Shown in pieces: positions 1 to 64,000 of a stretch of 64,000 bases of DNA. Under the pieces are notes generated by a model, which was not told the origin of the DNA, ran no database searches, and saw only the letters and a program-made list of their open reading frames with translations. A program made the position numbers and the translations under genes. Location of the stretch: the NCBI GenBank assembly GCA_019358975.1, contig JAHHIL010000015.1:1-64000 (forward strand), given 5' to 3'. Every line of letters starts with the position of its first letter. Position 1 is the stretch's first letter. This DNA comes from Trichocoleus desertorum ATA4-8-CV12 (GTDB taxonomy: Bacteria > Cyanobacteriota > Cyanobacteriia > FACHB-46).

Positions 1-170
1 CGAAATTTGGGCAAGGGGTTTGGAACGAACCTCTTTAGTCGTCGATGGGTCTAGCTCTACTTCCTGCGGAAGCATGAAGCAACTAGCCCAAGCGAAGCGA
101 CAGAAACTCCGGGCTCAACGAAGTAGCGCGGAGTAGTTCATCCAGCGATGTCAAAGAAAAGCCGCTACTC

Positions 171-413
171 ATGGCCCAAGCCCTCCAAGAACTGCCCCCA
201 GCCATCGAGACCTGGATGGTTGGCGATACCGAGGCAGATATTGTGGCGGCTCAAACCTATGGAGTTAAGGTGATGGCTGTCCTCAGTGGCATTCGCGATC
301 GCGCCCAGCTAGAGCGATACCAGCCTAACTTAATTGTCAACAATCTAAGTGAAGCCGTAGAAGTGATTCTGGATCAGTTTTGGCAGCAAACGGGACACAT
401 GAGCATTGCTTAG
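171..413 (+). pseudogene. HAD-family phosphatase, C-terminal remnant
   Basis: The 80 residues match the C-terminal half of a HAD-superfamily hydrolase. The motif GDTEADIVAA is HAD motif IV, which binds Mg. Just upstream, in the same open frame (open from about position 87), KPLL supplies the motif III lysine. The N-terminal Rossmann half with the nucleophile DxDxT is absent: this frame is closed at 84-86. The frame open from position 2 to 136 reads a 44-residue tail that does not look like a HAD protein. The piece is therefore either a truncated paralogue or the end of a gene broken by a frameshift. It converges on the next gene with a 4-bp overlap. Without the nucleophile it should be catalytically dead. 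Confidence 0.5.
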
Positions 414-1021
414 CGCAAAAAGCTGCTGATCAGCCACAGTAGCACCAAAGTAATCCAAGACGCAAAAGCATTGCCATCAATGTTGAGCGGGATTAGTTGA
501 GCTTGTAAGAAGGGGAAAAGTTGCAAGCCTAGAACAATGCCTAAAGTAGAGCCAACCAGTGCCAGGAGGAAAACCCGGAAAAACTTATGCTCCTTGCGGT
601 TGAGGAAGTACAAACTCACGCCAACGCCCAGTGCTATTGCTAATCCAGGGCTATACAGACTCAACCCACCCAAACCCAAAAATAAGGTAGCAGGCCACAG
701 CACATCCGAGCGGCTGGGAGTATCTAAAACCAGAATATTCCGCAACCAAGCTGGAGCTTTAGATGCAGGTGCAGGCGTTGCCGCAGGTGGAGCGGGCACA
801 ATTTTCTCAGGAAACCGAATCCGATCGGGCACTTTGATCCGACCTTCTTGGCGCATCCGTAAGCGATCCATCAAAATCGCATCGTAGGCCGCCTCAATCA
901 TTTCTACTTGCTTGCGATCGCTGGCATGTTCTTCTACCAAGCGATTACGAGCATCTTGGATTTCATCAAACGAAGCGCTCTCATTCAACCCAAGCGTTTC
1001 GTAGGAATTGTGATCACTCAT
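410..1021 (-). CDS. CPP1-like J-domain-like membrane protein
   Basis: This 203-residue protein starts with a J-like domain (about residues 6-60: SYETLGLNESASFDEIQDAR) that lacks the HPD tripeptide of true DnaJ proteins. A basic, Pro/Ala-rich linker (about 60-95) and three hydrophobic helices in the last 100 residues follow. This is the layout of the cyanobacterial and plastid CPP1-like (DUF3353) family, whose plant member is a chaperone of protochlorophyllide oxidoreductase. A thylakoid or plasma-membrane location is expected. The role in this organism is inferred from the family only. The gene is monocistronic, with about 490 bp of spacer upstream of it. Confidence 0.8.
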   Translation of the reverse strand: MSDHNSYETLGLNESASFDEIQDARNRLVEEHASDRKQVEMIEAAYDAILMDRLRMRQEGRIKVPDRIRFPEKIVPAPPAATPAPASKAPAWLRNILVLDTPSRSDVLWPATLFLGLGGLSLYSPGLAIALGVGVSLYFLNRKEHKFFRVFLLALVGSTLGIVLGLQLFPFLQAQLIPLNIDGNAFASWITLVLLWLISSFLR

Positions 1022-1512
1022 CTCAAACCTCCGAGACCCCCACTATACTCAATTATGATTGGCAATAGGAAAAATAAAATTAGCGAGCAGACAGTGCAAG
1101 CCCCGATTGCCCCCGTAGGAACTCCCTAGAAACAAGTGTAACCGCCAATCCCTATTCTCTGGCTAGAGTCCCCCCGGATAGCACTGACAAATCGTCAGTT
1201 TAACTTTATTAATAGAGACAGAGTCACTCGTAGACTTAAACAAGTAGCAAAAACATCCCCCAAAAATGTCACAAATTAAAACATGAACCCCAGAAGGCAA
1301 AAAGATCAGTTAATTTGAGGTGTCCTCATGACTGCTGATTTAGCTCAAATGATTGGCAGCCAGCCATTCCCTTTAGATAATTGTCTAAGAATGCTAGTTG
1401 CATGATCTACTGTGAGTTGATGTCAGTCCCATGTCTTGAGTAGTTCCTTAATTCCTATCCTAATTGCTCCGGTAATTTGTTCTCTGTAGATCTACAGTTT
1501 TAGTGCAAAGTT
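1022..1512. other. Intergenic region, divergent promoters
   Basis: This 490-bp spacer lies between the divergent CPP1-like gene and the response regulator. It holds no convincing ORF or RNA gene. It presumably carries both promoters, and the A/T-rich part at about 1200-1330 is the likeliest site, but I cannot assign -10/-35 boxes reliably. Confidence 0.4.
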
Positions 1513-2235
1513 ATGGCAATGGCCCCAGCCAACAAAATTCTGGTTGTTGATGATGATCCTGCGGTTCGTAATTTAATTCACCGCTTCTTGGCAAAACAAA
1601 ACTACCAAATGGAATCGGCAGAAGATGGTAAGACTGCCCTCACTCTCTTTGAACAGTTTGACCCAGACTTAGTCATCCTAGATGTCAATCTGCCTGATGC
1701 AAATGGCTACAACCTTTGCCAGGAGATGCAGGGCCGAACGAATGTGTTTGTTTTAATGCTAACAAGTCGTACGGATGAAGCGGATAAAATTAGAGGCTTT
1801 TCTCAAGGAGCCGACGACTACATCACTAAACCCTTCAGTTTGGGTGAGCTAGGAGTCCGAGTCGAGGCACTTTTGCGGCGAATTCGGGAGCGCACTCCAG
1901 CAGAACAGCAGTGTCTCGTGTTTGACAAACTCATGATTGACCCTGTACGGCGCGAAGTCACGCTCAATAGCGATATTGTGCCTCTGACTGCTTTGGAATT
2001 TGACTTGCTACATTTTTTAGCCAGTCATCCGGGTCGAGTTTGGCGGCGGGCAGAACTGATCCAAGAAGTTTGGGACTATGAATATGTAGGAGACCAACGG
2101 GTTGTGGATGTCCATATTGGTCAAATTCGCAAAAAGATTGAAGTGGACACCAGCCAACCTAATCTGATTCAGACGGTGCGGGGTGTAGGCTACAAGTTTG
2201 AAGCACCATTGGCTGAAAAAGCGGGAAGCGCTTAA
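1513..2235 (+). CDS. OmpR/PhoB-family response regulator
   Basis: This 240-residue two-component regulator has a receiver domain (about residues 8-122) with the acidic pocket D13-D15, phospho-acceptor D57 (LVILDVNLPD), T84 and K106 all present. A winged-helix DNA-binding domain (about 135-230) follows, with the usual TALEFDLLHFL and VRGVGYKFE signatures. It should be an active, phosphorylation-controlled transcription factor. It converges with a REC-GAF histidine kinase 35 bp away on the other strand. The two may be partners, but convergent placement does not show that. I cannot name a specific orthologue. An in-frame ATG two codons downstream is an equally possible start. Confidence 0.9.
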   Translation: MAMAPANKILVVDDDPAVRNLIHRFLAKQNYQMESAEDGKTALTLFEQFDPDLVILDVNLPDANGYNLCQEMQGRTNVFVLMLTSRTDEADKIRGFSQGADDYITKPFSLGELGVRVEALLRRIRERTPAEQQCLVFDKLMIDPVRREVTLNSDIVPLTALEFDLLHFLASHPGRVWRRAELIQEVWDYEYVGDQRVVDVHIGQIRKKIEVDTSQPNLIQTVRGVGYKFEAPLAEKAGSA

Positions 2236-2270
2236 CCTGTTGTCCAAACATGAATCAGGGTGTATCCCTC

Positions 2271-4052
2271 CTAATCTCTATCACCTGACATCACCCCTGC
2301 CTCTGAAGCAAACGGCTGAGGCAGTTCTTCTGGTAAGTGGAGGGTAAAACAACTACCTTGGCCCAATTCAGACTGTAGCGTAATGTCCCCTTCATGTAAT
2401 TGCGCCAACTTTCTAGATAAGGCGAGACCCAGACCTGTGCCTTCGTATTTACGGTTCAACCCTGCATCTAATTGTCGAAAGGGTTGAAAGAGGAGAGCTT
2501 GATCTGCGGCTGAAATACCAATTCCTGTATCAATCACGGAAAACTGGAGCATCACGCGATCGCCCGCCTCCGTTGCTGTTAGTTCCTTCGTCACTTGCAA
2601 GGTAATAGAGCCTGCTTCGGTAAACTTGACGGCATTGGCAAGCAGATTAAATAAAATTTGCTTCAGGCGGCGGTGGTCGGCCACACAGGTACTTACATCT
2701 GGAGCGATCGCTAAGATCAACTGCAACTGCCGATTGTAGGCTCGTTCTCGAATTAGAGACAGACAAGCTTGGCAAACATCTTCAACCACCAATGTTTCTA
2801 AGACTAATTCTTCTTTTCCAGCTTCAATTTTTGACAAATCTAGCAAATCGTTAATCAGTTCCAACAGGTGCTCACCACAAGAGGCGATCCCCGTAATGTA
2901 CTGTTGTTGCCTCTCATTCAAAGGACCAAAAATTTCTTTGATTAAAAGATTGGAGAACCCCAAAATTCCGGTTAAAGGTGTGCGGAGTTCATGACTCATG
3001 GTGGCAAGAAACTCGCTTTTAGCACGGTTAGCTGCCTCCGAAATCAGTTTTTCTGCCTCTAGCTCCTGAGTACGTACTTGCACCAATTGTTCTAGGCGCT
3101 CATAGCTCTGGGCATTGTAGAGAGCGATCGCGCATTGGTCAGCAATTGCTTGTACCAAAGCCACTTCATTGGGGGTCCAGGAACGTTCGCGATCGCACTG
3201 GTGTAGAGCAATTGCCCCTAAACATTCCTGTTGATAAATCAGCGGCATCATCAACAGCGATCGAATTCCAAATTGTTCTGCTAAAGCACAAGCCTCAGGC
3301 AGCGCAATTTGAGCTAGGGAATTGGCTTGCAGCAGTTGTCCCTGCAAAAAAGACTCCCGATAAGACCAAGAAATCGGACAGGTATAACCTAAAATCTCTT
3401 CTCTATGGACCGTCGCAGTGCTGACATATTGCGCCGTCATGACACCATTAGAGTCAGGTTGCACGATTAAACAACGATCGGCCTGGAGGGCTGTGTGCAA
3501 TTGATCTGCCGTCGTTTGCAGCACTTCTGACAAGACCAGCGTGCCTCGCATGGCTTGCCCAATCCGATTAATCATGGCTTCGCGCTGAGCTTGCTGCTGG
3601 ATCTGGGCCATTGCAGCTTGCTGCTGTCGCCGGAGGGCAAGTTCTTGCAGCGATCGCGTCAAGACAGTCGGCAAGCGAAACAAGCGCTCCTTCAGCACAT
3701 AATCCGTCATGCCTGACTTGATACAGCCCACCGCCGATTCTTCGCCCAAGCTGCCTGTGACCAAAATAAACGGGATTTCTGGCTGAGCTTGTTGCCATAT
3801 TGGCAGCACCTGATAGGCCGTGAAACCAGGCATGCGGTAGTCGGAGAGCAGGGCATCAAAGGGTTGAGTAGCGAGCAGATGCTGACAAGCCTCAAGAGTG
3901 TCGGCGGCCTCGTAAGTAAAAATAATTCCTGCCGATTTCAGAGTCAGGACGATCAGCTGTAGATCTGCACTCTCATCCTCCATAATTAGCAAACGCAGGG
4001 GAGAAGGCTGAGGCAAATCGGGTTGAGGCATCGCTTGAGCACAGTCGAGCAT
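2271..4052 (-). CDS. REC-GAF-HisKA-HATPase hybrid histidine kinase
   Basis: The protein has 593 residues and is soluble, with no membrane helix. An N-terminal receiver (about 19-140) has phospho-Asp D71 (LLSDYRMPG), T99 and K121. A GAF domain (about 165-315) lacks the phytochrome-type cysteine motif. A short coiled coil then leads to HisKA with H354 in SHELRTPL and a HATPase_c domain with N, G1 (DTGIGIS) and G2 (GTGLGLALS) boxes. An N-terminal receiver lets an upstream kinase tune this kinase, an arrangement common in cyanobacterial phosphorelays. The cognate regulator is unknown; the convergent OmpR-type gene next door is a candidate only. Confidence 0.92.
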   Translation of the reverse strand: MLDCAQAMPQPDLPQPSPLRLLIMEDESADLQLIVLTLKSAGIIFTYEAADTLEACQHLLATQPFDALLSDYRMPGFTAYQVLPIWQQAQPEIPFILVTGSLGEESAVGCIKSGMTDYVLKERLFRLPTVLTRSLQELALRRQQQAAMAQIQQQAQREAMINRIGQAMRGTLVLSEVLQTTADQLHTALQADRCLIVQPDSNGVMTAQYVSTATVHREEILGYTCPISWSYRESFLQGQLLQANSLAQIALPEACALAEQFGIRSLLMMPLIYQQECLGAIALHQCDRERSWTPNEVALVQAIADQCAIALYNAQSYERLEQLVQVRTQELEAEKLISEAANRAKSEFLATMSHELRTPLTGILGFSNLLIKEIFGPLNERQQQYITGIASCGEHLLELINDLLDLSKIEAGKEELVLETLVVEDVCQACLSLIRERAYNRQLQLILAIAPDVSTCVADHRRLKQILFNLLANAVKFTEAGSITLQVTKELTATEAGDRVMLQFSVIDTGIGISAADQALLFQPFRQLDAGLNRKYEGTGLGLALSRKLAQLHEGDITLQSELGQGSCFTLHLPEELPQPFASEAGVMSGDRD

Positions 4053-4399
4053 ACAGCCGCAGAAAGGTAAAATCGCAACGGGGTTAAACTACCATCAGTT
4101 TAGTAACAATCAGACCTGTTTTAGCGCGATCGGGATATCTGTATTACTGATGCTTAATTATTTTTCTATGTCCAGTTCTAACGAAAACCAGCGGTGGTTC
4201 ATTAAAACTGTTGCAGTTAGCAATAAAAATTTAGTTTAAGTAGAAAGGCACAGGTACACGTGCCTCCTACTTCAGGGTGAGTTGCCATAGAGGGTGGCAT
4301 TGGTAGTGATGAGTTGCGGAACTCATCCAAGAAATTATTAGGACTGGAGTCATATCTTTGCAGCCTCGACCTGGGCTATTTAAATTTGGCGATCGCAGC
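4053..4399. other. Intergenic spacer
   Basis: This is about 350 bp between two minus-strand genes. Apart from a small dyad (arms 4246-4251 and 4260-4265, 8-nt loop), I see no ORF, RNA or clear terminator. It probably contains the promoter of the hybrid kinase and the 3' end of the hetZ transcript. Confidence 0.35.
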
Positions 4400-5674
4400 T
4401 TAAGCTTGACTCTCATTGCGATTCCGCATCTGCCAAGCAAGTTCTAGCATTTGGTACCAGCGCTTCTGAACTTGTTTGAGGGTGCACTTGAGCGCTTGGG
4501 CGATCGCTTGATCATTAGCTTGCTCACGCTTGAATTGCAGAAGCTGCCGCTGCTCAGCCGAGAGTTGTGCCATAAATGCTTCCCACTGTTGCGAAGACAA
4601 GCCCAAGTTAGCATCCAGATCAGCGCCTAACCACTGGTGTACCAATTGCCAGTTATTAGAACGGGAGAACTTCTCTAGATGATACTTAAAGCGCTGTTGC
4701 AGGTAATCGCGTTGACGCGGAGAAAGCCCTAGCACCTCATCAATTTCGGGCACGGACATATCTTGCAACTTCAGGACTAAATAATCCACACAATCTGATT
4801 GACCTTGAGCATCCAAGTACTCGACCAACTCAGCAATGACGCGATCGCGTAACACCGCTTCTGAGGGGTCTACGGTATCTGCCACCATTTGCTCGCGCAC
4901 CTGATGCATCGCAGCTGAACGACTATGGGCTTCAGCTTCTTCGCTCTTCGCCGACTCCACTGCCATCTCAATGTCGAGGGCCGTTTCGGGGGGTTGGCGC
5001 TTAGCAAAGCCTTGCGCCCGCAGCACAACCAGTTGTTGATTGCGCCGACCCGGAAGCGTGATCCGTCGCTTGGCATACTGCTCACTGAACGCCATATACT
5101 CGGCTAGTTCTAGCTGTGTCCGGGGAGTATAGTCTGCTGGCAACTCGTTTTCCCGGCGAAACGCTTTGAGCGATTCAATGTAAAACTGTTGGAGAAAATC
5201 TTCAATCAAGTTGTAGCGGGCTTGAAAGCCTAACTGAGTTCTAGCCGCAGCCACATGGCGATACACCATCGCGCTCAGCGTCCCGTGCAGCTCTACCCGA
5301 CCCTGCCGAGAGCCTAAGCGGTAGTAAGAAAGGCACTTACGCAGACGATGTTGAGCTAGAGCCACCTGCCAAGACTGCACCCGACCCGAAGTTTGGATGC
5401 GATCGCTCTTTTGGCAAATGCGTTCTGCCTCACGCACAATCCGATCCACTACCGCTTGAGCAGTCGCGCTAGCCGTCTTAATTTCTGGTCGCAGTTCTTT
5501 CAGCAGCAGGTGAGACAAGCTTTGAGTATCCATACCACCCAAAGCATCAGACTCAGCTTGGAAGCCGTTAGAATCGGCATGGAAATGAGAGTTAGTGAAT
5601 TTTTCTGAAGCGTAATAAGTTCTAGATGCAGGTTGGCTGAAGGGGCTGAAGGAGTTTGTAGATTCGGCGTTCAT
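4400..5674 (-). CDS. hetZ: HetZ family protein
   Basis: The 424-residue protein matches, from memory of the family, the heterocyst-differentiation factor HetZ (about 400 residues in Anabaena). Recognisable blocks are RLRKCLSYYRLGSRQGRVEL, LIEDFLQQFYIESLKAFRRE, LPGRRNQQL, and LSPRQRDYLQQRFKYHLEKF near residue 320. The C-terminal 90 residues read like a helix-turn-helix (QWEAFMAQLSAEQRQLL, then KCTLKQVQKRW). The first 50 residues are Ser/Asn-rich and probably disordered. HetZ is a DNA-binding regulator of early heterocyst development, but homologues also occur in filamentous strains without heterocysts, where the role is unclear. The gene stands alone with long flanking spacers. Confidence 0.8.
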   Translation of the reverse strand: MNAESTNSFSPFSQPASRTYYASEKFTNSHFHADSNGFQAESDALGGMDTQSLSHLLLKELRPEIKTASATAQAVVDRIVREAERICQKSDRIQTSGRVQSWQVALAQHRLRKCLSYYRLGSRQGRVELHGTLSAMVYRHVAAARTQLGFQARYNLIEDFLQQFYIESLKAFRRENELPADYTPRTQLELAEYMAFSEQYAKRRITLPGRRNQQLVVLRAQGFAKRQPPETALDIEMAVESAKSEEAEAHSRSAAMHQVREQMVADTVDPSEAVLRDRVIAELVEYLDAQGQSDCVDYLVLKLQDMSVPEIDEVLGLSPRQRDYLQQRFKYHLEKFSRSNNWQLVHQWLGADLDANLGLSSQQWEAFMAQLSAEQRQLLQFKREQANDQAIAQALKCTLKQVQKRWYQMLELAWQMRNRNESQA

Positions 5675-6025
5675 GGTATTTGACCCTGGTGATGCACAGC
5701 AGCGAAATGTAGCCCAACCTTTGAGAGCAACTGGGGATAGCTTCTAGGTAGCTTGTGTCCCGATCGCGTCTCAACGTTGTCTACACCTTGACTTTAAGAA
5801 GTCACAGTGAGTCGTAGATAGATGAATGTGTCACTCTTTCAAGTAACTGCTTGCTGTCTTGCACCCTGATATAGCAGCGGTCGTCTAGTCCATGCGTGCG
5901 AGCCCTGATTCCATCAGCAACAGAGGGATTTTGAGCTGTGGCGATCGCCTTGGATGATGAAGAGTGTCATCTACTACATCCAGTGGACAATTCGTTAACT
6001 GGTTTGCCGAAGCTGAGGGAAAACT
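5675..6025. other. Long leader upstream of hetZ
   Basis: This 350-bp spacer lies between hetZ and the tail of the Sua5/YciO-like gene, both on the minus strand. It most likely holds the hetZ promoter and a long 5' leader. I see no recognisable NtcA box (GTA-N8-TAC) or other operator. Confidence 0.35.
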
Positions 6026-6694
6026 CTAACTCACTTCCGCTGCCCAAGCAGTTACCGCTTCCCATCCCAGACCTTTACGCACTAAGATTGGTTCCTCTGA
6101 TGTCAAATCTAAAATGCTGGAAACCTGGTACCCTGGTTCCGACCCATCATCGACAATGACATCAACCAACTTGTCGAGTTGATCAAATAGCTCAAACCGC
6201 GAAATCCCTGGGTTAGTCTTGCTTTTCGCCTGACCGTCTGTTTCCTCATCGATCAAGTGAGCAGAGGTCGAAATAATGGGATTGCCTAACGCCTTGAGCA
6301 TCGCAGAACAAATCGGATGATCGGGCACTCGAATCCCCGTTGTCTTGCGCTTCGGGCTCATAACTAGTCGGGGCACCAATTTGGTCGCTGGCAGCAAGAA
6401 GGTATAAGGCCCAGGAATGAATCGCCGCATCATCCGGTACGCCGGATCACTGACATACGCATAGTCAGCAATATTAGAGAGAGAAGAGCACAAAAAGGTC
6501 AAAGGCTTATCGTTGGATAATTGTTTGATGCGCCTCACCCGTTCCACTGCCGATTTCGCGTTCAAATCACAGCCAATTGCATAAACTGTATCGGTGGGGT
6601 AAAGCACCACTGCCCCTCGTTGTAACGCCTCCCTAATTTCTTCTATTCGCCTTGCTTGAGGTGTATCCGGATGGACGTTGTAGATTGTGGCCAT
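6026..6694 (-). CDS. Sua5/YciO/YrdC-family protein
   Basis: This 222-residue protein belongs to the Sua5/YrdC/YciO family. YrdC and Sua5 members make threonylcarbamoyl-AMP for tRNA t6A37. The nucleotide and bicarbonate binding signatures are visible: YPTDTVYAIGCD near residue 33, KQLSNDKPLTFLC near 60, PGPYTFLLPATK near 95, IRVPDHPI and PIISTSAHL. The length and the K-x-S-N-D-K-P-L form resemble the YciO branch, whose cellular function is less certain than that of YrdC, so I give no symbol. The start is the ATG at 6694. The gene is divergent from larC. Confidence 0.85.
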   Translation of the reverse strand: MATIYNVHPDTPQARRIEEIREALQRGAVVLYPTDTVYAIGCDLNAKSAVERVRRIKQLSNDKPLTFLCSSLSNIADYAYVSDPAYRMMRRFIPGPYTFLLPATKLVPRLVMSPKRKTTGIRVPDHPICSAMLKALGNPIISTSAHLIDEETDGQAKSKTNPGISRFELFDQLDKLVDVIVDDGSEPGYQVSSILDLTSEEPILVRKGLGWEAVTAWAAEVS

Positions 6695-6835
6695 AAACTC
6701 TTCTCTATAACTTCTCTATAGATTTATCTCTCTCGAACCCTACAGTCCTCACAGCTTGCTGCTAGATGGAGACTGGGTTTTAATAATCTTGCTGATTGGG
6801 GTTGATTAAAGTAGTGGAACTGGAATTGGTGGTGT

Positions 6836-8374
6836 ATGAGTAAGCTAGCTTACCTAGAATGCCCGACCGGAATTGCGGGAGACATGTGCTTAGGAGCGCT
6901 GATCCACGCAGGCGTGCCCTTGGAGTATTTGGTCGAGCAACTCAACCGTTTAGGCATCTCCGATGAATTTCGGTTGCGGGTGGAGTCAGTGCAACGAAAT
7001 GGGCAGCAAGCCACCAAAGTTCACGTCGATTTGAGGCCCAACTACAATTCAGAGTTTGTACCTGAACCAGTGGATCAACCGTACATGACGTTCCTTCATT
7101 CCCATTCTGCTACAGAATCTGCTCAAGCTGCCACGCATCACCACGCTGACAATCATAATCATGCGGGTCATTCTCATTCGGACCCTTCCCATCACCACCC
7201 AGAAACCCATCAACTCAACGGTAGCGAGCCGCAAGCAGAAACTTCCCACAGACAGGCTCGCCACTTACCAGAAATTGAACACCTGATTAAAGCCGCTCAG
7301 TTGCCAACGAGAGCAGAAGCTTGGAGTTTAGCGGTGTTTCGCGCTTTGGCGGCAGCGGAAGGGGCAGTTCATGGCATTGCTCCAGAGCAAGTACATTTCC
7401 ATGAAGTCGGTGCCACCGATGCCATTGTCGATATTGTTGGCACTTGTCTGGGCTTAGATTGGCTTGGTATTGACCAGCTTTACTGCTCACCGATGCCTAC
7501 GGGTGGGGGCATCATTCGGGCGGCTCATGGTCGGCTACCTGTACCTACTCCCGCCGTACTGAAGCTGTGGGAAATGCGCCAAGTGCCGATTTACAGCAAC
7601 GGCATCGATCGCGAACTGGTTACTCCCACTGGAGCCGCGATCGCCGTCACTCTAGCCACTCGATTCGGCCCACCTCCCACCATGACACTTCAAAAAGTGG
7701 GCTTAGGCGCTGGTTCGCGTGAGCTCTCTATCCCAAATATGCTGCGGCTCTGGTTAGGAGAAGGAGAAGCTGACCAAACACCTGCATTCAGCAAAAGCCA
7801 ACCCTCACCCCGCCTACGGCACCCCTCTCCTGCGGGAGAGGGGTTGGGGGAGAGGTCAACACTGCCCCTAGAAACCGTTGAAGTACTAGAAACTCAAATT
7901 GATGACTTGAACCCCCAGGCGATCGGTTATGTCTTTAATGCTTTATTAGCAGCGGGTGCCTTGGATGTGTTTACTCAGGCGATCGCAATGAAGAAATCGC
8001 GGCCCGGAGTGCTATTAAGCGTAATCTGCCATCCAGAGCAAGTAGCGGCTTGTGAAGCGGTAATGTTTCGGGAAACGAGCACCTTAGGCATTCGCCGCTC
8101 GACTCAACAACGCCGGATTTTGGCTCGCGAAATTCAGCAAATCCAAACCGATTACGGCCCAGTAAGGATTAAAGTTGCATGGGCAGGGCCAAGGAAGGAA
8201 GGAGCGATCGCCAATGTCCAGCCTGAATACGAAGACTGCGCCCAGATTGCTCAACAGCAAAATCTCCCCTGGCGGGAAGTTCACCGAGTCGCGCTGCAAG
8301 CTTGGTATCTCCAACAAAAGAAGGCCGCATCAGGTGGTACAACCCATACCTCACCTGACCGACCTTACACCTAA
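6836..8374 (+). CDS. larC: Nickel-pincer cofactor cyclometallase LarC
   Basis: LarC inserts nickel into the pyridinium-3,5-bisthiocarboxylate mononucleotide to complete the nickel-pincer cofactor, using CTP. The N-terminal LarC1 part ([38 protein letters not shown]) and the C-terminal LarC2 part ([25 protein letters not shown]) are both complete and fused in one frame, unlike Lactobacillus larC, which needs a frameshift. At 512 residues it is about 100 longer than usual because of a His-rich segment (residues about 88-125, at least 15 His) and a repeat-derived insert (residues about 322-341) at the LarC1/LarC2 junction. No larA, larB or larE lies nearby, so the client enzyme is not evident. 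Confidence 0.88.
7801..7856. repeat. Palindromic repeat inserted in larC
   Basis: The element has perfect 10-nt arms (ACCCCTCTCC at 7821-7830; its complement at 7835-7844) with a 4-nt loop, flanked by CCCTCACCCC and GGGGGAGAGG. This is the classic dispersed CCCTCTCC...GGAGAGGG hairpin of bacterial genomes. It is read in frame and gives the tell-tale peptide [10 protein letters not shown]. Confidence 0.8.
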
Positions 8375-8447
8375 ATTGAATGAAGAAAAGCAGCTAAGGT
8401 GAATTAAGCGCGATCGCGTTTTGCACCACCCTTAACTAGCCTTATTA

Positions 8448-9104
8448 CTAGCTAGCCTTATCTAGAGCCCGCTGAGTGCTATGAGCAGCTTCACTAGTTT
8501 TGTCTTGGACATAGCTAGAAGTCTTGTCTACCGCTTGCTTGGCGTTACCTGTTAGATCCCGACTTGCACCTTGGGTACTGTCTTTCATGTTTTCAGTAGC
8601 TTGGCGAGCACTTCTGCTGGCACTCTTGGCATCATCACGAATATTAGCTGCTTGGTTTTGCAGCTTATCGGTCGCCCGATCAGCCTTTCTGTCAAAAGAT
8701 TTGCTGTCTCGCTTGAGGTTGTCACCTAGCTGTTCTAGGTTCTCGCCTTTTTTATCGAGAATTCGCTTGCTATTGGTGCCTACGTCATCAGTTTGGTCAA
8801 TCACATTGCGCTCAGCATTATCTACCAAACCTTTGGCCTGAGACGTACTTCTAGATTGCACACTCTTGTTGTAGCGAGTATCTGTATCACTGTAGCCGTT
8901 CATGCCACCTTGGTAGTTTTGCTGGCGATGTCCAGGGATACCTTGAGCAGCACTGTTACTGTCTCTACCTTGGCCACCACTGCTCTCTCTCGCTTGAGCA
9001 CCACCTGAGCAGGCAGCAGTAGAAATCATTAGAACGCCTGCCAAAAATACGGCTAAAATTTGGCTCAAACGAACCTTTTTAAGTGCAGAAATCAATCTTT
9101 TCAT
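8448..9104 (-). CDS. Secreted lipoprotein with LEA-like helical tail
   Basis: The 218-residue precursor has a lipoprotein signal: a basic N-terminus, a hydrophobic stretch AVFLAGVLMI, and lipobox STAAC with Cys at about residue 33. The mature part is highly charged, without cysteine or large hydrophobics. From about residue 95 it shows 11-residue-like amphipathic periodicity (DNLKRDSKSFDRKADRATDK; ASRSARQATENMKDS) typical of LEA or YtxH-like stress proteins. It is a close relative at the N-terminus of the next gene on the same strand, so the pair arose by tandem duplication. A periplasmic, membrane-anchored, desiccation or salt-protective role is an inference from composition. Similar proteins are annotated as DUF6658 in cyanobacteria, as far as I recall. 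Confidence 0.7.
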   Translation of the reverse strand: MKRLISALKKVRLSQILAVFLAGVLMISTAACSGGAQARESSGGQGRDSNSAAQGIPGHRQQNYQGGMNGYSDTDTRYNKSVQSRSTSQAKGLVDNAERNVIDQTDDVGTNSKRILDKKGENLEQLGDNLKRDSKSFDRKADRATDKLQNQAANIRDDAKSASRSARQATENMKDSTQGASRDLTGNAKQAVDKTSSYVQDKTSEAAHSTQRALDKAS

Positions 9105-9348
9105 AGAAGTACTCCGTTGTATTTTCTTGAGTGGGTATTAAATTTTGAGAACTCCAACTCGCAACTCAGCTATTTTTTATTGGCGGTCAAAGTTGCTTCT
9201 TAACCCACTTTGAGTGTGTTTTGAGTGGGAAAGCATTGTCTCTTTTTAAGGAAAAATTCTGTTTTTCCCAATCAGTTTTTCACTGCTATCTCACTGCTAT
9301 ATTTTGACTGCCCTAGTTGTTGAAGTTGGAGCCTCAGAATGAGAACTG

Positions 9349-9915
9349 TTAGCGTCGCTCTGCGGGGTTAGGTGCCAACTCTGGTTTTTCTAATGCAGAA
9401 TCACCCGTTTCTTTCACGAAAGCAGAAGCGTCTTTGAACTGCTCACCAACTCTTTCGAGGATCTTTTCGCCCGGATCACTGCGATCGATCACAGGCTGGC
9501 GCTCTTTGGGAAACTGTTTCACTTGGGCTTGCAGTTCTTTCTGAGCTCTAGTTCCGATCGCCGGATTGTTCGTACCACTAGCGTTGGCACTAGGGTAAAG
9601 CATGTCTGATGGATTACTTTGAACATCACCGATGCTGTTAGCAGCGATCAACTGAGGAGCAACGAGTTGCAGATCCGCCCGATTGCCTCGGACTGCCTTG
9701 GCATCAGTAGATGCCTTGTAGTTGGTGTAACCATCCCCACCACTCTTGTGTGGATTGTTGTTACCACCCATTTGCACAGGAGGATTGTTAGGACGAGCGC
9801 CATTCACATCTCCGTTGTTACAAGCAGTACTGATTACCAGTAGCACGCCTGCTAAAAAGACAGTTAAAATTTGACGTATTCGCACTTTTTCGAGAAAAGC
9901 AATTAAATTCTTCAC
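9349..9915 (-). CDS. Secreted lipoprotein, paralogue of neighbour
   Basis: The 188 residues share the signal-lipobox block with the gene downstream (MKNLIAFLEKVRIRQILTVF against MKRLISALKKVRLSQILAVF; lipobox STAC). The mature domain differs: Asn/Gly/Pro-rich to about residue 70, then a moderately conserved helical tail (ELQAQVKQFPKERQPVIDRS, EKILERVGEQFKDASAFVKE). The last segment ends in NPAERR. It is probably anchored in the plasma membrane facing the periplasm. A 244-bp gap separates the two paralogues, so they may have separate promoters. I do not recognise a specific function. Confidence 0.65.
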   Translation of the reverse strand: MKNLIAFLEKVRIRQILTVFLAGVLLVISTACNNGDVNGARPNNPPVQMGGNNNPHKSGGDGYTNYKASTDAKAVRGNRADLQLVAPQLIAANSIGDVQSNPSDMLYPSANASGTNNPAIGTRAQKELQAQVKQFPKERQPVIDRSDPGEKILERVGEQFKDASAFVKETGDSALEKPELAPNPAERR

Positions 9916-10322
9916 AGAAGACTCCTTATTAGCTCAGTGCATAAGGGCCAATGCTTCGTTAAAAGTGGCCCTGGTCGGCGAAATGCCAGCCTAAAGTTCC
10001 TACAGGCTGGCGCAGTAGGATAATCGCTAGGGAGTAGGAGTTAGGCTGAAAACTTTTTCACTGATACTTGTTCAGCTTACGCAGAGGGTCCGATCGCATC
10101 CTCTAGCCGAGGTCACATTCTCAGCATCCGATCTCAGCTATTTTCTCTAACTCTAGAGAGAGCAATTAAGGGGCGATCGCAACTCAGCGTATTGATTGAC
10201 ACATTCAAGACCTGATTCGCTGGGGTGAAGACTCAGCCGCAGAAGGTTTTTATGCTGTGGTCACTAGGTCACAGCTAGAAGTGTTGTGCAAACAGACAAA
10301 CAGATCGGAGTAATTCTGGATC
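9916..10322. other. Intergenic region, divergent promoters
   Basis: This spacer of about 400 bp separates the divergent lipoprotein and reductase genes and must hold both promoters. The only structure is a dyad 50 bp before the reductase start, with arms GCTGTG at 10254-10259 and CACAGC at 10270-10275. It could be an operator, but it is too short to claim. No ORF or RNA is visible. Confidence 0.35.
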
Positions 10323-11660
10323 ATGACCTTTGACTACGATCTATTCGTCATTGGGGCGGGTTCTGGTGGTTTGGCGGCGGCTGAGCGAGCAACTACGTAC
10401 GGAGCGCGGGTGGCGATCGCGGAATCAGCCACAGTGGGGGGAACCTGCGTCAATCATGGCTGTGTCCCGGAAAAGCTGCTGAACTACGCTGCTAGCTTTG
10501 CCGATGTTTTTTTGGATACAGTGGGATATGGCTGGAGTGTCCCACCCAGCCAATTTGATTGGCCAAAGTTTGTGCAGGCCAAAGACCAGCAAATTGAAAA
10601 GCTCCATCAAGTACATCAGCAGCATCTCGACTCTGGAAAAGTAGCGATCATTCCCGGTCAGGCCGTTTTTACGGATGCTCATACCTTACAGGTGGGGGAG
10701 CAGTCGATTACGGCAGCCAGAATTTTGATTGCGGTGGGAGCCAAGTGGGAGCAACTACCCATTCCAGGTGCAGAACATTTGATCACTTCCCGTGAGTTGT
10801 TTAACTTACCAGAGCTACCTCAACGGCTCGCCATCATCGGGGATACTTATATTGCGGTGAAGTCAGCTAGTAGCTTGAATAGCTTGGGTTCACAGGTAGT
10901 CCAAGTCGTTGCCCAAGATTCAATCTTGGCAGACTGCGATCACGATTTGGCTACAGCAGTGCAGACAGGTTTGGCTCAGCGCGGGGTCAGCTTTCGCTGT
11001 CAAAGTCAGCTATTAAAAGTAGAGCACAGTTCCACAGGTTTAGATCTGACCCTCTCCGATCGCAATGAAACCCTAACCGTTGATGCTGTAGTTGTCGCAA
11101 CTCAACGCCACCCCAAAATTCAAGGCTTGAACCTGGAAGCAGCGGGAATTCAGCTCACACCTCAAGGCACGATCGCAGTAGACGCCTACAGTCGCACGAC
11201 CCAACCCAATATCTTTGCGATCGGAGATTGCACGCCTAGAACTAGCCTCACACCCGTGGCGATCGCCTCTGGACGAGCGATGGCAGATACTGAATTTGGG
11301 CCACAACCTCACGCAGTCGATTACAACTTAATTCCGGTTTCAGTGGGTTTTCAGCCAGAGGCGGCAACGGTAGGGTTGAGTGAAGCTCAGGCACGAGCAC
11401 GATTCGGTGAAGCGGTGCAGTGCTACCGAACCGAGATCCGACCCCTATCGCAGAAATTAATCCCTCGTCCTGAACCAGGACTGCTGAAACTAGTGATTGA
11501 AGGTCAATCCCAGCGAGTGGTGGGAGCACACTTAGTCAGTGAACATGCGACCGAAATCATTCAATGCCTAGCGATCGCCATGCGGATGGGGGTCACGAAA
11601 TCCCAACTCAGTCAAACCGTAGGTCTACATCCCTCGATCGCTGAAGAATTGGTTATGTAA
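10323..11660 (+). CDS. Glutathione-reductase-like flavoprotein, divergent
   Basis: The 445 residues have the full fold of cyanobacterial glutathione reductase: FAD motif GAGSGG (residues 11-16), redox disulfide C42/C47 in GGTCVNHGC, GDCTPRTSLTPVAIASGRA near 301, the dimerisation domain and catalytic H436/E441 in HPSIAEE. However, the NADPH domain is altered. The usual GGGYIAVEFA is GDTYIAVKSA (173-182), the basic residues that bind the 2'-phosphate are missing (VAQDSILADCD), and ATGR is ATQR. The Lys after the second Cys (CVPKK) is Glu (E50), and the Glu of AVE is Lys (K180). It may use another electron donor, or none. It is a paralogue of Gor rather than a safe gor assignment. Confidence 0.75.
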   Translation: MTFDYDLFVIGAGSGGLAAAERATTYGARVAIAESATVGGTCVNHGCVPEKLLNYAASFADVFLDTVGYGWSVPPSQFDWPKFVQAKDQQIEKLHQVHQQHLDSGKVAIIPGQAVFTDAHTLQVGEQSITAARILIAVGAKWEQLPIPGAEHLITSRELFNLPELPQRLAIIGDTYIAVKSASSLNSLGSQVVQVVAQDSILADCDHDLATAVQTGLAQRGVSFRCQSQLLKVEHSSTGLDLTLSDRNETLTVDAVVVATQRHPKIQGLNLEAAGIQLTPQGTIAVDAYSRTTQPNIFAIGDCTPRTSLTPVAIASGRAMADTEFGPQPHAVDYNLIPVSVGFQPEAATVGLSEAQARARFGEAVQCYRTEIRPLSQKLIPRPEPGLLKLVIEGQSQRVVGAHLVSEHATEIIQCLAIAMRMGVTKSQLSQTVGLHPSIAEELVM

Positions 11661-11741
11661 GAACTCCAAGAATAAGAACTTTACAAGAAGGATGAAGGTG
11701 ACTCGGTAGGGTGGCAGCGATTAAGATATGGCTGACTACGC

Positions 11742-11786
11742 CTAAATCGCCTAGATCTAAATCGCCTAGATCTAAATCGCCTAGAT
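11742..11786. repeat. 15-bp tandem repeat, three perfect copies
   Basis: The unit CTAAATCGCCTAGAT occurs three times without mismatch at 11742, 11757 and 11772, in the leader of the UPF0104 gene. It looks like a short tandem repeat of the kind common in cyanobacterial spacers. Confidence 0.9.
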
Positions 11787-11823
11787 AAAGAGCGATCGCT
11801 CCCTCTCACCAAAATCACACACC

Positions 11824-12741
11824 ATGAAGCAAATTGGTGCCCGCCTCAAGCCTTACCTGCGTTGGGTTGTCCTAGGTGGTACCCTGATTTTTCTAGCCAA
11901 AGCCCTAAAGGATCATTGGGCAGATGTGGTCGCCATTCGCATAGAAGCCACAGGTTGGCTATATTTGGCGATCGCACTCAGTGTGACCTTAATAGCCCAT
12001 GTTTGGTCAGGCTGGGTTTGGGGTTGGATTTTGCGCGAACTGAATCAGCCAGTCAATGACCTCTGGGCGATCGCGGTTTATCTACGAACCAATATTGCCA
12101 AGTACCTTCCCGGCAATATCTGGCATTTTTATGGACGCATGCAAGCGGCAACTGCGGCAGGCATTTCTCTGGGTGCAGCAACTTTAAGCGTCTTACTAGA
12201 GCCTCTCTTAATGGCGGCGGCAGCTCTACTCATTGCTTTAGCAGGAAATCGCACCCCTAATTGGGGTTGGCAAATCGTCAGCCTAGGGGTGGTGCTGGCA
12301 AGTGTTCACCCTAGAATTCTCAATTTAGGAATTCAATTACTTAGCCGCTTAAAAGGTAAAGCCACCAATTCAGCAGCTACTTCCTCTAGTCTCACCATTA
12401 CTCGTTACCCGCTGCGACCGTTATTAGGAGAGATAGTTTTTGTGGGGATTCGAGGGCTGGGTTTCCTCTTTACCTTTTTCGCCATCAGTCCCCTGACTAG
12501 CAGCCAAATTCCTCCACTTTTCAGTGCCTTTGCTTTAGCTTGGCTGTTAGGGTTAGTCGTACCAGGGGCACCGGGAGGGATTGGCGTGTTTGAAGCCACG
12601 GCGATCGCTTTGCTAAATCGGCAATTTTCTCCAGGGATAATCTTGAGTGTGGTCGCTCTCTATCGGCTCATTAGTATCTTAGCTGAATCTATTGGAGCTG
12701 GATTTGCCTATCTTCAAAAAACCCAGAAGCCAGGATTGTAA
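11824..12741 (+). CDS. UPF0104 / lysylphosphatidylglycerol-synthase-TM-like protein
   Basis: This polytopic membrane protein of 305 residues has about eight hydrophobic segments. The characteristic motif LRTNIAKYLPGNIWHFYGR (residues about 88-106) and the C-terminal block LVVPGAPGGIGVFEATAIAL place it in the UPF0104/LPG_synthase_TM superfamily. Members move or flip lipid-linked substrates, or form the membrane part of aminoacyl-lipid synthases. No soluble transferase domain is present, so the substrate is unknown. Stand-alone genes of this type are frequent in cyanobacteria. It follows the reductase by 160 bp but probably has its own promoter, and it converges on the next gene. Confidence 0.8.
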   Translation: MKQIGARLKPYLRWVVLGGTLIFLAKALKDHWADVVAIRIEATGWLYLAIALSVTLIAHVWSGWVWGWILRELNQPVNDLWAIAVYLRTNIAKYLPGNIWHFYGRMQAATAAGISLGAATLSVLLEPLLMAAAALLIALAGNRTPNWGWQIVSLGVVLASVHPRILNLGIQLLSRLKGKATNSAATSSSLTITRYPLRPLLGEIVFVGIRGLGFLFTFFAISPLTSSQIPPLFSAFALAWLLGLVVPGAPGGIGVFEATAIALLNRQFSPGIILSVVALYRLISILAESIGAGFAYLQKTQKPGL

Positions 12742-12804
12742 GTCTCTCTTCACCCCTAGAAGCGAACTTAGAAGCAGCCTTAAAGAAGAACTCCCATAGC
12801 TATT

Positions 12805-14196
12805 TTAGTTCGTATCAGGCAACATATCAGGATCGAAGCCATCAAGCCCAGGTTCAGCCTCAGTCATTGAGCCTAAAATGTCATCATTTTTTAGCTGCGA
12901 GAATATAACGTAAGTATCTAGATGAGTCGAGGATGAGCCAGAGGGTTTGTTCATCTTGATCAAGTTGTATTCCACATTTTCGGCATAAATAGCAAAAGTA
13001 ATGTTGAACACTTCCATAAACGTAATGACCCACTCGCACTCTTCTTCCGAAAAGTTTTCATAGTAGCGGACTAATTCAGCGATACAAGCTTCTAGATGAG
13101 TACGAGTATGACCACAGATTAAAACAATTTTAAGTAAGACAATCACCAAAGTCAGGGGGTTGCCTTGAGATAAAAGCAAGACAAACAAAGGCGAGGGTTC
13201 TTTTTGGCCTTCAATCGTTAAATATTCAATTACACGATTACAAGTTCTGAGTAAAAGAGCGCTACTCAAAGCTTCATCATGGTAGCTTTCATACAGTGAT
13301 GCAAACTTTTCAGATAGCTTTTTACGGAGCGTTTCAACAAATTCTTGGTTTTCTAGCGAAAAAGCTAAGTACTCCTGCAAGCTAGCCTTAAATTCTTTGT
13401 ACGTCAGATGCTGAGTTTGCTTGAGAAAAATATTGGCTACATTAGCATAGTTAAACGGGCCTCGTCGGGCAACAATAGCCTTGGTTAAGCGCAGCACCTC
13501 ATCGCCCAACGCAGTCGGATTTCTATGGGTTTTTCCGCCTACATTACCCGATTGGGATCTAGCAATATACATTGCCAAATCAAACTTAAATCGATCTTTT
13601 AATTGTTTAGAAAGGGTTCTAGCAGCTTCTCGTTGCTCAATTGGATTCTTTAAATCAACATATTGAGGAACTAATAGAAACGCAGTATACCTTTGAGTCC
13701 AATGACTTCCCTGATCATCATACCTAGAAACAAATAACTTAAGCTCTTCAAAATCCTGACTATTAACAAAGCTTAAAATCCAACCTCTTAAACGCTTTAA
13801 AGTTGGAGAAACTGTGTAACGAGTAATTGATGAATCAGAGAAAATCTGAATTAAATCTTGAATTGCTTTATGGTGTCGCTTGGTTCCCCAGTTGTTAACC
13901 AGAATGTAGCAAGAGCGCTTAAGAGTGTTTCTAAATTCTTCTTCGTTATTCGCAAAAACAATTTCGTATAGAGCAGGCACGACCGCAGAACTACTAGAAT
14001 CTGCGTGATGAATAAATAGACGTTTGAATTCTAAAAGAACATCCTCAGGAGCCCAGGTATTGACAATTTCCAACAAGAAATTGAACAAAACTTCCTGAGC
14101 TTGTTGTGTACTACGCTTCGGTTTATGAGATTTGTTGGAGGAGTCGGTATGGCGATCGCTTGTCAAAACGTCCCCAATCATTATTACAGAACTCAA
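12805..14196 (-). CDS. Conserved cyanobacterial protein of unknown function
   Basis: I do not recognise a named domain in these 463 residues. The N-terminal 30 residues are polar, rich in Ser, Lys and His. The rest reads as an all-helical soluble protein with repeated amphipathic segments (FNFLLEIVNTWAPEDVLLEF; RGWILSFVNSQDFEELKLFV). No signal peptide is visible; LFVLLLSQGNPLTLVIVLLK (about residues 333-352) is the most hydrophobic stretch and could be a buried helix or a membrane segment. Blocks such as WAPEDVLLEFKRLFI look conserved. A HEAT/ARM-like solenoid is one possible reading. The tail is acidic (EAEPGLDGFDPDMLPDTN). The gene stands alone, convergent with the UPF0104 gene. Confidence 0.7.
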   Translation of the reverse strand: MSSVIMIGDVLTSDRHTDSSNKSHKPKRSTQQAQEVLFNFLLEIVNTWAPEDVLLEFKRLFIHHADSSSSAVVPALYEIVFANNEEEFRNTLKRSCYILVNNWGTKRHHKAIQDLIQIFSDSSITRYTVSPTLKRLRGWILSFVNSQDFEELKLFVSRYDDQGSHWTQRYTAFLLVPQYVDLKNPIEQREAARTLSKQLKDRFKFDLAMYIARSQSGNVGGKTHRNPTALGDEVLRLTKAIVARRGPFNYANVANIFLKQTQHLTYKEFKASLQEYLAFSLENQEFVETLRKKLSEKFASLYESYHDEALSSALLLRTCNRVIEYLTIEGQKEPSPLFVLLLSQGNPLTLVIVLLKIVLICGHTRTHLEACIAELVRYYENFSEEECEWVITFMEVFNITFAIYAENVEYNLIKMNKPSGSSSTHLDTYVIFSQLKNDDILGSMTEAEPGLDGFDPDMLPDTN

Positions 14197-14833
14197 ACAG
14201 GATTCACGGTAAAAGGATTATTGGCTTAAAGTGCAACAATGTTACCCTTATGACTAGCTAATCAGCCTTACTTCTGGCAACATCTCACTTCATCGCAAAT
14301 AACAGCTAATGACGAGATTCAAAGAAAATATCAGCTTACTCTAAAGTTTTTTGTTTGCCCATTCTTTCCCCCAAAAGTAGTGCCACCTGTGAACTTAAGA
14401 CTAAAAAACCAGAGCTACAGCACACAATTGCAGGGTTTTAGCTCCAAAGTTGGCGATCGCCTGCCACCAGCAGCGATCAAGGCTGTATTTTTTAGTACTC
14501 ACTTATTGTAAGTAAAACTAAACCAGCTAATTTACCAGTCATCATAGGGGAGAGCATCAGGGAAATAGTTCACCCCTTCGGATTAAGTTCTATAGTTTCA
14601 GGCATGCCTCCTTTGAGGGTAACGCTAGAGCCTCAAAAGATACAAGTCGAGGGCTGAGGAGTGCAGAAATTACGGGTATAGCCAAACTCGTTCTCTAGAG
14701 CATCTAGGGCGATCGCCACCTTCAGGCCCACCACAAAAAAGTTGACAGCCAAATCGGCGGCAGGAATTCTACCGAGCAAGTTAATTCAGAGAATTCCTCG
14801 TTTATCAGCTTAAACGCTTATTGGCTGATTACA
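14197..14833. other. Intergenic region downstream of tRNA-Leu
   Basis: This 640-bp spacer contains one weak minus-strand candidate at 14633-14779: TTG start, 48 codons, reading LGRIPAADLAVNFFVVGLKV, with a hydrophobic middle. It sits directly downstream of the tRNA in the same orientation. A few bases further along the minus strand, an AAAGGAGG followed by ATG opens an 11-codon ORF (MPETIELNPKG). I cannot match either to a known small protein. The rest is A/T-rich and featureless. Confidence 0.3.
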
Positions 14834-15211
14834 TGGGGGTGGAGGGACTTGAACCCTCACGACCTTGCGGTCAACGGATTTTCATTCTCCTGTAGCTTTC
14901 GCTACTACCTTCTGCTAGTACTGATGACCACAGAAATTTGGCTTTGAGAATTGGACCCTCCCTTTACCCTCGACTTAACGTTAGGGTAGCTCCCGTCGGG
15001 CCTCTGCACCTTCCGATCAGGTTGGACAAATGAGTACAGGGTTGAATTGCAACTCATTGTGGTCTGAATCGGCTTGGCTCAGGATTGCCATGTCTGCCGC
15101 TATAACGGCCAGATTTAGGTTTCCCTGAGTTTGAGAGCATCCACTTATCAAATTTCTCTGATAAGGCTCAATTTTTTAAGTCCGTAGCGTCTGCCATTCC
15201 GCCACACCCCC
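14834..15211 (-). tRNA. trnL-UAA: tRNA-Leu(UAA), interrupted by a group I intron
   Basis: The 5' exon is 15178-15211 and the 3' exon 14834-14882. The acceptor stem GGGGGTG pairs perfectly with CACCCCC, followed by discriminator A; CCA is not encoded. After splicing, the anticodon stem ACGGA/TCCGT closes the loop CUUAAAA, giving anticodon UAA. The variable arm ACCGCAAGGT and T-loop GTTCAAGT are normal for a class II tRNA. The gene decodes UUA leucine codons. Confidence 0.95.
14883..15177 (-). ncRNA. Group I intron of tRNA-Leu(UAA)
   Basis: This 295-nt self-splicing intron is inserted after U34 of the anticodon, the same place as in the cyanobacterial and chloroplast trnL introns. The 5' splice site follows a U, and the intron ends in the terminal G (position 14883). 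Internal sequences such as TTGAGCCTTATCAGAG and CTCAGGGAAACCTAAATC (P3/P4 core region), and TAGCGAAAGCTACAGGAG near the 3' end, are typical. There is no ORF inside. Confidence 0.92.
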
Positions 15212-15576
15212 GTTAAATGTGCCTTGAACTCACTACATAGTCAGTAAAGAGCTGCTAAGTATTGTGGATGGCATGCTCCACCTCAGCAGACCTGCAATTG
15301 TTTTTTGCAGGGCACCTTGTTTATTGGACATCAAATAGGGAATTTATGCAAGATTTCTGGAAAAAATTGCTTGAGGAAGTGTGGCTAGAGGGCAAGTGAC
15401 AGGGGTAGAGGGCAGAAATCAGGAATAAACAAGCGTGGTTGAGTGGAGATCAATCCAGAGATCAACAGCAAATGATGACTCCACGTAGAATAATGGAAGA
15501 GATGCATGTTGCAGCCTTCGTTGAGCTGATGCCGCTTAGGTCAACACCTATTGTTCAGTAGTTTCCTTCAACCTCT
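15212..15576. other. Intergenic region, divergent promoters
   Basis: This 365-bp spacer separates the tRNA-Leu gene (minus strand) from ndhL (plus strand). It should hold promoters for both. No ORF or structured RNA is evident. Confidence 0.35.
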
Positions 15577-15816
15577 ATGCTGACTGCACTTTCTTCAAAC
15601 ACTATCTTGTCTTTGGTTCTGTACGCAGCCCTAGGCGGTGCTTACCTGCTGGTTGTGCCCTTGGCCTTGTTTTTCTACTTGCAGAAACGTTGGTATATTG
15701 CTAGCTCTTTCGAGCGGGCTTTCATGTACTTCCTAGTTTTCTTCTTCTTCCCTGGCCTTTTGCTTTTAGCGCCGTTTCTCAATTTTCGGCCCCAGAAGCG
15801 CCAGATTGAAGCATAA
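15577..15816 (+). CDS. ndhL: NAD(P)H-quinone oxidoreductase subunit L
   Basis: This is a small membrane subunit specific to the photosynthetic NDH-1 complex of cyanobacteria and chloroplasts, which takes part in cyclic electron flow, respiration and CO2 uptake. The 79 residues contain two hydrophobic helices (about 10-32 and 45-68) joined by [20 protein letters not shown], the conserved signature of NdhL, and end in [13 protein letters not shown]. Length and hydropathy fit the family. It is the first gene of the conserved cyanobacterial cluster ndhL-DUF3007-trpA, with 24 bp to the next gene. Confidence 0.93.
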
Positions 15817-15840
15817 ATGGGTTTTTATTGGCAGGCATAG

Positions 15841-16176
15841 ATGCGGCGCATTGACGTTTTCGGAATTGGTCTAGCCATTTTTGTGGCGGGCGGCTTGATG
15901 TACTTGCTACTCCAGTTCGTCGGGCTAGATAGCGTAGAGGCCGGCATCTGGAGTCAGGCGGTGCTTGTGGCTGGGTTGGTGGGCTGGTTGCTCACCTATC
16001 TGGCAAGAGCACTGACCCAAAAGATGACATACAACCAGCAGGTACAGGATTATCGAGAAGCAGTCTTGCAAAAACGGCTAGAGGAACTGACGCCAGAAGA
16101 GTTGGCGAAAATTCAAGCAGAAATTGAGCAGGAGCAGCAATCTTCTACTCAAGACTCAACGCCAACGCAGATCTAA
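15841..16176 (+). CDS. DUF3007 family membrane protein
   Basis: The protein has 111 residues: two transmembrane helices (about 7-27 and 38-58), then a cytosolic charged helix (KMTYNQQVQDYREAVLQKRL, EELTPEELAKIQAEIEQEQ) and a short Ser/Thr tail. This is the DUF3007 family, found in cyanobacteria and plastids next to ndhL. Position directly behind ndhL suggests a link with NDH-1, but the gene has no established role that I know of. It is almost certainly co-transcribed with ndhL. Confidence 0.85.
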   Translation: MRRIDVFGIGLAIFVAGGLMYLLLQFVGLDSVEAGIWSQAVLVAGLVGWLLTYLARALTQKMTYNQQVQDYREAVLQKRLEELTPEELAKIQAEIEQEQQSSTQDSTPTQI

Positions 16177-16289
16177 AATCTCGCAGGCTCTGGGAAACTT
16201 AGTTGCTGATTCAATGCTGATCAAATTAGGTAACTTACCTAAAATCAGCTAGTTTTTATATTGAGTTAACTCGTAGATAAATTATTCGG

Positions 16290-17090
16290 ATGACATCGGT
16301 TTCTCAGTGTTTTGAATCCCTCCGCGATCGCGGTCAATGTGCTCTGATCCCCTTCATCACAGCCGGAGATCCCGATTTAGCGACAACGGCGGAAGCGCTC
16401 CGGATCTTGGACCGTAGTGGGGCCGACTTAATTGAGTTGGGGGTGCCTTACTCAGACCCTCTCGCGGATGGGCCTGTCATCCAAGCGGCTGCGACTCGCG
16501 CTTTGCAACGGGGCACTCGGCTAGAGGCAGTGCTCGAAATGGTGCGGCAAGTCAGCCCAGAACTCAGAGCGCCGATTGTTCTGTTTACTTATTACAACCC
16601 GATCCTGAATCAAGGCATTGAGAACTTCCTCAAGCAGATTGCCGATGCTGGGGTCAAAGGCTTAGTCGTGCCAGATTTACCGCTGGAAGAATCGGAGATC
16701 TTAATTCAAACAGCAGCCAATTTAGGGGTTGAAGTCGTGTTGTTGGTGGCTCCGACCAGCCCCAAAGAGCGAATTGAGGCGATCGCTCGGCAAGCCGAAG
16801 GCTTTATTTACTTGGTGAGTGTTACGGGTGTGACTGGAATCCGCACTCAACTGGAAGCTCGCGCCCAAGACATCTTGATGGATTTACGCACCATTACCGA
16901 TAAGCCAATTGGAGTGGGGTTTGGGATTTCTCAACCAGAGCACGCGCGGCAAGTAATGGATTGGGGTGCAGATGCAGTAATTGTGGGCAGTGCCTTTGTC
17001 AAGCGTCTAGCCGATGGTACTCCAGCTCAAGGTTTGCAAGCGATCGAAGAATTCTGTCGCAGCCTCAAAATCGCGATTACTTCCGATTAG
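16290..17090 (+). CDS. trpA: Tryptophan synthase alpha subunit
   Basis: TrpA cleaves indole-3-glycerol phosphate to indole and glyceraldehyde 3-phosphate, passing indole to TrpB through the tunnel of the alpha2-beta2 complex. The 266 residues cover the full TIM barrel. The catalytic Glu lies in [16 protein letters not shown], the catalytic Asp in VPDLPLEE, and the phosphate-binding loops in GVTGIR and GFGIS are all present. It is third in the ndhL cluster, after a 113-bp gap, and may be expressed both by read-through and from its own promoter. No other trp gene is in the window, as usual for the scattered trp genes of cyanobacteria. Confidence 0.97.
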
Positions 17091-17274
17091 AACCTACTGG
17101 CTTCAGGATATCTGACTGAGGGAGCGATTTGGAGTAACTGTGGCTTCAGAGAAGCGTTAGCTTGCACCTACTGTAATCTTGCGGTAGGTTGAGGAAATTT
17201 GTAGCGATCGCCTTCCCCACCTCAGGGACTCTACTAGGAAATCACTTCAACATCTACGAGTTAGAACAAAGCGA

Positions 17275-18246
17275 ATGAAAGGGCTGATACCGCTGTGGCA
17301 ACACAGATTCTGGCTTGTAACCCTGCTTCTACCCGGAGTTGGGTTACTTCAGGTTCTACCAGGCGTAACTCAGGAGACGCTACAAATTTCCAACACGGGT
17401 TCTGTGATTTTCAGAGCACCCAACAGTGACACGCCTAGGACGGTGCCATCTAACCCCACTACGTTTACGGCTGTGACGGATGTAGCAGATTTGGAGGTAG
17501 TAAAAACGGGCGATCGCTCTGCCGCCGAACCCGGAGATACCGTTACCTACCGCTTGCTCGTCCGCAATACAGGTACAGCCGCTATCAACAGCTTAGTCGT
17601 GCAAGATGTGTTGCCCTTAGGCATGCAATTCACTCCTAAGTCTCTGCAAGGTACAGTGGGCAGTAGCACAACTACAACCCCAGTCGCTCTGCCAGAGCCA
17701 ACCCTTAATAACCGTACGATCGCGATCGCCGTTCCCAACGGTCTGGCACCCCAACAAACCCTCAGCCTCACCTACTCCGTGGTCTTGACCCCTGACGCGA
17801 TTCGAGGCAGTGGTCGCAACTTAGCTTCTGCGATCGGCAACACTGGCACCCGTGAGATCAGAAGCAACACCGCTAGTTTCCTAGTCCGGATTCGCCCTGG
17901 TATTTTGTCTGATTGCGGCACCATTCTGGGACGAGTCTTTGTGGATAAAAACTTTGACGGCGAACAGCAACCCGGAGAACCAGGAGTTCCCAATGCTGTA
18001 GTCTTTATGGATGACGGCAACCGTATTGTTACTGATGCTAACGGCTTGTTCTCAGTTGCCAACGTCATCGCTGGAAATCGCACAGGAGCGCTGGATCTCA
18101 CTAGTCTACCAGGGTATACCCTCGCACCGAACCTTTACCGCATTGAGGCCAACAGCCAATCTCGTCTGGTTCGTTTGGCACCAGGTAGCTTAGCCCGAAT
18201 GAATTTTGCAGTAACTCCAGCCTTTGGAGAGCAGTCAACTCGGTAA
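17275..18246 (+). CDS. Secreted DUF11 / SdrD-B-like surface protein
   Basis: The 323-residue precursor has a signal peptide (WLVTLLLPGVGLLQVLPGVT). One DUF11 Ig-like domain follows (about residues 67-200: DLEVVKTGDRSAAEPGDTVT, RNTGTAAINSLVVQDVLP, GMQFTP). Then a SdrD B-like/CNA-B-type domain (about 214-290) opens with GTILGRVFVDKNFDGEQQPG, whose DKNFDGE loop resembles an EF-like calcium site. It is an extracytoplasmic structural or adhesive protein. It precedes the large barrel gene, and a hairpin lies between them, so the transcript may partly terminate there. No sortase signal or membrane anchor is present at the C-terminus. Confidence 0.75.
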   Translation: MKGLIPLWQHRFWLVTLLLPGVGLLQVLPGVTQETLQISNTGSVIFRAPNSDTPRTVPSNPTTFTAVTDVADLEVVKTGDRSAAEPGDTVTYRLLVRNTGTAAINSLVVQDVLPLGMQFTPKSLQGTVGSSTTTTPVALPEPTLNNRTIAIAVPNGLAPQQTLSLTYSVVLTPDAIRGSGRNLASAIGNTGTREIRSNTASFLVRIRPGILSDCGTILGRVFVDKNFDGEQQPGEPGVPNAVVFMDDGNRIVTDANGLFSVANVIAGNRTGALDLTSLPGYTLAPNLYRIEANSQSRLVRLAPGSLARMNFAVTPAFGEQSTR

Positions 18247-18439
18247 TCTAGCTTTGATTCAATAATGATTTCCTGAGTAGCACCTGTAAGGTTTGACAGC
18301 TGCCTATAGAGACTGATAGTCTATTGCCTTTGCTACATCTCTCCGTAGATGTACTTGGACAAAAGCTCCGTCTTAGCCAGGACTACTGCCCGGACTGCTT
18401 CTGCCTACTGCCATCGGGTGTTCCTTTATCTCATGCTCG

Positions 18440-18464
18440 GCTCCGGTTTCGGAGCATTATTTTT
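18440..18464 (+). terminator. Rho-independent terminator
   Basis: Perfect 6-bp stem GCTCCG/CGGAGC (18440-18445, 18450-18455) with loop GTTT, followed by ATTATTTTT. It ends the DUF11/SdrD-like gene or attenuates read-through into the barrel gene 30 bp downstream. Confidence 0.7.
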
Positions 18465-18493
18465 AGCGATTCGCTGATTGGCGGACCAAATAT

Positions 18494-21400
18494 ATGAGAG
18501 GGACAGCTCTTTCGAGCCAGACGATCATTCGTCTAAGTTTATTGACAAGCACTATAGGAACACTGGGGATTACGGCTCCTGTTCATAGCACAGAGGTTTT
18601 CCAGCCTTCAAACTTACAATCTCAATTTCTGTTACAACCACCAGAGTCTCCGAAAACAACATCTGGGGTTGCGTTTACCTTTACGGATGCTCACCCGCTC
18701 CATCCGGACAAAGTCAATTTTGCGATCGCGAATTCTTCTGGACTGGCATTTAATAGTGAACCTACCTCAAGCCTCAGTGACACTGAAGCTCCGACTGTAG
18801 TTGCCCCTGTTTCTAGCGTAGCGCTGCCCTCGACCACCTCATCCCTAACAGCTCAGGCACCTGAAAATTCTCAAGAATCTCAAAGTCCCGAAGCCTCGGA
18901 AGCACCCACTAATAACAATCCAACCAGCGGTAACACTGAGACCACGGCTCCGACGCTTCCAGCAGCTAGAATTTCTCAGAGCCGCACGATTCGCCTAGAA
19001 ATCTCACCTGTGGACGATCCCCGTGTGGTTGCCGATGGTCGCTCTACCGTCACACTTCAAGGCCGCCTTCTAAATCAGCAAGGTGAGTTGCTTTCGGTCA
19101 ATGCGATCGCCACGCTCACTGCTAGTGCGGGTCAATTCGTTGGAGCTGATCAAGACCCAGATCGCCTTGGTTTCCAGGTGGTGGTGCAGCAAGGGCAATT
19201 CACCGCTCAACTGCAATCCACCCTAGAAGCCCAGAAAGTCAGAGTCCGAGCCGCTGTAGACCTGGAAGACGAGTCAGATTCGTCAGCGCCAACCGAAACT
19301 TTACTACAACCCAGCGGAGGAATTGCCACTCCTACCGGGCAAATAGAAGAAATTGAAGCCTACACCCAAGTTGAGTTTATTACCAACCTGCGGCCTTCGT
19401 TGGTGACTGGCTCAGTTAACCTGCGGATTGGCCCAGGGGGCACCGACTTTTACGATAGTTTTCGCGACTTTTTAGACCCAGAACTGCTCGATGATGACAC
19501 TCGCGTTGATGTGAATGCGGCGGTGTTTGGCATTGGTGCAGTTGGGGAGTGGTTGTTTACTGGAGCCTATAACAGCCAGCGATCGCTAAACGAAACTTGT
19601 GACGGCACCAATCGGCTGTTCCGAGATATCCAGTTTTGCGAGCAGAATTATCCGGTTTACGGCGACAGTTCCACCTCTACTTACCTCACGCCTTCTACTG
19701 ATAGCGTCTACCTCCGCTTCGAGCGCACGTCTCCCGTGGCAGGAGCAGAGCCAGACTATGGCATGTGGGGCGATTACAACACTCTAGAGTTTGCCCGGAC
19801 TTCGCAGTTATTTACAGCGACCAATCGCCAGTTGCATGGTTTTAAGGGCAACTACAACCTGGGCAATCTGCAAGCCACCCTGTTGTACGGCAACAACATT
19901 CAAGGATTTCAGCGAGACACCCTGGTGCCCGATGGGACAAGTGGTTACTACTTCCTATCTCGTCGCTTAGTCATCCCTGGCAGCGAAAACGTTTTTCTCG
20001 AAACTGAAGAAATTAATCGTCCAGGCACCGTCCTAGAGCGGAAAGCCTTAAATCGCGGCCCTGATTACGAAATTGACTACGATCGCGGCTCTTTGATATT
20101 CCGTCGTCCGATTCTAGCGGTAGAGCTGAACCCCCTAGGCCAAAGCTTAGTCCGTCGCATTGTCATCACTTACCAGCACGAAACCGCTGGCGACGGCGAC
20201 ACCAATCTCTACGCCGGACGGCTCCAGTACAACTTCTCCCGTAAGTTCGATCGCGAAAGTTGGACAGGGTTCAGCTATTTACGCGAAGATCAAGGCGCTC
20301 AAGACTTTGAACTGTACGGCCTCGACTTCTTCTTCCCCCTTGGCACTGATGGACAACTGATGGGGGAGGTGGCGCGTTCCAGTTATGACTCGCTATTTCG
20401 CGGCAACCTCACAGGTTCGGCCTACCGCCTAGAACTCTCCGGCAAGATCACTTCGGCGATCGCAGGCCAAGCTTACTATCGATCAGTAGATGAAGGCTTC
20501 AACAACAACGCGACTGTTAGCTTTACACCAGGGCAAACCCGTTATGGCGCAGCGCTAGCAACTGCTCTCAGTGACACCACTAAACTTAGCTTCTTGTTCG
20601 ATCGCGAGACTAACTACGGTATTGCGCCGCTGGTACGCACCACCATCCCGGATTTGTTTAACCCTGCGCCTGAGCCAATTCCGGGCAGCGCCGTCAACAA
20701 TACCTTAACTACATTCAGCGCTGGGGTTCAGCAAAAGCTCGGCTCAGCAGACTTAAGTCTGGAATGGGTGAACCGCGATCGCGAAGACCGAGCCACCCCA
20801 GAACTGTTTGAAGGTGATGCTAGCCAATTGGTCTCCCGCTTTGCCCTGCCTTTAACAGAAAGTCTGACGTTCAAAGCCCAAAATGAACTGAATCTAGGCG
20901 AAATCGACCCGCTTTATCCCGATCGCACCACCTTTGGTTTAGATTGGGCAGCTTATCCAGGTGTGACGGTTCGCTTAGCGCACCAATTGTCGTCAGGTGG
21001 CTTGTTGGGGGATACCTCCATTACCAGCCTCGATACGATTCTGGAGCATTACTTATCAGAAAATACCAGCATCACAGGGCGCTACTCAGTCCTAAGCGGA
21101 TTCAATGGCTTCACCGGACAAGGGGCTGTTGGCTTAAATCATCGCTGGGCGATCGCACCGGGACTGCGCTTAAACCTGAGTTATGAGCATATCTTTAGCA
21201 ATTTGCTCGGACGCACCGCCGCAGGAGAACGATTTGCTCAACCCTTTGCCACCGGGCAAGGTGCAGCGGCGTTAGGCTTGCTTTCTGGAGATAGCTACGG
21301 CGTGGGTCTGGAATATACCGATAATCCTAACTTCAAGGCCAGTGCTCGGTTTGAGCATCGTACCTCCTCAGCGGGCAGCAATACGGTTATTTCGGCAGCC

Positions 21401-22114
21401 GCAGCGGGCAAAGTTTCTCCTGCCCTCACAGCGTTGGCCCGTTACCAACAAGCGAGTGCTTCCAATCAGCTCCTAGCAGTTTTGGGCGATACTGCAAATT
21501 TCAAGCTGGGACTTGCCTACCGCGATCCTCGTAGCGATCGCTTTAATGCCCTGTTGCGCTATGAGTACCGCCTCAACCCTGCCACTTCCCCGGAAACCTT
21601 TCTGTTTGGGCGACGCGATGACGACGCGACCGATCATTTATTTGCCGCAGAAGCGATCTACGCCCCAGATTGGCGCTGGGAGTTCTACGGCAAGTATGCA
21701 CTGCGAAACAGCACCTCCTACCGCGCCCAAGACCTATCCAACACCAACACCATTTCTTTGGCGCAATTACGCACCACCTACCGCTTGGGCTACCGGATGG
21801 ATGTAGCCGGGGAGGTACGTTGGCTCACTCAACCCGCCACCGACTACAGCGAACTGGGTTGGGTGGTGGAAGCGGGCTACTATCTCACCCCAAATCTGCG
21901 ACTCGCTGCTGGTTATAGTTTCGGAGATGTAGACGATCGCGACTTCAACGGCGATCGCTCCCGTGGTGGCTTGTACTTGGGCTTGAACCTAAAACTGAAT
22001 GAGCTGTTTGATGGCTTTGGTCTGCAAAAAACAACTCCCCGTCAGCAACAGGAATCGCAAGTTAACCCTACTGCCTTCGCTCCCGTTGCCCCTACACCAA
22101 ATACAACTCCATAG
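18494..22114 (+). CDS. Large outer-membrane beta-barrel protein
   Basis: This 1206-residue protein has an N-terminal signal (IIRLSLLTSTIGTLGITAPV), a Ser/Thr/Pro/Glu-rich periplasmic stretch to about 155, and an Ig-like invasin/Big_1-type domain (about 160-265: RTIRLEISPVDDPRVVADGR, STVTLQGRLL). From about residue 290 to the end, alternating short beta strands with aromatic girdles (YRLELSGKITSAIAGQAYYR; NFKLGLAYRDPRSDRFNALL) indicate a very large beta barrel. The block NRGPDYEIDYDRGSLIFRRP recalls large Bacteroidetes and cyanobacterial surface proteins that occur with DUF11 genes. There is no TonB box or plug I can identify. I infer a role as export or anchoring channel for the neighbouring DUF11 proteins. 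Confidence 0.7.
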   Translation: MRGTALSSQTIIRLSLLTSTIGTLGITAPVHSTEVFQPSNLQSQFLLQPPESPKTTSGVAFTFTDAHPLHPDKVNFAIANSSGLAFNSEPTSSLSDTEAPTVVAPVSSVALPSTTSSLTAQAPENSQESQSPEASEAPTNNNPTSGNTETTAPTLPAARISQSRTIRLEISPVDDPRVVADGRSTVTLQGRLLNQQGELLSVNAIATLTASAGQFVGADQDPDRLGFQVVVQQGQFTAQLQSTLEAQKVRVRAAVDLEDESDSSAPTETLLQPSGGIATPTGQIEEIEAYTQVEFITNLRPSLVTGSVNLRIGPGGTDFYDSFRDFLDPELLDDDTRVDVNAAVFGIGAVGEWLFTGAYNSQRSLNETCDGTNRLFRDIQFCEQNYPVYGDSSTSTYLTPSTDSVYLRFERTSPVAGAEPDYGMWGDYNTLEFARTSQLFTATNRQLHGFKGNYNLGNLQATLLYGNNIQGFQRDTLVPDGTSGYYFLSRRLVIPGSENVFLETEEINRPGTVLERKALNRGPDYEIDYDRGSLIFRRPILAVELNPLGQSLVRRIVITYQHETAGDGDTNLYAGRLQYNFSRKFDRESWTGFSYLREDQGAQDFELYGLDFFFPLGTDGQLMGEVARSSYDSLFRGNLTGSAYRLELSGKITSAIAGQAYYRSVDEGFNNNATVSFTPGQTRYGAALATALSDTTKLSFLFDRETNYGIAPLVRTTIPDLFNPAPEPIPGSAVNNTLTTFSAGVQQKLGSADLSLEWVNRDREDRATPELFEGDASQLVSRFALPLTESLTFKAQNELNLGEIDPLYPDRTTFGLDWAAYPGVTVRLAHQLSSGGLLGDTSITSLDTILEHYLSENTSITGRYSVLSGFNGFTGQGAVGLNHRWAIAPGLRLNLSYEHIFSNLLGRTAAGERFAQPFATGQGAAALGLLSGDSYGVGLEYTDNPNFKASARFEHRTSSAGSNTVISAAAAGKVSPALTALARYQQASASNQLLAVLGDTANFKLGLAYRDPRSDRFNALLRYEYRLNPATSPETFLFGRRDDDATDHLFAAEAIYAPDWRWEFYGKYALRNSTSYRAQDLSNTNTISLAQLRTTYRLGYRMDVAGEVRWLTQPATDYSELGWVVEAGYYLTPNLRLAAGYSFGDVDDRDFNGDRSRGGLYLGLNLKLNELFDGFGLQKTTPRQQQESQVNPTAFAPVAPTPNTTP

Positions 22115-22154
22115 CACCGCCAGCAATCAGTCAGAGGAGTGAATTAATTTAGCT

Positions 22155-24971
22155 ATGTCTGCCATACCAGCGTTGCACCGCCTAACTCGCGTAGCCCTCA
22201 TCATCCCCTTCGTTGTGGCTAGCCTCGAACCTTTTTCAAAAAAAGCGATCGCCCAAGTACCTTCCCTGGGAGCCAAATGTCCAGTGGGTACCACGCTAGC
22301 GGCTGACAACCTAGTTTTCAACGGTAACTACAACATCTTAGGCGGGGGATCTGAACCAAACATTAACCCAGCCGCAGGCTTTAGCAGCGATTTGCCGTAC
22401 CGAGGCGATGCAGTTTACCCCGATGACCGAGGGGTCAACGGTCCATTGGGACCACGGGGTCCGCGAGGTGGCATCTCAATTCAGACTGGCCCTGTCACTT
22501 ATGCAAATGGGGTCGTGGTCAGTAGGCAAGCAACGCCTGTTTTTCCAGGAGATCCTGAGAATGGAGCACCTCCATCCAACACGTTTCTTTATTCCAACCC
22601 TAACCAGGATTTGCAGGGGAACGAGATTTCACCCAATCCTGGGCCTGGAGAATTTTCTGATCCTGCGATTTGGCAGCAAACAGTTACTGTTAGTCCCAGC
22701 ACCACCTACAACTTTATTGCCTATTTTGACAATCTCCTGAGCGCTACTGCTGACCCCAACGCCGCTGATCCTCAAATTCAATTACAGATTAGACGGGGGA
22801 ACACTGCCTCTAACCTGGGCCCCCAGATTGCCGTACCTCGTAGTGTTCCCAATGGTCTAGGCGGTGAATGGCTACCTGTACAATTCTCATTTACGACGCT
22901 GCCCACCGATACAAACATTACTCTGGCGATCGTGGATCGCGCCAATACAGTCAGCGGTGATGATTTCGGTCATACCGCGATCGGCCTGCGGCAGTGCATT
23001 CCTAATGTTGGAATTGCCAAACAAGCGGGAACAGCTGTTAGTAATCCCGATGGCACCTTTACTGTGCCTTACAGCCTTACTGTCCGCAACTATGGGGTCG
23101 ATGCCATTACAAATGTGCAAGTGACGGACGACTTAGCCGCTACTTTTGCCAATGCAGCTGGCTTTGCCGTTTCTGGAGTTCAAAGCCCAACCTTAAGCGT
23201 TAACCCTAACTTTAATGGCAGCAGCGATCGCAATATCCTCGCTCCTGGCAATACACTCGCTGCAACTGGGCAACCAGGTGACAGTGCCACCATTACCTTC
23301 AACATCACTATCACGCCCGGAACAGGACCCGAAGGACTTGGTCCCTTCAACAACAGTGCGATCGTTACCGGAAATGCAGGCGATGTCACGGTTCAAGATA
23401 CTTCTGATGCAGGGACTAATCCAGACCCCAATAGCAACGGCATCCCAAATGAGTCAGGAGAAAATGACCCTACCCCAGTGACTCTAGTTGCAGCCCCTAA
23501 GCTGGGTGTTGCGAAGCAAGCAGGGGCAGTCGTTGACAACGGGAATGGCGTCTTCACTGTGCCCTATACCGTCACAGTTAGCAACTTGGGCAATGTCCCA
23601 ATCAATAGCCTACAACTGGCCGAAAACCTCACTACAACGTTTGGGCCTCCTAGTACTTTCACCATTGCTACGGCACCGACTAGTCCCACTCTGGCAGTCA
23701 ACCCTGCCTTTAATGGCAACAGTGACCCTAACCTCTTAGCGGGCACCACGGCCTTAGCAGTCGGACAAACTGCCACTGTCACTTTTAGTGTGCAAGTAAC
23801 ACCTAATGGTCAGCCCGGTCCCTTCCCCAACACGGTTCTAGGCACTGGCCAAGGACCAGGAGGTACAGACATTCGTGACGAATCCACCAATGGCATTAAC
23901 CCTGACCCCAATGGCGACACTAATCCAGATGAAAACCAGCCTACACTTGTCAGCTTCACTGAAACACCCAAGCTCGGTGTTGCCAAGCAAGCAGGAGGAG
24001 TTATCAGTAACAGCAATGGCGTCTTCACCGTGCCCTACAGCGTCACCGTCAGCAACCTGGGCAATGTCCCGATCAACAACTTACGACTGGTAGAGAACTT
24101 AACAACGACCTTTGGACCTCCTACTACCTTCAGCATTGCTACTGCTCCCAGCAGTGCAACTCTGGCTGTTAATCCTGCCTTTAACGGTAACAGTGACCCC
24201 AACCTCCTGCCTATCAACACGACCTTAGCAGTTGGGCAAACTGCCACTGTCACTTTTAGTGTTCAAGTCACAGCCAATGGCCAGCTCGGTCCCTTCCCCA
24301 ACACAGTTCTAGGCACTGGCGAAGGGCCAGGAGGTACAGACACCCAAGACGAATCCACCAATGGCATTAACCCTGACCCCAATGGTGACGGTAATCCAGA
24401 TGAAAACCAGCCAACTGTGGTTCAGCCAGAACCACTTCCTGTAGGAGAACCGCAGCTAAGATTACTAAAGCGGATTACAGCTGTGGAACAGCGTGGCAGA
24501 ACTCAAACCTTCGATCGCTTTTTTGATGATCCGACCGACCCCAACGACACGGCAGCGGGCTGGACTCAATTAACTCCTATTGGAAATGTCAATTTACCTA
24601 GCACACTTTCTTTACGGAGTGGAGATTTAGTCGAGTACACACTCTACTTCCTCTCAGACGGAACAGCACCCGCCACGGCTACTAGCCTCTGTGACCCAAT
24701 TCCCGTCGGCACCACCTTTGCTCGCGATAGCTTTGGGGTAGGTAATGGGTTACGACTCAACCAAGCGAGTGCTGAGAAGGCACTGACCAATAGTGTAGAT
24801 ACGGATGAAGGCAATTTCTTCACACCTCTAGCGCCTCTCCCCAACGGCAATGCTTGTCCTGCCAGTGCTCAAAATAACGCTAATGGGTCTGTCATTGTCA
24901 ACTTAGGAGAAATTTCTAGCACTCCTGGCCAAAATTTTGGTTTTGTGCGCTTTCGAGTCAGGATTGATTGA
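22155..24971 (+). CDS. Secreted protein with tandem DUF11 repeats
   Basis: The 938-residue precursor has a signal peptide (VALIIPFVVASLEPF...AIAQ, cleaved near residue 34). An unknown N-terminal module of about 250 residues may be jelly-roll-like (FIAYFDNLLSATADPNAADP, FSFTTLPTDTNITLAIVDRA). Three DUF11 domains follow, each beginning GIAKQAG or GVAKQAG, and each ending in an Asp/Asn-rich Ca-binding tail (DPNGDTNPDENQPT) like thrombospondin type 3 repeats. A fourth, divergent DUF11-like domain closes the protein (VEYTLYFLSDGTAPATATSL). No membrane anchor is seen. It starts 40 bp behind the barrel gene and is surely in the same transcript. It is probably a surface-layer or matrix protein. Confidence 0.75.
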   Translation: MSAIPALHRLTRVALIIPFVVASLEPFSKKAIAQVPSLGAKCPVGTTLAADNLVFNGNYNILGGGSEPNINPAAGFSSDLPYRGDAVYPDDRGVNGPLGPRGPRGGISIQTGPVTYANGVVVSRQATPVFPGDPENGAPPSNTFLYSNPNQDLQGNEISPNPGPGEFSDPAIWQQTVTVSPSTTYNFIAYFDNLLSATADPNAADPQIQLQIRRGNTASNLGPQIAVPRSVPNGLGGEWLPVQFSFTTLPTDTNITLAIVDRANTVSGDDFGHTAIGLRQCIPNVGIAKQAGTAVSNPDGTFTVPYSLTVRNYGVDAITNVQVTDDLAATFANAAGFAVSGVQSPTLSVNPNFNGSSDRNILAPGNTLAATGQPGDSATITFNITITPGTGPEGLGPFNNSAIVTGNAGDVTVQDTSDAGTNPDPNSNGIPNESGENDPTPVTLVAAPKLGVAKQAGAVVDNGNGVFTVPYTVTVSNLGNVPINSLQLAENLTTTFGPPSTFTIATAPTSPTLAVNPAFNGNSDPNLLAGTTALAVGQTATVTFSVQVTPNGQPGPFPNTVLGTGQGPGGTDIRDESTNGINPDPNGDTNPDENQPTLVSFTETPKLGVAKQAGGVISNSNGVFTVPYSVTVSNLGNVPINNLRLVENLTTTFGPPTTFSIATAPSSATLAVNPAFNGNSDPNLLPINTTLAVGQTATVTFSVQVTANGQLGPFPNTVLGTGEGPGGTDTQDESTNGINPDPNGDGNPDENQPTVVQPEPLPVGEPQLRLLKRITAVEQRGRTQTFDRFFDDPTDPNDTAAGWTQLTPIGNVNLPSTLSLRSGDLVEYTLYFLSDGTAPATATSLCDPIPVGTTFARDSFGVGNGLRLNQASAEKALTNSVDTDEGNFFTPLAPLPNGNACPASAQNNANGSVIVNLGEISSTPGQNFGFVRFRVRID
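23499..24410 (+). repeat. Near-identical 471-bp DUF11 repeats
   Basis: Two successive 157-codon repeats start at 23499 and 23970. They keep long identical stretches at the protein level (AVNPAFNGNSDPNLL, VGQTATVTFSVQV, ESTNGINPDPNGD) and high DNA identity. This indicates recent duplication or ongoing gene conversion. The first DUF11 domain (from about 23000) is more divergent. Confidence 0.85.
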
Positions 24972-25234
24972 GGATAGAGAGCGATCGCCCAACCCCAACA
25001 CCCCAGCAAAATCTTTAACAAGTGTATTCTTTACAATCCTTGTAAAAGATGTAACAGCCTAGCTGTAGTGATACGGTAACAACTGGGCATGATCAGAGAA
25101 TAGCTAGTGTTAACTTCTGCACTGGCGATATTGAGCTGTACAAACAACATCGAACCAATCTGATAGCCTGAGGGACCATTGCTCGGTTCGATGTCGTCAA
25201 CAACGTCAATAAGCTGAACACTGAGGAACTGGCT

Positions 25235-26074
25235 TTGAAACGGACTTGGGTGCAATCACTTCTCCTATTTGTATTAGGAATCAGTCTGCTAACAATGGCT
25301 GACCTAGCGATCGCTCAATCCTTAAAAGTCCGCGTGAATCGCTGGCTAGAGGTACGGCAGATTCAAGGAACCGTCAGTCTGTACCAAGGTCAAAAATTGC
25401 AACCAGCTAAAAATGGCAGTCGCATCCAAGCGGTAGGTGATGGGGTTCAAACGGCTGCTAAATCCAGCGCTGTTTTAGCCGTAGATACTGGGATTGGCTT
25501 TATTAAAGTTTCCGAAAATACCAATATCCGAGTTTTACAACTAGAACGGCTAGCTAGTGGCGGCCAAGTGACGCGGCTACAGGTGACAGGGGGACAAGCC
25601 CGCCTACAAGTAAGACCCTTCACCAATCCTAATTCGCGCTTAGAAATTCTCTCACCTGCGGGTCTGAGTGCAGTGCGTGGCACTGAATTTGGCGTGAGTG
25701 TGCAGCCAGATGGCAAAACTGGGGTCGCCACCTTAGAAGGCAAAGTAGCCGCGATCGCTCAAGGAGCCAGCGTCCCCATTCAAGCTGGGTTCCAAAGTTT
25801 GGTCATCCCTGGAGAAGCACCCTTACCTCCCACCCCATTACGAGAAGATACTCGATTGCAACTCCAAGTCTTGGAGGCCGTAGGCAATAACCAAGCGCGA
25901 ATTGCTGGACAAGTGGATGTTGTTAATCTGGTATTAGTGAACGATCAACCCCTCAGCCTCGATCGCGAAGGTCAATTTGATGTCAGAGTTGCACTGCCGC
26001 GCCAGCGGCGGATTCGGGCTGTAGTCAGAACTCCCTTGGGAAAACAGCAAATTTATGAATTGGCAGTTCCGTGA
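25235..26074 (+). CDS. FecR-domain periplasmic protein
   Basis: The 279-residue protein starts at a TTG with GAGGA eight bases upstream; no ATG gives the signal peptide ([20 protein letters not shown]). The mature part holds a FecR domain (about residues 75-190: [34 protein letters not shown]-like block [26 protein letters not shown]). A C-terminal Ig-like beta domain (210-279) follows. In cyanobacteria, FecR-domain proteins are regularly encoded next to CHASE2 sensors. Here the gene overlaps the CHASE2 kinase by 20 bp, so they are translationally coupled. I infer that it feeds a periplasmic or envelope signal to that kinase, like FecR to FecI but through phosphorelay. Confidence 0.85.
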
Positions 26075-29000
26075 ATGGGGATGGCGGCTGCTACCTGGTG
26101 GCATCACTGCCCTCATTGTGGTTGGGCTGCTCAAGGTAGGAGCCTGGCAACCTTTAGAACAGTTGTCCTATCGGCTGTTATTTCGGCTGCGGGGAGACCA
26201 AGCTTGGGATGAGCGAGTGGTGGTTGTTGCCATTGATGAACCCAGTCTCAAAAAATATGGTCTGTTTCCTTGGCCCCGACAGTACCACACCCAGCTATTG
26301 CAGCGCTTAACCAAAGCAGAACCGAGCGCGATCGCCTTTGATGTCATTCTGTCAGAACCCACTCCTCAAGATGCCAAATTAGCAGCAGCAATGCAGCAGC
26401 AAGGCCATGTCGTGTTAGCCCAAGCATGGGACTATCTCGGCACTCCTTTACACATCAGCCCACCCCTAAAAACTGCCGCAGTTGACGTTGGCCATGTGGC
26501 CAAACAGGAGGACGCAGATGGCGTGACTCGCAGCATCCAACCCCAAGTGAAAGGCGTAGCAGCTCTCGGATTAGTGGCGGTGCAAGTGTATTCCTTAGTT
26601 CAGGAACCCGTTCAACTACCACCGCTGAATCAACCGCTATGGGTCAATTGGCCGGGTTCAGCCCAGCGAATTCAGCAATATTCTTATGCTGCCGTATTGC
26701 AAGGGCAAGTACCTAACACTGCCTTTAAGAACAAAATTGTTTTAGTGGGCATGACAGCGATTGGGTTTGATCCACTGCCTACCCCTTTTAATCGCAATCC
26801 CTCTGCCAGTGGGGTGCATCTCCACGCAGCAGTCATTAGCAATCTCTTGCAGCAGAATTGGTTGCGCCGTCCCCCGCAAAGTTGGAGTTGGCTATTGCTG
26901 TTAGCTGGCCCTGGTTTGAGCTGGGTGCTGAGCCGTTGGAATACCAGCCAGCAAATTGGCCTCTGGATCGGCATCTGTCTGGGCTGGAGTCTGGTCAGCT
27001 TGCTGGTGTTTAAGGCGGGCTATTGGGTACCCGTCGCTGCCCCTTTGATCTTAACCACGGTCACCACAGGGGTTGTAGTTCTGCACGATCGCCTTCGGGT
27101 CAACTCTTTACTCCAAGCGAGAAGTGAGTTTCTAGCGACCATGAGTCACGAAATCCGCACGCCCATGAATGCAGTCATTGGCATGACAGGATTGTTACTT
27201 GATACCCCTCTTAGCGAGCAGCAGCGAGACTTTGTAGAGACGATTCGCAGCAGTGGAGATGCGTTGCTGACCATTATTAATGACATTCTAGATTTCTCTA
27301 AAATTGAATCTGGCAAGCTAGAGCTAGAGGAGCAACCCTTTGAATTACGAACCTGTGTGGAGGAGTGTTTAGACCTACTCGCTTCCAGGGCTTCTGAGAA
27401 AAATCTAGAGCTAACTTATTGGATTGATCCAGCCGTACCACAGCAACTGATCGGAGATATTACCCGGATTCGGCAGATTTTGGTCAACTTGCTGAGTAAT
27501 GCAGTGAAATTTACCCATGCTGGAGAGGTCGTGGTTTCTGTTAAGGCGGGTTTCGCCCCTAACCAACGATTGCAAAGGATTGAGCCACCATCCAGCTTGA
27601 AAGACGGGGGCAAGGTCTACGAAATTTGTTTTGCGGTCAAAGATACCGGGATTGGTATCCCACTCGATCGCCTCGATCGCTTGTTTAAATCTTTCAGCCA
27701 AGCCGACTCTTCTACGACTCGGCAGTATGGTGGCACGGGTCTGGGGTTGGTCATTAGTCAACGCCTCAGCCAGATGATGGGCGGTCGGATGTGGGTAGAA
27801 ACTCAATTGGATCAAGGCTCAACGTTTTATTTCACAGTTTTAGCGCCAGCCGCACCAGACTTAGCCCCCTTGAATCTAGCCAGCTCTCAAGCCCAATTAA
27901 CTGGGAAGCGGCTGTTAATCGTCGATGACAACGCCACGAACCGACGAATTTTGTGTCTGCAAGCGCAGTCCTGGCAGATGCAGCCTGAAACTGTAGATTC
28001 CGGTACTGCTGCTTTGGCATGTTTACAAGAGCAGCCATCGTTCGACCTGGTGATTTTAGATATGCAAATGCCAGGGATGAATGGCCTGACTTTGGCAGAT
28101 GCGATTCGCCAGTTGCCAGGGTGCCAAACCTTGCCCTTAGTGATGCTCACGTCTCTAGGCCGACCGGAAGTGAATGCTCAGGCGATCGCCGCTAAGTTTG
28201 CCGCCTTTCTGACTAAGCCTGTCAAACAAACCCAGCTTTACAATGCGCTCTTGCAAGTCATGGGAGCCCAACCGATTCTAACTAGCCATGCTCAGCCTCT
28301 CCCTAAGTTTGATCAAGGCTTAGGCGATCGCCATCCCCTCCGCCTGTTGCTGGCTGAAGACAATGTGGTGAATCAGAAAGTGGCCTTACGCCTGCTAGAG
28401 AAAATGGGCTATCGCGCAGATGTGGCAGGGAATGGCCTGGAAGTGCTGGATGCCTTACAGCGCCAAACCTATGATGTGGTACTGATGGATGTACAAATGC
28501 CAGAAATGGATGGCTTGACGGCGACTCGACAGATTCATCAGCATTGGTCTCCCAGCCAGCGTCCCCGACTGGTTGCGATGACCGCAAATGCGATGCAGGG
28601 CGATCGCGAAGCTTGCCTAAAAGCAGGCATGGACGACTATATCAGCAAACCCATTCGCACCGAAGAATTGATGCAAGCGCTCTTGCGTTGTCCCTCTCAC
28701 ATAGTTTCTGCGGTGGCTAGCTCCACATCGGCTACCGCAGTCGTGATCGATCCCCAAGCGCTAGAGGCTTTGCGAGAGTTGGGAGGGGAGGAAGCAGACG
28801 CGCTTTTACAAGAAATTATTGATACTTATTTAGAAGACACTCCTAAACTGCTACAAGCGATCGCCGCCGCTTTAGAGAGTCAAGACGCGATCGCCCTGAA
28901 GCATGCCATCCATACCTTGCAAGTGACGAGCACCCATATCGGTGCAGTAACCCTCTGTGAAGTGTGCCAAGACTTACAGGCTACTCAAAACGCTGAAGAC

Positions 29001-29093
29001 CTGAATCCTGGGGAATGGTTGGCTCGCCTAGAAGCAGAATATCGAAAAGTAGTCGTCGCTTTGCAAGCAGAGCATCCACAAGTGCGAGCCTAA
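26055..29093 (+). CDS. CHASE2 hybrid histidine kinase (HK-REC-REC-Hpt)
   Basis: The protein has 1012 residues. A first membrane helix (about 12-30) is followed by an extracytoplasmic CHASE2 domain (about 35-275: [47 protein letters not shown]). Three membrane helices (about 278-350), HisKA with H365 (SHEIRTPM) and HATPase_c ([16 protein letters not shown]) come next. Receiver 1 has D669 (LDMQMPG), receiver 2 has D812 ([10 protein letters not shown]), and a C-terminal Hpt domain carries H953. The Hpt motif is HTLQVTS instead of the usual HxLKGSS. This is a complete membrane phosphorelay, missing only the output regulator. Its start lies inside the fecR 3' end, which ties it to the FecR/DUF11 locus. 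Confidence 0.92.
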
Positions 29094-29133
29094 TAAGAGA
29101 CAATAAGGGGTCTGGATTCTGTGCTAAATTTTC

Positions 29134-29739
29134 GTGCCTTATCGTTACCTGCTGTTCTATAAGCCGTACGACGTGCTGACGCAATTTACAGACAATAGTG
29201 CTGAAACCCCTCGTCAGACTCTCAAAAACTATATTCCAGTCCCCGGAATTTACCCAGTCGGTCGCTTGGATCGAGACAGCGAAGGCTTGCTCCTACTGAC
29301 CAATCACGGTCAACTACAACACCGCCTCAGTGACCCGCAATTTCAACATCCGCGTACTTATTGGGTGCAGGTAGAGCGAGTCCCCGATGCCGCCGCTTTA
29401 GCTCAATTGCGCCAAGGCGTGACGATTCAAGGCTACCAAACTCGCCCTGCCCAAGTGACATTACTGCCAACGGAGCCTAATTTGCCCCCCCGCGAGCCAC
29501 CCATTCGGTTTCGTAAAAATGTCCCGACTGCTTGGTTGGACATGACCTTAACAGAAGGCAAAAATCGTCAAGTGCGTCGCATGACCGCAGCGGTGGGGTT
29601 TCCGACTCTGCGCCTGGTACGAGTTGCGATCGCCCACCTCCAATTGGCAGGGCTAGAGCCAGGTCAATGGCGGGACCTCACTCCGCCAGAGCAGACATGC
29701 TTACAACAGCTTTGCTTTCCGAGAGCAAAACTTAATTAA
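29134..29739 (+). CDS. rRNA pseudouridine synthase, RluE/RsuA type
   Basis: The enzyme isomerises a uridine in rRNA; RluE acts on 23S rRNA. The 201 residues start at GTG (29134) and lack the S4 domain, as in RluE. The family signatures are [14 protein letters not shown], catalytic Asp in [15 protein letters not shown] (D49 or nearby), [20 protein letters not shown] and [11 protein letters not shown]. The RluE target (U2457 in E. coli 23S) is probable but not provable from sequence alone, as RsuA/RluB/RluE/RluF paralogues are close. It stands 40 bp behind the CHASE2 kinase on the same strand, probably as an unrelated downstream neighbour. Confidence 0.88.
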
Positions 29740-30109
29740 CCAGAAACCAAGGTCGGCAGTTAAATAGATACAATGGGGCATCCGTAGAAATATCGTTAAA
29801 CTGCTTTATAACCACTCAAATCTAGAACTCGTATTGCAGGATTTGAGTATGTTGATGTCCCCGACCACCAAACTCCGTCACCCTGATTATCCGTAACCCT
29901 GATTAACAGTCCGCCTGGCGGGTGCAAGACCTCAACCCAGTGGATCTAAGGCTAAGTAGCCATTGTGAGGGACTGTGAGTCAGAAGTCGCTCAGGATAGT
30001 TCTCGATTGGCGTTGCTAAGTATATATAACTAAGCATTTTGATCAAATAGTTTTGTCGTTTTAGTCTCACCTCATCATTCGCTCTGCACTTCATCCGTCA
30101 GTTGAACCA
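29740..30109. other. Intergenic spacer
   Basis: About 370 bp between two plus-strand genes. I see no ORF, RNA, clear terminator or repeat beyond a duplicated ACCCTGATTA (about 29881 and 29897). It should hold the promoter of the PAS/GAF kinase. Confidence 0.35.
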
Positions 30110-33100
30110 ATGACTTCTGATCCACAACCGTACTGGTGCCAGTTTTCGTCTAGATCAGCCGCTTCAGGTGAGTTGCCATCCCCTAACTTAGGTGCTAAGT
30201 ATCAAGTATTTTCAGCCAACTCGCACCCAATTAGTGTGGAAGTGCAGCAATATCGCCCGTCATACAAACAAAGCTCCTCAATTCAGCTTGCTTTAGACGC
30301 CACAGGCACCATTGCGACGGTGAACCCGCTAGGTGCAGCCTGTCTGGGTTACACCGTACAGGAGTTGATTGGCAGCTCAGTTTTTCACCTATTCCACCCG
30401 GAGGATCAGGATTTTCTGCGGATAAAGTTAAATGAGTGTTTGCAAAATGTCAGACCTCCGTCAGCAGGAGTAAAGACAGAGATTGCTCACAATCACTACT
30501 GGGAATTGCGGCAGATTTGTAAAAATGGACGGGTGATATGGGTGAAAGCTTTTGTACAACCAGAAGCTTTTGCGCAACCAGAGGCTTTTGGACAACCAGC
30601 TATAGAACCAACTATCAACCTTGAGGGTAGCTGCCCTAGCGATTTGCTTGGGGCGACCGTGCAACTATTGTGTGAAGACATTACTGAGTGGAAGCAAGCC
30701 GAGGCAGGACTGCAACAAGAACGCAACTTCATTGCGGCTGTGCTCGATACTGTCGCCAACTTAATTGTCGTCCTAGACCCTCAAGGACAGATCATTCGCT
30801 TCAATCGAGCCTGCCAACGCGTAACTGGATACACATTTGCTGAAGTCAAAGGCATTCCTTTCTGGGATATTCTGCTGTTGCCAGAAGAAATCGCAGGTGT
30901 CAAAGCTGGCTTTAGTCAGTTACAAGCTGGGTTGTTTCCTAACGAGTACGAAAATCACTGGGTTACGAAGACAGGTATCCCTCGCTTAATTGCTTGGTCT
31001 AATACAGCGATCGTAGATGGTGACGGCAAAGTTGAATACATGATTGGCACTGGCCTGGATATTACGGAGCGGCGACAAACAGAATTGGCCTTGCAGCGAT
31101 CGCAACAGCAGCAATACCAGCATCTGGTGGATTCAGTAGAGGGTATTGTTTGGGAAGGCGAAGCTGACAGTCTCCAGTTCTCCTTTGTCAGTCCCAAAGC
31201 CGAACGAATTCTAGGCTATCCCCTCGCCGATTGGTTAAGAGATCCGCAATTTTGGCTCAATCATATTCACCCAGACGATCGCACCTGGGTAGTCGAGACT
31301 TGTCATCGGGAAACTCAAGCGCGACGAAACCACACGCTAGAATACCGCATGATCGCCCAGAATGGGCAATTGGTATGGTTCAGAGACATGATTACGCTCG
31401 TACCTGACACCCAGCCTTTACAATTGCGCGGAGTCATGCTCGATATCACTGAGCGCCGCCAAGCAGAAATTGCTTTGCAAATGAGTGAGGCCCGCTATCG
31501 AGCAGTGGTCGAGCAAGCTACAGAAGGAATCTTCTTGGTTGATGTGGAAACCAAACGGTTACTAGAAACCAACGCCGCCTGCCAAGGCTTATTGGGCTAT
31601 AGCGCCGAGGAACTGTCAGCCTTGACTCTCTACGATGTAGTCGCTCACGATCGCGCGGACATTGAGCGAAATATTCAACAAGTTTTGGCTCAAAAGCGTT
31701 ATTTCATCGGGGAGCGGCAATATCGTCGTAAAGACGGCTCCTTGATTGAAGTGGAAGTGAGTGCCCATGTCGTCAGCAACCACTACTGGTCATTTTTGTG
31801 TGTCGTCGTTCATGATGTCACAGCTTATAAGCAAGCAGGAGCAGCCTTAGAGCAATCCCTGGCATTGCTACGTGCCACCCTGGAGTCTACTGCCGACGGC
31901 ATCATGGCCATTGGAGCAGATTGTCAAGTGTTGTGTGCCAACCGCAAACTGATAGAAATGTGGGGAATTTCGGAGGAGTTGATGGCCCCCTCGCGGGGTG
32001 AAGAGCGCTTGCAATTCTTGGCCGCTCAAATAAAAGATCCCAATATCTTCTTAACCAAGATTCAAGCTGTACAAAGGCAACCTGATGCAGAAGTGCAGGA
32101 CTTGATCGAATTTAAAGATGGCAGAGTGGTCGAGCGCTACTCTAAACCGCAACGCTTAGGCGATCAAATCGTCGGTCGAGTGTGGAGTTTTCGAGATATT
32201 ACTCAGCGGCAGCAAGCAGAAACGGCGTTGGCCCAAAGTGAAGCCAAATGGCGATCGCTGATTCAAAACAGTTCCGATATTATTGCCATTCTGGAAGCTG
32301 ATGGAACGGTGCGCTATCAAAGCCCCGCAGTTGAACGCGTCATGGGGCACTCGCCGCAGGAATTAGTGGGCAGGAACGCGCTAGAACTGATTCACCCCGA
32401 AGATGTGGAATATGTGGCTCAAGCCTTTAGAGACTTGATCGCAGGCGTATTACCCTCACTCTCCATTGAGTTTCGCTTTATGCACCAAGACGGCACTTGG
32501 CGCTTTGTGCAGTCCACTGGGATGAATCTGCTAGACGATCCGTCTGTCATGGGCATTGTCACCAACTCACGAGACATTACCGAACGGAAACGAGCTGAGC
32601 GAGCTTTGCAAAAGCAGACCGATCGCGAACGCTTAATGCGATTAATTGCCCAACGCATCCACCAGTCATTGAACTTAGAAGAAATTCTCAATACGACCGT
32701 TGCCGAGGTGCGGCAGTTTCTCAAAACCGATCGAGCGATTATTTTTCGATTTAACCCGGATGGTAGCGGGGTCGTGAGTGTGGAGTCGGTGACAGAAGGG
32801 TGGAAACCTATCCTGGGTCGGGTGATTCACGATCGCTGTTTTGCTCCCATTGCTGGCCGAGCAACACGTCGCCACACCATCCGAGCGATCGCTGATCTCG
32901 ACGCTGCTGAGGTTGCTCCTTGCTATGTCGAGATGTTGGCTCCCTTACAGATAAAAGCCAGCTTGGTGGTGCCAATCTTGCAAGGTGAGCAGTTGTGGGG
33001 CTTATTGATTGCCCATCACTGTAGTGCGCCTCGGCAGTGGTTGCCACCAGAAGTGAATTTCCTAGAAGAGTTAGCGACTCAAGTAGCGATCGCGATTCAA

Positions 33101-34402
33101 CAGTCGGAGCTATATCAGCAAGTGCAACGACTCAATTCGGCCTTGGAGTCGCAAGTGGAGGAACGAACTGTCCAGCTCCAGCAAGCGCTCAACTTTGAAG
33201 CCATGCTAAAGCGGATTACGGACAAAGTGCGCGACAGCCTAGACGAAAGCCAAATTTTGCAGACAGCGGTGCGGGAACTGGCCTTGGTGTTGCAAGTCGC
33301 CTGTTGTGATACAGCACTCTACGACGCTAACTACACCACTTCCACGATCTGCTATGAGTACACCACTTCTCTCCCCGCATCCTGGGGGCGAGTGTTGAAA
33401 ATGGCAGATTTCCCTGAACTGTATAGCCAACTCTTGCAAGGACAATATTTCCAATTTTGCGAAATCGTGCCCAATCCTTGCCGGGATCGCGTATCAATGT
33501 TGGCTTGCCCGATTTTTGATGACCAAGGAGCGATCGGGGATTTGTGGCTGTTCCGCTCTAGAGAAGCAGCATTTAGTGAACTAGAAATTCGCTTAGTCCA
33601 GCAAGTGACCAATCAATGCGCGATCGCCATTCGCCAAGCCCGACTCTATCAAGAAGCACAAGCTCAAGTCCGAGAGCTAGAGAAGTTAAATCGGCTTAAA
33701 GATGATTTTCTCAGTACGGTTTCTCACGAATTGAGAACTCCGGTTTGCAACATTAAAATGGCGATCCAAATGCTGGAGTTGAGCCTCCAACGCGAAACCT
33801 TTCTCCCTCAGGCATCCAGTAAAACTGCTCGCTATTTGCAGGTCTTGAAAGATGAGTGCAACCGGGAGATTAGCCTGATCAACGACTTGCTCGATTTGCA
33901 GCGTTTGGAGGTAGGCAGCCAACCACTAACTCTAGAAATTATCCAGCCCCAAGAGTGGATTCGAGGCGTTGTCCAACCCTTTTATGACCGAGCTAGAGGG
34001 CGGGAGCAGCGCTTGCGACTAGAATTACCAACGCGCTTACCTCCTATTCTTTCCCATGCTTCCAGCTTGACCCGAATTCTGGCGGAGTTGTTGAACAACG
34101 CCTGTAAGTACACCCCGCCCGGTGAAGAGATTGTAGTCTCTGTCCATGCAGCGCCGGGGCAGGTGCAACTCAAGGTCACTAACTTTGGCGTCGAAATTCC
34201 GGCGGCGGAGCTACCTTATATTTTTGACAAGTTCTACCGAGTGCCAAGCACAGACCCGTGGAAACAAGGTGGAACAGGCTTAGGACTGGCTTTGGTCCAA
34301 AAACTCGCTGAACATTTGGGAGGCACCATTGCAGTAGAAAGTGCAGCGAGACAAACCTGCTTCATCGTAGAACTGCCTCTGACTCCTACCCAAGTGGGTT
34401 AA
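30110..34402 (+). CDS. Six-PAS, two-GAF histidine kinase
   Basis: This is a soluble sensor kinase of 1430 residues. PAS-type domains begin near residues 58, 205, 334, 461, 584 and 713, most followed by PAC-like ends (DITERRQ, DITERKR). A phytochrome-type GAF runs at about 838-1005, a second GAF at about 1028-1190, then HisKA with H1206 (SHELRTPV) and HATPase_c (GTGLGLALVQ). The first GAF has the sequence HDRCF (Cys910) and, 28 residues on, APCYVEML (Cys938). This is the position of the bilin-binding Cys of cyanobacteriochromes, but CY replaces CH. It may sense light, redox or nothing through that GAF. The second GAF lacks such motifs. It appears monocistronic, with no output domain and no adjacent regulator. 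Confidence 0.9.
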   Translation: MTSDPQPYWCQFSSRSAASGELPSPNLGAKYQVFSANSHPISVEVQQYRPSYKQSSSIQLALDATGTIATVNPLGAACLGYTVQELIGSSVFHLFHPEDQDFLRIKLNECLQNVRPPSAGVKTEIAHNHYWELRQICKNGRVIWVKAFVQPEAFAQPEAFGQPAIEPTINLEGSCPSDLLGATVQLLCEDITEWKQAEAGLQQERNFIAAVLDTVANLIVVLDPQGQIIRFNRACQRVTGYTFAEVKGIPFWDILLLPEEIAGVKAGFSQLQAGLFPNEYENHWVTKTGIPRLIAWSNTAIVDGDGKVEYMIGTGLDITERRQTELALQRSQQQQYQHLVDSVEGIVWEGEADSLQFSFVSPKAERILGYPLADWLRDPQFWLNHIHPDDRTWVVETCHRETQARRNHTLEYRMIAQNGQLVWFRDMITLVPDTQPLQLRGVMLDITERRQAEIALQMSEARYRAVVEQATEGIFLVDVETKRLLETNAACQGLLGYSAEELSALTLYDVVAHDRADIERNIQQVLAQKRYFIGERQYRRKDGSLIEVEVSAHVVSNHYWSFLCVVVHDVTAYKQAGAALEQSLALLRATLESTADGIMAIGADCQVLCANRKLIEMWGISEELMAPSRGEERLQFLAAQIKDPNIFLTKIQAVQRQPDAEVQDLIEFKDGRVVERYSKPQRLGDQIVGRVWSFRDITQRQQAETALAQSEAKWRSLIQNSSDIIAILEADGTVRYQSPAVERVMGHSPQELVGRNALELIHPEDVEYVAQAFRDLIAGVLPSLSIEFRFMHQDGTWRFVQSTGMNLLDDPSVMGIVTNSRDITERKRAERALQKQTDRERLMRLIAQRIHQSLNLEEILNTTVAEVRQFLKTDRAIIFRFNPDGSGVVSVESVTEGWKPILGRVIHDRCFAPIAGRATRRHTIRAIADLDAAEVAPCYVEMLAPLQIKASLVVPILQGEQLWGLLIAHHCSAPRQWLPPEVNFLEELATQVAIAIQQSELYQQVQRLNSALESQVEERTVQLQQALNFEAMLKRITDKVRDSLDESQILQTAVRELALVLQVACCDTALYDANYTTSTICYEYTTSLPASWGRVLKMADFPELYSQLLQGQYFQFCEIVPNPCRDRVSMLACPIFDDQGAIGDLWLFRSREAAFSELEIRLVQQVTNQCAIAIRQARLYQEAQAQVRELEKLNRLKDDFLSTVSHELRTPVCNIKMAIQMLELSLQRETFLPQASSKTARYLQVLKDECNREISLINDLLDLQRLEVGSQPLTLEIIQPQEWIRGVVQPFYDRARGREQRLRLELPTRLPPILSHASSLTRILAELLNNACKYTPPGEEIVVSVHAAPGQVQLKVTNFGVEIPAAELPYIFDKFYRVPSTDPWKQGGTGLGLALVQKLAEHLGGTIAVESAARQTCFIVELPLTPTQVG

Positions 34403-34499
34403 AGATAAGCCCGAACAAAAATTTTGCCGTAGTTCATAATCAGAGAAAGAGAGGTGGCTTGAACTCAGGTCACTGCAATTGACGCAACAGGAGGTCAGC

Positions 34500-35465
34500 A
34501 TGGGTCTGGGTATGTTGGTGAAAGGCCAATGGATGACAGAGAGGGAACAAGAAGACACTCAAGGCCGCTTTTTAAGACCCTCCACCACCTTCCGCCATCA
34601 AATTACTGCTGATGGGTCTAGTGGATTCAAGGCCGAATCCGATCGCTACCATCTCTATATTTGTTGGGCTTGTCCTTGGGCACACCGTACCGCTATCATG
34701 CGCCAACTGAAGGGCTTAGAGCCTGCGATTACCCTCTCAGTCGTTGATCCAATCATGGGAGAAGAGGGCTGGTTTTTTTCGGATTATCCTGGCTCTATTC
34801 CTGACACGGTAAATCAGACAAAATATTTGCGCGAGGTCTATCTCAAAGTAGAACCTGATTATACGGGACGAGTCACAGTTCCGGTGTTGTGGGATAAGCA
34901 TACTAACACCATCGTCAACAACGAATCCCGCGAAATCATTCGCATGTTAGATACAGAGTTCGGGGCGATCGCTCAAAAAGAGACGAGCTATTATCCAGAA
35001 AATCTGCGATCGCAAATCGAGCAAACCATTGATGCCATTTACCAACCAATTAACAACGGGGTGTATCGAGCTGGGTTTGCCACTCAACAGTCAGCCTACG
35101 AGGAAGCCGTCACGGAATTGTTTGACGCCCTCGACCATTGGGAGCAAGTCCTGAGTCAGCAACGGTATCTCTGTGGCGATCGCCTGACGGAAGCAGACAT
35201 TTGCATGTTCACAACGTTGCTACGGTTTGATGCGGTTTACTACAGCCACTTCAAATGCAATCTGCGACGGATTGCCGACTATCCCAACTTGTGGAACTAC
35301 CTCAAAGACATTTACCAATACCCAGAAGTCAAACCTACCTGCTACTTAGACCACATTAAGCTGCACTATTATAAGAGCCATCCCAAGGTAAACCCCACTG
35401 GCATCGTCCCCAAAGGCCCCATTATTGACTTTGATGCGCCTCACGATCGCGATCGTTTTTCGTAG
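34500..35465 (+). CDS. Glutathione S-transferase, glutathionyl-hydroquinone reductase type
   Basis: The 321-residue protein belongs to the Xi-class GST / ECM4-YqjG family, which reduces glutathionyl-hydroquinones using a catalytic cysteine. The active-site motif ICWACPWAHR (about residues 55-64) is intact, with Cys before P-W-A-H. The C-terminal alpha domain (about 175-320) includes CGDRLTEADICMFTTLLRFD. I chose ATG 34500 because AGGAGG lies five to six bases upstream; the in-frame TTG at 34479 has no such site. Substrates are unknown. It is a detoxification or quinone-recycling enzyme of the cytosol, and stands alone. Confidence 0.88.
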   Translation: MGLGMLVKGQWMTEREQEDTQGRFLRPSTTFRHQITADGSSGFKAESDRYHLYICWACPWAHRTAIMRQLKGLEPAITLSVVDPIMGEEGWFFSDYPGSIPDTVNQTKYLREVYLKVEPDYTGRVTVPVLWDKHTNTIVNNESREIIRMLDTEFGAIAQKETSYYPENLRSQIEQTIDAIYQPINNGVYRAGFATQQSAYEEAVTELFDALDHWEQVLSQQRYLCGDRLTEADICMFTTLLRFDAVYYSHFKCNLRRIADYPNLWNYLKDIYQYPEVKPTCYLDHIKLHYYKSHPKVNPTGIVPKGPIIDFDAPHDRDRFS

Positions 35466-35508
35466 AGAATCAATGCAAAAATTTTCCGCAGGTGGAAGAA
35501 CGCGGTAG

Positions 35509-35574
35509 GGGTTTAGCATTTGGACATAGATGGAGGCACAAAAAACATCATATATCGCTCCAAATGCTAAACCC
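35509..35574. repeat. Palindromic repeat, 16-bp perfect arms
   Basis: GGGTTTAGCATTTGGA (35509-35524) and its exact complement (35559-35574) are separated by 34 nt. It resembles the dispersed TAGGGG...GCATT hairpin repeats of cyanobacteria. It lies just after the GST gene and could act as a terminator or mRNA end, though no T-run follows. Confidence 0.85.
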
Positions 35575-35617
35575 TTCAAGGGATAGCGTGGCTAGTTGAT
35601 TGCATGAACTTTGCACT

Positions 35618-35681
35618 GGGCATAACATTCAGGTTAAAATCTAGTACTAACGTTGTACTTTGATAGCTGAATGCTATGCCC
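35618..35681. repeat. Second palindromic repeat, related sequence
   Basis: GGGCATAACATTCAG (35618-35632) pairs with CTGAATGCTATGCCC (35667-35681), 14 of 15 positions, with a 34-nt loop. Loop length and the core GGG-NN-TA-NCATT match the palindrome 40 bp upstream. The two are related units of one repeat family. Confidence 0.8.
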
Positions 35682-35753
35682 CTACAGGTTGCTAGAGGAT
35701 ATACATCCTGCTGAGGAACTGCGGAATGAGGAATTGATTGCCTACACTTGCGG

Positions 35754-36503
35754 CTACTTCTGAGCAAGATCGATGGGTTCGAGGGCGGAGAACTGCACCA
35801 AGGGTTCTCTAGTGACGCGATCGAGACCAGCGGATCTTAATAGATTAACCCAATCCTTAGCTAAAGCGGCATCGCGAGGAGCAGAGCGGCGCAACTGGGC
35901 CAAGGTATTCAACGCTTCGTACCAAAAACCCGATTGCTGGTAGAGAGCAACGCGATCGCGAGGGCTGGCCTGCCGCAACTGCTGCACCAAAGCAGGATTG
36001 GGGTTGACATGTTTGATCCATCCCATCACAAAAGGATTGCCTGATTTATCGGGTGCCACCTCATCGCAAATGACTGAGAAAAACCAACGATAGCTTTTGC
36101 CCGCTTCTAGCCCGGAGGTAGCAACAGGGGGCAGTTTGAAGCTCGTAACACCTGGTTGCCCAGCGAGCCGCAGTTTCGTTCTGTAGACCTGTTGTTTGTT
36201 TTCGTTTTGCAAAACGAATTCAGCGGTTTTAGCAGCGGTAGGCGGAACGTGGAAAAAGAGCGTGGGAAAGCGCTCTGTGGTGAGACCTTTAGTTTGTGCC
36301 GCCGGAATCAGAGCCGTAATCGAGTTGCGTCCCAGGCAAGTTCCAGGTCGAGAACCACCCGAAGTACGACCTCCTGGCCCATCTTTGACGGATGGCCTGA
36401 CTGAGTTGGCGATCGCTGACATAGGCAGGGCCAGCGGTGCTAAGGATGAAATGAGAGCTACACAAACGGCTGTGAGGGTTGCATACGATTTTGTCCGGTA
36501 CAT
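35754..36503 (-). CDS. DUF928 family secreted protein
   Basis: The 249-residue precursor has a signal peptide (CVALISSLAPLALPMSAIA, cut near residue 32). A Gly/Ser-rich linker leads to the DUF928 domain (about 60-240), with LTTERFPTLFFHVPPTAAKT, AEFVLQNENKQQVY, GKSYRWFFSVICD and DRVALYQQSGFWYEALNTLA as family blocks. The last 80 residues look like paired TPR-like helices. DUF928 genes are common in filamentous cyanobacteria and are often seen near CHASE2 and FecR genes. The CHASE2 locus here is 6.6 kb away on the other strand. Function is unknown, and a periplasmic location is likely. Confidence 0.8.
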   Translation of the reverse strand: MYRTKSYATLTAVCVALISSLAPLALPMSAIANSVRPSVKDGPGGRTSGGSRPGTCLGRNSITALIPAAQTKGLTTERFPTLFFHVPPTAAKTAEFVLQNENKQQVYRTKLRLAGQPGVTSFKLPPVATSGLEAGKSYRWFFSVICDEVAPDKSGNPFVMGWIKHVNPNPALVQQLRQASPRDRVALYQQSGFWYEALNTLAQLRRSAPRDAALAKDWVNLLRSAGLDRVTREPLVQFSALEPIDLAQK

Positions 36504-36621
36504 ATATAGTGCTCTCCCTGGATGACAACATGACAGCAGCGATACTAAATGACGGACAACGAATTAAATCCCTTTCACTTCTCCGAAGGTTTACAAAAGT
36601 CTTACGAGAGAAAAGTGAATC

Positions 36622-36658
36622 ATCCGGATTTCTGACCCAAAAAAGACAAAATCCGGAT
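36622..36658. promoter_or_regulatory. Paired ATCCGGAT palindromes upstream of DUF928
   Basis: Two identical 8-bp self-complementary sites, ATCCGGAT, lie at 36622-36629 and 36651-36658, 29 bp apart. They are 120-155 bp upstream of the DUF928 start in its promoter region. This may be an operator pair; the evidence is only the repetition and symmetry. Confidence 0.3.
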
Positions 36659-36736
36659 AGCAGGAATTTGGGCGATCGCTGCTGAGTTCGCTTAGAGGTA
36701 GCATTCACTGTTTTACTGCTCTAACCAACACCTCTT

Positions 36737-37699
36737 CTAAGATTGAGCCGCAAATTTATCGGTAGCCTCCAGCAAAGCGGTGCGAATTCCTGGTTCCATC
36801 ATCGAGTGTCCTGCATCTGGCACCACAATAAACTCTGCTTCTGGCCAAACTTGATGCAATTCCCAAGCCGAAATCATCGGGCAGACTACATCATAGCGAC
36901 CTTGCACAATCACCGCCGGGATATGGCGAATTCGACCGACATTCTGAAGCAGCTGATCTTCTGGTTCAAAGAAACCGCGATTAACAAAGTAATGGCATTC
37001 AATCCGAGCAAAGGCATCGGCAAAGTCGGACTCTGCAAATCTGGCTTGCAGGTCTGAATCGGGATAGAGCTTACTCGTAGTCGCTTCCCACACCGACCAA
37101 GCCCGAGCCGCTTCAAGACGCACCTGTAGATCTGGACTAGTCAAACGCCGATGATAAGCCGCGATCAGATCATGCCGTTCTGCTGGCGGAATGGGTTGCA
37201 GATAGGCTTCCCAGGCATCGGGAAAGATATAGCTGGCTCCCTCTTGATAAAACCATTGCAACTCTTTTTGACGCAGCATAAAGATACCGCGCAAAATCAG
37301 ACCCAGACAGCGTTCTGGATAGGTTTGGCTGTAAGCCAGGGAGAGAGTACTGCCCCAACTACCACCAAACACAACCCATTGCTCAATGCCCAAATGCGAT
37401 CGCAGTTTTTCAATATCCTCGACGAGATCCCAAGTGGTGTTCTCTCTCAGTTCGGCATGTGGCTTGCTGCGACCACAGCCTCGTTGATCAAACACAACAA
37501 GCCGCCACTGATCAGCATCAAAATATTGGCGATAGCGAGCAATACTGCCACCCCCTGGCCCCCCATGTAGAAACACAACTGGCTTGCCTTGTGGGTTGCC
37601 AGACTCTTCAAAATAAAGCGTATGCAGCTCGGAGACTTGTAGTGTTCCGGTACGATAGGGTGCGATCGCGGGATAGAGGTCACGAATTTGAGCGGACAT
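36737..37699 (-). CDS. pip: Proline iminopeptidase
   Basis: This alpha/beta-hydrolase (peptidase family S33) removes N-terminal proline from peptides. At 320 residues it has the usual length. The oxyanion region HGGPGGGS and DQRGCGRSKPH, the nucleophile elbow GGSWGSTLSLAY (Ser in GxSxG), the catalytic Asp in GRYDVVCP and the His in DAGHSMMEPG are all present. The cap domain (about 140-240) is complete. It is cytosolic and probably monocistronic. Confidence 0.95.
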   Translation of the reverse strand: MSAQIRDLYPAIAPYRTGTLQVSELHTLYFEESGNPQGKPVVFLHGGPGGGSIARYRQYFDADQWRLVVFDQRGCGRSKPHAELRENTTWDLVEDIEKLRSHLGIEQWVVFGGSWGSTLSLAYSQTYPERCLGLILRGIFMLRQKELQWFYQEGASYIFPDAWEAYLQPIPPAERHDLIAAYHRRLTSPDLQVRLEAARAWSVWEATTSKLYPDSDLQARFAESDFADAFARIECHYFVNRGFFEPEDQLLQNVGRIRHIPAVIVQGRYDVVCPMISAWELHQVWPEAEFIVVPDAGHSMMEPGIRTALLEATDKFAAQS

Positions 37700-37792
37700 G
37701 AAACTATGCTCTTGCTGGACGTTCCCTAGGGTAAGAGCGATCGCTCTCTAACCACAAGCCGCCACAAGTTCAGCATTCGATCAAGCCGCTCC

Positions 37793-38338
37793 CTAGGTGG
37801 CTAAATTACTGTCGCCCCCTTCCAAAATCGTGCCTTCTAAATTTGTTTCCTCTAGATTCGCACCGCTCAGGTTGGCTTCCTCTAAAGAGGCTTGATGTAA
37901 ATTAGCTTGGTGGAGGTCTGCGATCGCCAAATCCGCCCCACTCAAGTCTGCCCCTTCCAAATTCGCGCCACTCAAATCTGCTTGTTGTAACCGCGCATGA
38001 CTCAGATCGGCTTGGACAATATTGGCAACTTTTAGGTCAGCCTGACTTAAGTTCGCACCGTCTAGAATCGCGCCTTCCAAGGTAGCTCCGTCTAAGATGG
38101 CATCCCTGAGATCGGCTCCGCTCAAGTCTGCTTGAGTTAAATCTGCGCCGTTGAGGTCGGCTCCACTTAAATCCGCATGACTGAGGTTGGCTCGGCGTAA
38201 GTTGGCCCCATCTAAGGATGCACCCGCCAGCAGGACTCCGTTGAGATCAACCCCTTCTAGGACTGCCTCACTGAGAGCGATCGCACTAAAGTCTCTTTCC
38301 CCCGCTGCATATCTCTGCATCAGTTCTTCAGCACTCAT
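37793..38338 (-). CDS. Pentapeptide-repeat protein
   Basis: Nearly all of the 181 residues are pentapeptide repeats of the A(D/N)LXX type (ANLRRANLSHADLSGADLNG and so on, about 30 units from residue 25). They fold as a right-handed quadrilateral beta helix of about seven coils. A short N-terminal region (EELMQRYAAGERDFSAIALS) caps it, typical of cyanobacterial members. No signal peptide is present, so it is cytosolic. Such proteins are numerous in cyanobacteria, and most have no defined function; some mimic DNA and bind gyrase, but nothing here shows that. Confidence 0.9.
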   Translation of the reverse strand: MSAEELMQRYAAGERDFSAIALSEAVLEGVDLNGVLLAGASLDGANLRRANLSHADLSGADLNGADLTQADLSGADLRDAILDGATLEGAILDGANLSQADLKVANIVQADLSHARLQQADLSGANLEGADLSGADLAIADLHQANLHQASLEEANLSGANLEETNLEGTILEGGDSNLAT

Positions 38339-38893
38339 ATCTCCCTCCTTTCGCTATACCAGCAAAGACCCTAGCCACCCTAGAAAGGATATTTTCGCTT
38401 TCTCAAGCGATTCAATCCACAAAATGTCGTACTGCTTGAGCCGTTGCTTCCACCCTAAAACAAGCTCAGGGAAGAAACATCAGACCCAAGACACAGCCCA
38501 GCCATAACGCTTTCAGCGGTTTCAGACTCAGGCGATCGTAGCGCCGTACACTTAAATGAACCATTATGTAAAGCCATCAACTACTTCTCTAGAGTGACGC
38601 CAAAAATGCTTTAGCTTAACAAGCGCAAACTAGAAACGCTCAATGTCAAACTTACTAAGCCTAGACAGGAGTTGGAGGCAAGGGCAGCTAAGCGTTCATC
38701 TTCAGGAAGAGGCTAGGACACATCTAGACTCAGCTAGCTCTCATCCTTAGTTAGAGAGACTGACTCAACCATCGACGGACGAATAGCCAACCTGAAATGA
38801 TTTAAGTTGTAAGAGAACCTAAAGGTTCCAAGCTATTAATGTTCATTTTGCTGTAGCTTTTACTGTACGTTAAGTCGGTAGAAGCTACATTTC

Positions 38894-38935
38894 TGTTAAT
38901 TTCTACTTGTTAATTTCTACCTGTTAGTTTCTATT
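38894..38935. repeat. 14-bp tandem repeat, three copies
   Basis: The unit TGTTAATTTCTACT occurs at 38894, 38908 and 38922. The second copy has one change and the third has two or three. It is a short tandem repeat in a non-coding spacer. Confidence 0.8.
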
Positions 38936-38962
38936 GGGCCTATATGCACTTCTAGACATAGC

Positions 38963-38989
38963 AAAAGCCCCTGTATTAAACAGAGGCTT
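38963..38989 (-). terminator. Rho-independent terminator of the GlsB-like gene
   Basis: On the minus strand, AAGCCTCTGT and ACAGGGGCTT form a 10-bp stem (one G-U pair) with a 5-nt loop, followed by TTTT. It lies about 60 bp beyond the stop codon of the GlsB-like gene. Confidence 0.75.
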
Positions 38990-39049
38990 GATTAGCTATC
39001 GATTATTCAAGAAGGTTGTGTCTTCTGATCATTTCAGAACTGAGTGAAT

Positions 39050-39325
39050 TTAGTGAACACTGCTACGGCTAGTGACAGCGTAGTAGATGAACAGAGCCAC
39101 AATTGCACCTAAGACGGAGACCACAATACCACCAATACTCAAGCCAGCAGCTCCTAAGGCCAGGCTCCCCGTGGTTAGGAAGGTATAGAGCGATCCACCC
39201 AAGAATGCACCGATGATTCCTAAGATCATGGTGCCAAGAATGCCACCACCTTGACGGCCAGGATAGATAGCTTTTGCAATAGCACCCGCAATCAAACCTA
39301 ATACGATCCAAGCCAAAATATTCAT
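39050..39325 (-). CDS. GlsB/YeaQ/YmgE family stress membrane protein
   Basis: This is a 91-residue, very hydrophobic protein with three membrane helices and Gly-rich packing motifs: WIVLGLIAGAIAKAIYPGRQ, GGILGTMILGIIGAFLGG, GGIVVSVLGAIVALFIYY. It matches the GlsB/YeaQ/YmgE (transglycosylase-associated) family, whose members are induced by general stress but lack a known reaction. I place the start at ATG 39325, where GAGGA sits eight bases upstream, rather than at the in-frame codon at 39349. A clear terminator follows, so it is a single-gene unit. Confidence 0.88.
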   Translation of the reverse strand: MNILAWIVLGLIAGAIAKAIYPGRQGGGILGTMILGIIGAFLGGSLYTFLTTGSLALGAAGLSIGGIVVSVLGAIVALFIYYAVTSRSSVH

Positions 39326-39543
39326 TGTTATGTCCTCTTCAGTAAACAAGTGTTGTGCAACAAAGCGTTAAAAATCTTTCTTGATTTCGCATTGCGCGTT
39401 CTTATTGCTCTTAGATTAGCGGTTTGGCTAGGGCTGATGGCACTATCAGAAGGCTGAACCCCTGTCATGCTTGAGTGATAGTCTGAGACTGTTGAGGCTC
39501 TACCTATACGTAGAGTGAGTGTGAGTAAAGTGCTTAAAAAGCT

Positions 39544-39987
39544 CTAAGCTTCACCAGAAATTTGACAGGATACTGTGCGATCGCGGGGACCATCCAATTC
39601 AAAAAACAGGATTGATTGGTAAGTGCCCAAAGCCAACTTCCCCTCTACCACTGGAATCACCTCACTCGTGCTCAGAGTCAGGGCCATGAGGTGAGAGTGC
39701 GCATTCAGGGGTTCGTCTTCCGGAATGTTGGGTCGTAAATGCAAATCATTATGCAAGTAGCGATCGCCCACTGGTGCTAATTTTTCGAGATAGGTTTTGA
39801 TGTCTTCTAGCAATCTAGCTTCATATTCGTTAATAGCTAGAGCCGTAGTGGTGTGGCGAGAAAATAATAATACTTGCCCATTTTGAATCGGGGTTTCTGC
39901 TAATAGAGCGGCGATTTGCGGAGTAATGCTGTGGATGTTGATGCCCTGACTGGTTCTTACTTCAATCAGTTTGTGGATGATTGGCAT
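39544..39987 (-). CDS. YjbQ family protein
   Basis: The 147-residue protein of the YjbQ/UPF0047 family folds as a small beta barrel. The metal or phosphate-site residues stand in LLFSRHTTTALAINEYE, DRYLHNDLHLRPNIPEDEPL and NAHSHLMALTLSTSEVIPV, and the C-terminal LGTYQSILFFELDGPRDRTV is standard. A weak thiamine-phosphate synthase activity has been reported for some members, but the cellular function is not settled. The start is ATG 39987 because AAGGAGAG stands just upstream. It is monocistronic. Confidence 0.9.
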   Translation of the reverse strand: MPIIHKLIEVRTSQGINIHSITPQIAALLAETPIQNGQVLLFSRHTTTALAINEYEARLLEDIKTYLEKLAPVGDRYLHNDLHLRPNIPEDEPLNAHSHLMALTLSTSEVIPVVEGKLALGTYQSILFFELDGPRDRTVSCQISGEA

Positions 39988-40107
39988 TTGCTCTCCTTTG
40001 GATGCAACCACTCTATATTGAAGAGGATTGGGGCACGCACACTCTCAGTCCCCTCTAAAGGGTTGATCGATTGTGCTGTAAAGCCTTAGTGACAGGGAGG
40101 AGATAAT

Positions 40108-40770
40108 ATGACCACTGTGAATTTGGAACCAGACGTTTATCAAGGCCAGTTTGGGGAATTTACGATTACGGAGAGCGATCGCCAGGGTGTAGTGATTTAT
40201 CGAGCAGGACTGACAGTGGCGGCTTGTTGTTTCGCGCTTGGGACTGCCTTGGTGCTGCGCTTTGGCGATGAACCAGGAGTTGTGTTGTGGCTAACGCCGC
40301 TCTATGCTGGCTTTTCGCTGGCATTAGCAGTTAGCTTGCTAACCATTCATATCTATCTAGCGCCGCTGCATCGAGCTTTGCAAGCATTCTGGGTCATTGG
40401 CAGCCTCAGTGCGATCGCATTAGCTTTGCGGGCAGAGGAACCGCTGGCTAGTTTTGTTTATAGTCAGCCCCTGAGCTTATTGGGCATTGGCTTCACGTTT
40501 GCGGCTTTGACTGGGATCTTTTTCAAAGAAGCCTTTTGCTTTAATCGCACTGAGACAAAGGTCTTGACCCCACTGATACCGATTCTGCTACTAGGGCATA
40601 TGGTGGGAATTCTGCCACCTCAGGGAGAACAAGTCCTGTTGGCTGTGTGGGCTGCGTTATTTCTGGTGTTCGCCTGTCGCAAAACCATCCAGCCCATTCC
40701 ACCCGATATCGGAGATAAATCTGTCTTTGATTATCTCCATCAGCAGCAGTTGGCAAAAGCCGAAAATTAG
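40108..40770 (+). CDS. DUF2301 family integral membrane protein
   Basis: The 220-residue protein has about six membrane helices (first at about 30-50, last at about 175-192) and a soluble N-terminus (YQGQFGEFTITESDRQGVVI). The cyanobacterial DUF2301 signature is visible in HIYLAPLHRALQAFW and LTGIFFKEAFCFNR. GGAGG lies nine bases before the ATG. Function is unknown. Cyanobacterial and plastid distribution suggests a role in the thylakoid or envelope, but that is inference. It converges with the next small gene. Confidence 0.82.
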   Translation: MTTVNLEPDVYQGQFGEFTITESDRQGVVIYRAGLTVAACCFALGTALVLRFGDEPGVVLWLTPLYAGFSLALAVSLLTIHIYLAPLHRALQAFWVIGSLSAIALALRAEEPLASFVYSQPLSLLGIGFTFAALTGIFFKEAFCFNRTETKVLTPLIPILLLGHMVGILPPQGEQVLLAVWAALFLVFACRKTIQPIPPDIGDKSVFDYLHQQQLAKAEN

Positions 40771-40779
40771 TCTGGCTAG

Positions 40780-41004
40780 TTAAATTTTTTCTTTACGCTC
40801 TGCATCTGCGTCTCTTTGCTGCCCTGGCATCTCTGGCATAACCGCTGGGCTGTTGAGGAGACGTTCGTTATAAACAACGTTGTCATCGGTGATCTGTAAA
40901 TCATCTAAATCGGCATCAACGCCGCTGTCCATCTGCTTAGTGTTGAGGTTGGCCGACTGCTCTGACATATGGCTGGAATTCTGGCGATCGTCTGCGGAGT
41001 TCAT
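40780..41004 (-). CDS. Small acidic hypothetical protein
   Basis: The 74 residues are Asp/Glu/Asn-rich and probably disordered (NTKQMDSGVDADLDDLQITD, DNVVYNERLLNSPAVMPEMP). There is no signal peptide or membrane segment. I chose ATG 41004, preceded by GAGAGG, over the TTG codons upstream at 41028. I do not recognise a family. It is convergent with the DUF2301 gene, with a 9-bp gap, and divergent from the YdcF-like gene. Confidence 0.5.
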   Translation of the reverse strand: MNSADDRQNSSHMSEQSANLNTKQMDSGVDADLDDLQITDDNVVYNERLLNSPAVMPEMPGQQRDADAERKEKI

Positions 41005-41115
41005 AGAACTTAGCCTCTCAAGCAACAACTGATATGCCCAGCGTAATTAGTTGATGGTAATCTACCCCCTATCTGAAGACCTATTCGCCTAATAGTCCTA
41101 ATCAAGCCTGATTTG

Positions 41116-41775
41116 ATGAAGTTCAAAGGTTACTTAATCCAGCGGCGAGAAGTTTGGTTGCCAACGATTCTAGGCTGGGGTGTGATCTTAGGGAGCTTAT
41201 GGCTAGGGCTCACCCTCACGATCGCGAATATCCATCCTTTTCTCGCGGTTACTGCCCCGATTCCAGCCAATATTTTAGTTGTGGAAGGTTGGTTGCCAGA
41301 CTATGCCATAGAAGAGGCGATCGCGGAATATGAGCGTGGCCCATACGAGAAACTCATCACCACAGGTACGCCTTTATCAAGGGGATACTATCTAGCTGAG
41401 TACAAAAACTTTGCGGAACTGACAGCCGCTACCTTTCTAGCCCTAGGATTTGACCCCAACCAATTGGTAGCAGTCCCAACTCCCAAAGTCGAAACAGACC
41501 GCACCTATACTTCAGCCGTCACTTTGCAGCAATGGGTGTCCACATCGGGGTTACGGGTGACAGGCGTAAATCTTTTCACCTTAGGCACTCATGCTCGTCG
41601 TAGTTGGCTGATTTTTCGGCAAGCATTGGCCCCAAGTGTACCTGTAGGTGCGATCGCCGTTGAGCCACGGGCTTATGAGGTAAAGCATTGGTGGCGATCG
41701 AGTGAAGGAGTGCGAACGGTGATCTCTGAAGTCATTGCTTACCTATATGCTCGGCTAGTGAGCTGGAAAAGCTAA
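41116..41775 (+). CDS. YdcF/ElyC/SanA (DUF218)-like membrane protein
   Basis: This 219-residue protein has one N-terminal membrane helix (about 16-38) and a periplasmic Rossmann-like domain. Blocks ANILVVEGWLPDYAIEEAIA, KLITTGTPLSRGYYLAEYKN, ETDRTYTSAVTLQQWVS and NLFTLGTHARRSWLIFRQAL correspond to the DUF218/YdcF fold. ElyC and SanA members affect envelope integrity and peptidoglycan precursor or lipid-carrier metabolism. That role is known for E. coli members and is inference here. The ATG at 41116 is preferred over the preceding TTG codon. Confidence 0.75.
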   Translation: MKFKGYLIQRREVWLPTILGWGVILGSLWLGLTLTIANIHPFLAVTAPIPANILVVEGWLPDYAIEEAIAEYERGPYEKLITTGTPLSRGYYLAEYKNFAELTAATFLALGFDPNQLVAVPTPKVETDRTYTSAVTLQQWVSTSGLRVTGVNLFTLGTHARRSWLIFRQALAPSVPVGAIAVEPRAYEVKHWWRSSEGVRTVISEVIAYLYARLVSWKS

Positions 41776-41876
41776 AACGCCATCCCAGCCAGTAATAGTG
41801 AGGGTTGGCAGCCAGCAAAGTCAGCATTAAGCCAAAATTGGGGCATACTGAGATCCGCTGACTTGAGGGTGAATGA

Positions 41877-43016
41877 TTGGTCTCAGAACGCGCATTGTGG
41901 TTAGCTTGGTCCCGCATTCCAGGTATTGGCCCCATTTTGCTCAAACGGCTGCAACAGCACTTCCAGACTTTAGAAGCCGCTTGGGAAGCAAGCCCTCATG
42001 AGCTGGGGGCGGTGGAAGGCATTGGACCGCAAACCCTAGAAGTGATGGTGGCGGCGCGGGCTAAAATTTATCCAGAGCAGTTGCTGGAAACTCATGAGCG
42101 GGAAAACCCTTGTTTCTGGACTCCCGCCGATCCGGGCTATCCTCACTTGCTACTAGAAATTCCGGACCCACCCCCTGTTCTATATTACAAAGGCCAAGTT
42201 CAGTCGCAGGAGCAACAAGCTACGACACCCGCGATCGCGATTGTGGGCACCCGTGACCCCTCGGAGTACGGGCGGCGCTGGGCGCGTAAACTCAGTTCTT
42301 CTTTAGCCCATCAAAGCTTTACGGTGGTTTCAGGCTTGGCTTACGGTATTGATACTGAAGCCCATCAAAGTTGCCTGGATGTAGGCGGCTATACGATCGC
42401 AGTCTTGGGAACTGGGGTGGATATGGTCTATCCCTGGAAGAACCAGAAACTTTATGACCAAATTGCCGAGCAGGGCTTGCTAGTGAGTGAGTATCCCGCT
42501 GGCACCCAACCCGATCGCAGCCATTTCCCCCGGCGCAACCGCATCATCGCAGGCTTGAGTCGAGCCATTTTGGTGATGGAAGCACCCGGTAAATCTGGCG
42601 CGTTAATTACCGCTCACCTCGCGAACGATTATGGTCGAGATGTTTACGTTTTGCCTGGTTCCCTAGACAATCCTCGCTCTATGGGTTGCTTAAAATTGCT
42701 GAGTGTAGGAGCCCAAGCGATTCTGAGCGAAATTCATCTGCTAGAAATGCTAGGGACAATGCCCCGATTGCAAGTGGTAGAACCAGCACCTCAAAACTCT
42801 CAAGCTGCTTCTAGCAATCCCAGCCATGCTTTAATCCCAGATTTAGCGCCAGAGCTACGAACCGTTTTGCAAGCATTGACGGCTGAGCCTACAACGTTTG
42901 ATGTCATTGTGCAGCAGGTAGGACTAGCAGCCGCAGCAGTCTCCAGTGCGCTATTGCAGTTGGAGTTGTTGGGTTTAGTGTCTCAAGCACCAGGGATGCG
43001 CTACCAGCTTTCCTAA
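41877..43016 (+). CDS. dprA: DNA-processing protein DprA
   Basis: DprA (Smf) binds incoming single-stranded DNA during natural transformation and loads RecA onto it. The 379 residues include an N-terminal SAM/HhH-like region (SRIPGIGPILLKRLQQ, EGIGPQTLEVM), the central Rossmann domain (about 110-300: AIVGTRDPSEYGRRWA, SGLAYGIDTEAHQSCLD, HFPRRNRIIAGLS, KSGALITAHLA) and a C-terminal winged helix (about 320-375). The start appears to be the TTG at 41877, because VSERALWLAWSRIPGIGP aligns with the usual N-terminus of cyanobacterial DprA. It shows that competence genes are kept. The gene converges with the oxidoreductase. Confidence 0.95.
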   Translation: MVSERALWLAWSRIPGIGPILLKRLQQHFQTLEAAWEASPHELGAVEGIGPQTLEVMVAARAKIYPEQLLETHERENPCFWTPADPGYPHLLLEIPDPPPVLYYKGQVQSQEQQATTPAIAIVGTRDPSEYGRRWARKLSSSLAHQSFTVVSGLAYGIDTEAHQSCLDVGGYTIAVLGTGVDMVYPWKNQKLYDQIAEQGLLVSEYPAGTQPDRSHFPRRNRIIAGLSRAILVMEAPGKSGALITAHLANDYGRDVYVLPGSLDNPRSMGCLKLLSVGAQAILSEIHLLEMLGTMPRLQVVEPAPQNSQAASSNPSHALIPDLAPELRTVLQALTAEPTTFDVIVQQVGLAAAAVSSALLQLELLGLVSQAPGMRYQLS

Positions 43017-43028
43017 ACCAACCTGCGC

Positions 43029-44177
43029 TCAACCCGCCAAAAATTCTTCCAGCTCTGGCACTTCTACCCAAGTTCCGGCGCTGTGAGATTGGTGGGTTAA
43101 ATCCATCAATAATTGTGAGTAAACTCCTTCGCGCAAGGAAGGTGCGATCGCGTTTCCTCGGTCTATGCCTTGCACCCAGCGATCGACCACACCCATAAAT
43201 GGGGCAATGCGACCATCTAGGTAAGTTTTAGGAAACTCTAGGCGTTTGGGAATTTCTACTAAGCTCAGGGGTTGTCCGCCTTGACTGGCCCAAAGCTGAA
43301 ATCCATGCACGTAGTCTTTTTGGTTGTTGCTGCCCAAGACTAAAGTGCCGCGATCGCCATACACTTCTAGCCAGTGCCCACGACCTTGATAAGTGACAGA
43401 GCTGAGGCAAACTTGGCAAGGCACACCGTTGGCTAGTTCTAGCATCAGCATGCAAGTGTCATCAGCATCGACGGTTTTGTGTTCTCCGGTACTCGGATCA
43501 GGACGCGCCGGGATGGAGGTGCTGAGTCGAGCAGACAAGCGTTGGATGGGGCTGAACAGCCAAGCGATGTAGTCAAAGGCATGGGAGCCGATCGCACCTA
43601 AGGCACCGCCTCCCTTTTCCCGCTGGGCGTACCAGTTCCAAGGACGAGTAGCATCGGCTCGACTGGAAACCAGCCAATCGATTTTGATCAGGCGAGTCTC
43701 ACCCACGTAACCTTCTGCTAATAGTTCAGCTAAGTGTTGCCAGGCAGGGACACAACGAAACTCAAAATCGAGGGCCGCGATCGCTTGTTTCTTTGCGGCT
43801 AGACGATATAAGTCTTTGGCTTCTGTGGCGGAGAGGGTCGTCGGCTTTTCTAGCAAGATGTGTTTGCCTGCTTGCAACACAGTTTTAGCCATGTCGTAGT
43901 GCAGAAAGGGCGGGGTGGAAATGCTGACTGCTTGGACTTCTGGCAAGGCGGCAATTTCTTCGACACTGCTGCAAGCATAGGGAATCTGGTGGGCTGCGGC
44001 GATCGCTTGAGCTTGAGCTAAATCCCGGTGATACACTGCCACGACTTGCGTGCGATCGTGGGCTTGCAACCCTGGTATGTGAACTTTCTGCCCGAAACCC
44101 GTACCAATGACTGCAACGCCAACTTGTGATCGGGGGCTGGGTTTTGAGGAGTTGGGGTTCACGTTGGGAGAAACCAT
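43029..44177 (-). CDS. Gfo/Idh/MocA family oxidoreductase
   Basis: The 382-residue NAD(P)-dependent dehydrogenase has its Rossmann motif at about 21-30 (VAVIGTGFGQKVHIPG), the family lysine in HILLEKPTTLS (EKP motif), and the C-terminal alpha/beta substrate domain including GGALGAIGSHAFDYIAWLF with the conserved His. Substrates of this family are mostly sugars or inositols; the specific one cannot be read from the sequence. The first 17 residues (NPNSSKPSPRSQ) are extra and probably disordered. It lies between dprA and moeA, each with its own spacer. Confidence 0.9.
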   Translation of the reverse strand: MVSPNVNPNSSKPSPRSQVGVAVIGTGFGQKVHIPGLQAHDRTQVVAVYHRDLAQAQAIAAAHQIPYACSSVEEIAALPEVQAVSISTPPFLHYDMAKTVLQAGKHILLEKPTTLSATEAKDLYRLAAKKQAIAALDFEFRCVPAWQHLAELLAEGYVGETRLIKIDWLVSSRADATRPWNWYAQREKGGGALGAIGSHAFDYIAWLFSPIQRLSARLSTSIPARPDPSTGEHKTVDADDTCMLMLELANGVPCQVCLSSVTYQGRGHWLEVYGDRGTLVLGSNNQKDYVHGFQLWASQGGQPLSLVEIPKRLEFPKTYLDGRIAPFMGVVDRWVQGIDRGNAIAPSLREGVYSQLLMDLTHQSHSAGTWVEVPELEEFLAG

Positions 44178-44395
44178 AGAGAAGGGACTACTGAAAAGGT
44201 TGCAGGGTTTTCTGAAGCAAGGGCTAGTTATTTATAGTACTGGGTGCAGGCGCAGGTCTCTGGGGCGATCGCATCTCTACTAGTAGGTTTGATGCTCTTT
44301 GGCGAATCCGAGCCTTGAGGGCACCTGCCCTCAAACTCCCGCTGAAGGACGGCTGCGTCCTCCAGACCTCCTCCAGACGAGTTTAATTGTATGAA

Positions 44396-44432
44396 GCTCG
44401 AAGTGATTGCTCGAAGTGATTGCTCGAAGTGA
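44396..44432. repeat. 13-bp tandem repeat, nearly three copies
   Basis: GCTCGAAGTGATT occurs at 44396 and 44409 perfectly, and a third copy starts at 44422 and matches for 11 bases. It lies immediately after the moeA stop. Small hairpins precede it (GAGGGCACCTGCCCTC near 44316; GGACGGCTGCGTCC near 44347). Confidence 0.88.
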
Positions 44433-44445
44433 ATTGATTTTTGGT

Positions 44446-45702
44446 TCAATCGACTTGCATTACGAGTACTTCTGCGCCTGCGGCGATCGCGGTTTGGCCG
44501 ACGGGTAAGACGGCTAAGCTATTGGTTTGGGCTAGGTTGATCAAGTTGCCAGAGCTATGGCTGCCTCCGGCAAGGCGAAATTCGTACTCGCCGTTTACGA
44601 GTTGCAGATGGCCCCAGAGATAGCTCTCGCGTTTGCCATCGGAGCGCAGATTCTGGTGGGTGCGGGCTTTAATGAATGTGGGTTCCCAGCCTGACGCTAA
44701 CCCGGAGAGTTTGCGGAGCGCAGGTTGGACGAAACGCCAGAAGGTCACTAGGGCGGAGACGGGGTTTCCGGGTAAGCCAAAGTACAACACAGAACGCGGC
44801 TGGGCTGACTCAGAGATGGCAGTGGCAACTGTCAGAGGCTTTCCTGGCTTCACGGCTACGGCTCGGATGTGAATTTCGGCTCCGAGTGCGGCTAAAATTT
44901 CATCGACGTAGTCGTAGTCCCCCACAGAAACGCCACCGGAGGAAAGCACGACATCCACAGTGGCAATGGCTTGAGCGATCGCTTGCTTCAAGGCTTCTGG
45001 TTCATCTGGGACGACTCCCAACAGTACTGGCTCCGCTCCCATTTGCTTCACAAGGGCTGCTAGAGCGTACTGGTTAGAGTCCACAATTTGCCCAGGTTGC
45101 AGAGGTTGGTCTGGGGCTACCAATTCGCTACCTGTGGATAAAATTGCTACCCGAAGCTGACGATAAACCGTGACTTGAGCGCATTGAGCCGCTGCCAGCA
45201 CCGCAATTTCAGGGGCATTCAGAGAAATACCGGGTTGCAGTAGAGGAGTCCCCGCTTGATAAAAGGCTGCTCGCTGCCGCACAAATGCCTGAAATTCTGG
45301 AGCTTCTAGGATGGTGACGCGATCGCCTTGACGCTGGGTTCGCTCCTGCATGACGACGGTATCGGCTCCCGCTGGCATCATGGCTCCGGTGAGAATGCGA
45401 GCAGCTTGACCGGGTTGTACGAGTTTCTGCGGTTGATATCCGGCGGGAATTTCCTCCACAATCTCTAGTGTCACGGGTTGCTCGGCACTGCACGAGCGCA
45501 CATCAGCAAAGCGAACGGCATAGCCATCCATCGCTGAGTTGTCCCAATGGGGAAAATCAAGCGCACTGGTAACAGGGGCAGCCAAAATCCGACCAGAGGC
45601 ACTCAGCAAATCTAAAACTTCTGTGGTCTGATGAGGATTGTGAGTCGATAACGGACTGACCAAATCGAGAATTAGCGCTTCTGCTTGCTTAACGGGCAGC
45701 AT
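44446..45702 (-). CDS. moeA: Molybdopterin molybdotransferase
   Basis: MoeA inserts molybdate into adenylylated molybdopterin, the last step of molybdenum cofactor synthesis. The 418 residues carry the usual four domains: SALDFPHWDNSAMDGYAVRF near 45-64, ILTGAMMPAGADTVVMQE near 107, the MoaB/MogA-like domain (about 175-320) with ILSTGSEL, DSNQYALAALV, LSSGGVSVGDYDYV, PGKPLTVA and GLPGNPVSALVTF, and a C-terminal beta barrel. Clients in cyanobacteria are typically nitrate reductase and a few other molybdoenzymes; none is in the window. Confidence 0.96.
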   Translation of the reverse strand: MLPVKQAEALILDLVSPLSTHNPHQTTEVLDLLSASGRILAAPVTSALDFPHWDNSAMDGYAVRFADVRSCSAEQPVTLEIVEEIPAGYQPQKLVQPGQAARILTGAMMPAGADTVVMQERTQRQGDRVTILEAPEFQAFVRQRAAFYQAGTPLLQPGISLNAPEIAVLAAAQCAQVTVYRQLRVAILSTGSELVAPDQPLQPGQIVDSNQYALAALVKQMGAEPVLLGVVPDEPEALKQAIAQAIATVDVVLSSGGVSVGDYDYVDEILAALGAEIHIRAVAVKPGKPLTVATAISESAQPRSVLYFGLPGNPVSALVTFWRFVQPALRKLSGLASGWEPTFIKARTHQNLRSDGKRESYLWGHLQLVNGEYEFRLAGGSHSSGNLINLAQTNSLAVLPVGQTAIAAGAEVLVMQVD

Positions 45703-45873
45703 GATCCGAAATTTTTGGAACTTGTTTGCCAGTTTATCGTTCGTTAGCAGTCAGCAGAATAATTCGCTTCAAATACCTAGGCTTGCTCATTCCTCACGCC
45801 GCTCACAAATCCGGATTCAATCAAATCCAAACGCCATCCCCATTCATGCTTCACTCTAAAACGTCCACAATAT

Positions 45874-46422
45874 ATGCGCAGTGACATTGGGGCGACTCGC
45901 CTTCCTAGAGCCCCTATTTGGCGGCGTGCCTCTGCTTTCGGCATTGACTTTTTCTGTGCTTGGTTTATGGGCTCGCTGGTGTTGGGTAGCGGGGCAATGG
46001 TGCAATTATTGCGATCGCTCTTGTTCCTAATTGTTTGGTTGGGAATTCGGGTCTTTTGGTCTTATCGCAACCAGGGACAGAGTTTAGGACGCTGGATTTT
46101 TGATCTCAAGGTGGTCGATTCCAGACTGCTGCGCTCAGCCGATCTACTGGCACTCCTGAAGCGAGAAGGCTATTTAGCATTCAGTGCGCTGTTTTTAGCG
46201 ATCGGGCTGAGTAGCTGGCGGATGATTCGTGAGGGGTGGATTGTTTTACTAGTGGTGCCTTTAGCCTTAGATTTGGGATTGGCGATCGCGGACTCCTTAA
46301 ACCAACAAGCGCTACACGATCGCTTGGCAAGTACCAGTGTGGTTCAAAGTAGCCGAGGTTACTCTTTAGATTTAAAACTAAAGCGTTTACTTGCCGAAGT
46401 GAGCCGTCGTGTGAAAAAATAG
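45874..46422 (+). CDS. RDD family membrane protein
   Basis: The 182 residues form an RDD-domain protein. The name-giving Arg-Asp-Asp pattern is seen in RRASAFGIDFFCAWFMGS (R, D). A second membrane helix is followed by NQGQSLGRWIFDLKVVDSRL, the usual GxSxGK-like loop. A third helix and the segment LADSLNQQALHDRLASTSVV close the domain. A basic tail follows. RDD proteins are small membrane proteins thought to act in transport or ion exchange, and none of that is shown here. It precedes rpmG by 39 bp and may share its transcript. Confidence 0.85.
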   Translation: MRSDIGATRLPRAPIWRRASAFGIDFFCAWFMGSLVLGSGAMVQLLRSLLFLIVWLGIRVFWSYRNQGQSLGRWIFDLKVVDSRLLRSADLLALLKREGYLAFSALFLAIGLSSWRMIREGWIVLLVVPLALDLGLAIADSLNQQALHDRLASTSVVQSSRGYSLDLKLKRLLAEVSRRVKK

Positions 46423-46461
46423 GAGATTGTGTCTAATTCGCATTTTTGAGCTGCTGGAATT

Positions 46462-46650
46462 ATGGCTAAGGGCGTCCGTATCATCATCACGCTAGAGTGC
46501 ACTGAGTGCCGCACAAATGCTGCAAAGCGCTCAGCGGGAGTCTCTCGGTACACCACCACCAAGAACCGTCGCAACACCACTGCCCGGTTAGAACTCAACA
46601 AGTTCTGCACCCACTGCAACAAGCACACGTCTCATAAAGAAATTAAATAG
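46462..46650 (+). CDS. rpmG: 50S ribosomal protein L33
   Basis: These 62 residues match bacterial L33 ([39 protein letters not shown]). Both CxxC pairs are kept (CTEC and CTHC), so this is the zinc-binding C+ form. L33 binds 23S rRNA near the E site. The gene pairs with rpsR, the usual cyanobacterial order rpmG-rpsR. Confidence 0.97.
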
Positions 46651-46773
46651 ATTGCGGTCCTAACAATCCTGAAAAGCTAACTTTTCTGAATTCTAGGGCT
46701 GAGTAGTCGCTTGGCTACGAATGGCAATTGACCGACTGTTTTTCTGAAGATTTTCGACTCTTAAACTACTGCT

Positions 46774-46989
46774 ATGACTTACTTCCGCCGTCGCGTTTCT
46801 CCCATCAAGCCCGAAGACCCCATCGATTACAAAGATGTTGACCTGCTTCGGAAGTTCATCACCGAGCGTGGCAAAATTCTGCCTCGTCGGATTACAGGCT
46901 TGACTGCCAAGCAACAGCGCGATCTCACCGTCGCCATTAAGCGGGCTCGCCTGATTGCCTTGCTGCCCTTCGTCAACCAAGAAGGTTAG
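46774..46989 (+). CDS. rpsR: 30S ribosomal protein S18
   Basis: The 71-residue protein has all the S18 signatures: [61 protein letters not shown]18 binds S6 and sits in the platform of the small subunit. The gene is followed by a clear terminator before the RNase II gene. Confidence 0.97.
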
Positions 46990-46999
46990 AATTACCTCT

Positions 47000-47016
47000 C
47001 CCCTCGGAGGGGTTTT
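47000..47016 (+). terminator. Rho-independent terminator after rpsR
   Basis: Stem CCCCT/AGGGG with loop CGG, followed by TTTT, 10 bp after the rpsR stop. Confidence 0.8.
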
Positions 47017-47072
47017 CTTATCGTTAGCTGATCAGTAAACCGCAAAAGCCACACTAGGGTTAGCAAAAGCTG

Positions 47073-49094
47073 GTGGAGAAGGGAACTCTCGTTGAATTTC
47101 GACTGCATAGCGATCGTCGGCTGGCAGTTCTAGAGCGTCCAGAGGGTAAAAAACACTGGATTGTAGTGGATGAACGTGGCCAGTCGCACACCCTTCATCC
47201 TCGGCAAATCACCTACACTGTCGTAGGCCAGAGTTACAAGCCAGCCGAGATTCCTCAATTTCTGAAGGAAGTCGAAAACTATCTTGATCCCTCCAGTCTA
47301 GAGGTGGCTTGGGAGCTGCTGGTGGAAGACAGTGAGAATGTTGATCCCGCTGGCATGGCTTTGCTGCTGTTCTCAGACCAAAGCCCACCTCTGTGCTACG
47401 CGGCTTATTACTTACTCTCAGAAGACAAGCTTTACTTTAAACAGAAGGGAGACCATTACGAGCCTCGCTCAGCCACTCAGGTAGCGGAGTTAAAGCATCA
47501 GCTAACAGTGGCGGATCAAAAGCAGCGAGAATGGCAAGAATTTTTGGCTCGGATGCATCAAGGTCTAGCGAATCAAACCGTAGAATGGCAGAACAGCGAT
47601 CGCAGTCGTCTCGAAGCCATAGAACGGTTTGCTACCTTAGGAGAGGAGGCTTCTCACCGGACGCCAGCTCTCGAAACCTTGGCTGCTTTGGGCAGACCTG
47701 AAACTCCTCAAGCGGGTTTTCAACTCTTGGTGGATTTAGGGTTGTGGAGCGTCCACGAGAATCTGTTTGTACGCCGCAGTCAAATCCCCACTCAATTTTC
47801 TACCAAAGTGCTGGAACTCGCAAAACAATGCTTGGAATCTCCACCCCCCGATCTCGATGTTGAGGGGCGGCTTGATTTAACGGGTCTGAAGGTCTACACC
47901 ATCGACGATGAGAGTACGCGTGAAATTGACGATGGCGTCAGCTTGGAATACCTAGAAGATGGCCGTCAGAAGCTCTGGATTCACATTGCTGATCCGACGC
48001 GCTGGATTGTGCCTGGAGACGACTTAGATCTAGAAGCACGCCGACGCAGTACCACGATTTATCTACCAACTGGCATCATCCCGATGTTTCCGCCAGAACT
48101 GGCAACAGGCCCCATGAGCTTGATTCAGGGAAAAATCTGTTACGCCTTGAGTTTTGGAGTGATTTTAGATGAATCAGGGGCGATCGCAGACTACCAAATT
48201 CAGACCAGCCTAATTAAGCCCACTTATCGCCTCACCTACGAAGATGTGGATGAGATGCTGGAGTTGGGGATTCTAGCTGAACCCGAACTCCAAGCGATCG
48301 CGATCTGGGCAAAACGTCGGCAGACTTGGCGACACTCTCAAGGTGCCATCAGCATCAACATGCCCGAGTGTTCAATCAAGGTTCACAATGACGAGATCAC
48401 AATTGAAGTTCTAGAAGTGTCTCAGTCGCGGCAACTGGTGGCTGAAATGATGATTTTGGCTGGGGAAGTGGCGGCCCGCTACGGTCAAGCGCACAACTTG
48501 GCAATTCCCTTCCGCAACCAAACTCAACCAGAGCTACCACCCGAAGAAGAGTTATTGCAGCTGCCTGCTGGCCCAGTGCGCTCCTGTGCAATTCGTCGCT
48601 GTATGCCTCGCAGTGAAATGAGCATTACCCCAGCGCGACACGCTAGTCTGGGCTTAGACACTTATACCCAAGTCACTTCACCCATTCGGCGCTATACAGA
48701 TTTGCTGGCGCATTTCCAGATCAAGGCTCATCTACGAGGCACCCCGCTACCCTTCCCAGCGGAAGAAATGAAAGAGTTATTGATGAGCGTGAGTGCGGTG
48801 GCTCAAGAAGCAACTTCGGTAGAGCGCCAAACCAACCGCTATTGGGGGCTGGAATACCTGCGACGTCATACTCACGAGGTATGGCAAGCTTTGGTGTTGC
48901 GTTGGCTGCGAGAGCACGAAAACTTGGCGCTAATCTTGCTAGAGGACTTAGGTCTGGAATTGGCAATACGGCTCACAAAAGCCGTGTCACCTGGCGATCG
49001 CATGGAAGTCAAAGTCACCTACGCCGATCCACGCCAAGACACGATCCAGTTTCAGCAACTGCTCGATCGAGAAGCACAACCCGCCGTTTCCTAA
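47073..49094 (+). CDS. Ribonuclease II / RNase R-family exoribonuclease
   Basis: This 3'-5' exoribonuclease of 673 residues starts at GTG. The RNB catalytic domain (about 265-590) contains DDESTREIDDGVSLE with the metal-binding Asp residues, LWIHIADPTRWIVPGDDLDL, ARRRSTTIYLPTGIIPMFP and YTQVTSPIRRYTDLLAHFQI. An S1-like fold may follow (EDLGLELAIRLTKAVSPGDR). The N-terminal 60 residues form a small barrel (LVEFRLHSDRRLAVLERPEG) as in the cyanobacterial/plastid RNR1-type enzymes, not the cold-shock domains of E. coli RNase R. It acts in RNA turnover and rRNA processing. It is clustered with rpmG-rpsR, as in many cyanobacteria. Confidence 0.92.
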   Translation: MEKGTLVEFRLHSDRRLAVLERPEGKKHWIVVDERGQSHTLHPRQITYTVVGQSYKPAEIPQFLKEVENYLDPSSLEVAWELLVEDSENVDPAGMALLLFSDQSPPLCYAAYYLLSEDKLYFKQKGDHYEPRSATQVAELKHQLTVADQKQREWQEFLARMHQGLANQTVEWQNSDRSRLEAIERFATLGEEASHRTPALETLAALGRPETPQAGFQLLVDLGLWSVHENLFVRRSQIPTQFSTKVLELAKQCLESPPPDLDVEGRLDLTGLKVYTIDDESTREIDDGVSLEYLEDGRQKLWIHIADPTRWIVPGDDLDLEARRRSTTIYLPTGIIPMFPPELATGPMSLIQGKICYALSFGVILDESGAIADYQIQTSLIKPTYRLTYEDVDEMLELGILAEPELQAIAIWAKRRQTWRHSQGAISINMPECSIKVHNDEITIEVLEVSQSRQLVAEMMILAGEVAARYGQAHNLAIPFRNQTQPELPPEEELLQLPAGPVRSCAIRRCMPRSEMSITPARHASLGLDTYTQVTSPIRRYTDLLAHFQIKAHLRGTPLPFPAEEMKELLMSVSAVAQEATSVERQTNRYWGLEYLRRHTHEVWQALVLRWLREHENLALILLEDLGLELAIRLTKAVSPGDRMEVKVTYADPRQDTIQFQQLLDREAQPAVS

Positions 49095-49121
49095 ATCTTC
49101 CTAGGTTTAGGCTCTACATCA

Positions 49122-49155
49122 TAAAAAACCCTCCTATCTGCAAGAAAAGGAGGGT
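49122..49155 (-). terminator. Rho-independent terminator of the FHA gene
   Basis: Read on the minus strand, ACCCTCCT and AGGAGGGT (8-bp perfect stem, 12-nt loop) precede TTTTTTAT. It lies 75 bp beyond the FHA gene stop. It has no T-run on the plus strand. Confidence 0.85.
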
Positions 49156-49228
49156 GGGATGGAGTTGGAAACGTATCTCAAGAAAAGCAGACAGACCTGG
49201 TTCGCTAGTCAAAGCTTAATCTGAATTC

Positions 49229-49789
49229 TTAATGATGGGTAGCAGTTGCTTCGTTGACCTCAGGACTTAGGCGATCGCCTGTAGACGCAAAAAACTCTAC
49301 ACATAGAGAGCCTAACTTAATTAAGTCACCATCTTGCAACAGGTGGCGCTCTAGACGGTTTAAACGACGGCCATTAACCCAAGTGCCATTACTACTACCC
49401 ACATCTGCAATATAAAAGTCACGGCTGGGATAGTAACCAATCACGGCATGGCAACGGGAGATCGAGCGATGGGCCACTGTAATGGCACAGGTAGCATTGC
49501 GCCCAACCAACCAATTAGCAGCTTTTTCAGTCACCTGAAGGTCTTGGGCAGAACCAAGATTTGTCGCCAAAATGGTGGTTTCCTCAGTCGCGATCGCCTG
49601 AATGTACAACGGGGTAACGCTACAACGTTGAGGAGCTTGCAGAATAGGCTCAATAATCGTTGCCATCTCCTCCTCATTCCTGGGTTGAGCGGTAAATATC
49701 AAACGAGAAAGAGCAGGATTTTGTTTCAGAGCATTCAGAGTTACGTGATCAAAACTACTATTAGGCTTCAGGTGCGACATGATACCCAT
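49229..49789 (-). CDS. FHA-domain protein
   Basis: The 186 residues hold a C-terminal forkhead-associated domain (about 90-170), which binds phosphothreonine peptides. The binding residues are kept: Gly-Arg in WLVGRNATCAITV, Ser and His in SISRCHAVIGY, and the signature VGSSNGTWVNGRRL. The N-terminal 85 residues (NPALSRLIFTAQPRNEEEMA, TIIEPILQAPQRCSV) are not a known domain to me. There is an alternative start three codons in, at 49780. The protein is cytosolic and likely a partner of a Ser/Thr kinase. It is transcribed alone. Confidence 0.9.
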   Translation of the reverse strand: MGIMSHLKPNSSFDHVTLNALKQNPALSRLIFTAQPRNEEEMATIIEPILQAPQRCSVTPLYIQAIATEETTILATNLGSAQDLQVTEKAANWLVGRNATCAITVAHRSISRCHAVIGYYPSRDFYIADVGSSNGTWVNGRRLNRLERHLLQDGDLIKLGSLCVEFFASTGDRLSPEVNEATATHH

Positions 49790-50336
49790 CAGAAAAACGA
49801 CTGTTGGTTTACGCTAGACACAATCAGTTGAATCGCTAGATCTCCGAGCCACAGTCACTCAACTGTCAGCGTCCTACCGTTATCTGTTTAGAAGCGCTAC
49901 ATCCCCCAAGAATCAACGGCAATATTCTAAACACCAACTTCTCAACACTATTTCTAGAGCACCCTATTCCTGGTAGCTGTACCGCTACCCAACTATTGCT
50001 TTTTGTAGCTTGTTTAAGTATTTCTACGGAAATAAAGCTTTAGCAAAGTCTCGATTTAGTAAATCCTACAGATTGAATAGTTGACAATCGTATAAGTAAA
50101 AAAATTTGCTTGAGCTTTACGAAGTTGCAACAATTTATCTCTTTTATAAATTTTCGCTAAAGCTTTTTCCTGTTTTCACCCTTTTAGAGGAAGACATCTA
50201 CGGAAAGACCGCATGAGCCTGATTAGGCTTCGCTCAGATAAAAGCACCCTTATACTCTGGCTCCCGACTCCTAGCTCCTGCTGCCAGAATCGCTATAAGC
50301 TGTTAGGGAAAATTTGGAGTTTTTAAGGCAGCCAGC
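49790..50336. other. Intergenic region with a degenerate repeat
   Basis: This 550-bp spacer separates the divergent FHA and Lin0512 genes. The segment about 50030-50170 is very A/T-rich and may hold promoters. At about 50258-50290, CTGGCTCCCGACTCCTAGCTCCTG belongs to the GGCTCCTGACTCC repeat type that also occurs inside the helicase gene at 61 kb. No ORF is seen. Confidence 0.45.
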
Positions 50337-50702
50337 ATGACTCGTAAACGATTAGTCATTGAAATGGGCATGGGAGTCGATCAGCATGGGCAAGAACCAA
50401 CCGTTGCCGCTGCGAGAGCGGTACGTAATGCGATCGCTCACAATGCCTTACCCGGAGTGTGGGAGGTTGCAGGGCTGAGCGATCCTAATGACATGATTGT
50501 AGAAGTGCAGGTAGCGGTTCCCTATCCAGAACAAGTGCGAGAAGCAGAGGTGCTGTCAGTACTGCCCTTTGGCCGCAAGAGCCTCAAGGTTGAGTCGGGT
50601 GGCATGGTGGTGCAAGGTCGTGCGATTCCCCAGCTCAATGATAAGAATGACGACATGTTTGTCGCGATCGCAGCCGTGACCGTTTTGATCGAAACTGAGT
50701 AG
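50337..50702 (+). CDS. Lin0512 family protein
   Basis: The 121-residue protein begins RKRLVIEMGMGVDQHGQEPT and includes AAARAVRNAIAHNALPGV, VQVAVPYPEQVREAEVLSVL and PFGRKSLKVESGGMVVQGRA, all family blocks of the Lin0512 family. It is a small soluble alpha/beta protein of unknown function found across bacteria. It stands alone, upstream of the decayed region that begins with the Uma2 remnant. Confidence 0.85.
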   Translation: MTRKRLVIEMGMGVDQHGQEPTVAAARAVRNAIAHNALPGVWEVAGLSDPNDMIVEVQVAVPYPEQVREAEVLSVLPFGRKSLKVESGGMVVQGRAIPQLNDKNDDMFVAIAAVTVLIETE

Positions 50703-50754
50703 AGTCAGGTCTAAATAGATACATCACTATATAACTATTGTTTACTCGCTGCCT

Positions 50755-50973
50755 CTATCTAATTGGTTTGGCTGAGCGAATGAGAGCGCGATCGCCAAGT
50801 AACCGACTGAGATAGTCTCCTGGTTCACTGCTGAAATAAGCATGAGTTTCTCCCTCCGGTGCCATTTCAACAATTTCTCCCTTCAGCAATTCCACCCGCC
50901 GATGCTCCAAGATACCCGCTGCGATCATGTGGTGGTACTTATCAATTGTCCACTTGGCGATGGTGACGCTCAT
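50755..50973 (-). pseudogene. Uma2-family (DUF820) nuclease-like gene, truncated
   Basis: Only the N-terminal 72 residues of a Uma2 protein (usually about 190) remain: YHHMIAAGILEHRRVELLKG, EIVEMAPEGETHAYFSSEPG and LIRSAKPIR, then a stop. The PD-(D/E)XK catalytic core that should follow is absent downstream. The start is probably ATG 50973. Uma2 genes are numerous in cyanobacteria, and broken copies are common. No function is expected. Confidence 0.75.
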
Positions 50974-51401
50974 AAGCGATCGCTTGATTCTCACGTTATT
51001 TCACATCGTAGCTTAGCCAGGAATGTGTATCTAAAATAGGGCGATCGCACATGACCGAAACTGAGGAGGGGCAATCGCTTTATGTTTAGTCTTTTACCCA
51101 TCCATAAGGTTGAACTTCAAACTCCAAGACTTTTTTGAAATCGTAAATGCTCGATCGCATGGCCTCAATGCTGGTGCCTGGTGATTGTTGTCCTTTTTTC
51201 CAAGCGGCGCGATCGACTGTCCCAATTACGAGGTAATCATTGCCAATTAAATCCGGTTTGCGTAGTTGCATACACATTGCGGCCAATAGCTCCTCCAACT
51301 CATCTTGATGGAGAATAATCAGATCGCAGGAGGGGCAATAACGACAGGTCTTATTGAGTACGAGCGGTTGCATGGGTTCCAAAAACACAAAGAGAGGGAA
51401 C

Positions 51402-52585
51402 GGGAGCATGTCAGGTTTGCGATGAGTAGGAATGCTTAAGCCAACTGCATGACTGGTCAATAAAGATGATATGAGTGAGGATTAGAGTAGCCTCCCTCTA
51501 GTACAAAGCCATGACTCCTGAACAAGCACAGGCGCTCAAAGTTCACCTCCAAGCCATTGCTCAAATCCTATATGACGAAAGCGACCCGGCTGCAATGAAA
51601 ACGCTAGAAGGGATTGAGATGACGGTGCGGCAGCAGATCCAAGCTCATGTCAGTCCAGAATTAGGGAGTTTTTTATCCAAACGGTTACAGGAACGCAAGC
51701 AGGCAAACTCAGAAGACTCAAAAGCACCTTGGGAGAGTTAGACATCACCTCAAAGCAAGCCGAGAAACTGGCAGTTGCTCCCTATCGTCAGTTGAGTCCG
51801 CATCTGGAGAACTGCTGCCTACGCATAAGTGCCAACGTGTCCTATAAGCAGGCAGAACAGGATGTGGCTTATTTGACGGGGATTCGCATTCCTGCCAAAA
51901 CTCAGCAGCGCTTGGTGCATCAGCAGAGCTTTGAGGTGCCAACGGCACAGCCACCGATTGCAGAACTGAGTGTGGATGGTGGCAAGGTACGCCTGAGAAC
52001 GCCGCTGGGAGAGCCATGTCAATGGCGAGATTACAAAGCCATTGCCACGGCACAAGGACTCGTTGCCAACTTTCAAAACAACGCTAACTGATTGCTTGGG
52101 TCAATGCTCAAGCTTTGGAGAATCCGTTGAGTTGTTTAGGCGATGGACATGATGGAGTTTGGAACATCATTAGTCAAATCGCGATCGCAGCGCAGCGTCG
52201 AGAGATCCTCGATTGGTATCATCTCAAGGAGAATCTCTACAAGGTCGGTGGTTCGCTCAAGCGTCTCCACCAAGCCGAAGCCCTACTGTGGACGGGGAAA
52301 GTGGATGAGACCGTGATCCTGTTTGAGCCCTGTCAGAAGAAACAGGCCCAGAATTTCTGTCAGTATTTACGCAAACATCGTCATCGCCTTGTCAATTACG
52401 ATTATTTCCAGGCGGAAGGGCTTTGTTCCATTGGTTCGGGTGCGGTTGAGTCTGCCATCAAACAGATTGACCGTCGCATTCAGATCTCAGGAGCCCAGTG
52501 GAGGAGTGAGAATGTTCCGCAGGTGCTAGCTCATCGCTGCGCTTACCTCAATGGGCTCATCGGCTTGCAAAAGTGACATGCTCCC
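51402..52585 (+). mobile_element. ISKra4-type insertion sequence, 1184 bp
   Basis: Terminal inverted repeats begin GGGAGCATGTCA at both ends (12 identical bases, 17 of 19 overall; left at 51402-51420, right at 52567-52585). An 8-bp target duplication GAGGGAAC flanks the element (51394-51401 and 52586-52593). The transposase with D-D-E residues places it in the ISKra4 family. Perfect target duplication suggests a fairly recent insertion. Confidence 0.88.
51511..52576 (+). pseudogene. ISKra4-family transposase, frameshifted
   Basis: Three frames together cover a DDE transposase. The first is 51511-51741 (76 codons, helical, EQAQALKVHLQAIAQILYDE). The second runs from the overlap at about 51729 to 52091, with the first catalytic Asp in ELSVDGGKVRL. 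The third, from about 52092 to 52576, has the second Asp in LGDGHDGVWN and the Glu in GSGAVESAIKQID. The first junction is a -1 shift in a 13-bp overlap with an A run (CAAAAG), which may be programmed, as in some ISKra4 relatives. The second -1 shift near 52085 falls right after VANFQNN and looks like a 1-bp deletion, so the enzyme is probably inactive. Confidence 0.8.
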
Positions 52586-52866
52586 GAGGGAACTTCCGCA
52601 GCTTGGTTTTAGCCGTACATTTGGGGCAGGAAGTAAACCGCGCATCCTTGTAAGGATTTAGGAAGAATTTATGGCGAGGTGACTGCTTACCAAACTGTTT
52701 CATTATCCTCTCCTGCTCGAAAATGCAATCTTTCAGAGTTAGCTGCTAGCGATCGCGACTGTAGGCCGACTTTTAGACGCAGTTTTTGATCTTTTTTAAC
52801 GGTATCTATACATGCCTAGGATTTAAGCTGTTAGTACAGAGGGTTATACCGTGAGAGATTGCCCCC

Positions 52867-54188
52867 ATGTCTACCACATCAACTCTACCTCGCCTGAGTG
52901 AAGCACAAATTAAGCAGCTTGCAACCGCACAGAGTTTCGAGCGGGGCGATCGCCGAAGATTTGGCAGATCTCGAACAAGCCGCAGATCAGTTATTCCAGC
53001 AAGGAGATTGGTTGAATGCTGGCATGCTCTACCAAATGTTGCTTGAAGAATCAACCAACCACTACGACTACGAGGTGCAAGATATTGACTATGACGGTGA
53101 GGTTGGGGTTGTTATTCAAGAGATTGCCGAAGGCTTAGACAATTGCTTGGCAGCCGCTCAAAATCTAGATGCTGCCATCCGAAAAAGTTGGCTGACCACT
53201 TGTTTAGAAGCTTATTTGAAAGATTTAGAACTGGGTGGCATTGACTTTGCTGCGGGTGCTATTGATGCAGTACTAAGCTGGGCCACCGAGGCCGACTGGG
53301 TTTGGCTAGAGCAGCGGATTCGTGAAGAAATCAGCCAGCTTGGACCTCGCGATCGCTGGGCTAAAGATTCACTGGTTAAACTGTTAGCCGCACAGCACAG
53401 CCAAGACGGAGACAACCAAACCGCTAATGCGATCATTCATGAATTAGGTAGTGCTGAACAACGGGCTTTCGTTTTGATTGAGGAAGGAAAGTTTACCGAA
53501 GCGATCGCCTTGGCTGAGGAGAACTTCACACATTTAACCAGGGTTGGTGATCCAGCTGGCAGATGCTCTTGTGCAAGCAGGCGCACATCAGCAAGCGTGT
53601 CAGTTTGTGAGTAAACAAAATCCGCAGAAGGCTCATTGGAGCTATCAAGATTGGTTGGCTACATATCATGAGACATACAGCGATCCACAAACGGCTCTAG
53701 AATCTTACCGACAGCTTTTTCAAGTCTCTCCGTCATTAGAGCGCTACAAAAAACTGCAAGAGTTAGCGAAACAGGCGCAAGCGACCTGGGAACCTTTACG
53801 TAAAGACATCTCGAAGAGTTTTGAGCAGCAAAAACAATGGCCAATGTTGATAGAAATTTCGCTGTATGAACAAGACATTGAACGAGCTTTAGAATTGGTG
53901 TCTAAATATCCTAGTGGCAACTACAAGGCAAAAGTGGCACAGGCTACCGAGCAGACAAAACCTGAAGCTGCGATCGCGCTGTATCAACAGTTAGTGGGAC
54001 AAGCGATCGCCGGACGCAGCCGACCCACTTACCAAACAGCAGCTCAATATCTGAAGCGGATACAACCTCTCTTTGCAGCAACGAACGCTCAAGATGAGTG
54101 GCAAGTGTATCTCAGAAAGATCCGCTCGGAATATGTCAGATTGCCAGCATTACAAGATGAACTAAACAAAGCAGGATTACCAAAATGA
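52867..54188 (+). pseudogene. SWIM-type protein, zinc finger lost and frameshifted
   Basis: The start (LSEAQIKQLATAQSFERG) is the typical opening of bacterial SWIM zinc-finger proteins. After residue 27 the sequence jumps, out of frame, to a downstream helical region in frame 52940-53545 (AEDLADLEQAADQLFQQGDW, LSWATEADWVWLEQRIREEI). A second shift near 53545 leads to the C-terminal TPR-like part (VIQLADALVQAGAHQQACQF ... to 54188). The zinc finger (CxC...CxH) and its surroundings are missing. The deletion junction lies at GCGATCGC (about 52946-52953). No intact product can be made. The intact family is thought to bind nucleic acid or partner with SNF2 helicases. Confidence 0.75.
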
Positions 54189-54220
54189 AGCTCCCTGAGA
54201 AACAGCGATCGCGGCTCAAG

Positions 54221-54634
54221 TTATAGGCCTAGCGCTGCTACTGCCTTACTATAGTCCTCTGGTCGGACGTAGATGACATAGCCAAAGCTGCTGCCACTGT
54301 TTGCTATGCCACTAGAAGCGTAGACATTGACGTTGGCTTCGTAGAGCTGCATATGCACTTCAGCAAAGGCACCCAGCTTGTCATCTCCCTGAACAAATAG
54401 GGCTGGATGCGGTCCATCTATAACTAGACCAGCCTTTTGCGCCTCACTCACCAACTTGCCTGTATCCTCTGGAAAAATCGTCAGTTGAGTGTGCGTGGGT
54501 CCGATGGGCAGAGCATTAAAGGCGAGGAGATTGATGCCCAAACTGGCTAGAATTGCGAGCAATTTATAAGCTTCTCCAGGTTGGTCAGCAACGCTGGTAT
54601 AGAAGTAGTCGATGCGACGGATGGTATATGCCAT
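54221..54634 (-). CDS. ACT-domain protein
   Basis: This 137-residue protein contains two ACT-like modules (about residues 6-70: RIDYFYTSVADQPGEAYKLL, ILASLGINLLAFNALPIG; and about 80-135: LGAFAEVHMQLYEANVNVYA, SSGIANSGSSFGYVIYV). ACT domains bind amino acids or other small ligands to control enzymes. No catalytic domain is fused, so it is a stand-alone regulator. The ligand is unknown. ATG 54634 is preceded by AGGAGAAGG, a good ribosome-binding site. It survives intact inside the decayed region. Confidence 0.85.
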   Translation of the reverse strand: MAYTIRRIDYFYTSVADQPGEAYKLLAILASLGINLLAFNALPIGPTHTQLTIFPEDTGKLVSEAQKAGLVIDGPHPALFVQGDDKLGAFAEVHMQLYEANVNVYASSGIANSGSSFGYVIYVRPEDYSKAVAALGL

Positions 54635-54766
54635 AGCCTTCTCCTGATTGGATTTTGGCCTACCATTTATGGTATCGAACTTGGACGGTCACAAGCGATC
54701 GCCTTAGCAATTGGAAACAAGAGCGATCGCTTGTGGAAGTTTTATTGCCTAAATATCATTATCTGG

Positions 54767-56416
54767 TTAGGCAGACATCACCCAACTCTGGAGCTTAGAA
54801 CTAAATTGAGCGAGGTCTACGTTTTTCACAATGGCGACAGTTTGAGCAGAACTAGTCTGGAACAGAATATCTGCCCCTTGAGGAATTGCTACACTAATGC
54901 TGCTACCAGAAGTCACAATCGAGTCGGTGCCAATCTGGAAATCTGTAATCACATGAGGCGTGCCAGGAATGACGGACTCGTTAATCCAGAACTGGTCTCG
55001 GCCTGCTCCTCCCGTCATGGTGCTGCCTCTACTGCCACCGAATAACAAGTCATCACCATCACCACCTAAGAGTTGGTCTGCGCCACCAAGTGCGCCTACT
55101 CTACCTTCTGATTTGCCATACTGCATGTAGTGAGCAAACCCACTGGTGAAAACTCCCTGAGTCACTGCTGCTGCGACATCTGAGTTGCTTCCGAGATAGT
55201 AGCTTTCACTATAGAAAGTGCTAGGGTTGCGGCCCTCTTGGTGACCGTGCTGAGTGAAGTGATTAAATCCGCTGGCAAAGACTCCTTGAGCTACTGCTGC
55301 CGCGACATCCGAGTTGGTAGAAAGGTAGTATCTCTCGTTGAACAGCAAGTCATCACTACGGCCTTCAAATTGTCCATGACTCAGGAAATGTTGCAAGCCG
55401 CTGCCAAGGACGCCCTGAGCCACAGCCACAGCCACATCTGGGTTCTCGCCCAGATAAACTACTTCATCAAAGGAGTGACTAGCGACTCGACCTTCATACA
55501 GACCGTGGTTTACAAAGTGAACGAGACCACTGCTAAAGACACCCTGATCAACCGCAGCAGCGACATCTGGGTTCTCCGCTAAATAGAGGGCTTCATCGTA
55601 GAGTTCGCTGGGATTACGGCCCTCATAGAGACCGTGTTGAGTAAAATGGTCAAAGCCATTGCGAAATACGCCCAGAGCTACAGCCGCTGACACATCTGAG
55701 TTCTGCTCTAGATAAAAAGATTCATCAAACAGCTGAGTGAGGATGTCTCCATCAGGTGCTCCAGTGAAACGAGCTTGCTGAGCGAGGGTGAGAATACCTT
55801 CAGAGGTAGACTCAGCAATGAGGGTGTCATTCCCTGCTCCTCCAGAGAGGATATTGCTGCCGCGATTGCCAATGATGATGTTATCGAGGGCATTCCCTGT
55901 GCCATTCGTGTTTTGATGACCTGTGAGAGTCAAGTTTTCTAAGTTAGGACCCAAAGTCCAAGAGACACTCGATCGCACAGAATCTACACTGACTGGAATA
56001 TCACCACCAAAGTCTTCCGATCGAATAGAATCACCAAGGCTATCAACAATGAAAATATTATTACCTGTGCCACCGCCACCATATAGGAAATCATCTCCAT
56101 TTCCACCATTGAAGACAAAGGTGCTCCCATCTGATGGCCCTAAATTATAAGACACAATAGAGTCATTACCTGCGCCACCAAACAGGAAACCACCGCCGTC
56201 AGAAGCTTCTATAGTGTCATTTCCCTCACCTCCATTCACGATATTAAAACCTTCGTAGGCATATAGAAAATCGCTACCTGTACCGCCGAGAAGAAGGTTG
56301 TCACCAGCTCCATATATTTCATCATCTCCGCCTTGGCCATCCAAAATATCAAAAGAATCCTTATTTCCGAAATCATCCAAATAGTTGTTCTGCTCGTTGC
56401 CAGGAATGTAAGCCAT
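54767..56416 (-). CDS. RTX-type calcium-binding protein with 43-residue repeats
   Basis: I place the start at ATG 56416 (AAGGA eight to nine bases upstream), giving 549 residues; the codons upstream to 56527 are probably not translated. The protein opens with MAYIPGNEQNNYLDDFGNKD and an RTX-like block of GGxGxD nonapeptides (LDGQGGDDEIYGAGDNLLLG, GGEGNDTIEASDGGGFLFGG). A second block follows at GNRGSNILSGGAGNDTLIAE. Five 43-residue repeats follow, then a last RTX pair (LLGGDGDDLLFGG, MTGGAGRDQFWIN) and a C-terminal secretion-type domain (VITDFQIGTDSIVTSG). There is no N-terminal signal peptide, so type I secretion is likely. It should fold outside the cell with Ca. The partner transporter is not in the window. 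Confidence 0.85.
   Translation of the reverse strand: MAYIPGNEQNNYLDDFGNKDSFDILDGQGGDDEIYGAGDNLLLGGTGSDFLYAYEGFNIVNGGEGNDTIEASDGGGFLFGGAGNDSIVSYNLGPSDGSTFVFNGGNGDDFLYGGGGTGNNIFIVDSLGDSIRSEDFGGDIPVSVDSVRSSVSWTLGPNLENLTLTGHQNTNGTGNALDNIIIGNRGSNILSGGAGNDTLIAESTSEGILTLAQQARFTGAPDGDILTQLFDESFYLEQNSDVSAAVALGVFRNGFDHFTQHGLYEGRNPSELYDEALYLAENPDVAAAVDQGVFSSGLVHFVNHGLYEGRVASHSFDEVVYLGENPDVAVAVAQGVLGSGLQHFLSHGQFEGRSDDLLFNERYYLSTNSDVAAAVAQGVFASGFNHFTQHGHQEGRNPSTFYSESYYLGSNSDVAAAVTQGVFTSGFAHYMQYGKSEGRVGALGGADQLLGGDGDDLLFGGSRGSTMTGGAGRDQFWINESVIPGTPHVITDFQIGTDSIVTSGSSISVAIPQGADILFQTSSAQTVAIVKNVDLAQFSSKLQSWVMSA
55100..55729 (-). repeat. Five 43-residue YLxxNxDVAAAV repeats
   Basis: Five consecutive units carry the consensus (F/Y)-x-E-x-x-YL-x-x-N-x-DVAAAV-x-x-GVF-x-SG-x-x-HF-x-x-H-G-x-x-EGR. 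The units are spaced 129 bp, inside the RTX gene. The motif (NPDVAAAV...GLxHF) recurs in cyanobacterial secreted RTX proteins. Its function is not known to me. Confidence 0.85.
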
Positions 56417-56600
56417 GTTAGATGTCCTTGAAATTTGTGAGTGTTGAATCTTGTCGGCAAAGCAATTCCAACTGCCTGCGATCGCGCAGTAAGAAGCCTC
56501 ACTTTGGCTCTGGTATCTTTGGAGCATAGAGGCCAGATGCCATCTGAATGCAAAATGTAGATTGCTTGGAAAATGTTTGTAGAGAGAGTAGAAAGGGAGG

Positions 56601-56708
56601 CTAGGAATCTAGAGAAACATACCTGGCATCATGACTGGAGTCGCTGCCTAGAACGCTATGCTCATTAACTAAATAGTTCTTACTGTTGGTATCCGAAATG
56701 TATGCCAT
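56601..56708 (-). pseudogene. N-terminal stub of a second RTX gene
   Basis: A 35-codon ORF starts MAYISDTNSKNYL, the same opening as the intact RTX gene downstream (MAYIPGNEQNNYL), and then runs into unrelated residues and a stop. It looks like the remains of a tandem duplicate whose body was deleted. Confidence 0.6.
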
Positions 56709-56994
56709 CAATGATTCCTCAACGAAGCTGGTAGCTATGTATTCCCTGTGGTATCTATCGTAAATTTAGCTACCACTTTGTAACTTCCTCCAGCAGATTC
56801 ACCCAGAAGCAGGATTTGGTGGATTTACTGAGCTGCTGACTGCCATTAGTATCAATTTCAGTAATGCCTCTATTTCGATTTCTGAGCTACTGGAATCTGG
56901 GGCGAGCCTAAAAGGGCGATCGCGTTGTCCAATTCACCCCGACATGAGCTAAAACTTTAGGGATAGAAACCTTGAATTTGCTTGACTATTAATA

Positions 56995-57273
56995 TTGCGC
57001 AGTCATCTAGTCACGCTCTTTGAGGGATCGCATTACGCTCAAGCTGATGTGTTGCGTCAAACTGCCAAGCGGCCTGCCGATCTAGCGGCTCGTTATGGGG
57101 GTGAGGAGTTTGCCATCCTGTTACCTAATACAGAAGCAGCATGTTTGGTACCGCAGTCTGATATGGCTCCCACTTTTTTGATTGCTGCGGCTGACAAAGC
57201 TCTATATCAGGCAGATGGCGGGACGCGATCGCCACTTGGTCTACAAATAAGGGTTTTGCAAATTAAGGATTAA
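56995..57273 (+). pseudogene. GGDEF-domain remnant
   Basis: The 92-codon ORF, with only a TTG start, contains the diguanylate cyclase core KRPADLAARYGGEEFAILLP (GGEEF) and the C-terminal helix LIAAADKALYQADGG. The segment between them is about 50 residues too short, and the N-terminal half of the domain is missing. There is no sensor domain upstream. It is a decayed fragment of a c-di-GMP synthase gene. Confidence 0.75.
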
Positions 57274-57368
57274 CAAAAACCTGATTACCAGAAACTCAAT
57301 TTCTCATTGGCATTTCGACACCGAATCTGTCAAAGTATTTCACAAAGCACTGTTGCCCAGGCAGGCCC

Positions 57369-58316
57369 ATGCTATCAGCTCGTTTTATTCGCTTTTTTCA
57401 ACACCTAAACTGGACAACGATTAAACAAGTGATTGATTCTGCTGGCAAGCAGCGGTTACCAGGTCTCTCGGCAGAAATGGCCTACAGTGCCATGCTGGGA
57501 ATGTTTCCAGCGATTCTAGCTCTACTGACCGCGATCGGATTGTTTGAATCTCTGCAAGGGACGCTGCAAACCCTAGCTTCTCAGCTCAGTCAAGTCGCCC
57601 CTGAAGAGGTGCAAGCTTTAATTGAAAACTTTGTGAAGGGTATTAGCCAAACCCGCAACCGCAGTTTATTTTCTCTCAGTTTCATTGCGGCGATTTGGGC
57701 TTCTTCAGGTGCGCTGAGTGCGGCAATGACCGCCTTTGATCATATCCAGCAAATTCCCCCAGAGCAAACCCGCCCGTTTTGGAAAGCTAAATTAGTTTCC
57801 TTAGCGCTCACGATCGGCACAATTTTACTGTTACTAGTGGCGTCTTTCTTGATGTTTATTAGTGACTTAATTATCAAACATGTCGCGAGTCAAAGTGGCT
57901 TTTTAGGATCAGGGCTGTTGTCTACTTGGCGGTTACTCAGTTGGCCGTCAGCGCTAGGCATTGTCTCTGCGGCATTTGCCTTTATTTATCGCTATGGGCC
58001 GAGCAAATGGAAACTGGGAACGCCGATTATGCCTGGAGCAGTAATGGCGGCAGTATCTTGGGCCATGCTCTCCAGCTTATTTCGGTTTTATGTGTCCCAG
58101 TTTGGCGACTTCAACCGAGCCTATGGAGCAATTGGCGCAGTCATTGTCTTGTTGCTGTGGCTCTACTTAAGCTCGTTAGTCTTGCTAATTGGCAACCAGT
58201 TAAATGTCACCGTTGGCGCGGCCATGCAGCAACACCAGCAGAAAACCCTTCAAGCGACTCAATTAGCGCGCTCGTTGCAGCCCAGCGACAATTCCAGTCC
58301 CGATGGTCAAAAATAG
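57369..58316 (+). CDS. YihY/BrkB family inner-membrane protein
   Basis: The 315-residue polytopic protein of the YihY/UPF0761 family (formerly called RNase BN in error) has six or so membrane helices. Conserved motifs include LSAEMAYSAMLGMFPAILAL, FIAAIWASSGALSAAMTAFD, FRFYVSQFGDFNRAYGAIGA and LLLWLYLSSLVLLIGNQLNV. The C-terminal tail is polar (QQHQQKTLQATQLARSLQPS). The transported or sensed molecule is unknown. Its 3' end overlaps a small gene on the other strand by 54 bp. Confidence 0.9.
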   Translation: MLSARFIRFFQHLNWTTIKQVIDSAGKQRLPGLSAEMAYSAMLGMFPAILALLTAIGLFESLQGTLQTLASQLSQVAPEEVQALIENFVKGISQTRNRSLFSLSFIAAIWASSGALSAAMTAFDHIQQIPPEQTRPFWKAKLVSLALTIGTILLLLVASFLMFISDLIIKHVASQSGFLGSGLLSTWRLLSWPSALGIVSAAFAFIYRYGPSKWKLGTPIMPGAVMAAVSWAMLSSLFRFYVSQFGDFNRAYGAIGAVIVLLLWLYLSSLVLLIGNQLNVTVGAAMQQHQQKTLQATQLARSLQPSDNSSPDGQK

Positions 58317-58454
58317 CAAAAACCAGATAATGGCGCTAGAAAGAAAAGACAACAGGCCAAATCCCCTCAAAATCCAAACAACCCCAGTGATCCCCAAACA
58401 AATGAGAAAAATCTTGGTGGTGGGGTGAGAAAAGTACCGAGAAAAATTATTCAC
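58263..58454 (-). CDS. Small two-helix membrane protein
   Basis: The 63-residue protein has two hydrophobic helices (FLICLGITGVVWILRGFGLL; AIIWFLLFLTIGTGIVAGL) and a short basic end. Similar proteins of about 60 residues (with GFGLLxFL and IGTGIVxGLQR) occur in other cyanobacteria, as I recall. No function is known. It overlaps the tail of the YihY gene on the opposite strand, so the two 3' ends could form antisense RNA. Confidence 0.65.
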   Translation of the reverse strand: MNNFSRYFSHPTTKIFLICLGITGVVWILRGFGLLSFLSSAIIWFLLFLTIGTGIVAGLQRAR

Positions 58455-58705
58455 GGGAATAGTTGCCTCAACTTTGCAAGCGATCGCTTCGTTTTGGCTT
58501 CATTTTGACATGAGAAGCCTGAGCCTGCCCACAGCAGTTGAGTTGGTAAGGGTTCAAGTTTTAGGTATTTGAGTCAAATGAATAGTTGCCTAGCGTAGAG
58601 TTAGTTTACAGATTCTTACAAAATTTTGCTGAATCTTTATCCAGAACTCGTTTCTTTCTCTGGGGATCTCGGTAAGGTGGGAATATCAGACGATCCTGAG
58701 CCTAC

Positions 58706-59272
58706 ATGACTGTTGATTCATTTGACGGCAATTGTCTAGCATCTACCTCGAACCGCAACTGGCGTGACCAGGAAGCTCTAGTACGAGGTGAGATTTTGCT
58801 GAGTACCAGAGCCCATTCTGCATGGGGTGGGGCGGTTACGGCTTCAATGTATCTACCCTTGTCGCGATCGCTAGCTTGGCAGCAGCTAACCGACTATCCA
58901 CGCTGGGTACAATACTTCCCCGATTTGGTTCGCAGTGAGGTGCTACACCGAGGCGATGGTGTCAATTCGGGCAGAAAACGGCTCTACCAAGTGGCGAGTA
59001 AAGCGTTTCTCTTTTTTACCGCTCAAGTTGAAGTTTATCTAGGGGTTGTAGAGACTGTCCACCAAAAAATTCAGTTTCGTCAGGAGCAAGGAAGTTTCAC
59101 CGATTTTGCGGCTGATCTGACCTTGCAAGATTATTTGAGCGGAACTCTCCTATCCTATTCAGTGCAAGCAACCCCCGCGATTCCGGTGCCCTCTGTGTTT
59201 GTGCAACAAGCCATCCAGTTAGATTTGCCAACTAACATGCGGAAGATGCGCCAAGTGCTTTGTGTTGGTTAG
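58706..59272 (+). CDS. SRPBCC (START/cyclase-like) family protein
   Basis: This 188-residue protein belongs to the SRPBCC helix-grip fold. Blocks AVTASMYLPLSRSLAWQQLT, DYPRWVQYFPDLVRSEVLHR and KRLYQVASKAFLFFTAQVEV match cyanobacterial cyclase/dehydrase-type (DUF-like) members. They bind hydrophobic ligands in a deep cavity. Which ligand is not predictable here. There is no signal peptide. It precedes the secreted protein gene by 50 bp and may be co-transcribed with it. Confidence 0.8.
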   Translation: MTVDSFDGNCLASTSNRNWRDQEALVRGEILLSTRAHSAWGGAVTASMYLPLSRSLAWQQLTDYPRWVQYFPDLVRSEVLHRGDGVNSGRKRLYQVASKAFLFFTAQVEVYLGVVETVHQKIQFRQEQGSFTDFAADLTLQDYLSGTLLSYSVQATPAIPVPSVFVQQAIQLDLPTNMRKMRQVLCVG

Positions 59273-59321
59273 ATTGCTTTAGAGCGCCACTAGATTGTCC
59301 ACCCTCATTGATGAGGTTTTT

Positions 59322-60125
59322 ATGACTTCCTGCTTCCCACTGCAATCGCAAGCTCATCGTGACTCGTTCGCTACAAGACTCTCGACTCTGGCTCGTTGGG
59401 GCAGGGTGGCTTGGGGAGGGATGGCGATCGCCACACTGGGGACGATGGTATCGCTGAGTTTCGCGGGTACTGCCACCGCAGCGACTCCTGCCTCTCTAGC
59501 GGATTCTCCCGCCGCTCAGAAACTCAACAAAATGTTCTCCCCCAAAATTCAGCAGGTGCTCAATGCTTGTAGTCAGCAAGGGAGCGTCAATTTGAGTGCG
59601 GGGGCTGACCAAGATGGCTCGGTCATCTGCGCCGATGGAGCCCGGAACTCGGCAGTTCGATTTAATGATTACGTCAGCACTGTGTCCGATTTTCTTTCAG
59701 CGAGTTTCTTGGTGGGAGTTCGGGCGGCGCTCAATTCTTATCCGGGGGCGCAAATGGATATGGTGACTAGCTATTTGGCAACGGCAGATGGCAAAGCGTC
59801 TCTGCAAGAAGCGCTGACAAACGCCATTACTACCAGCGGTCTGGTACCCCCAAACTCTCAGAAGTCGGTAACTTTGTTAGTCGATCGGGTGATGCAGCGA
59901 TCGCTACCTATTCTACAAAGCACAGGCAAATTCAATAACTTGTTTGGCAGCACCGAACAATATCGCCAAGTAGCAGATAAGTTCTGTAAACCCCCTGGCT
60001 TGACTATAGAACAAGCGAAAGGCTTAGTTCCGCAACTAGATACTGTGCAAATTTATGCGATTTGTGTGCAGGAATCTGGCTTGTCTGACGAAGTGCAAAA
60101 GGAGATCCAGCAGCCAGTTAAGTAG
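59322..60125 (+). CDS. Secreted hypothetical protein
   Basis: The 267-residue precursor starts at ATG 59322, with GAGG five bases upstream; the TTG at 59295 lacks one. It has a long signal peptide (WGGMAIATLGTMVSLSFAGT, ending ATAA near residue 45). The mature part has four cysteines (ACSQQG, VICADG, KFCKPPG, YAICVQ) that could form two disulfides. No known domain is recognisable. An alpha-helical, periplasmic or lumenal protein is the most I can say. Confidence 0.65.
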   Translation: MTSCFPLQSQAHRDSFATRLSTLARWGRVAWGGMAIATLGTMVSLSFAGTATAATPASLADSPAAQKLNKMFSPKIQQVLNACSQQGSVNLSAGADQDGSVICADGARNSAVRFNDYVSTVSDFLSASFLVGVRAALNSYPGAQMDMVTSYLATADGKASLQEALTNAITTSGLVPPNSQKSVTLLVDRVMQRSLPILQSTGKFNNLFGSTEQYRQVADKFCKPPGLTIEQAKGLVPQLDTVQIYAICVQESGLSDEVQKEIQQPVK

Positions 60126-60352
60126 AAGCAAGATTCCAGATCAAGAGGACGATCGGACGGTGGGCTCCGGTGTCACTGGGGTTTCAGGTGCGATCGCCTC
60201 TAGATCAGCTTGGACAATTGGTTAAAGATCCGATCGCGGTGTGATCAAGTTGTTGCGATCGCGCCCATTGCTACTAACACCACAGCCTGATGAAACCGGA
60301 CTCACTCGAAAAGCGATTACGCTGAAAAAGCGGCCTTATTGAGTTAGCCCTA

Positions 60353-62629
60353 GTGAGTCTAAAAGATCTAAAACTCCACCATCAATATCGTAGCGATCGC
60401 CATAATTTGCTGCAAGATTTCTACATCCCTTGTCTCCAGCAGGCGATTACTTACGATCGCGCGGTGGGCTTTTTCTCCAGCACTTCTTTAACTTTAGCGG
60501 CTCAAGGATTGACGGCTTTTATCAGCTCTAGCGGCAAAATGCGGCTAATTGCTTCGCCTCAGTTGTCAGTTGAAGATGTCGCAGCGATCGCCCAGGGCTT
60601 GAAGCAACGAGAAGAAGTGATTGTTGAGGTGGTGAATCGTGAGCTAGAGCAGGAATTTGATCAGATTGCTCAAGATCGGCTCGCCTGCCTAGCTTGGCTC
60701 CTCAGCCAAGAGATTTTAGAGATTAAATTGGCTGTTTATCGAGATCTACGCAATCAAGGGGTTTATCACGAAAAGCTGGGTATCTTTAGGGATACAGCAG
60801 GATACGTGGTAGCCTTCAGCGGTTCCGCCAACGAAAGTGAAAGCGCCTACCAGCGAAACTTTGAGTGCCTCGATGTATTTCACTCTTGGCGATCGGGAGA
60901 TGAGGAACGAATTACCGAGAAGCTAGAAAACTTTGAGCAGCTTTGGCAGAACCAAACGCCAGAGTTGGATGTGATTGATTTCCCAGCAGCAGCCAAACGA
61001 GGGCTGTTGAAGCACTGTCCTAAGCAATTTCCCAGGGAGGGGTTAGAAAAGGAGACAGGAGCCAGAAGTCAGGAGTCAGCAGGGAGGGATGGGAAGTGCA
61101 GGGAGATCAGAGATAAGCGGCGAAAGGTAGAGGCACAAGGGATCTCGCCCAATAGAAGCCAAGAGCCAAAAGGAAAATATGAACCGTTGGGAGCTAAGCG
61201 ACAAAAACGAGAGGACAATCCAACTTCTGAATCCTGGCTCCTGACTCCTCACTCCTTACTCCTATCTCCTACCTCAGTTCCAAGTCTCCCTCCCTGGCTC
61301 ACATTACGCCCCTATCAACAACAAGCCATTGATAACTGGTTTGCCAATCAGGGACGAGGCACGCTGAAGATGGCAACTGGCAGCGGCAAAACCATTACCG
61401 CACTAGCGATCGCAGCCGCACTTTTCCAGAAGATTGGACTCCAAGGATTACTGATTGTTTGTCCCTACCGTCATCTAGTGACTCAATGGGCCAGAGAAGC
61501 CCAGAAGTTTGGCCTTGACCCTATTTTGGCGTTTGAAAATGTTCGGAGCTGGCAGGGACAATTATCCACCCAACTTTATAATGTCCGTTCTAGCCATCAA
61601 CCGTTTCTGACAGTGATTACCACGAATGCCACCCTGATTAGTCAGAGTTTTCAATCTCAGTTGCTCTACTTTCCTGACAAGACCCTGATTATCGGAGACG
61701 AAGCCCATAATCTAGGATCTCCTCAGCTAGAAAAGCGCTTGCCACGAAACATTGGGCTACGGCTGGCTCTATCCGCCACCCCAGAGCGTTATTTCGATGA
61801 CGAAGGCACGCGATCGCTGCTGAACTATTTTGGTCCTGTTTTGGAGCCAGAGTTTACCTTAGCCGATGCGATGCGGGTAGGAGCCTTGGTGCGGTACTAC
61901 TACCATCCAATTTTGATTGAACTCACAGATGTAGAAACTAAGCGCTATGCCGAGTTGACTGCCAAAATTGCCAGAGTCTTGTCCTTAGAAGATGACGAAA
62001 CGGATGCTGCGGTAGCGGCGTTATCCATGCAACGGGCCAAACTGATTGGCAATGCCGCGAATAAATTAGTAGCTTTGCGATCGCTGATGTCATCTCGTCT
62101 CCAGACCAGTCATACCCTGTTTTACTGCGGGGATGGTTCGGTGGAAGATGAGCGGACGGCTGATAGCAATCGCCAACTCAACGCCGTGGTCAAACTTCTT
62201 GGCTCAGAATTAGGCTATCGGGTCACTACTTACACTGCTGAAACTTCCCTCGACAAGCGCGAAGATCTACGGCAACAGTTTGAATTGGGAGAGTTACAAG
62301 GCTTGGTGGCGATTCGCTGCCTAGATGAGGGGGTGGACATTCCCGCCATAGAAACTGCTGTCATGCTGGCAAGTAGCAGCAATCCTCGACAATTTATTCA
62401 GCGCCGAGGCCGAGTACTGCGACCCCATCCGAACAAGCAACGCGCCACGTTATTCGACATGATTGTATTACCACCTGACTTGGGGCGAAACACGTTTGAG
62501 GTAGAGCGTAATCTGTTACGGAAGGAATTGAAGCGGTTTTTAGAATTTGCCGACCTAGCCGACAATGCCGCAGAGGCCAGAGTGAAGTTGTTAGCACTGC
62601 AAAGTCAATACGGGCTATTAGATGTTTAG
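60353..62629 (+). CDS. PLD-like domain / DEAH-box helicase, defence-type
   Basis: The 758-residue protein starts at GTG. An N-terminal phospholipase-D-like nuclease domain (about 1-225) has one HxK motif, H139/K141 in VYHEKLGIF, followed by AFSGSANESESA. A repeat-derived, disordered linker (about 228-316) leads to an SF2 helicase (about 318-758): Walker A MATGSGKTITALA, DEAH in IIGDEAHNLGS, LALSATPERYF (motif III) and IQRRGRVLRPHP (motif VI). Proteins with this layout occur in phage-defence and DNA-modification loci. The next genes, on the same strand, support that. The inserted linker makes it longer than usual. Confidence 0.88.
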   Translation: MSLKDLKLHHQYRSDRHNLLQDFYIPCLQQAITYDRAVGFFSSTSLTLAAQGLTAFISSSGKMRLIASPQLSVEDVAAIAQGLKQREEVIVEVVNRELEQEFDQIAQDRLACLAWLLSQEILEIKLAVYRDLRNQGVYHEKLGIFRDTAGYVVAFSGSANESESAYQRNFECLDVFHSWRSGDEERITEKLENFEQLWQNQTPELDVIDFPAAAKRGLLKHCPKQFPREGLEKETGARSQESAGRDGKCREIRDKRRKVEAQGISPNRSQEPKGKYEPLGAKRQKREDNPTSESWLLTPHSLLLSPTSVPSLPPWLTLRPYQQQAIDNWFANQGRGTLKMATGSGKTITALAIAAALFQKIGLQGLLIVCPYRHLVTQWAREAQKFGLDPILAFENVRSWQGQLSTQLYNVRSSHQPFLTVITTNATLISQSFQSQLLYFPDKTLIIGDEAHNLGSPQLEKRLPRNIGLRLALSATPERYFDDEGTRSLLNYFGPVLEPEFTLADAMRVGALVRYYYHPILIELTDVETKRYAELTAKIARVLSLEDDETDAAVAALSMQRAKLIGNAANKLVALRSLMSSRLQTSHTLFYCGDGSVEDERTADSNRQLNAVVKLLGSELGYRVTTYTAETSLDKREDLRQQFELGELQGLVAIRCLDEGVDIPAIETAVMLASSSNPRQFIQRRGRVLRPHPNKQRATLFDMIVLPPDLGRNTFEVERNLLRKELKRFLEFADLADNAAEARVKLLALQSQYGLLDV
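61047..61275. repeat. Dispersed repeat inside the helicase gene
   Basis: GGAGACAGGAGCCAGA (61051-61066) and the inverted sequence CCTGGCTCCTGACTCC (61233-61248) match at 14 of 16 positions. Sequences between and around them are purine-rich, then pyrimidine-rich, with CTCCTnACTCC units. This GGAGTCAGGAGCCAGGA type is a known dispersed repeat style in cyanobacteria. It stays in frame and encodes residues about 232-308. Confidence 0.7.
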
Positions 62630-62658
62630 TCTTACCCCCTACCAACACGAATGCCTGA

Positions 62659-62770
62659 CGACTGAAGTCGCGGCTACAAGAACAAAGACCGCCTTCGCGG
62701 TCTCATTGTTGAAAAGGTGATTTTAGCCTGCGTAGGCAGGCTTGGTTCCAGTAGCCCCAAGCTTTAGCTT
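62659..62770. repeat. Row of small hairpins (dispersed repeat)
   Basis: Four palindromes follow one another: CGACTGAAGTCG (62659-62670), GACCGCCTTCGCGGTC (62687-62702), AGCCTGCGTAGGCAGGCT (62725-62742) and AAGCTTTAGCTT (about 62759-62770). This resembles a composite repeat common in cyanobacterial spacers. It separates the helicase from the small gene and may end or process the transcript. Confidence 0.75.
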
Positions 62771-62865
62771 GCGGCATTTTAACGATTCATGCAGGAGGTT
62801 AAGGTAGCCACCGTAATGACGCTCAGGTATTCGCATTACAATGACTTAATAAAAAGGGTTGATTA

Positions 62866-63078
62866 GTGGGATCTGCCCTTACCAGTTCCCGCGATCGCTC
62901 ACCCATGTCCCCAGCCTTCAGCATGAATGAAGTTCAGAAGCCCATCACCACTGCTCCTAAAGAAGTTCAGCAAATCATTCAAAAAGTTCTAGAACTGGAA
63001 AAAGACAGACTCGATAAAAACGATCGCGGTCATGTCAACGAAGATATTGTAAAAATCATCAAGGAAGCGGTGCAATGA
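62866..63078 (+). CDS. Small protein of a DNA-modification/defence locus
   Basis: The 70-residue protein may start at GTG 62866, or at an internal ATG at 62905 or 62923. The conserved part is probably from EVQKPITTAPKEVQQIIQKV to the end (LELEKDRLDKND, NEDIVKIIKEAVQ), a charged two-helix unit. It resembles the small protein annotated beside dnd-type genes as a DNA-modification-associated small protein. I have not verified that by search. Its stop overlaps the next start (ATGA at 63075), so translation is coupled with the DndD-like ATPase. Confidence 0.65.
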   Translation: MGSALTSSRDRSPMSPAFSMNEVQKPITTAPKEVQQIIQKVLELEKDRLDKNDRGHVNEDIVKIIKEAVQ

Positions 63079-64000
63079 AGCTGACGGCGCTGAGACTCTG
63101 CAACTTTCGCCAGTTTTATGGACAGACTCCAGAAATTTTGCTGGCTAGGGCAGACGATCGCAACGTCACGATGATTCATGGCAACAATGGCTCTGGAAAA
63201 ACAGGATTGCTCAATGCTTTTACCTGGGTGCTGTTTGAACGATTTACCGCCGCCTTTGCCTCACCAGAGCAGTTGGTGAATCAGCGGGCGATCGCAGAGG
63301 CCAAATCGGGCGATCGCGTGGAATGCTGGGTAGAAATTGCCTTTGAGCATGATGGGAAACGCTATCGAGTTAAGCGGCAAATTAATGCTGACAAGCGCAA
63401 AGCTGGAGTGGAAACCAGCAAAAGTGAGCTGTTCTTATTGGTGGCTGGAGATGACGGGCGTTGGTCGTCACTGCCTGCATCGCAACAACCAGAGGATGTA
63501 ATTAGCCGCATCTTGCCAAAGAGCCTGCACCAATATTTCTTCTTTGATGGCGAGCGGATTGAGCAAATTGTCCGCTCCAACAACCGAGCTGAAATTGCTG
63601 AGGCTACGAAAAAGCTGTTAGGCGTAGAAGTCCTCGATCGCGCTATTAAGCACCTGAATAATGCCCGAAAAACTCTGGAGCAAGAACTGGAGAGTATTGG
63701 CGATGCAGAAACAAAAAGCTTGCTAGGGCAAAAGCGGCAAAGATCACAAGAAATTGAGCAGCTAGAAACTCGGCAAGCGGAGATTGAGCAGGAGTTAATT
63801 TACCAGGCGCAACTGAAGCAGGAATACAGCCAACGCTTGCGAGAACTGAGTGAGGTCGCCCAACTCCAACGCCAGCGAGATACTTTAGCCGCTCAACAGC
63901 AGGAAATTCGCGATCGCCTGCAACAAAGCAAAGCCCAACTGAAGCGATCGCTTTCGACTCAAGGCTACACCGTGTTTCTCTCCGACGTAACCGCCCAGTT
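63075..64000 (+). CDS. DndD-like SMC/Rad50 ATPase (partial, runs off the window)
   Basis: The frame is open from ATG 63075 to the window end (308 residues seen). It begins MKLTALRLCNFRQFYG, with Walker A GNNGSGKTGLL (residues 36-46), then SLHQYFFFDGERIEQIVRSN, and from about 190 a long coiled coil (HLNNARKTLEQELESIGDAE, IEQLETRQAEIEQELIYQAQ). This is the layout of DndD/SMC-type ATPases (DndD is about 660 residues). DndD acts with DndC/DndE and IscS in phosphorothioate DNA modification. Related ATPases serve in other defence systems. Its second half, with Walker B, lies outside this window. Coupled to the small gene upstream. Confidence 0.85.
   Translation, partial: MKLTALRLCNFRQFYGQTPEILLARADDRNVTMIHGNNGSGKTGLLNAFTWVLFERFTAAFASPEQLVNQRAIAEAKSGDRVECWVEIAFEHDGKRYRVKRQINADKRKAGVETSKSELFLLVAGDDGRWSSLPASQQPEDVISRILPKSLHQYFFFDGERIEQIVRSNNRAEIAEATKKLLGVEVLDRAIKHLNNARKTLEQELESIGDAETKSLLGQKRQRSQEIEQLETRQAEIEQELIYQAQLKQEYSQRLRELSEVAQLQRQRDTLAAQQQEIRDRLQQSKAQLKRSLSTQGYTVFLSDVTAQ

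Follow-up and report, generated by a model that had tools for sequence, protein, structure and literature searches.

A putative PbeABCD operon with a Uma2-type nuclease gene and without dndCDE in Trichocoleus desertorum ATA4-8-CV12

The locus at the 3' edge of the analysed stretch of contig JAHHIL010000015.1 from Trichocoleus desertorum ATA4-8-CV12 (positions 1 to 64,000, hereafter the window) raises the question of which system its genes belong to, and which DNA mark, if any, such a system could read in this cell. A previous sequence-only reading of the window had described a nuclease-like/helicase protein, a small protein and a DndD-like ATPase as the edge of a defence or DNA-modification locus, and had left the choice between a phosphorothioate (PT) system with a restriction helicase and a distinct system in which a DndD-like ATPase works without modification genes.

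The three genes were found adjacent and in one direction on the + strand, as had been described. pbeA (60353..62629, +) has a GTG start and encodes 758 aa, with an N-terminal PLD/HKD nuclease and a C-terminal SF2 (ResIII/Helicase_C) helicase; pbeB (62905..63078, +) encodes a small protein of 57 aa; and pbeC (63075..65150, +, with the window ending at 64000) encodes a CxC-hook ABC ATPase of 691 aa. The listed open reading frame of pbeB starts at 62866, and alignment with 13 relatives placed the start at the ATG at 62905. The stop of pbeB overlaps the start of pbeC (ATGA), in agreement with the translational coupling noted earlier. Past the window, the same contig carries not unrelated housekeeping genes but a Uma2-type nuclease gene (about 65143 to 65790), which shares 8 bp with pbeC, and pbeD (about 65815 to 66264), after which the operon ends. 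dndC and dndE, which had not been visible in the window, are not present on the contig downstream of position 64000 either. The gene order (pbeA, pbeB, pbeC, the Uma2 gene, pbeD) matches that in relatives, and all five genes are open frames in which the conserved motifs are kept. The block occupies a variable site near tRNA-Phe; neither of the two congeners compared has it, and relative to them it is an insertion. A dispersed palindromic repeat (62649..62799) lies between pbeA and pbeB and disrupts neither gene; it folds with a z of -2.9, showed no match to Rfam, and has seven other well-matching copies in the genome and more copies in both congeners. A PLD-helicase gene neighbouring the operon is split over two frames.

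The predicted products point to one known system. PbeA, an HKD/PLD nuclease fused to an SF2 helicase as had been read from the sequence (PLDc_2, ResIII and Helicase_C domains), matched TIGR04095 (dnd_restrict_1) with 646.6 bits (cut-off 600) and the PADLOC PbeA model with 813 bits, and the residues of its HEKLG, GS.NES, MATGSGKT and DEAH motifs were invariant among 12 aligned sequences. No model of NCBIfam, Pfam or PADLOC matched PbeB, and its assignment as the small protein that separates PbeA from PbeC comes only from position and alignment. PbeC, an ABC ATPase with the CxC hook and within the expected size of about 650-690 aa, does resemble DndD, yet its score of 172.5 bits was below the cut-off of the curated DndD model (245.85); with the PADLOC models, it scored 1027 bits as PbeC and only 166 bits with the best DndD model. 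We thus rejected canonical DndD as the identity of the ATPase, and also SbcC/RecN, since the ATPase groups with PbeC; PbeC is a sister of DndD and not DndD itself. The hook (C340-I-C342) and the Walker A residues were kept in 10 aligned sequences, and a C[IV]C hook was found in all 111 distinct loci. PbeD matched TIGR04062 (DNA-phosphorothioation-associated protein 4) with 151 bits (cut-off 74), a family with the DndE fold, and is a predicted DndE cognate. The fold was established on the PbeD of a relative (L161) and not on the present protein: the top eight entries of its Foldseek search were DndE, none with E <= 0.001, and its structure comparison with DndE gave a Z of 9.4 over 100 residues, the next non-DndE entry having 6.3. 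A search of PDB sequences with the PbeD profile gave nothing up to E 1.

The identity of the proteins leaves the source of a DNA mark to be considered. No dndC was found in the genome (99.98% complete), the best match to TIGR03183 being 21 bits over 40 positions, nor a second dndD, PbeC being the only match to the DndD model. Neither a canonical DndABCDE set, with its DndD under the curated cut-off, nor a complete DndCDEA-PbeABCD pair, with dndC missing, is therefore present. The weak DndC match is the SspD gene of a plasmid-like contig (C44), where a DndB-like match pointed to SspABCD. This contig, separate from that of the operon, carries a complete SspABCD PT cluster (PADLOC: SspA 454, SspB 404, SspC 1475 and SspD 387 bits), the SspB of which contains DUF4007; no match to SspE, SspF, SspG or SspH was found among seven further ORFs scanned on it. 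The notion of a genome free of PT genes was dropped upon this finding. Because the cluster is complete, the cell probably still makes PT. The earlier description of a DndD-like ATPase without modification genes thus holds at the locus but not for the genome as a whole.

The Uma2 gene product matched PF05685 (2.6e-25), and its D110, E142 and K155, numbered on the 228-aa form, were invariant among 14 sequences. A Uma2 gene of one subfamily lies directly 3' of pbeC in 29 of 107 distinct cyanobacterial loci and overlaps the pbeC stop in 24 of these 29. The genome has 45 Uma2 matches in total, and a chance neighbour was considered; this was rejected, since Pbe-linked copies elsewhere (the best matches in G160, G093 and G295, with 308, 265 and 259 bits) outscored the best paralog within its own genome (218 bits). 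In the Uma2 tree, for which 17 of the 45 loci gave a protein by phmmer and 12 were entered as paralogs after removal of five duplicates, the 23 Pbe-locus entries need two changes, of which the supported branches force only one, with the bootstrap not settled; the tree is not decisive, and a single origin of the Pbe-linked Uma2 genes is not established. As 78 of the 107 loci lack the gene, Uma2 is not essential to the Pbe system. The idea that Uma2 replaces the PLD domain was not supported, because Uma2 is commoner with PLD-bearing PbeA (17/32) than with short PbeA (9/60). No paper joining Uma2 with phosphorothioation was found in our literature search, and the recurrence of Uma2 after pbeC goes beyond the literature found. 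It provides a named second nuclease for a system whose cutting step is in dispute between the accounts of PMC6459918 and PMC10853773.

PbeA was found in 90 of the 388 cyanobacterial genomes sampled, a frequency which also goes beyond the literature found; the search gave no cyanobacterial paper focused on PbeC. PMC8569181 described PT restriction systems as absent in Cyanobacteria and took this as a basis for proposing an antioxidant origin of PT; its text makes no mention of Pbe. Because of the frequency of PbeA, which belongs to a restriction module linked to PT, this argument needs another look.

On the observed gene content, order, overlaps, intact motifs and variable-site location, together with the lack of dndC and the presence of SspABCD elsewhere, we consider it probable that a PbeABCD restriction module of the CxC ABC-ATPase/DndE type was acquired here by horizontal transfer, and that it carries the Uma2-type nuclease gene as a fifth, translationally coupled member. 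In such a module, the PbeC ATPase and PbeD would scan DNA for its state of modification, PbeB may restrain the complex or sense phage, and the replication of unmarked invader DNA would be blocked by the helicase and PLD nuclease of PbeA, Uma2 acting as a second nuclease. The archaeal replication block needs PT on host DNA (PMC6459918). DndCDE cannot supply that mark here, and therefore the module would be idle or would read another mark, for which Ssp-made PT is the first candidate. A Pbe module freed from DndCDE might thus read in trans the single-stranded PT of a plasmid-borne SspABCD lacking its own restriction partner, with Uma2 as the cutter, in a mix-and-match PT defence, although we hold this pairing to be improbable. 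The marks differ, being single-stranded CpsCA for Ssp and GpsATC for the archaeal system (PMC10470545, PMC6459918), and no work was found in the literature in which Pbe reads the Ssp mark. SspB/SspC pieces were found beside Pbe only at L236 and L098 among the relatives, by tblastn over a set of Pbe loci without L244, L016 and L241. A Dnd-less, Ssp-bearing genome makes the question of what mark a solitary Pbe reads directly testable.

The Dnd-less copy may instead be inert, since the archaeal PbeABCD lost its antiviral activity without PT, when it was neither toxic nor protective (PMC6459918). The operon would then be a solitary passenger that arrived without dndCDE, met no matching mark in the cell, and has fallen silent although decay has not yet set in. 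We regard this as possible, though doubtful: the missing dndC and second dndD, the frame-split PLD-helicase, the repeat inside the operon, and dndC fragments at at least two other dndC-lacking loci (L052 and L056) all fit it, whereas the five open genes with their conserved motifs, and the recurrence of intact Pbe genes without dndC in several families, do not. Moreover, 320 of 553 PbeAC had no dndCD in the neighbourhood in the survey of Xiong et al. (PMC6459918), so that solitary PbeAC is too common to be mere debris. That the module reads a methylated base and not PT, for instance Dam GATC methylation or the product of a C5-cytosine methylase, seems unlikely. Base-modifying genes lie near 155 of the 320 solitary PbeAC in the same survey, GATC is the archaeal PT motif, and the present genome has one strong Dam-type gene and one C5-methylase gene. 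However, both genes are off the contig of the operon, a Dam-type gene occurs in all three genomes of the genus, whether they carry Pbe or not, and DndFGH restriction was reported not to be blocked by GATC methylation (PMC10470545). We give similarly little weight to an abortive system needing no DNA mark, in which a phage would open the PbeB gate and the PbeA and Uma2 nucleases would attack self DNA; the gate role was proposed in PMC10853773 and the present locus offers a second nuclease gene, but in the archaeal experiments PT was required and PT-modified virus escaped (PMC6459918).

Compared with known systems, the locus is, as far as its predicted proteins tell, PbeABCD plus Uma2, a Dnd-less variant. 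The suspicion of a Dnd-related defence locus was thus well founded, and that of a system using a DndD-like ATPase with no modification genes was right at the locus; the system itself is already known as PbeABCD and as the CxC ABC-ATPase/DndE system (PMC6459918; PMC10853773). The haloarchaeal DndCDEA-PbeABCD (Xiong et al. 2019, PMC6459918) has the same order of PbeA, PbeB, PbeC and PbeD and likewise a PbeA with PLD, ResIII and helicase domains, a small PbeB (66 aa), an AAA-ATPase PbeC and a PbeD of 152 aa; it is antiviral and PT-dependent, and full protection needs all four pbe genes. Unlike it, the present locus has no dndCDE in cis and has Uma2 between pbeC and pbeD, and the genome has SspABCD elsewhere in place of any dndC or second dndD. 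The systems of PMC10853773, described as occurring independently of DndD-centred genes, share with the present locus the CxC hook, the small protein, the HKD-SF2 nuclease and the DndE cognate; Uma2, which the present locus has, is not named in the main text of that paper. SspABCD consists of PT-modification genes and is a possible source of the PT mark, but its enzyme set is different (SspB, SspC and SspD) and it is unlinked to the contig of the window. A similar gene order is found on plasmid pPg_01 of Pseudanabaena galeata CCNP1313 (NZ_CP112875.1), where the RefSeq labels are DNA phosphorothioation system restriction enzyme, small protein, AAA ATPase, Uma2 family endonuclease and DNA phosphorothioation-associated protein 4, although Uma2 is present there as a 76-aa fragment, and pbeD is preceded by a nucleotidyltransferase gene and two hypothetical genes.

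The sequence-only reading had proposed the edge of a defence or DNA-modification locus, with a PLD-helicase, a small protein and a DndD-like ATPase, and the positions that it gave for the three genes were confirmed. The first gene (pbeA, 60353-62629) encodes the domains PLDc_2, ResIII and Helicase_C and matched TIGR04095, "DNA phosphorothioation system restriction enzyme", with 646.6 bits (cut-off, 600). An alignment of the small ORF (pbeB) with 13 relatives indicated the ATG at 62905 as the best start, giving 57 amino acid residues, and the ATPase gene (pbeC) starts at 63075 with an ATGA overlap with this ORF. Contig JAHHIL010000015.1 has 102,508 bases and the window is its positions 1-64000; hence the same numbering applies beyond the edge, where pbeC (691 residues) ends at 65150. 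The next gene, from about 65143, encodes a Uma2 protein (PF05685, E = 2.6e-25); its alignment starts at a valine codon (GTG by position, as read from the translation), overlapping the pbeC stop by 8 bp. It is followed by pbeD, at about 65815 to 66264 by alignment, which matched TIGR04062 (DNA phosphorothioation-associated protein 4) with 151 bits (cut-off, 74). A PLD-SNF2-type helicase gene lies after pbeD on the minus strand in two frames (66405-67664 and 67742-69154; L009:9405-12154 in the stretch around this locus), and its Tolypothrix relative is an intact single gene of about 922 residues. The two-frame gene is AT-richer than the flanking DNA, single-gene relatives occur on cyanobacterial plasmids, and ABC-transporter-type ORFs come next. 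Within the window, 62649-62799 is occupied by a dispersed palindromic repeat, of which the genome and both congeners have many copies. The region of pbeA at about 61050-61280, the PLD-helicase linker, is longer than in relatives with the frame open, and contains short sequences found repeatedly across the genome.

PADLOC identified the first gene as PbeA (813 bits) and the ATPase as PbeC (1027 bits; best DndD model, 166). The ATPase as DndD was rejected, with 172.5 bits for the NCBIfam DndD model, below the cut-off of 245.85. The hook of the ATPase is CIC, invariant across 10 aligned sequences, and a C[IV]C hook was present in all 111 distinct PbeC loci. We also predicted the structure of a PbeD relative from Aphanocapsa (33 sequences, mean pLDDT 79.6). 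The top eight Foldseek rows were DndE, none of them at E = 0.001 (best 0.13), and VIA-align 2 gave DndE a Z of 9.4 over 100 residues, the next entry being a relaxosome structure (6.3). This DndE-like fold agrees with PMC10853773, in which PbeB corresponds to the small protein and PbeD to a DndE cognate. These results identify the gene set as PbeABCD plus Uma2.

For the Uma2 survey, we combined 61 neighbourhood loci with 80 named loci found by PbeC. The neighbourhoods fetched were from 60 genomes, out of the other 89 that have a PbeA of at least 480 bits or the two divergent ones. Of the 141 loci, 18 were left out for want of a PbeC scoring at least 500 bits, and removal of 12 duplicates left 111 distinct PbeC loci, of which 107 had at least 700 bases downstream. 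In this non-random sample, picked by PbeA or PbeC, a Pbe-type Uma2 gene directly follows pbeC in 29 of the 107 loci; the figures are 17 of 32 for loci with a long PbeA and 9 of 60 where PbeA is short. Of the 29 Uma2 genes, 24 overlap the pbeC stop, 17 of them by 8 or 11 bases. The Uma2 tree was compatible with one or two origins. RefSeq labels such a row of Pbe and Uma2 genes on a Pseudanabaena plasmid; none of the texts consulted discusses these annotated neighbours. Uma2 is a PD-(D/E)XK-like family, and D110, E142 and K155, invariant in 14 aligned sequences, are putative catalytic residues; Uma2 would act as a second nuclease.

Both congeners have both flanks and no Pbe block. In one of them (G001), matches to L009:3221-3265 and L009:9314-9375 are spaced 480 bases apart, as against 6,048 bases in this genome; the block from PbeA to PbeD was therefore gained here, or lost in G001, as one unit. 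In G001 the 480-base stretch overlaps a gene with a methyltransferase fold, and both congeners have this gene intact. A tRNA-Phe gene lies on the downstream side of the block (L009:12605-12677). In the second congener, an island carrying an integrase together with a GmrSD-type (GmrSD_N) gene and a HEPN gene (L115:5652-10819) is bracketed by a 47-base repeat of tRNA-Phe. Within the genus, tRNA-Phe serves as a site of integration. At the same place, G001 has about 40 kb of different cargo, including ORFs resembling type I restriction genes.

Neither dndC (best TIGR03183 match, 21 bits) nor a second DndD was found in the genome. A DndB-like hit of 78 bits, with none in either congener, pointed to a complete SspABCD-type phosphorothioation (PT) cluster on contig C44 (L244:7323-18263), in the order SspB (404 bits, DUF4007), SspC (1475 bits), SspD (387 bits), a gene that has no library match and that we read as GIY-YIG-like, a DGQHR/DndB-like gene and SspA (454 bits). 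A TIGR04096 gene (881 bits) lies on the opposite strand, and C44, which also carries ParA and ParB genes, looks like a plasmid. Seven further C44 ORFs gave no match to SspE, F, G or H. The genome also has one C5-methylase and one strong Dam-type gene; each of the three genomes of the genus has a counterpart of the latter. On another contig (C30:42185-43544), a Uma2 gene directly adjoins the Dam-type methylase gene on the same strand.

Scoring the best four candidates per genome, we found TIGR04095 at 1e-50 or better in 95 of 388 cyanobacterial genomes and DndC over its cut-off in 76. Retaining matches of 480 bits or more (13 of 103 rows were dropped) left 90 places in 90 genomes. Among the 90, DndC over its cut-off lies within 25 kb of PbeA in 29 genomes, and 38 have it at another place in the genome or on a different contig. 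None was found in the remaining 23, which include this genome; a DndC-like match that is weaker occurs in six of these. In many of the genomes where dndC is elsewhere, the only PbeA is a short one (about 500 residues) with no PbeC around (11 of 12 such loci tested); in L087, L089-L098 and other loci this helicase has no PLD part. Members of a second DndC-like family (about 400 residues, 130-145 bits, for example G083:C92:25519-26523) often lie within a few kb of dndC but are encoded on the other strand; in L059 one adjoins a TIGR04096-like gene. An HNH gene 3' of pbeD in many Dnd-bearing loci (L057:15850-16809 and relatives), absent from the window's locus, scored 110 bits with the phosphorothioated-DNA-binding restriction endonuclease model (cut-off, 180).

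The recurrent Uma2, the frequency of PbeA in cyanobacteria, and a Dnd-less Pbe that shares its genome with an Ssp modification cluster are the chief points of interest; from this one genome, we hypothesize that Pbe and Ssp are paired. About a quarter of the sampled cyanobacteria have PbeA, which stands against the claim in PMC8569181 that PT restriction systems are absent from Cyanobacteria. According to PMC6459918, an archaeal Pbe module gave about 10^4-fold protection, a PT-modified virus escaped it, and the module without PT gave neither protection nor toxicity; low resistance remained after pbeA deletion, and pbeB, pbeC and pbeD were required. PMC10853773 differs in arguing that HKD nuclease cleavage is part of the action. 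The window locus is a variant form of this known kind of system.
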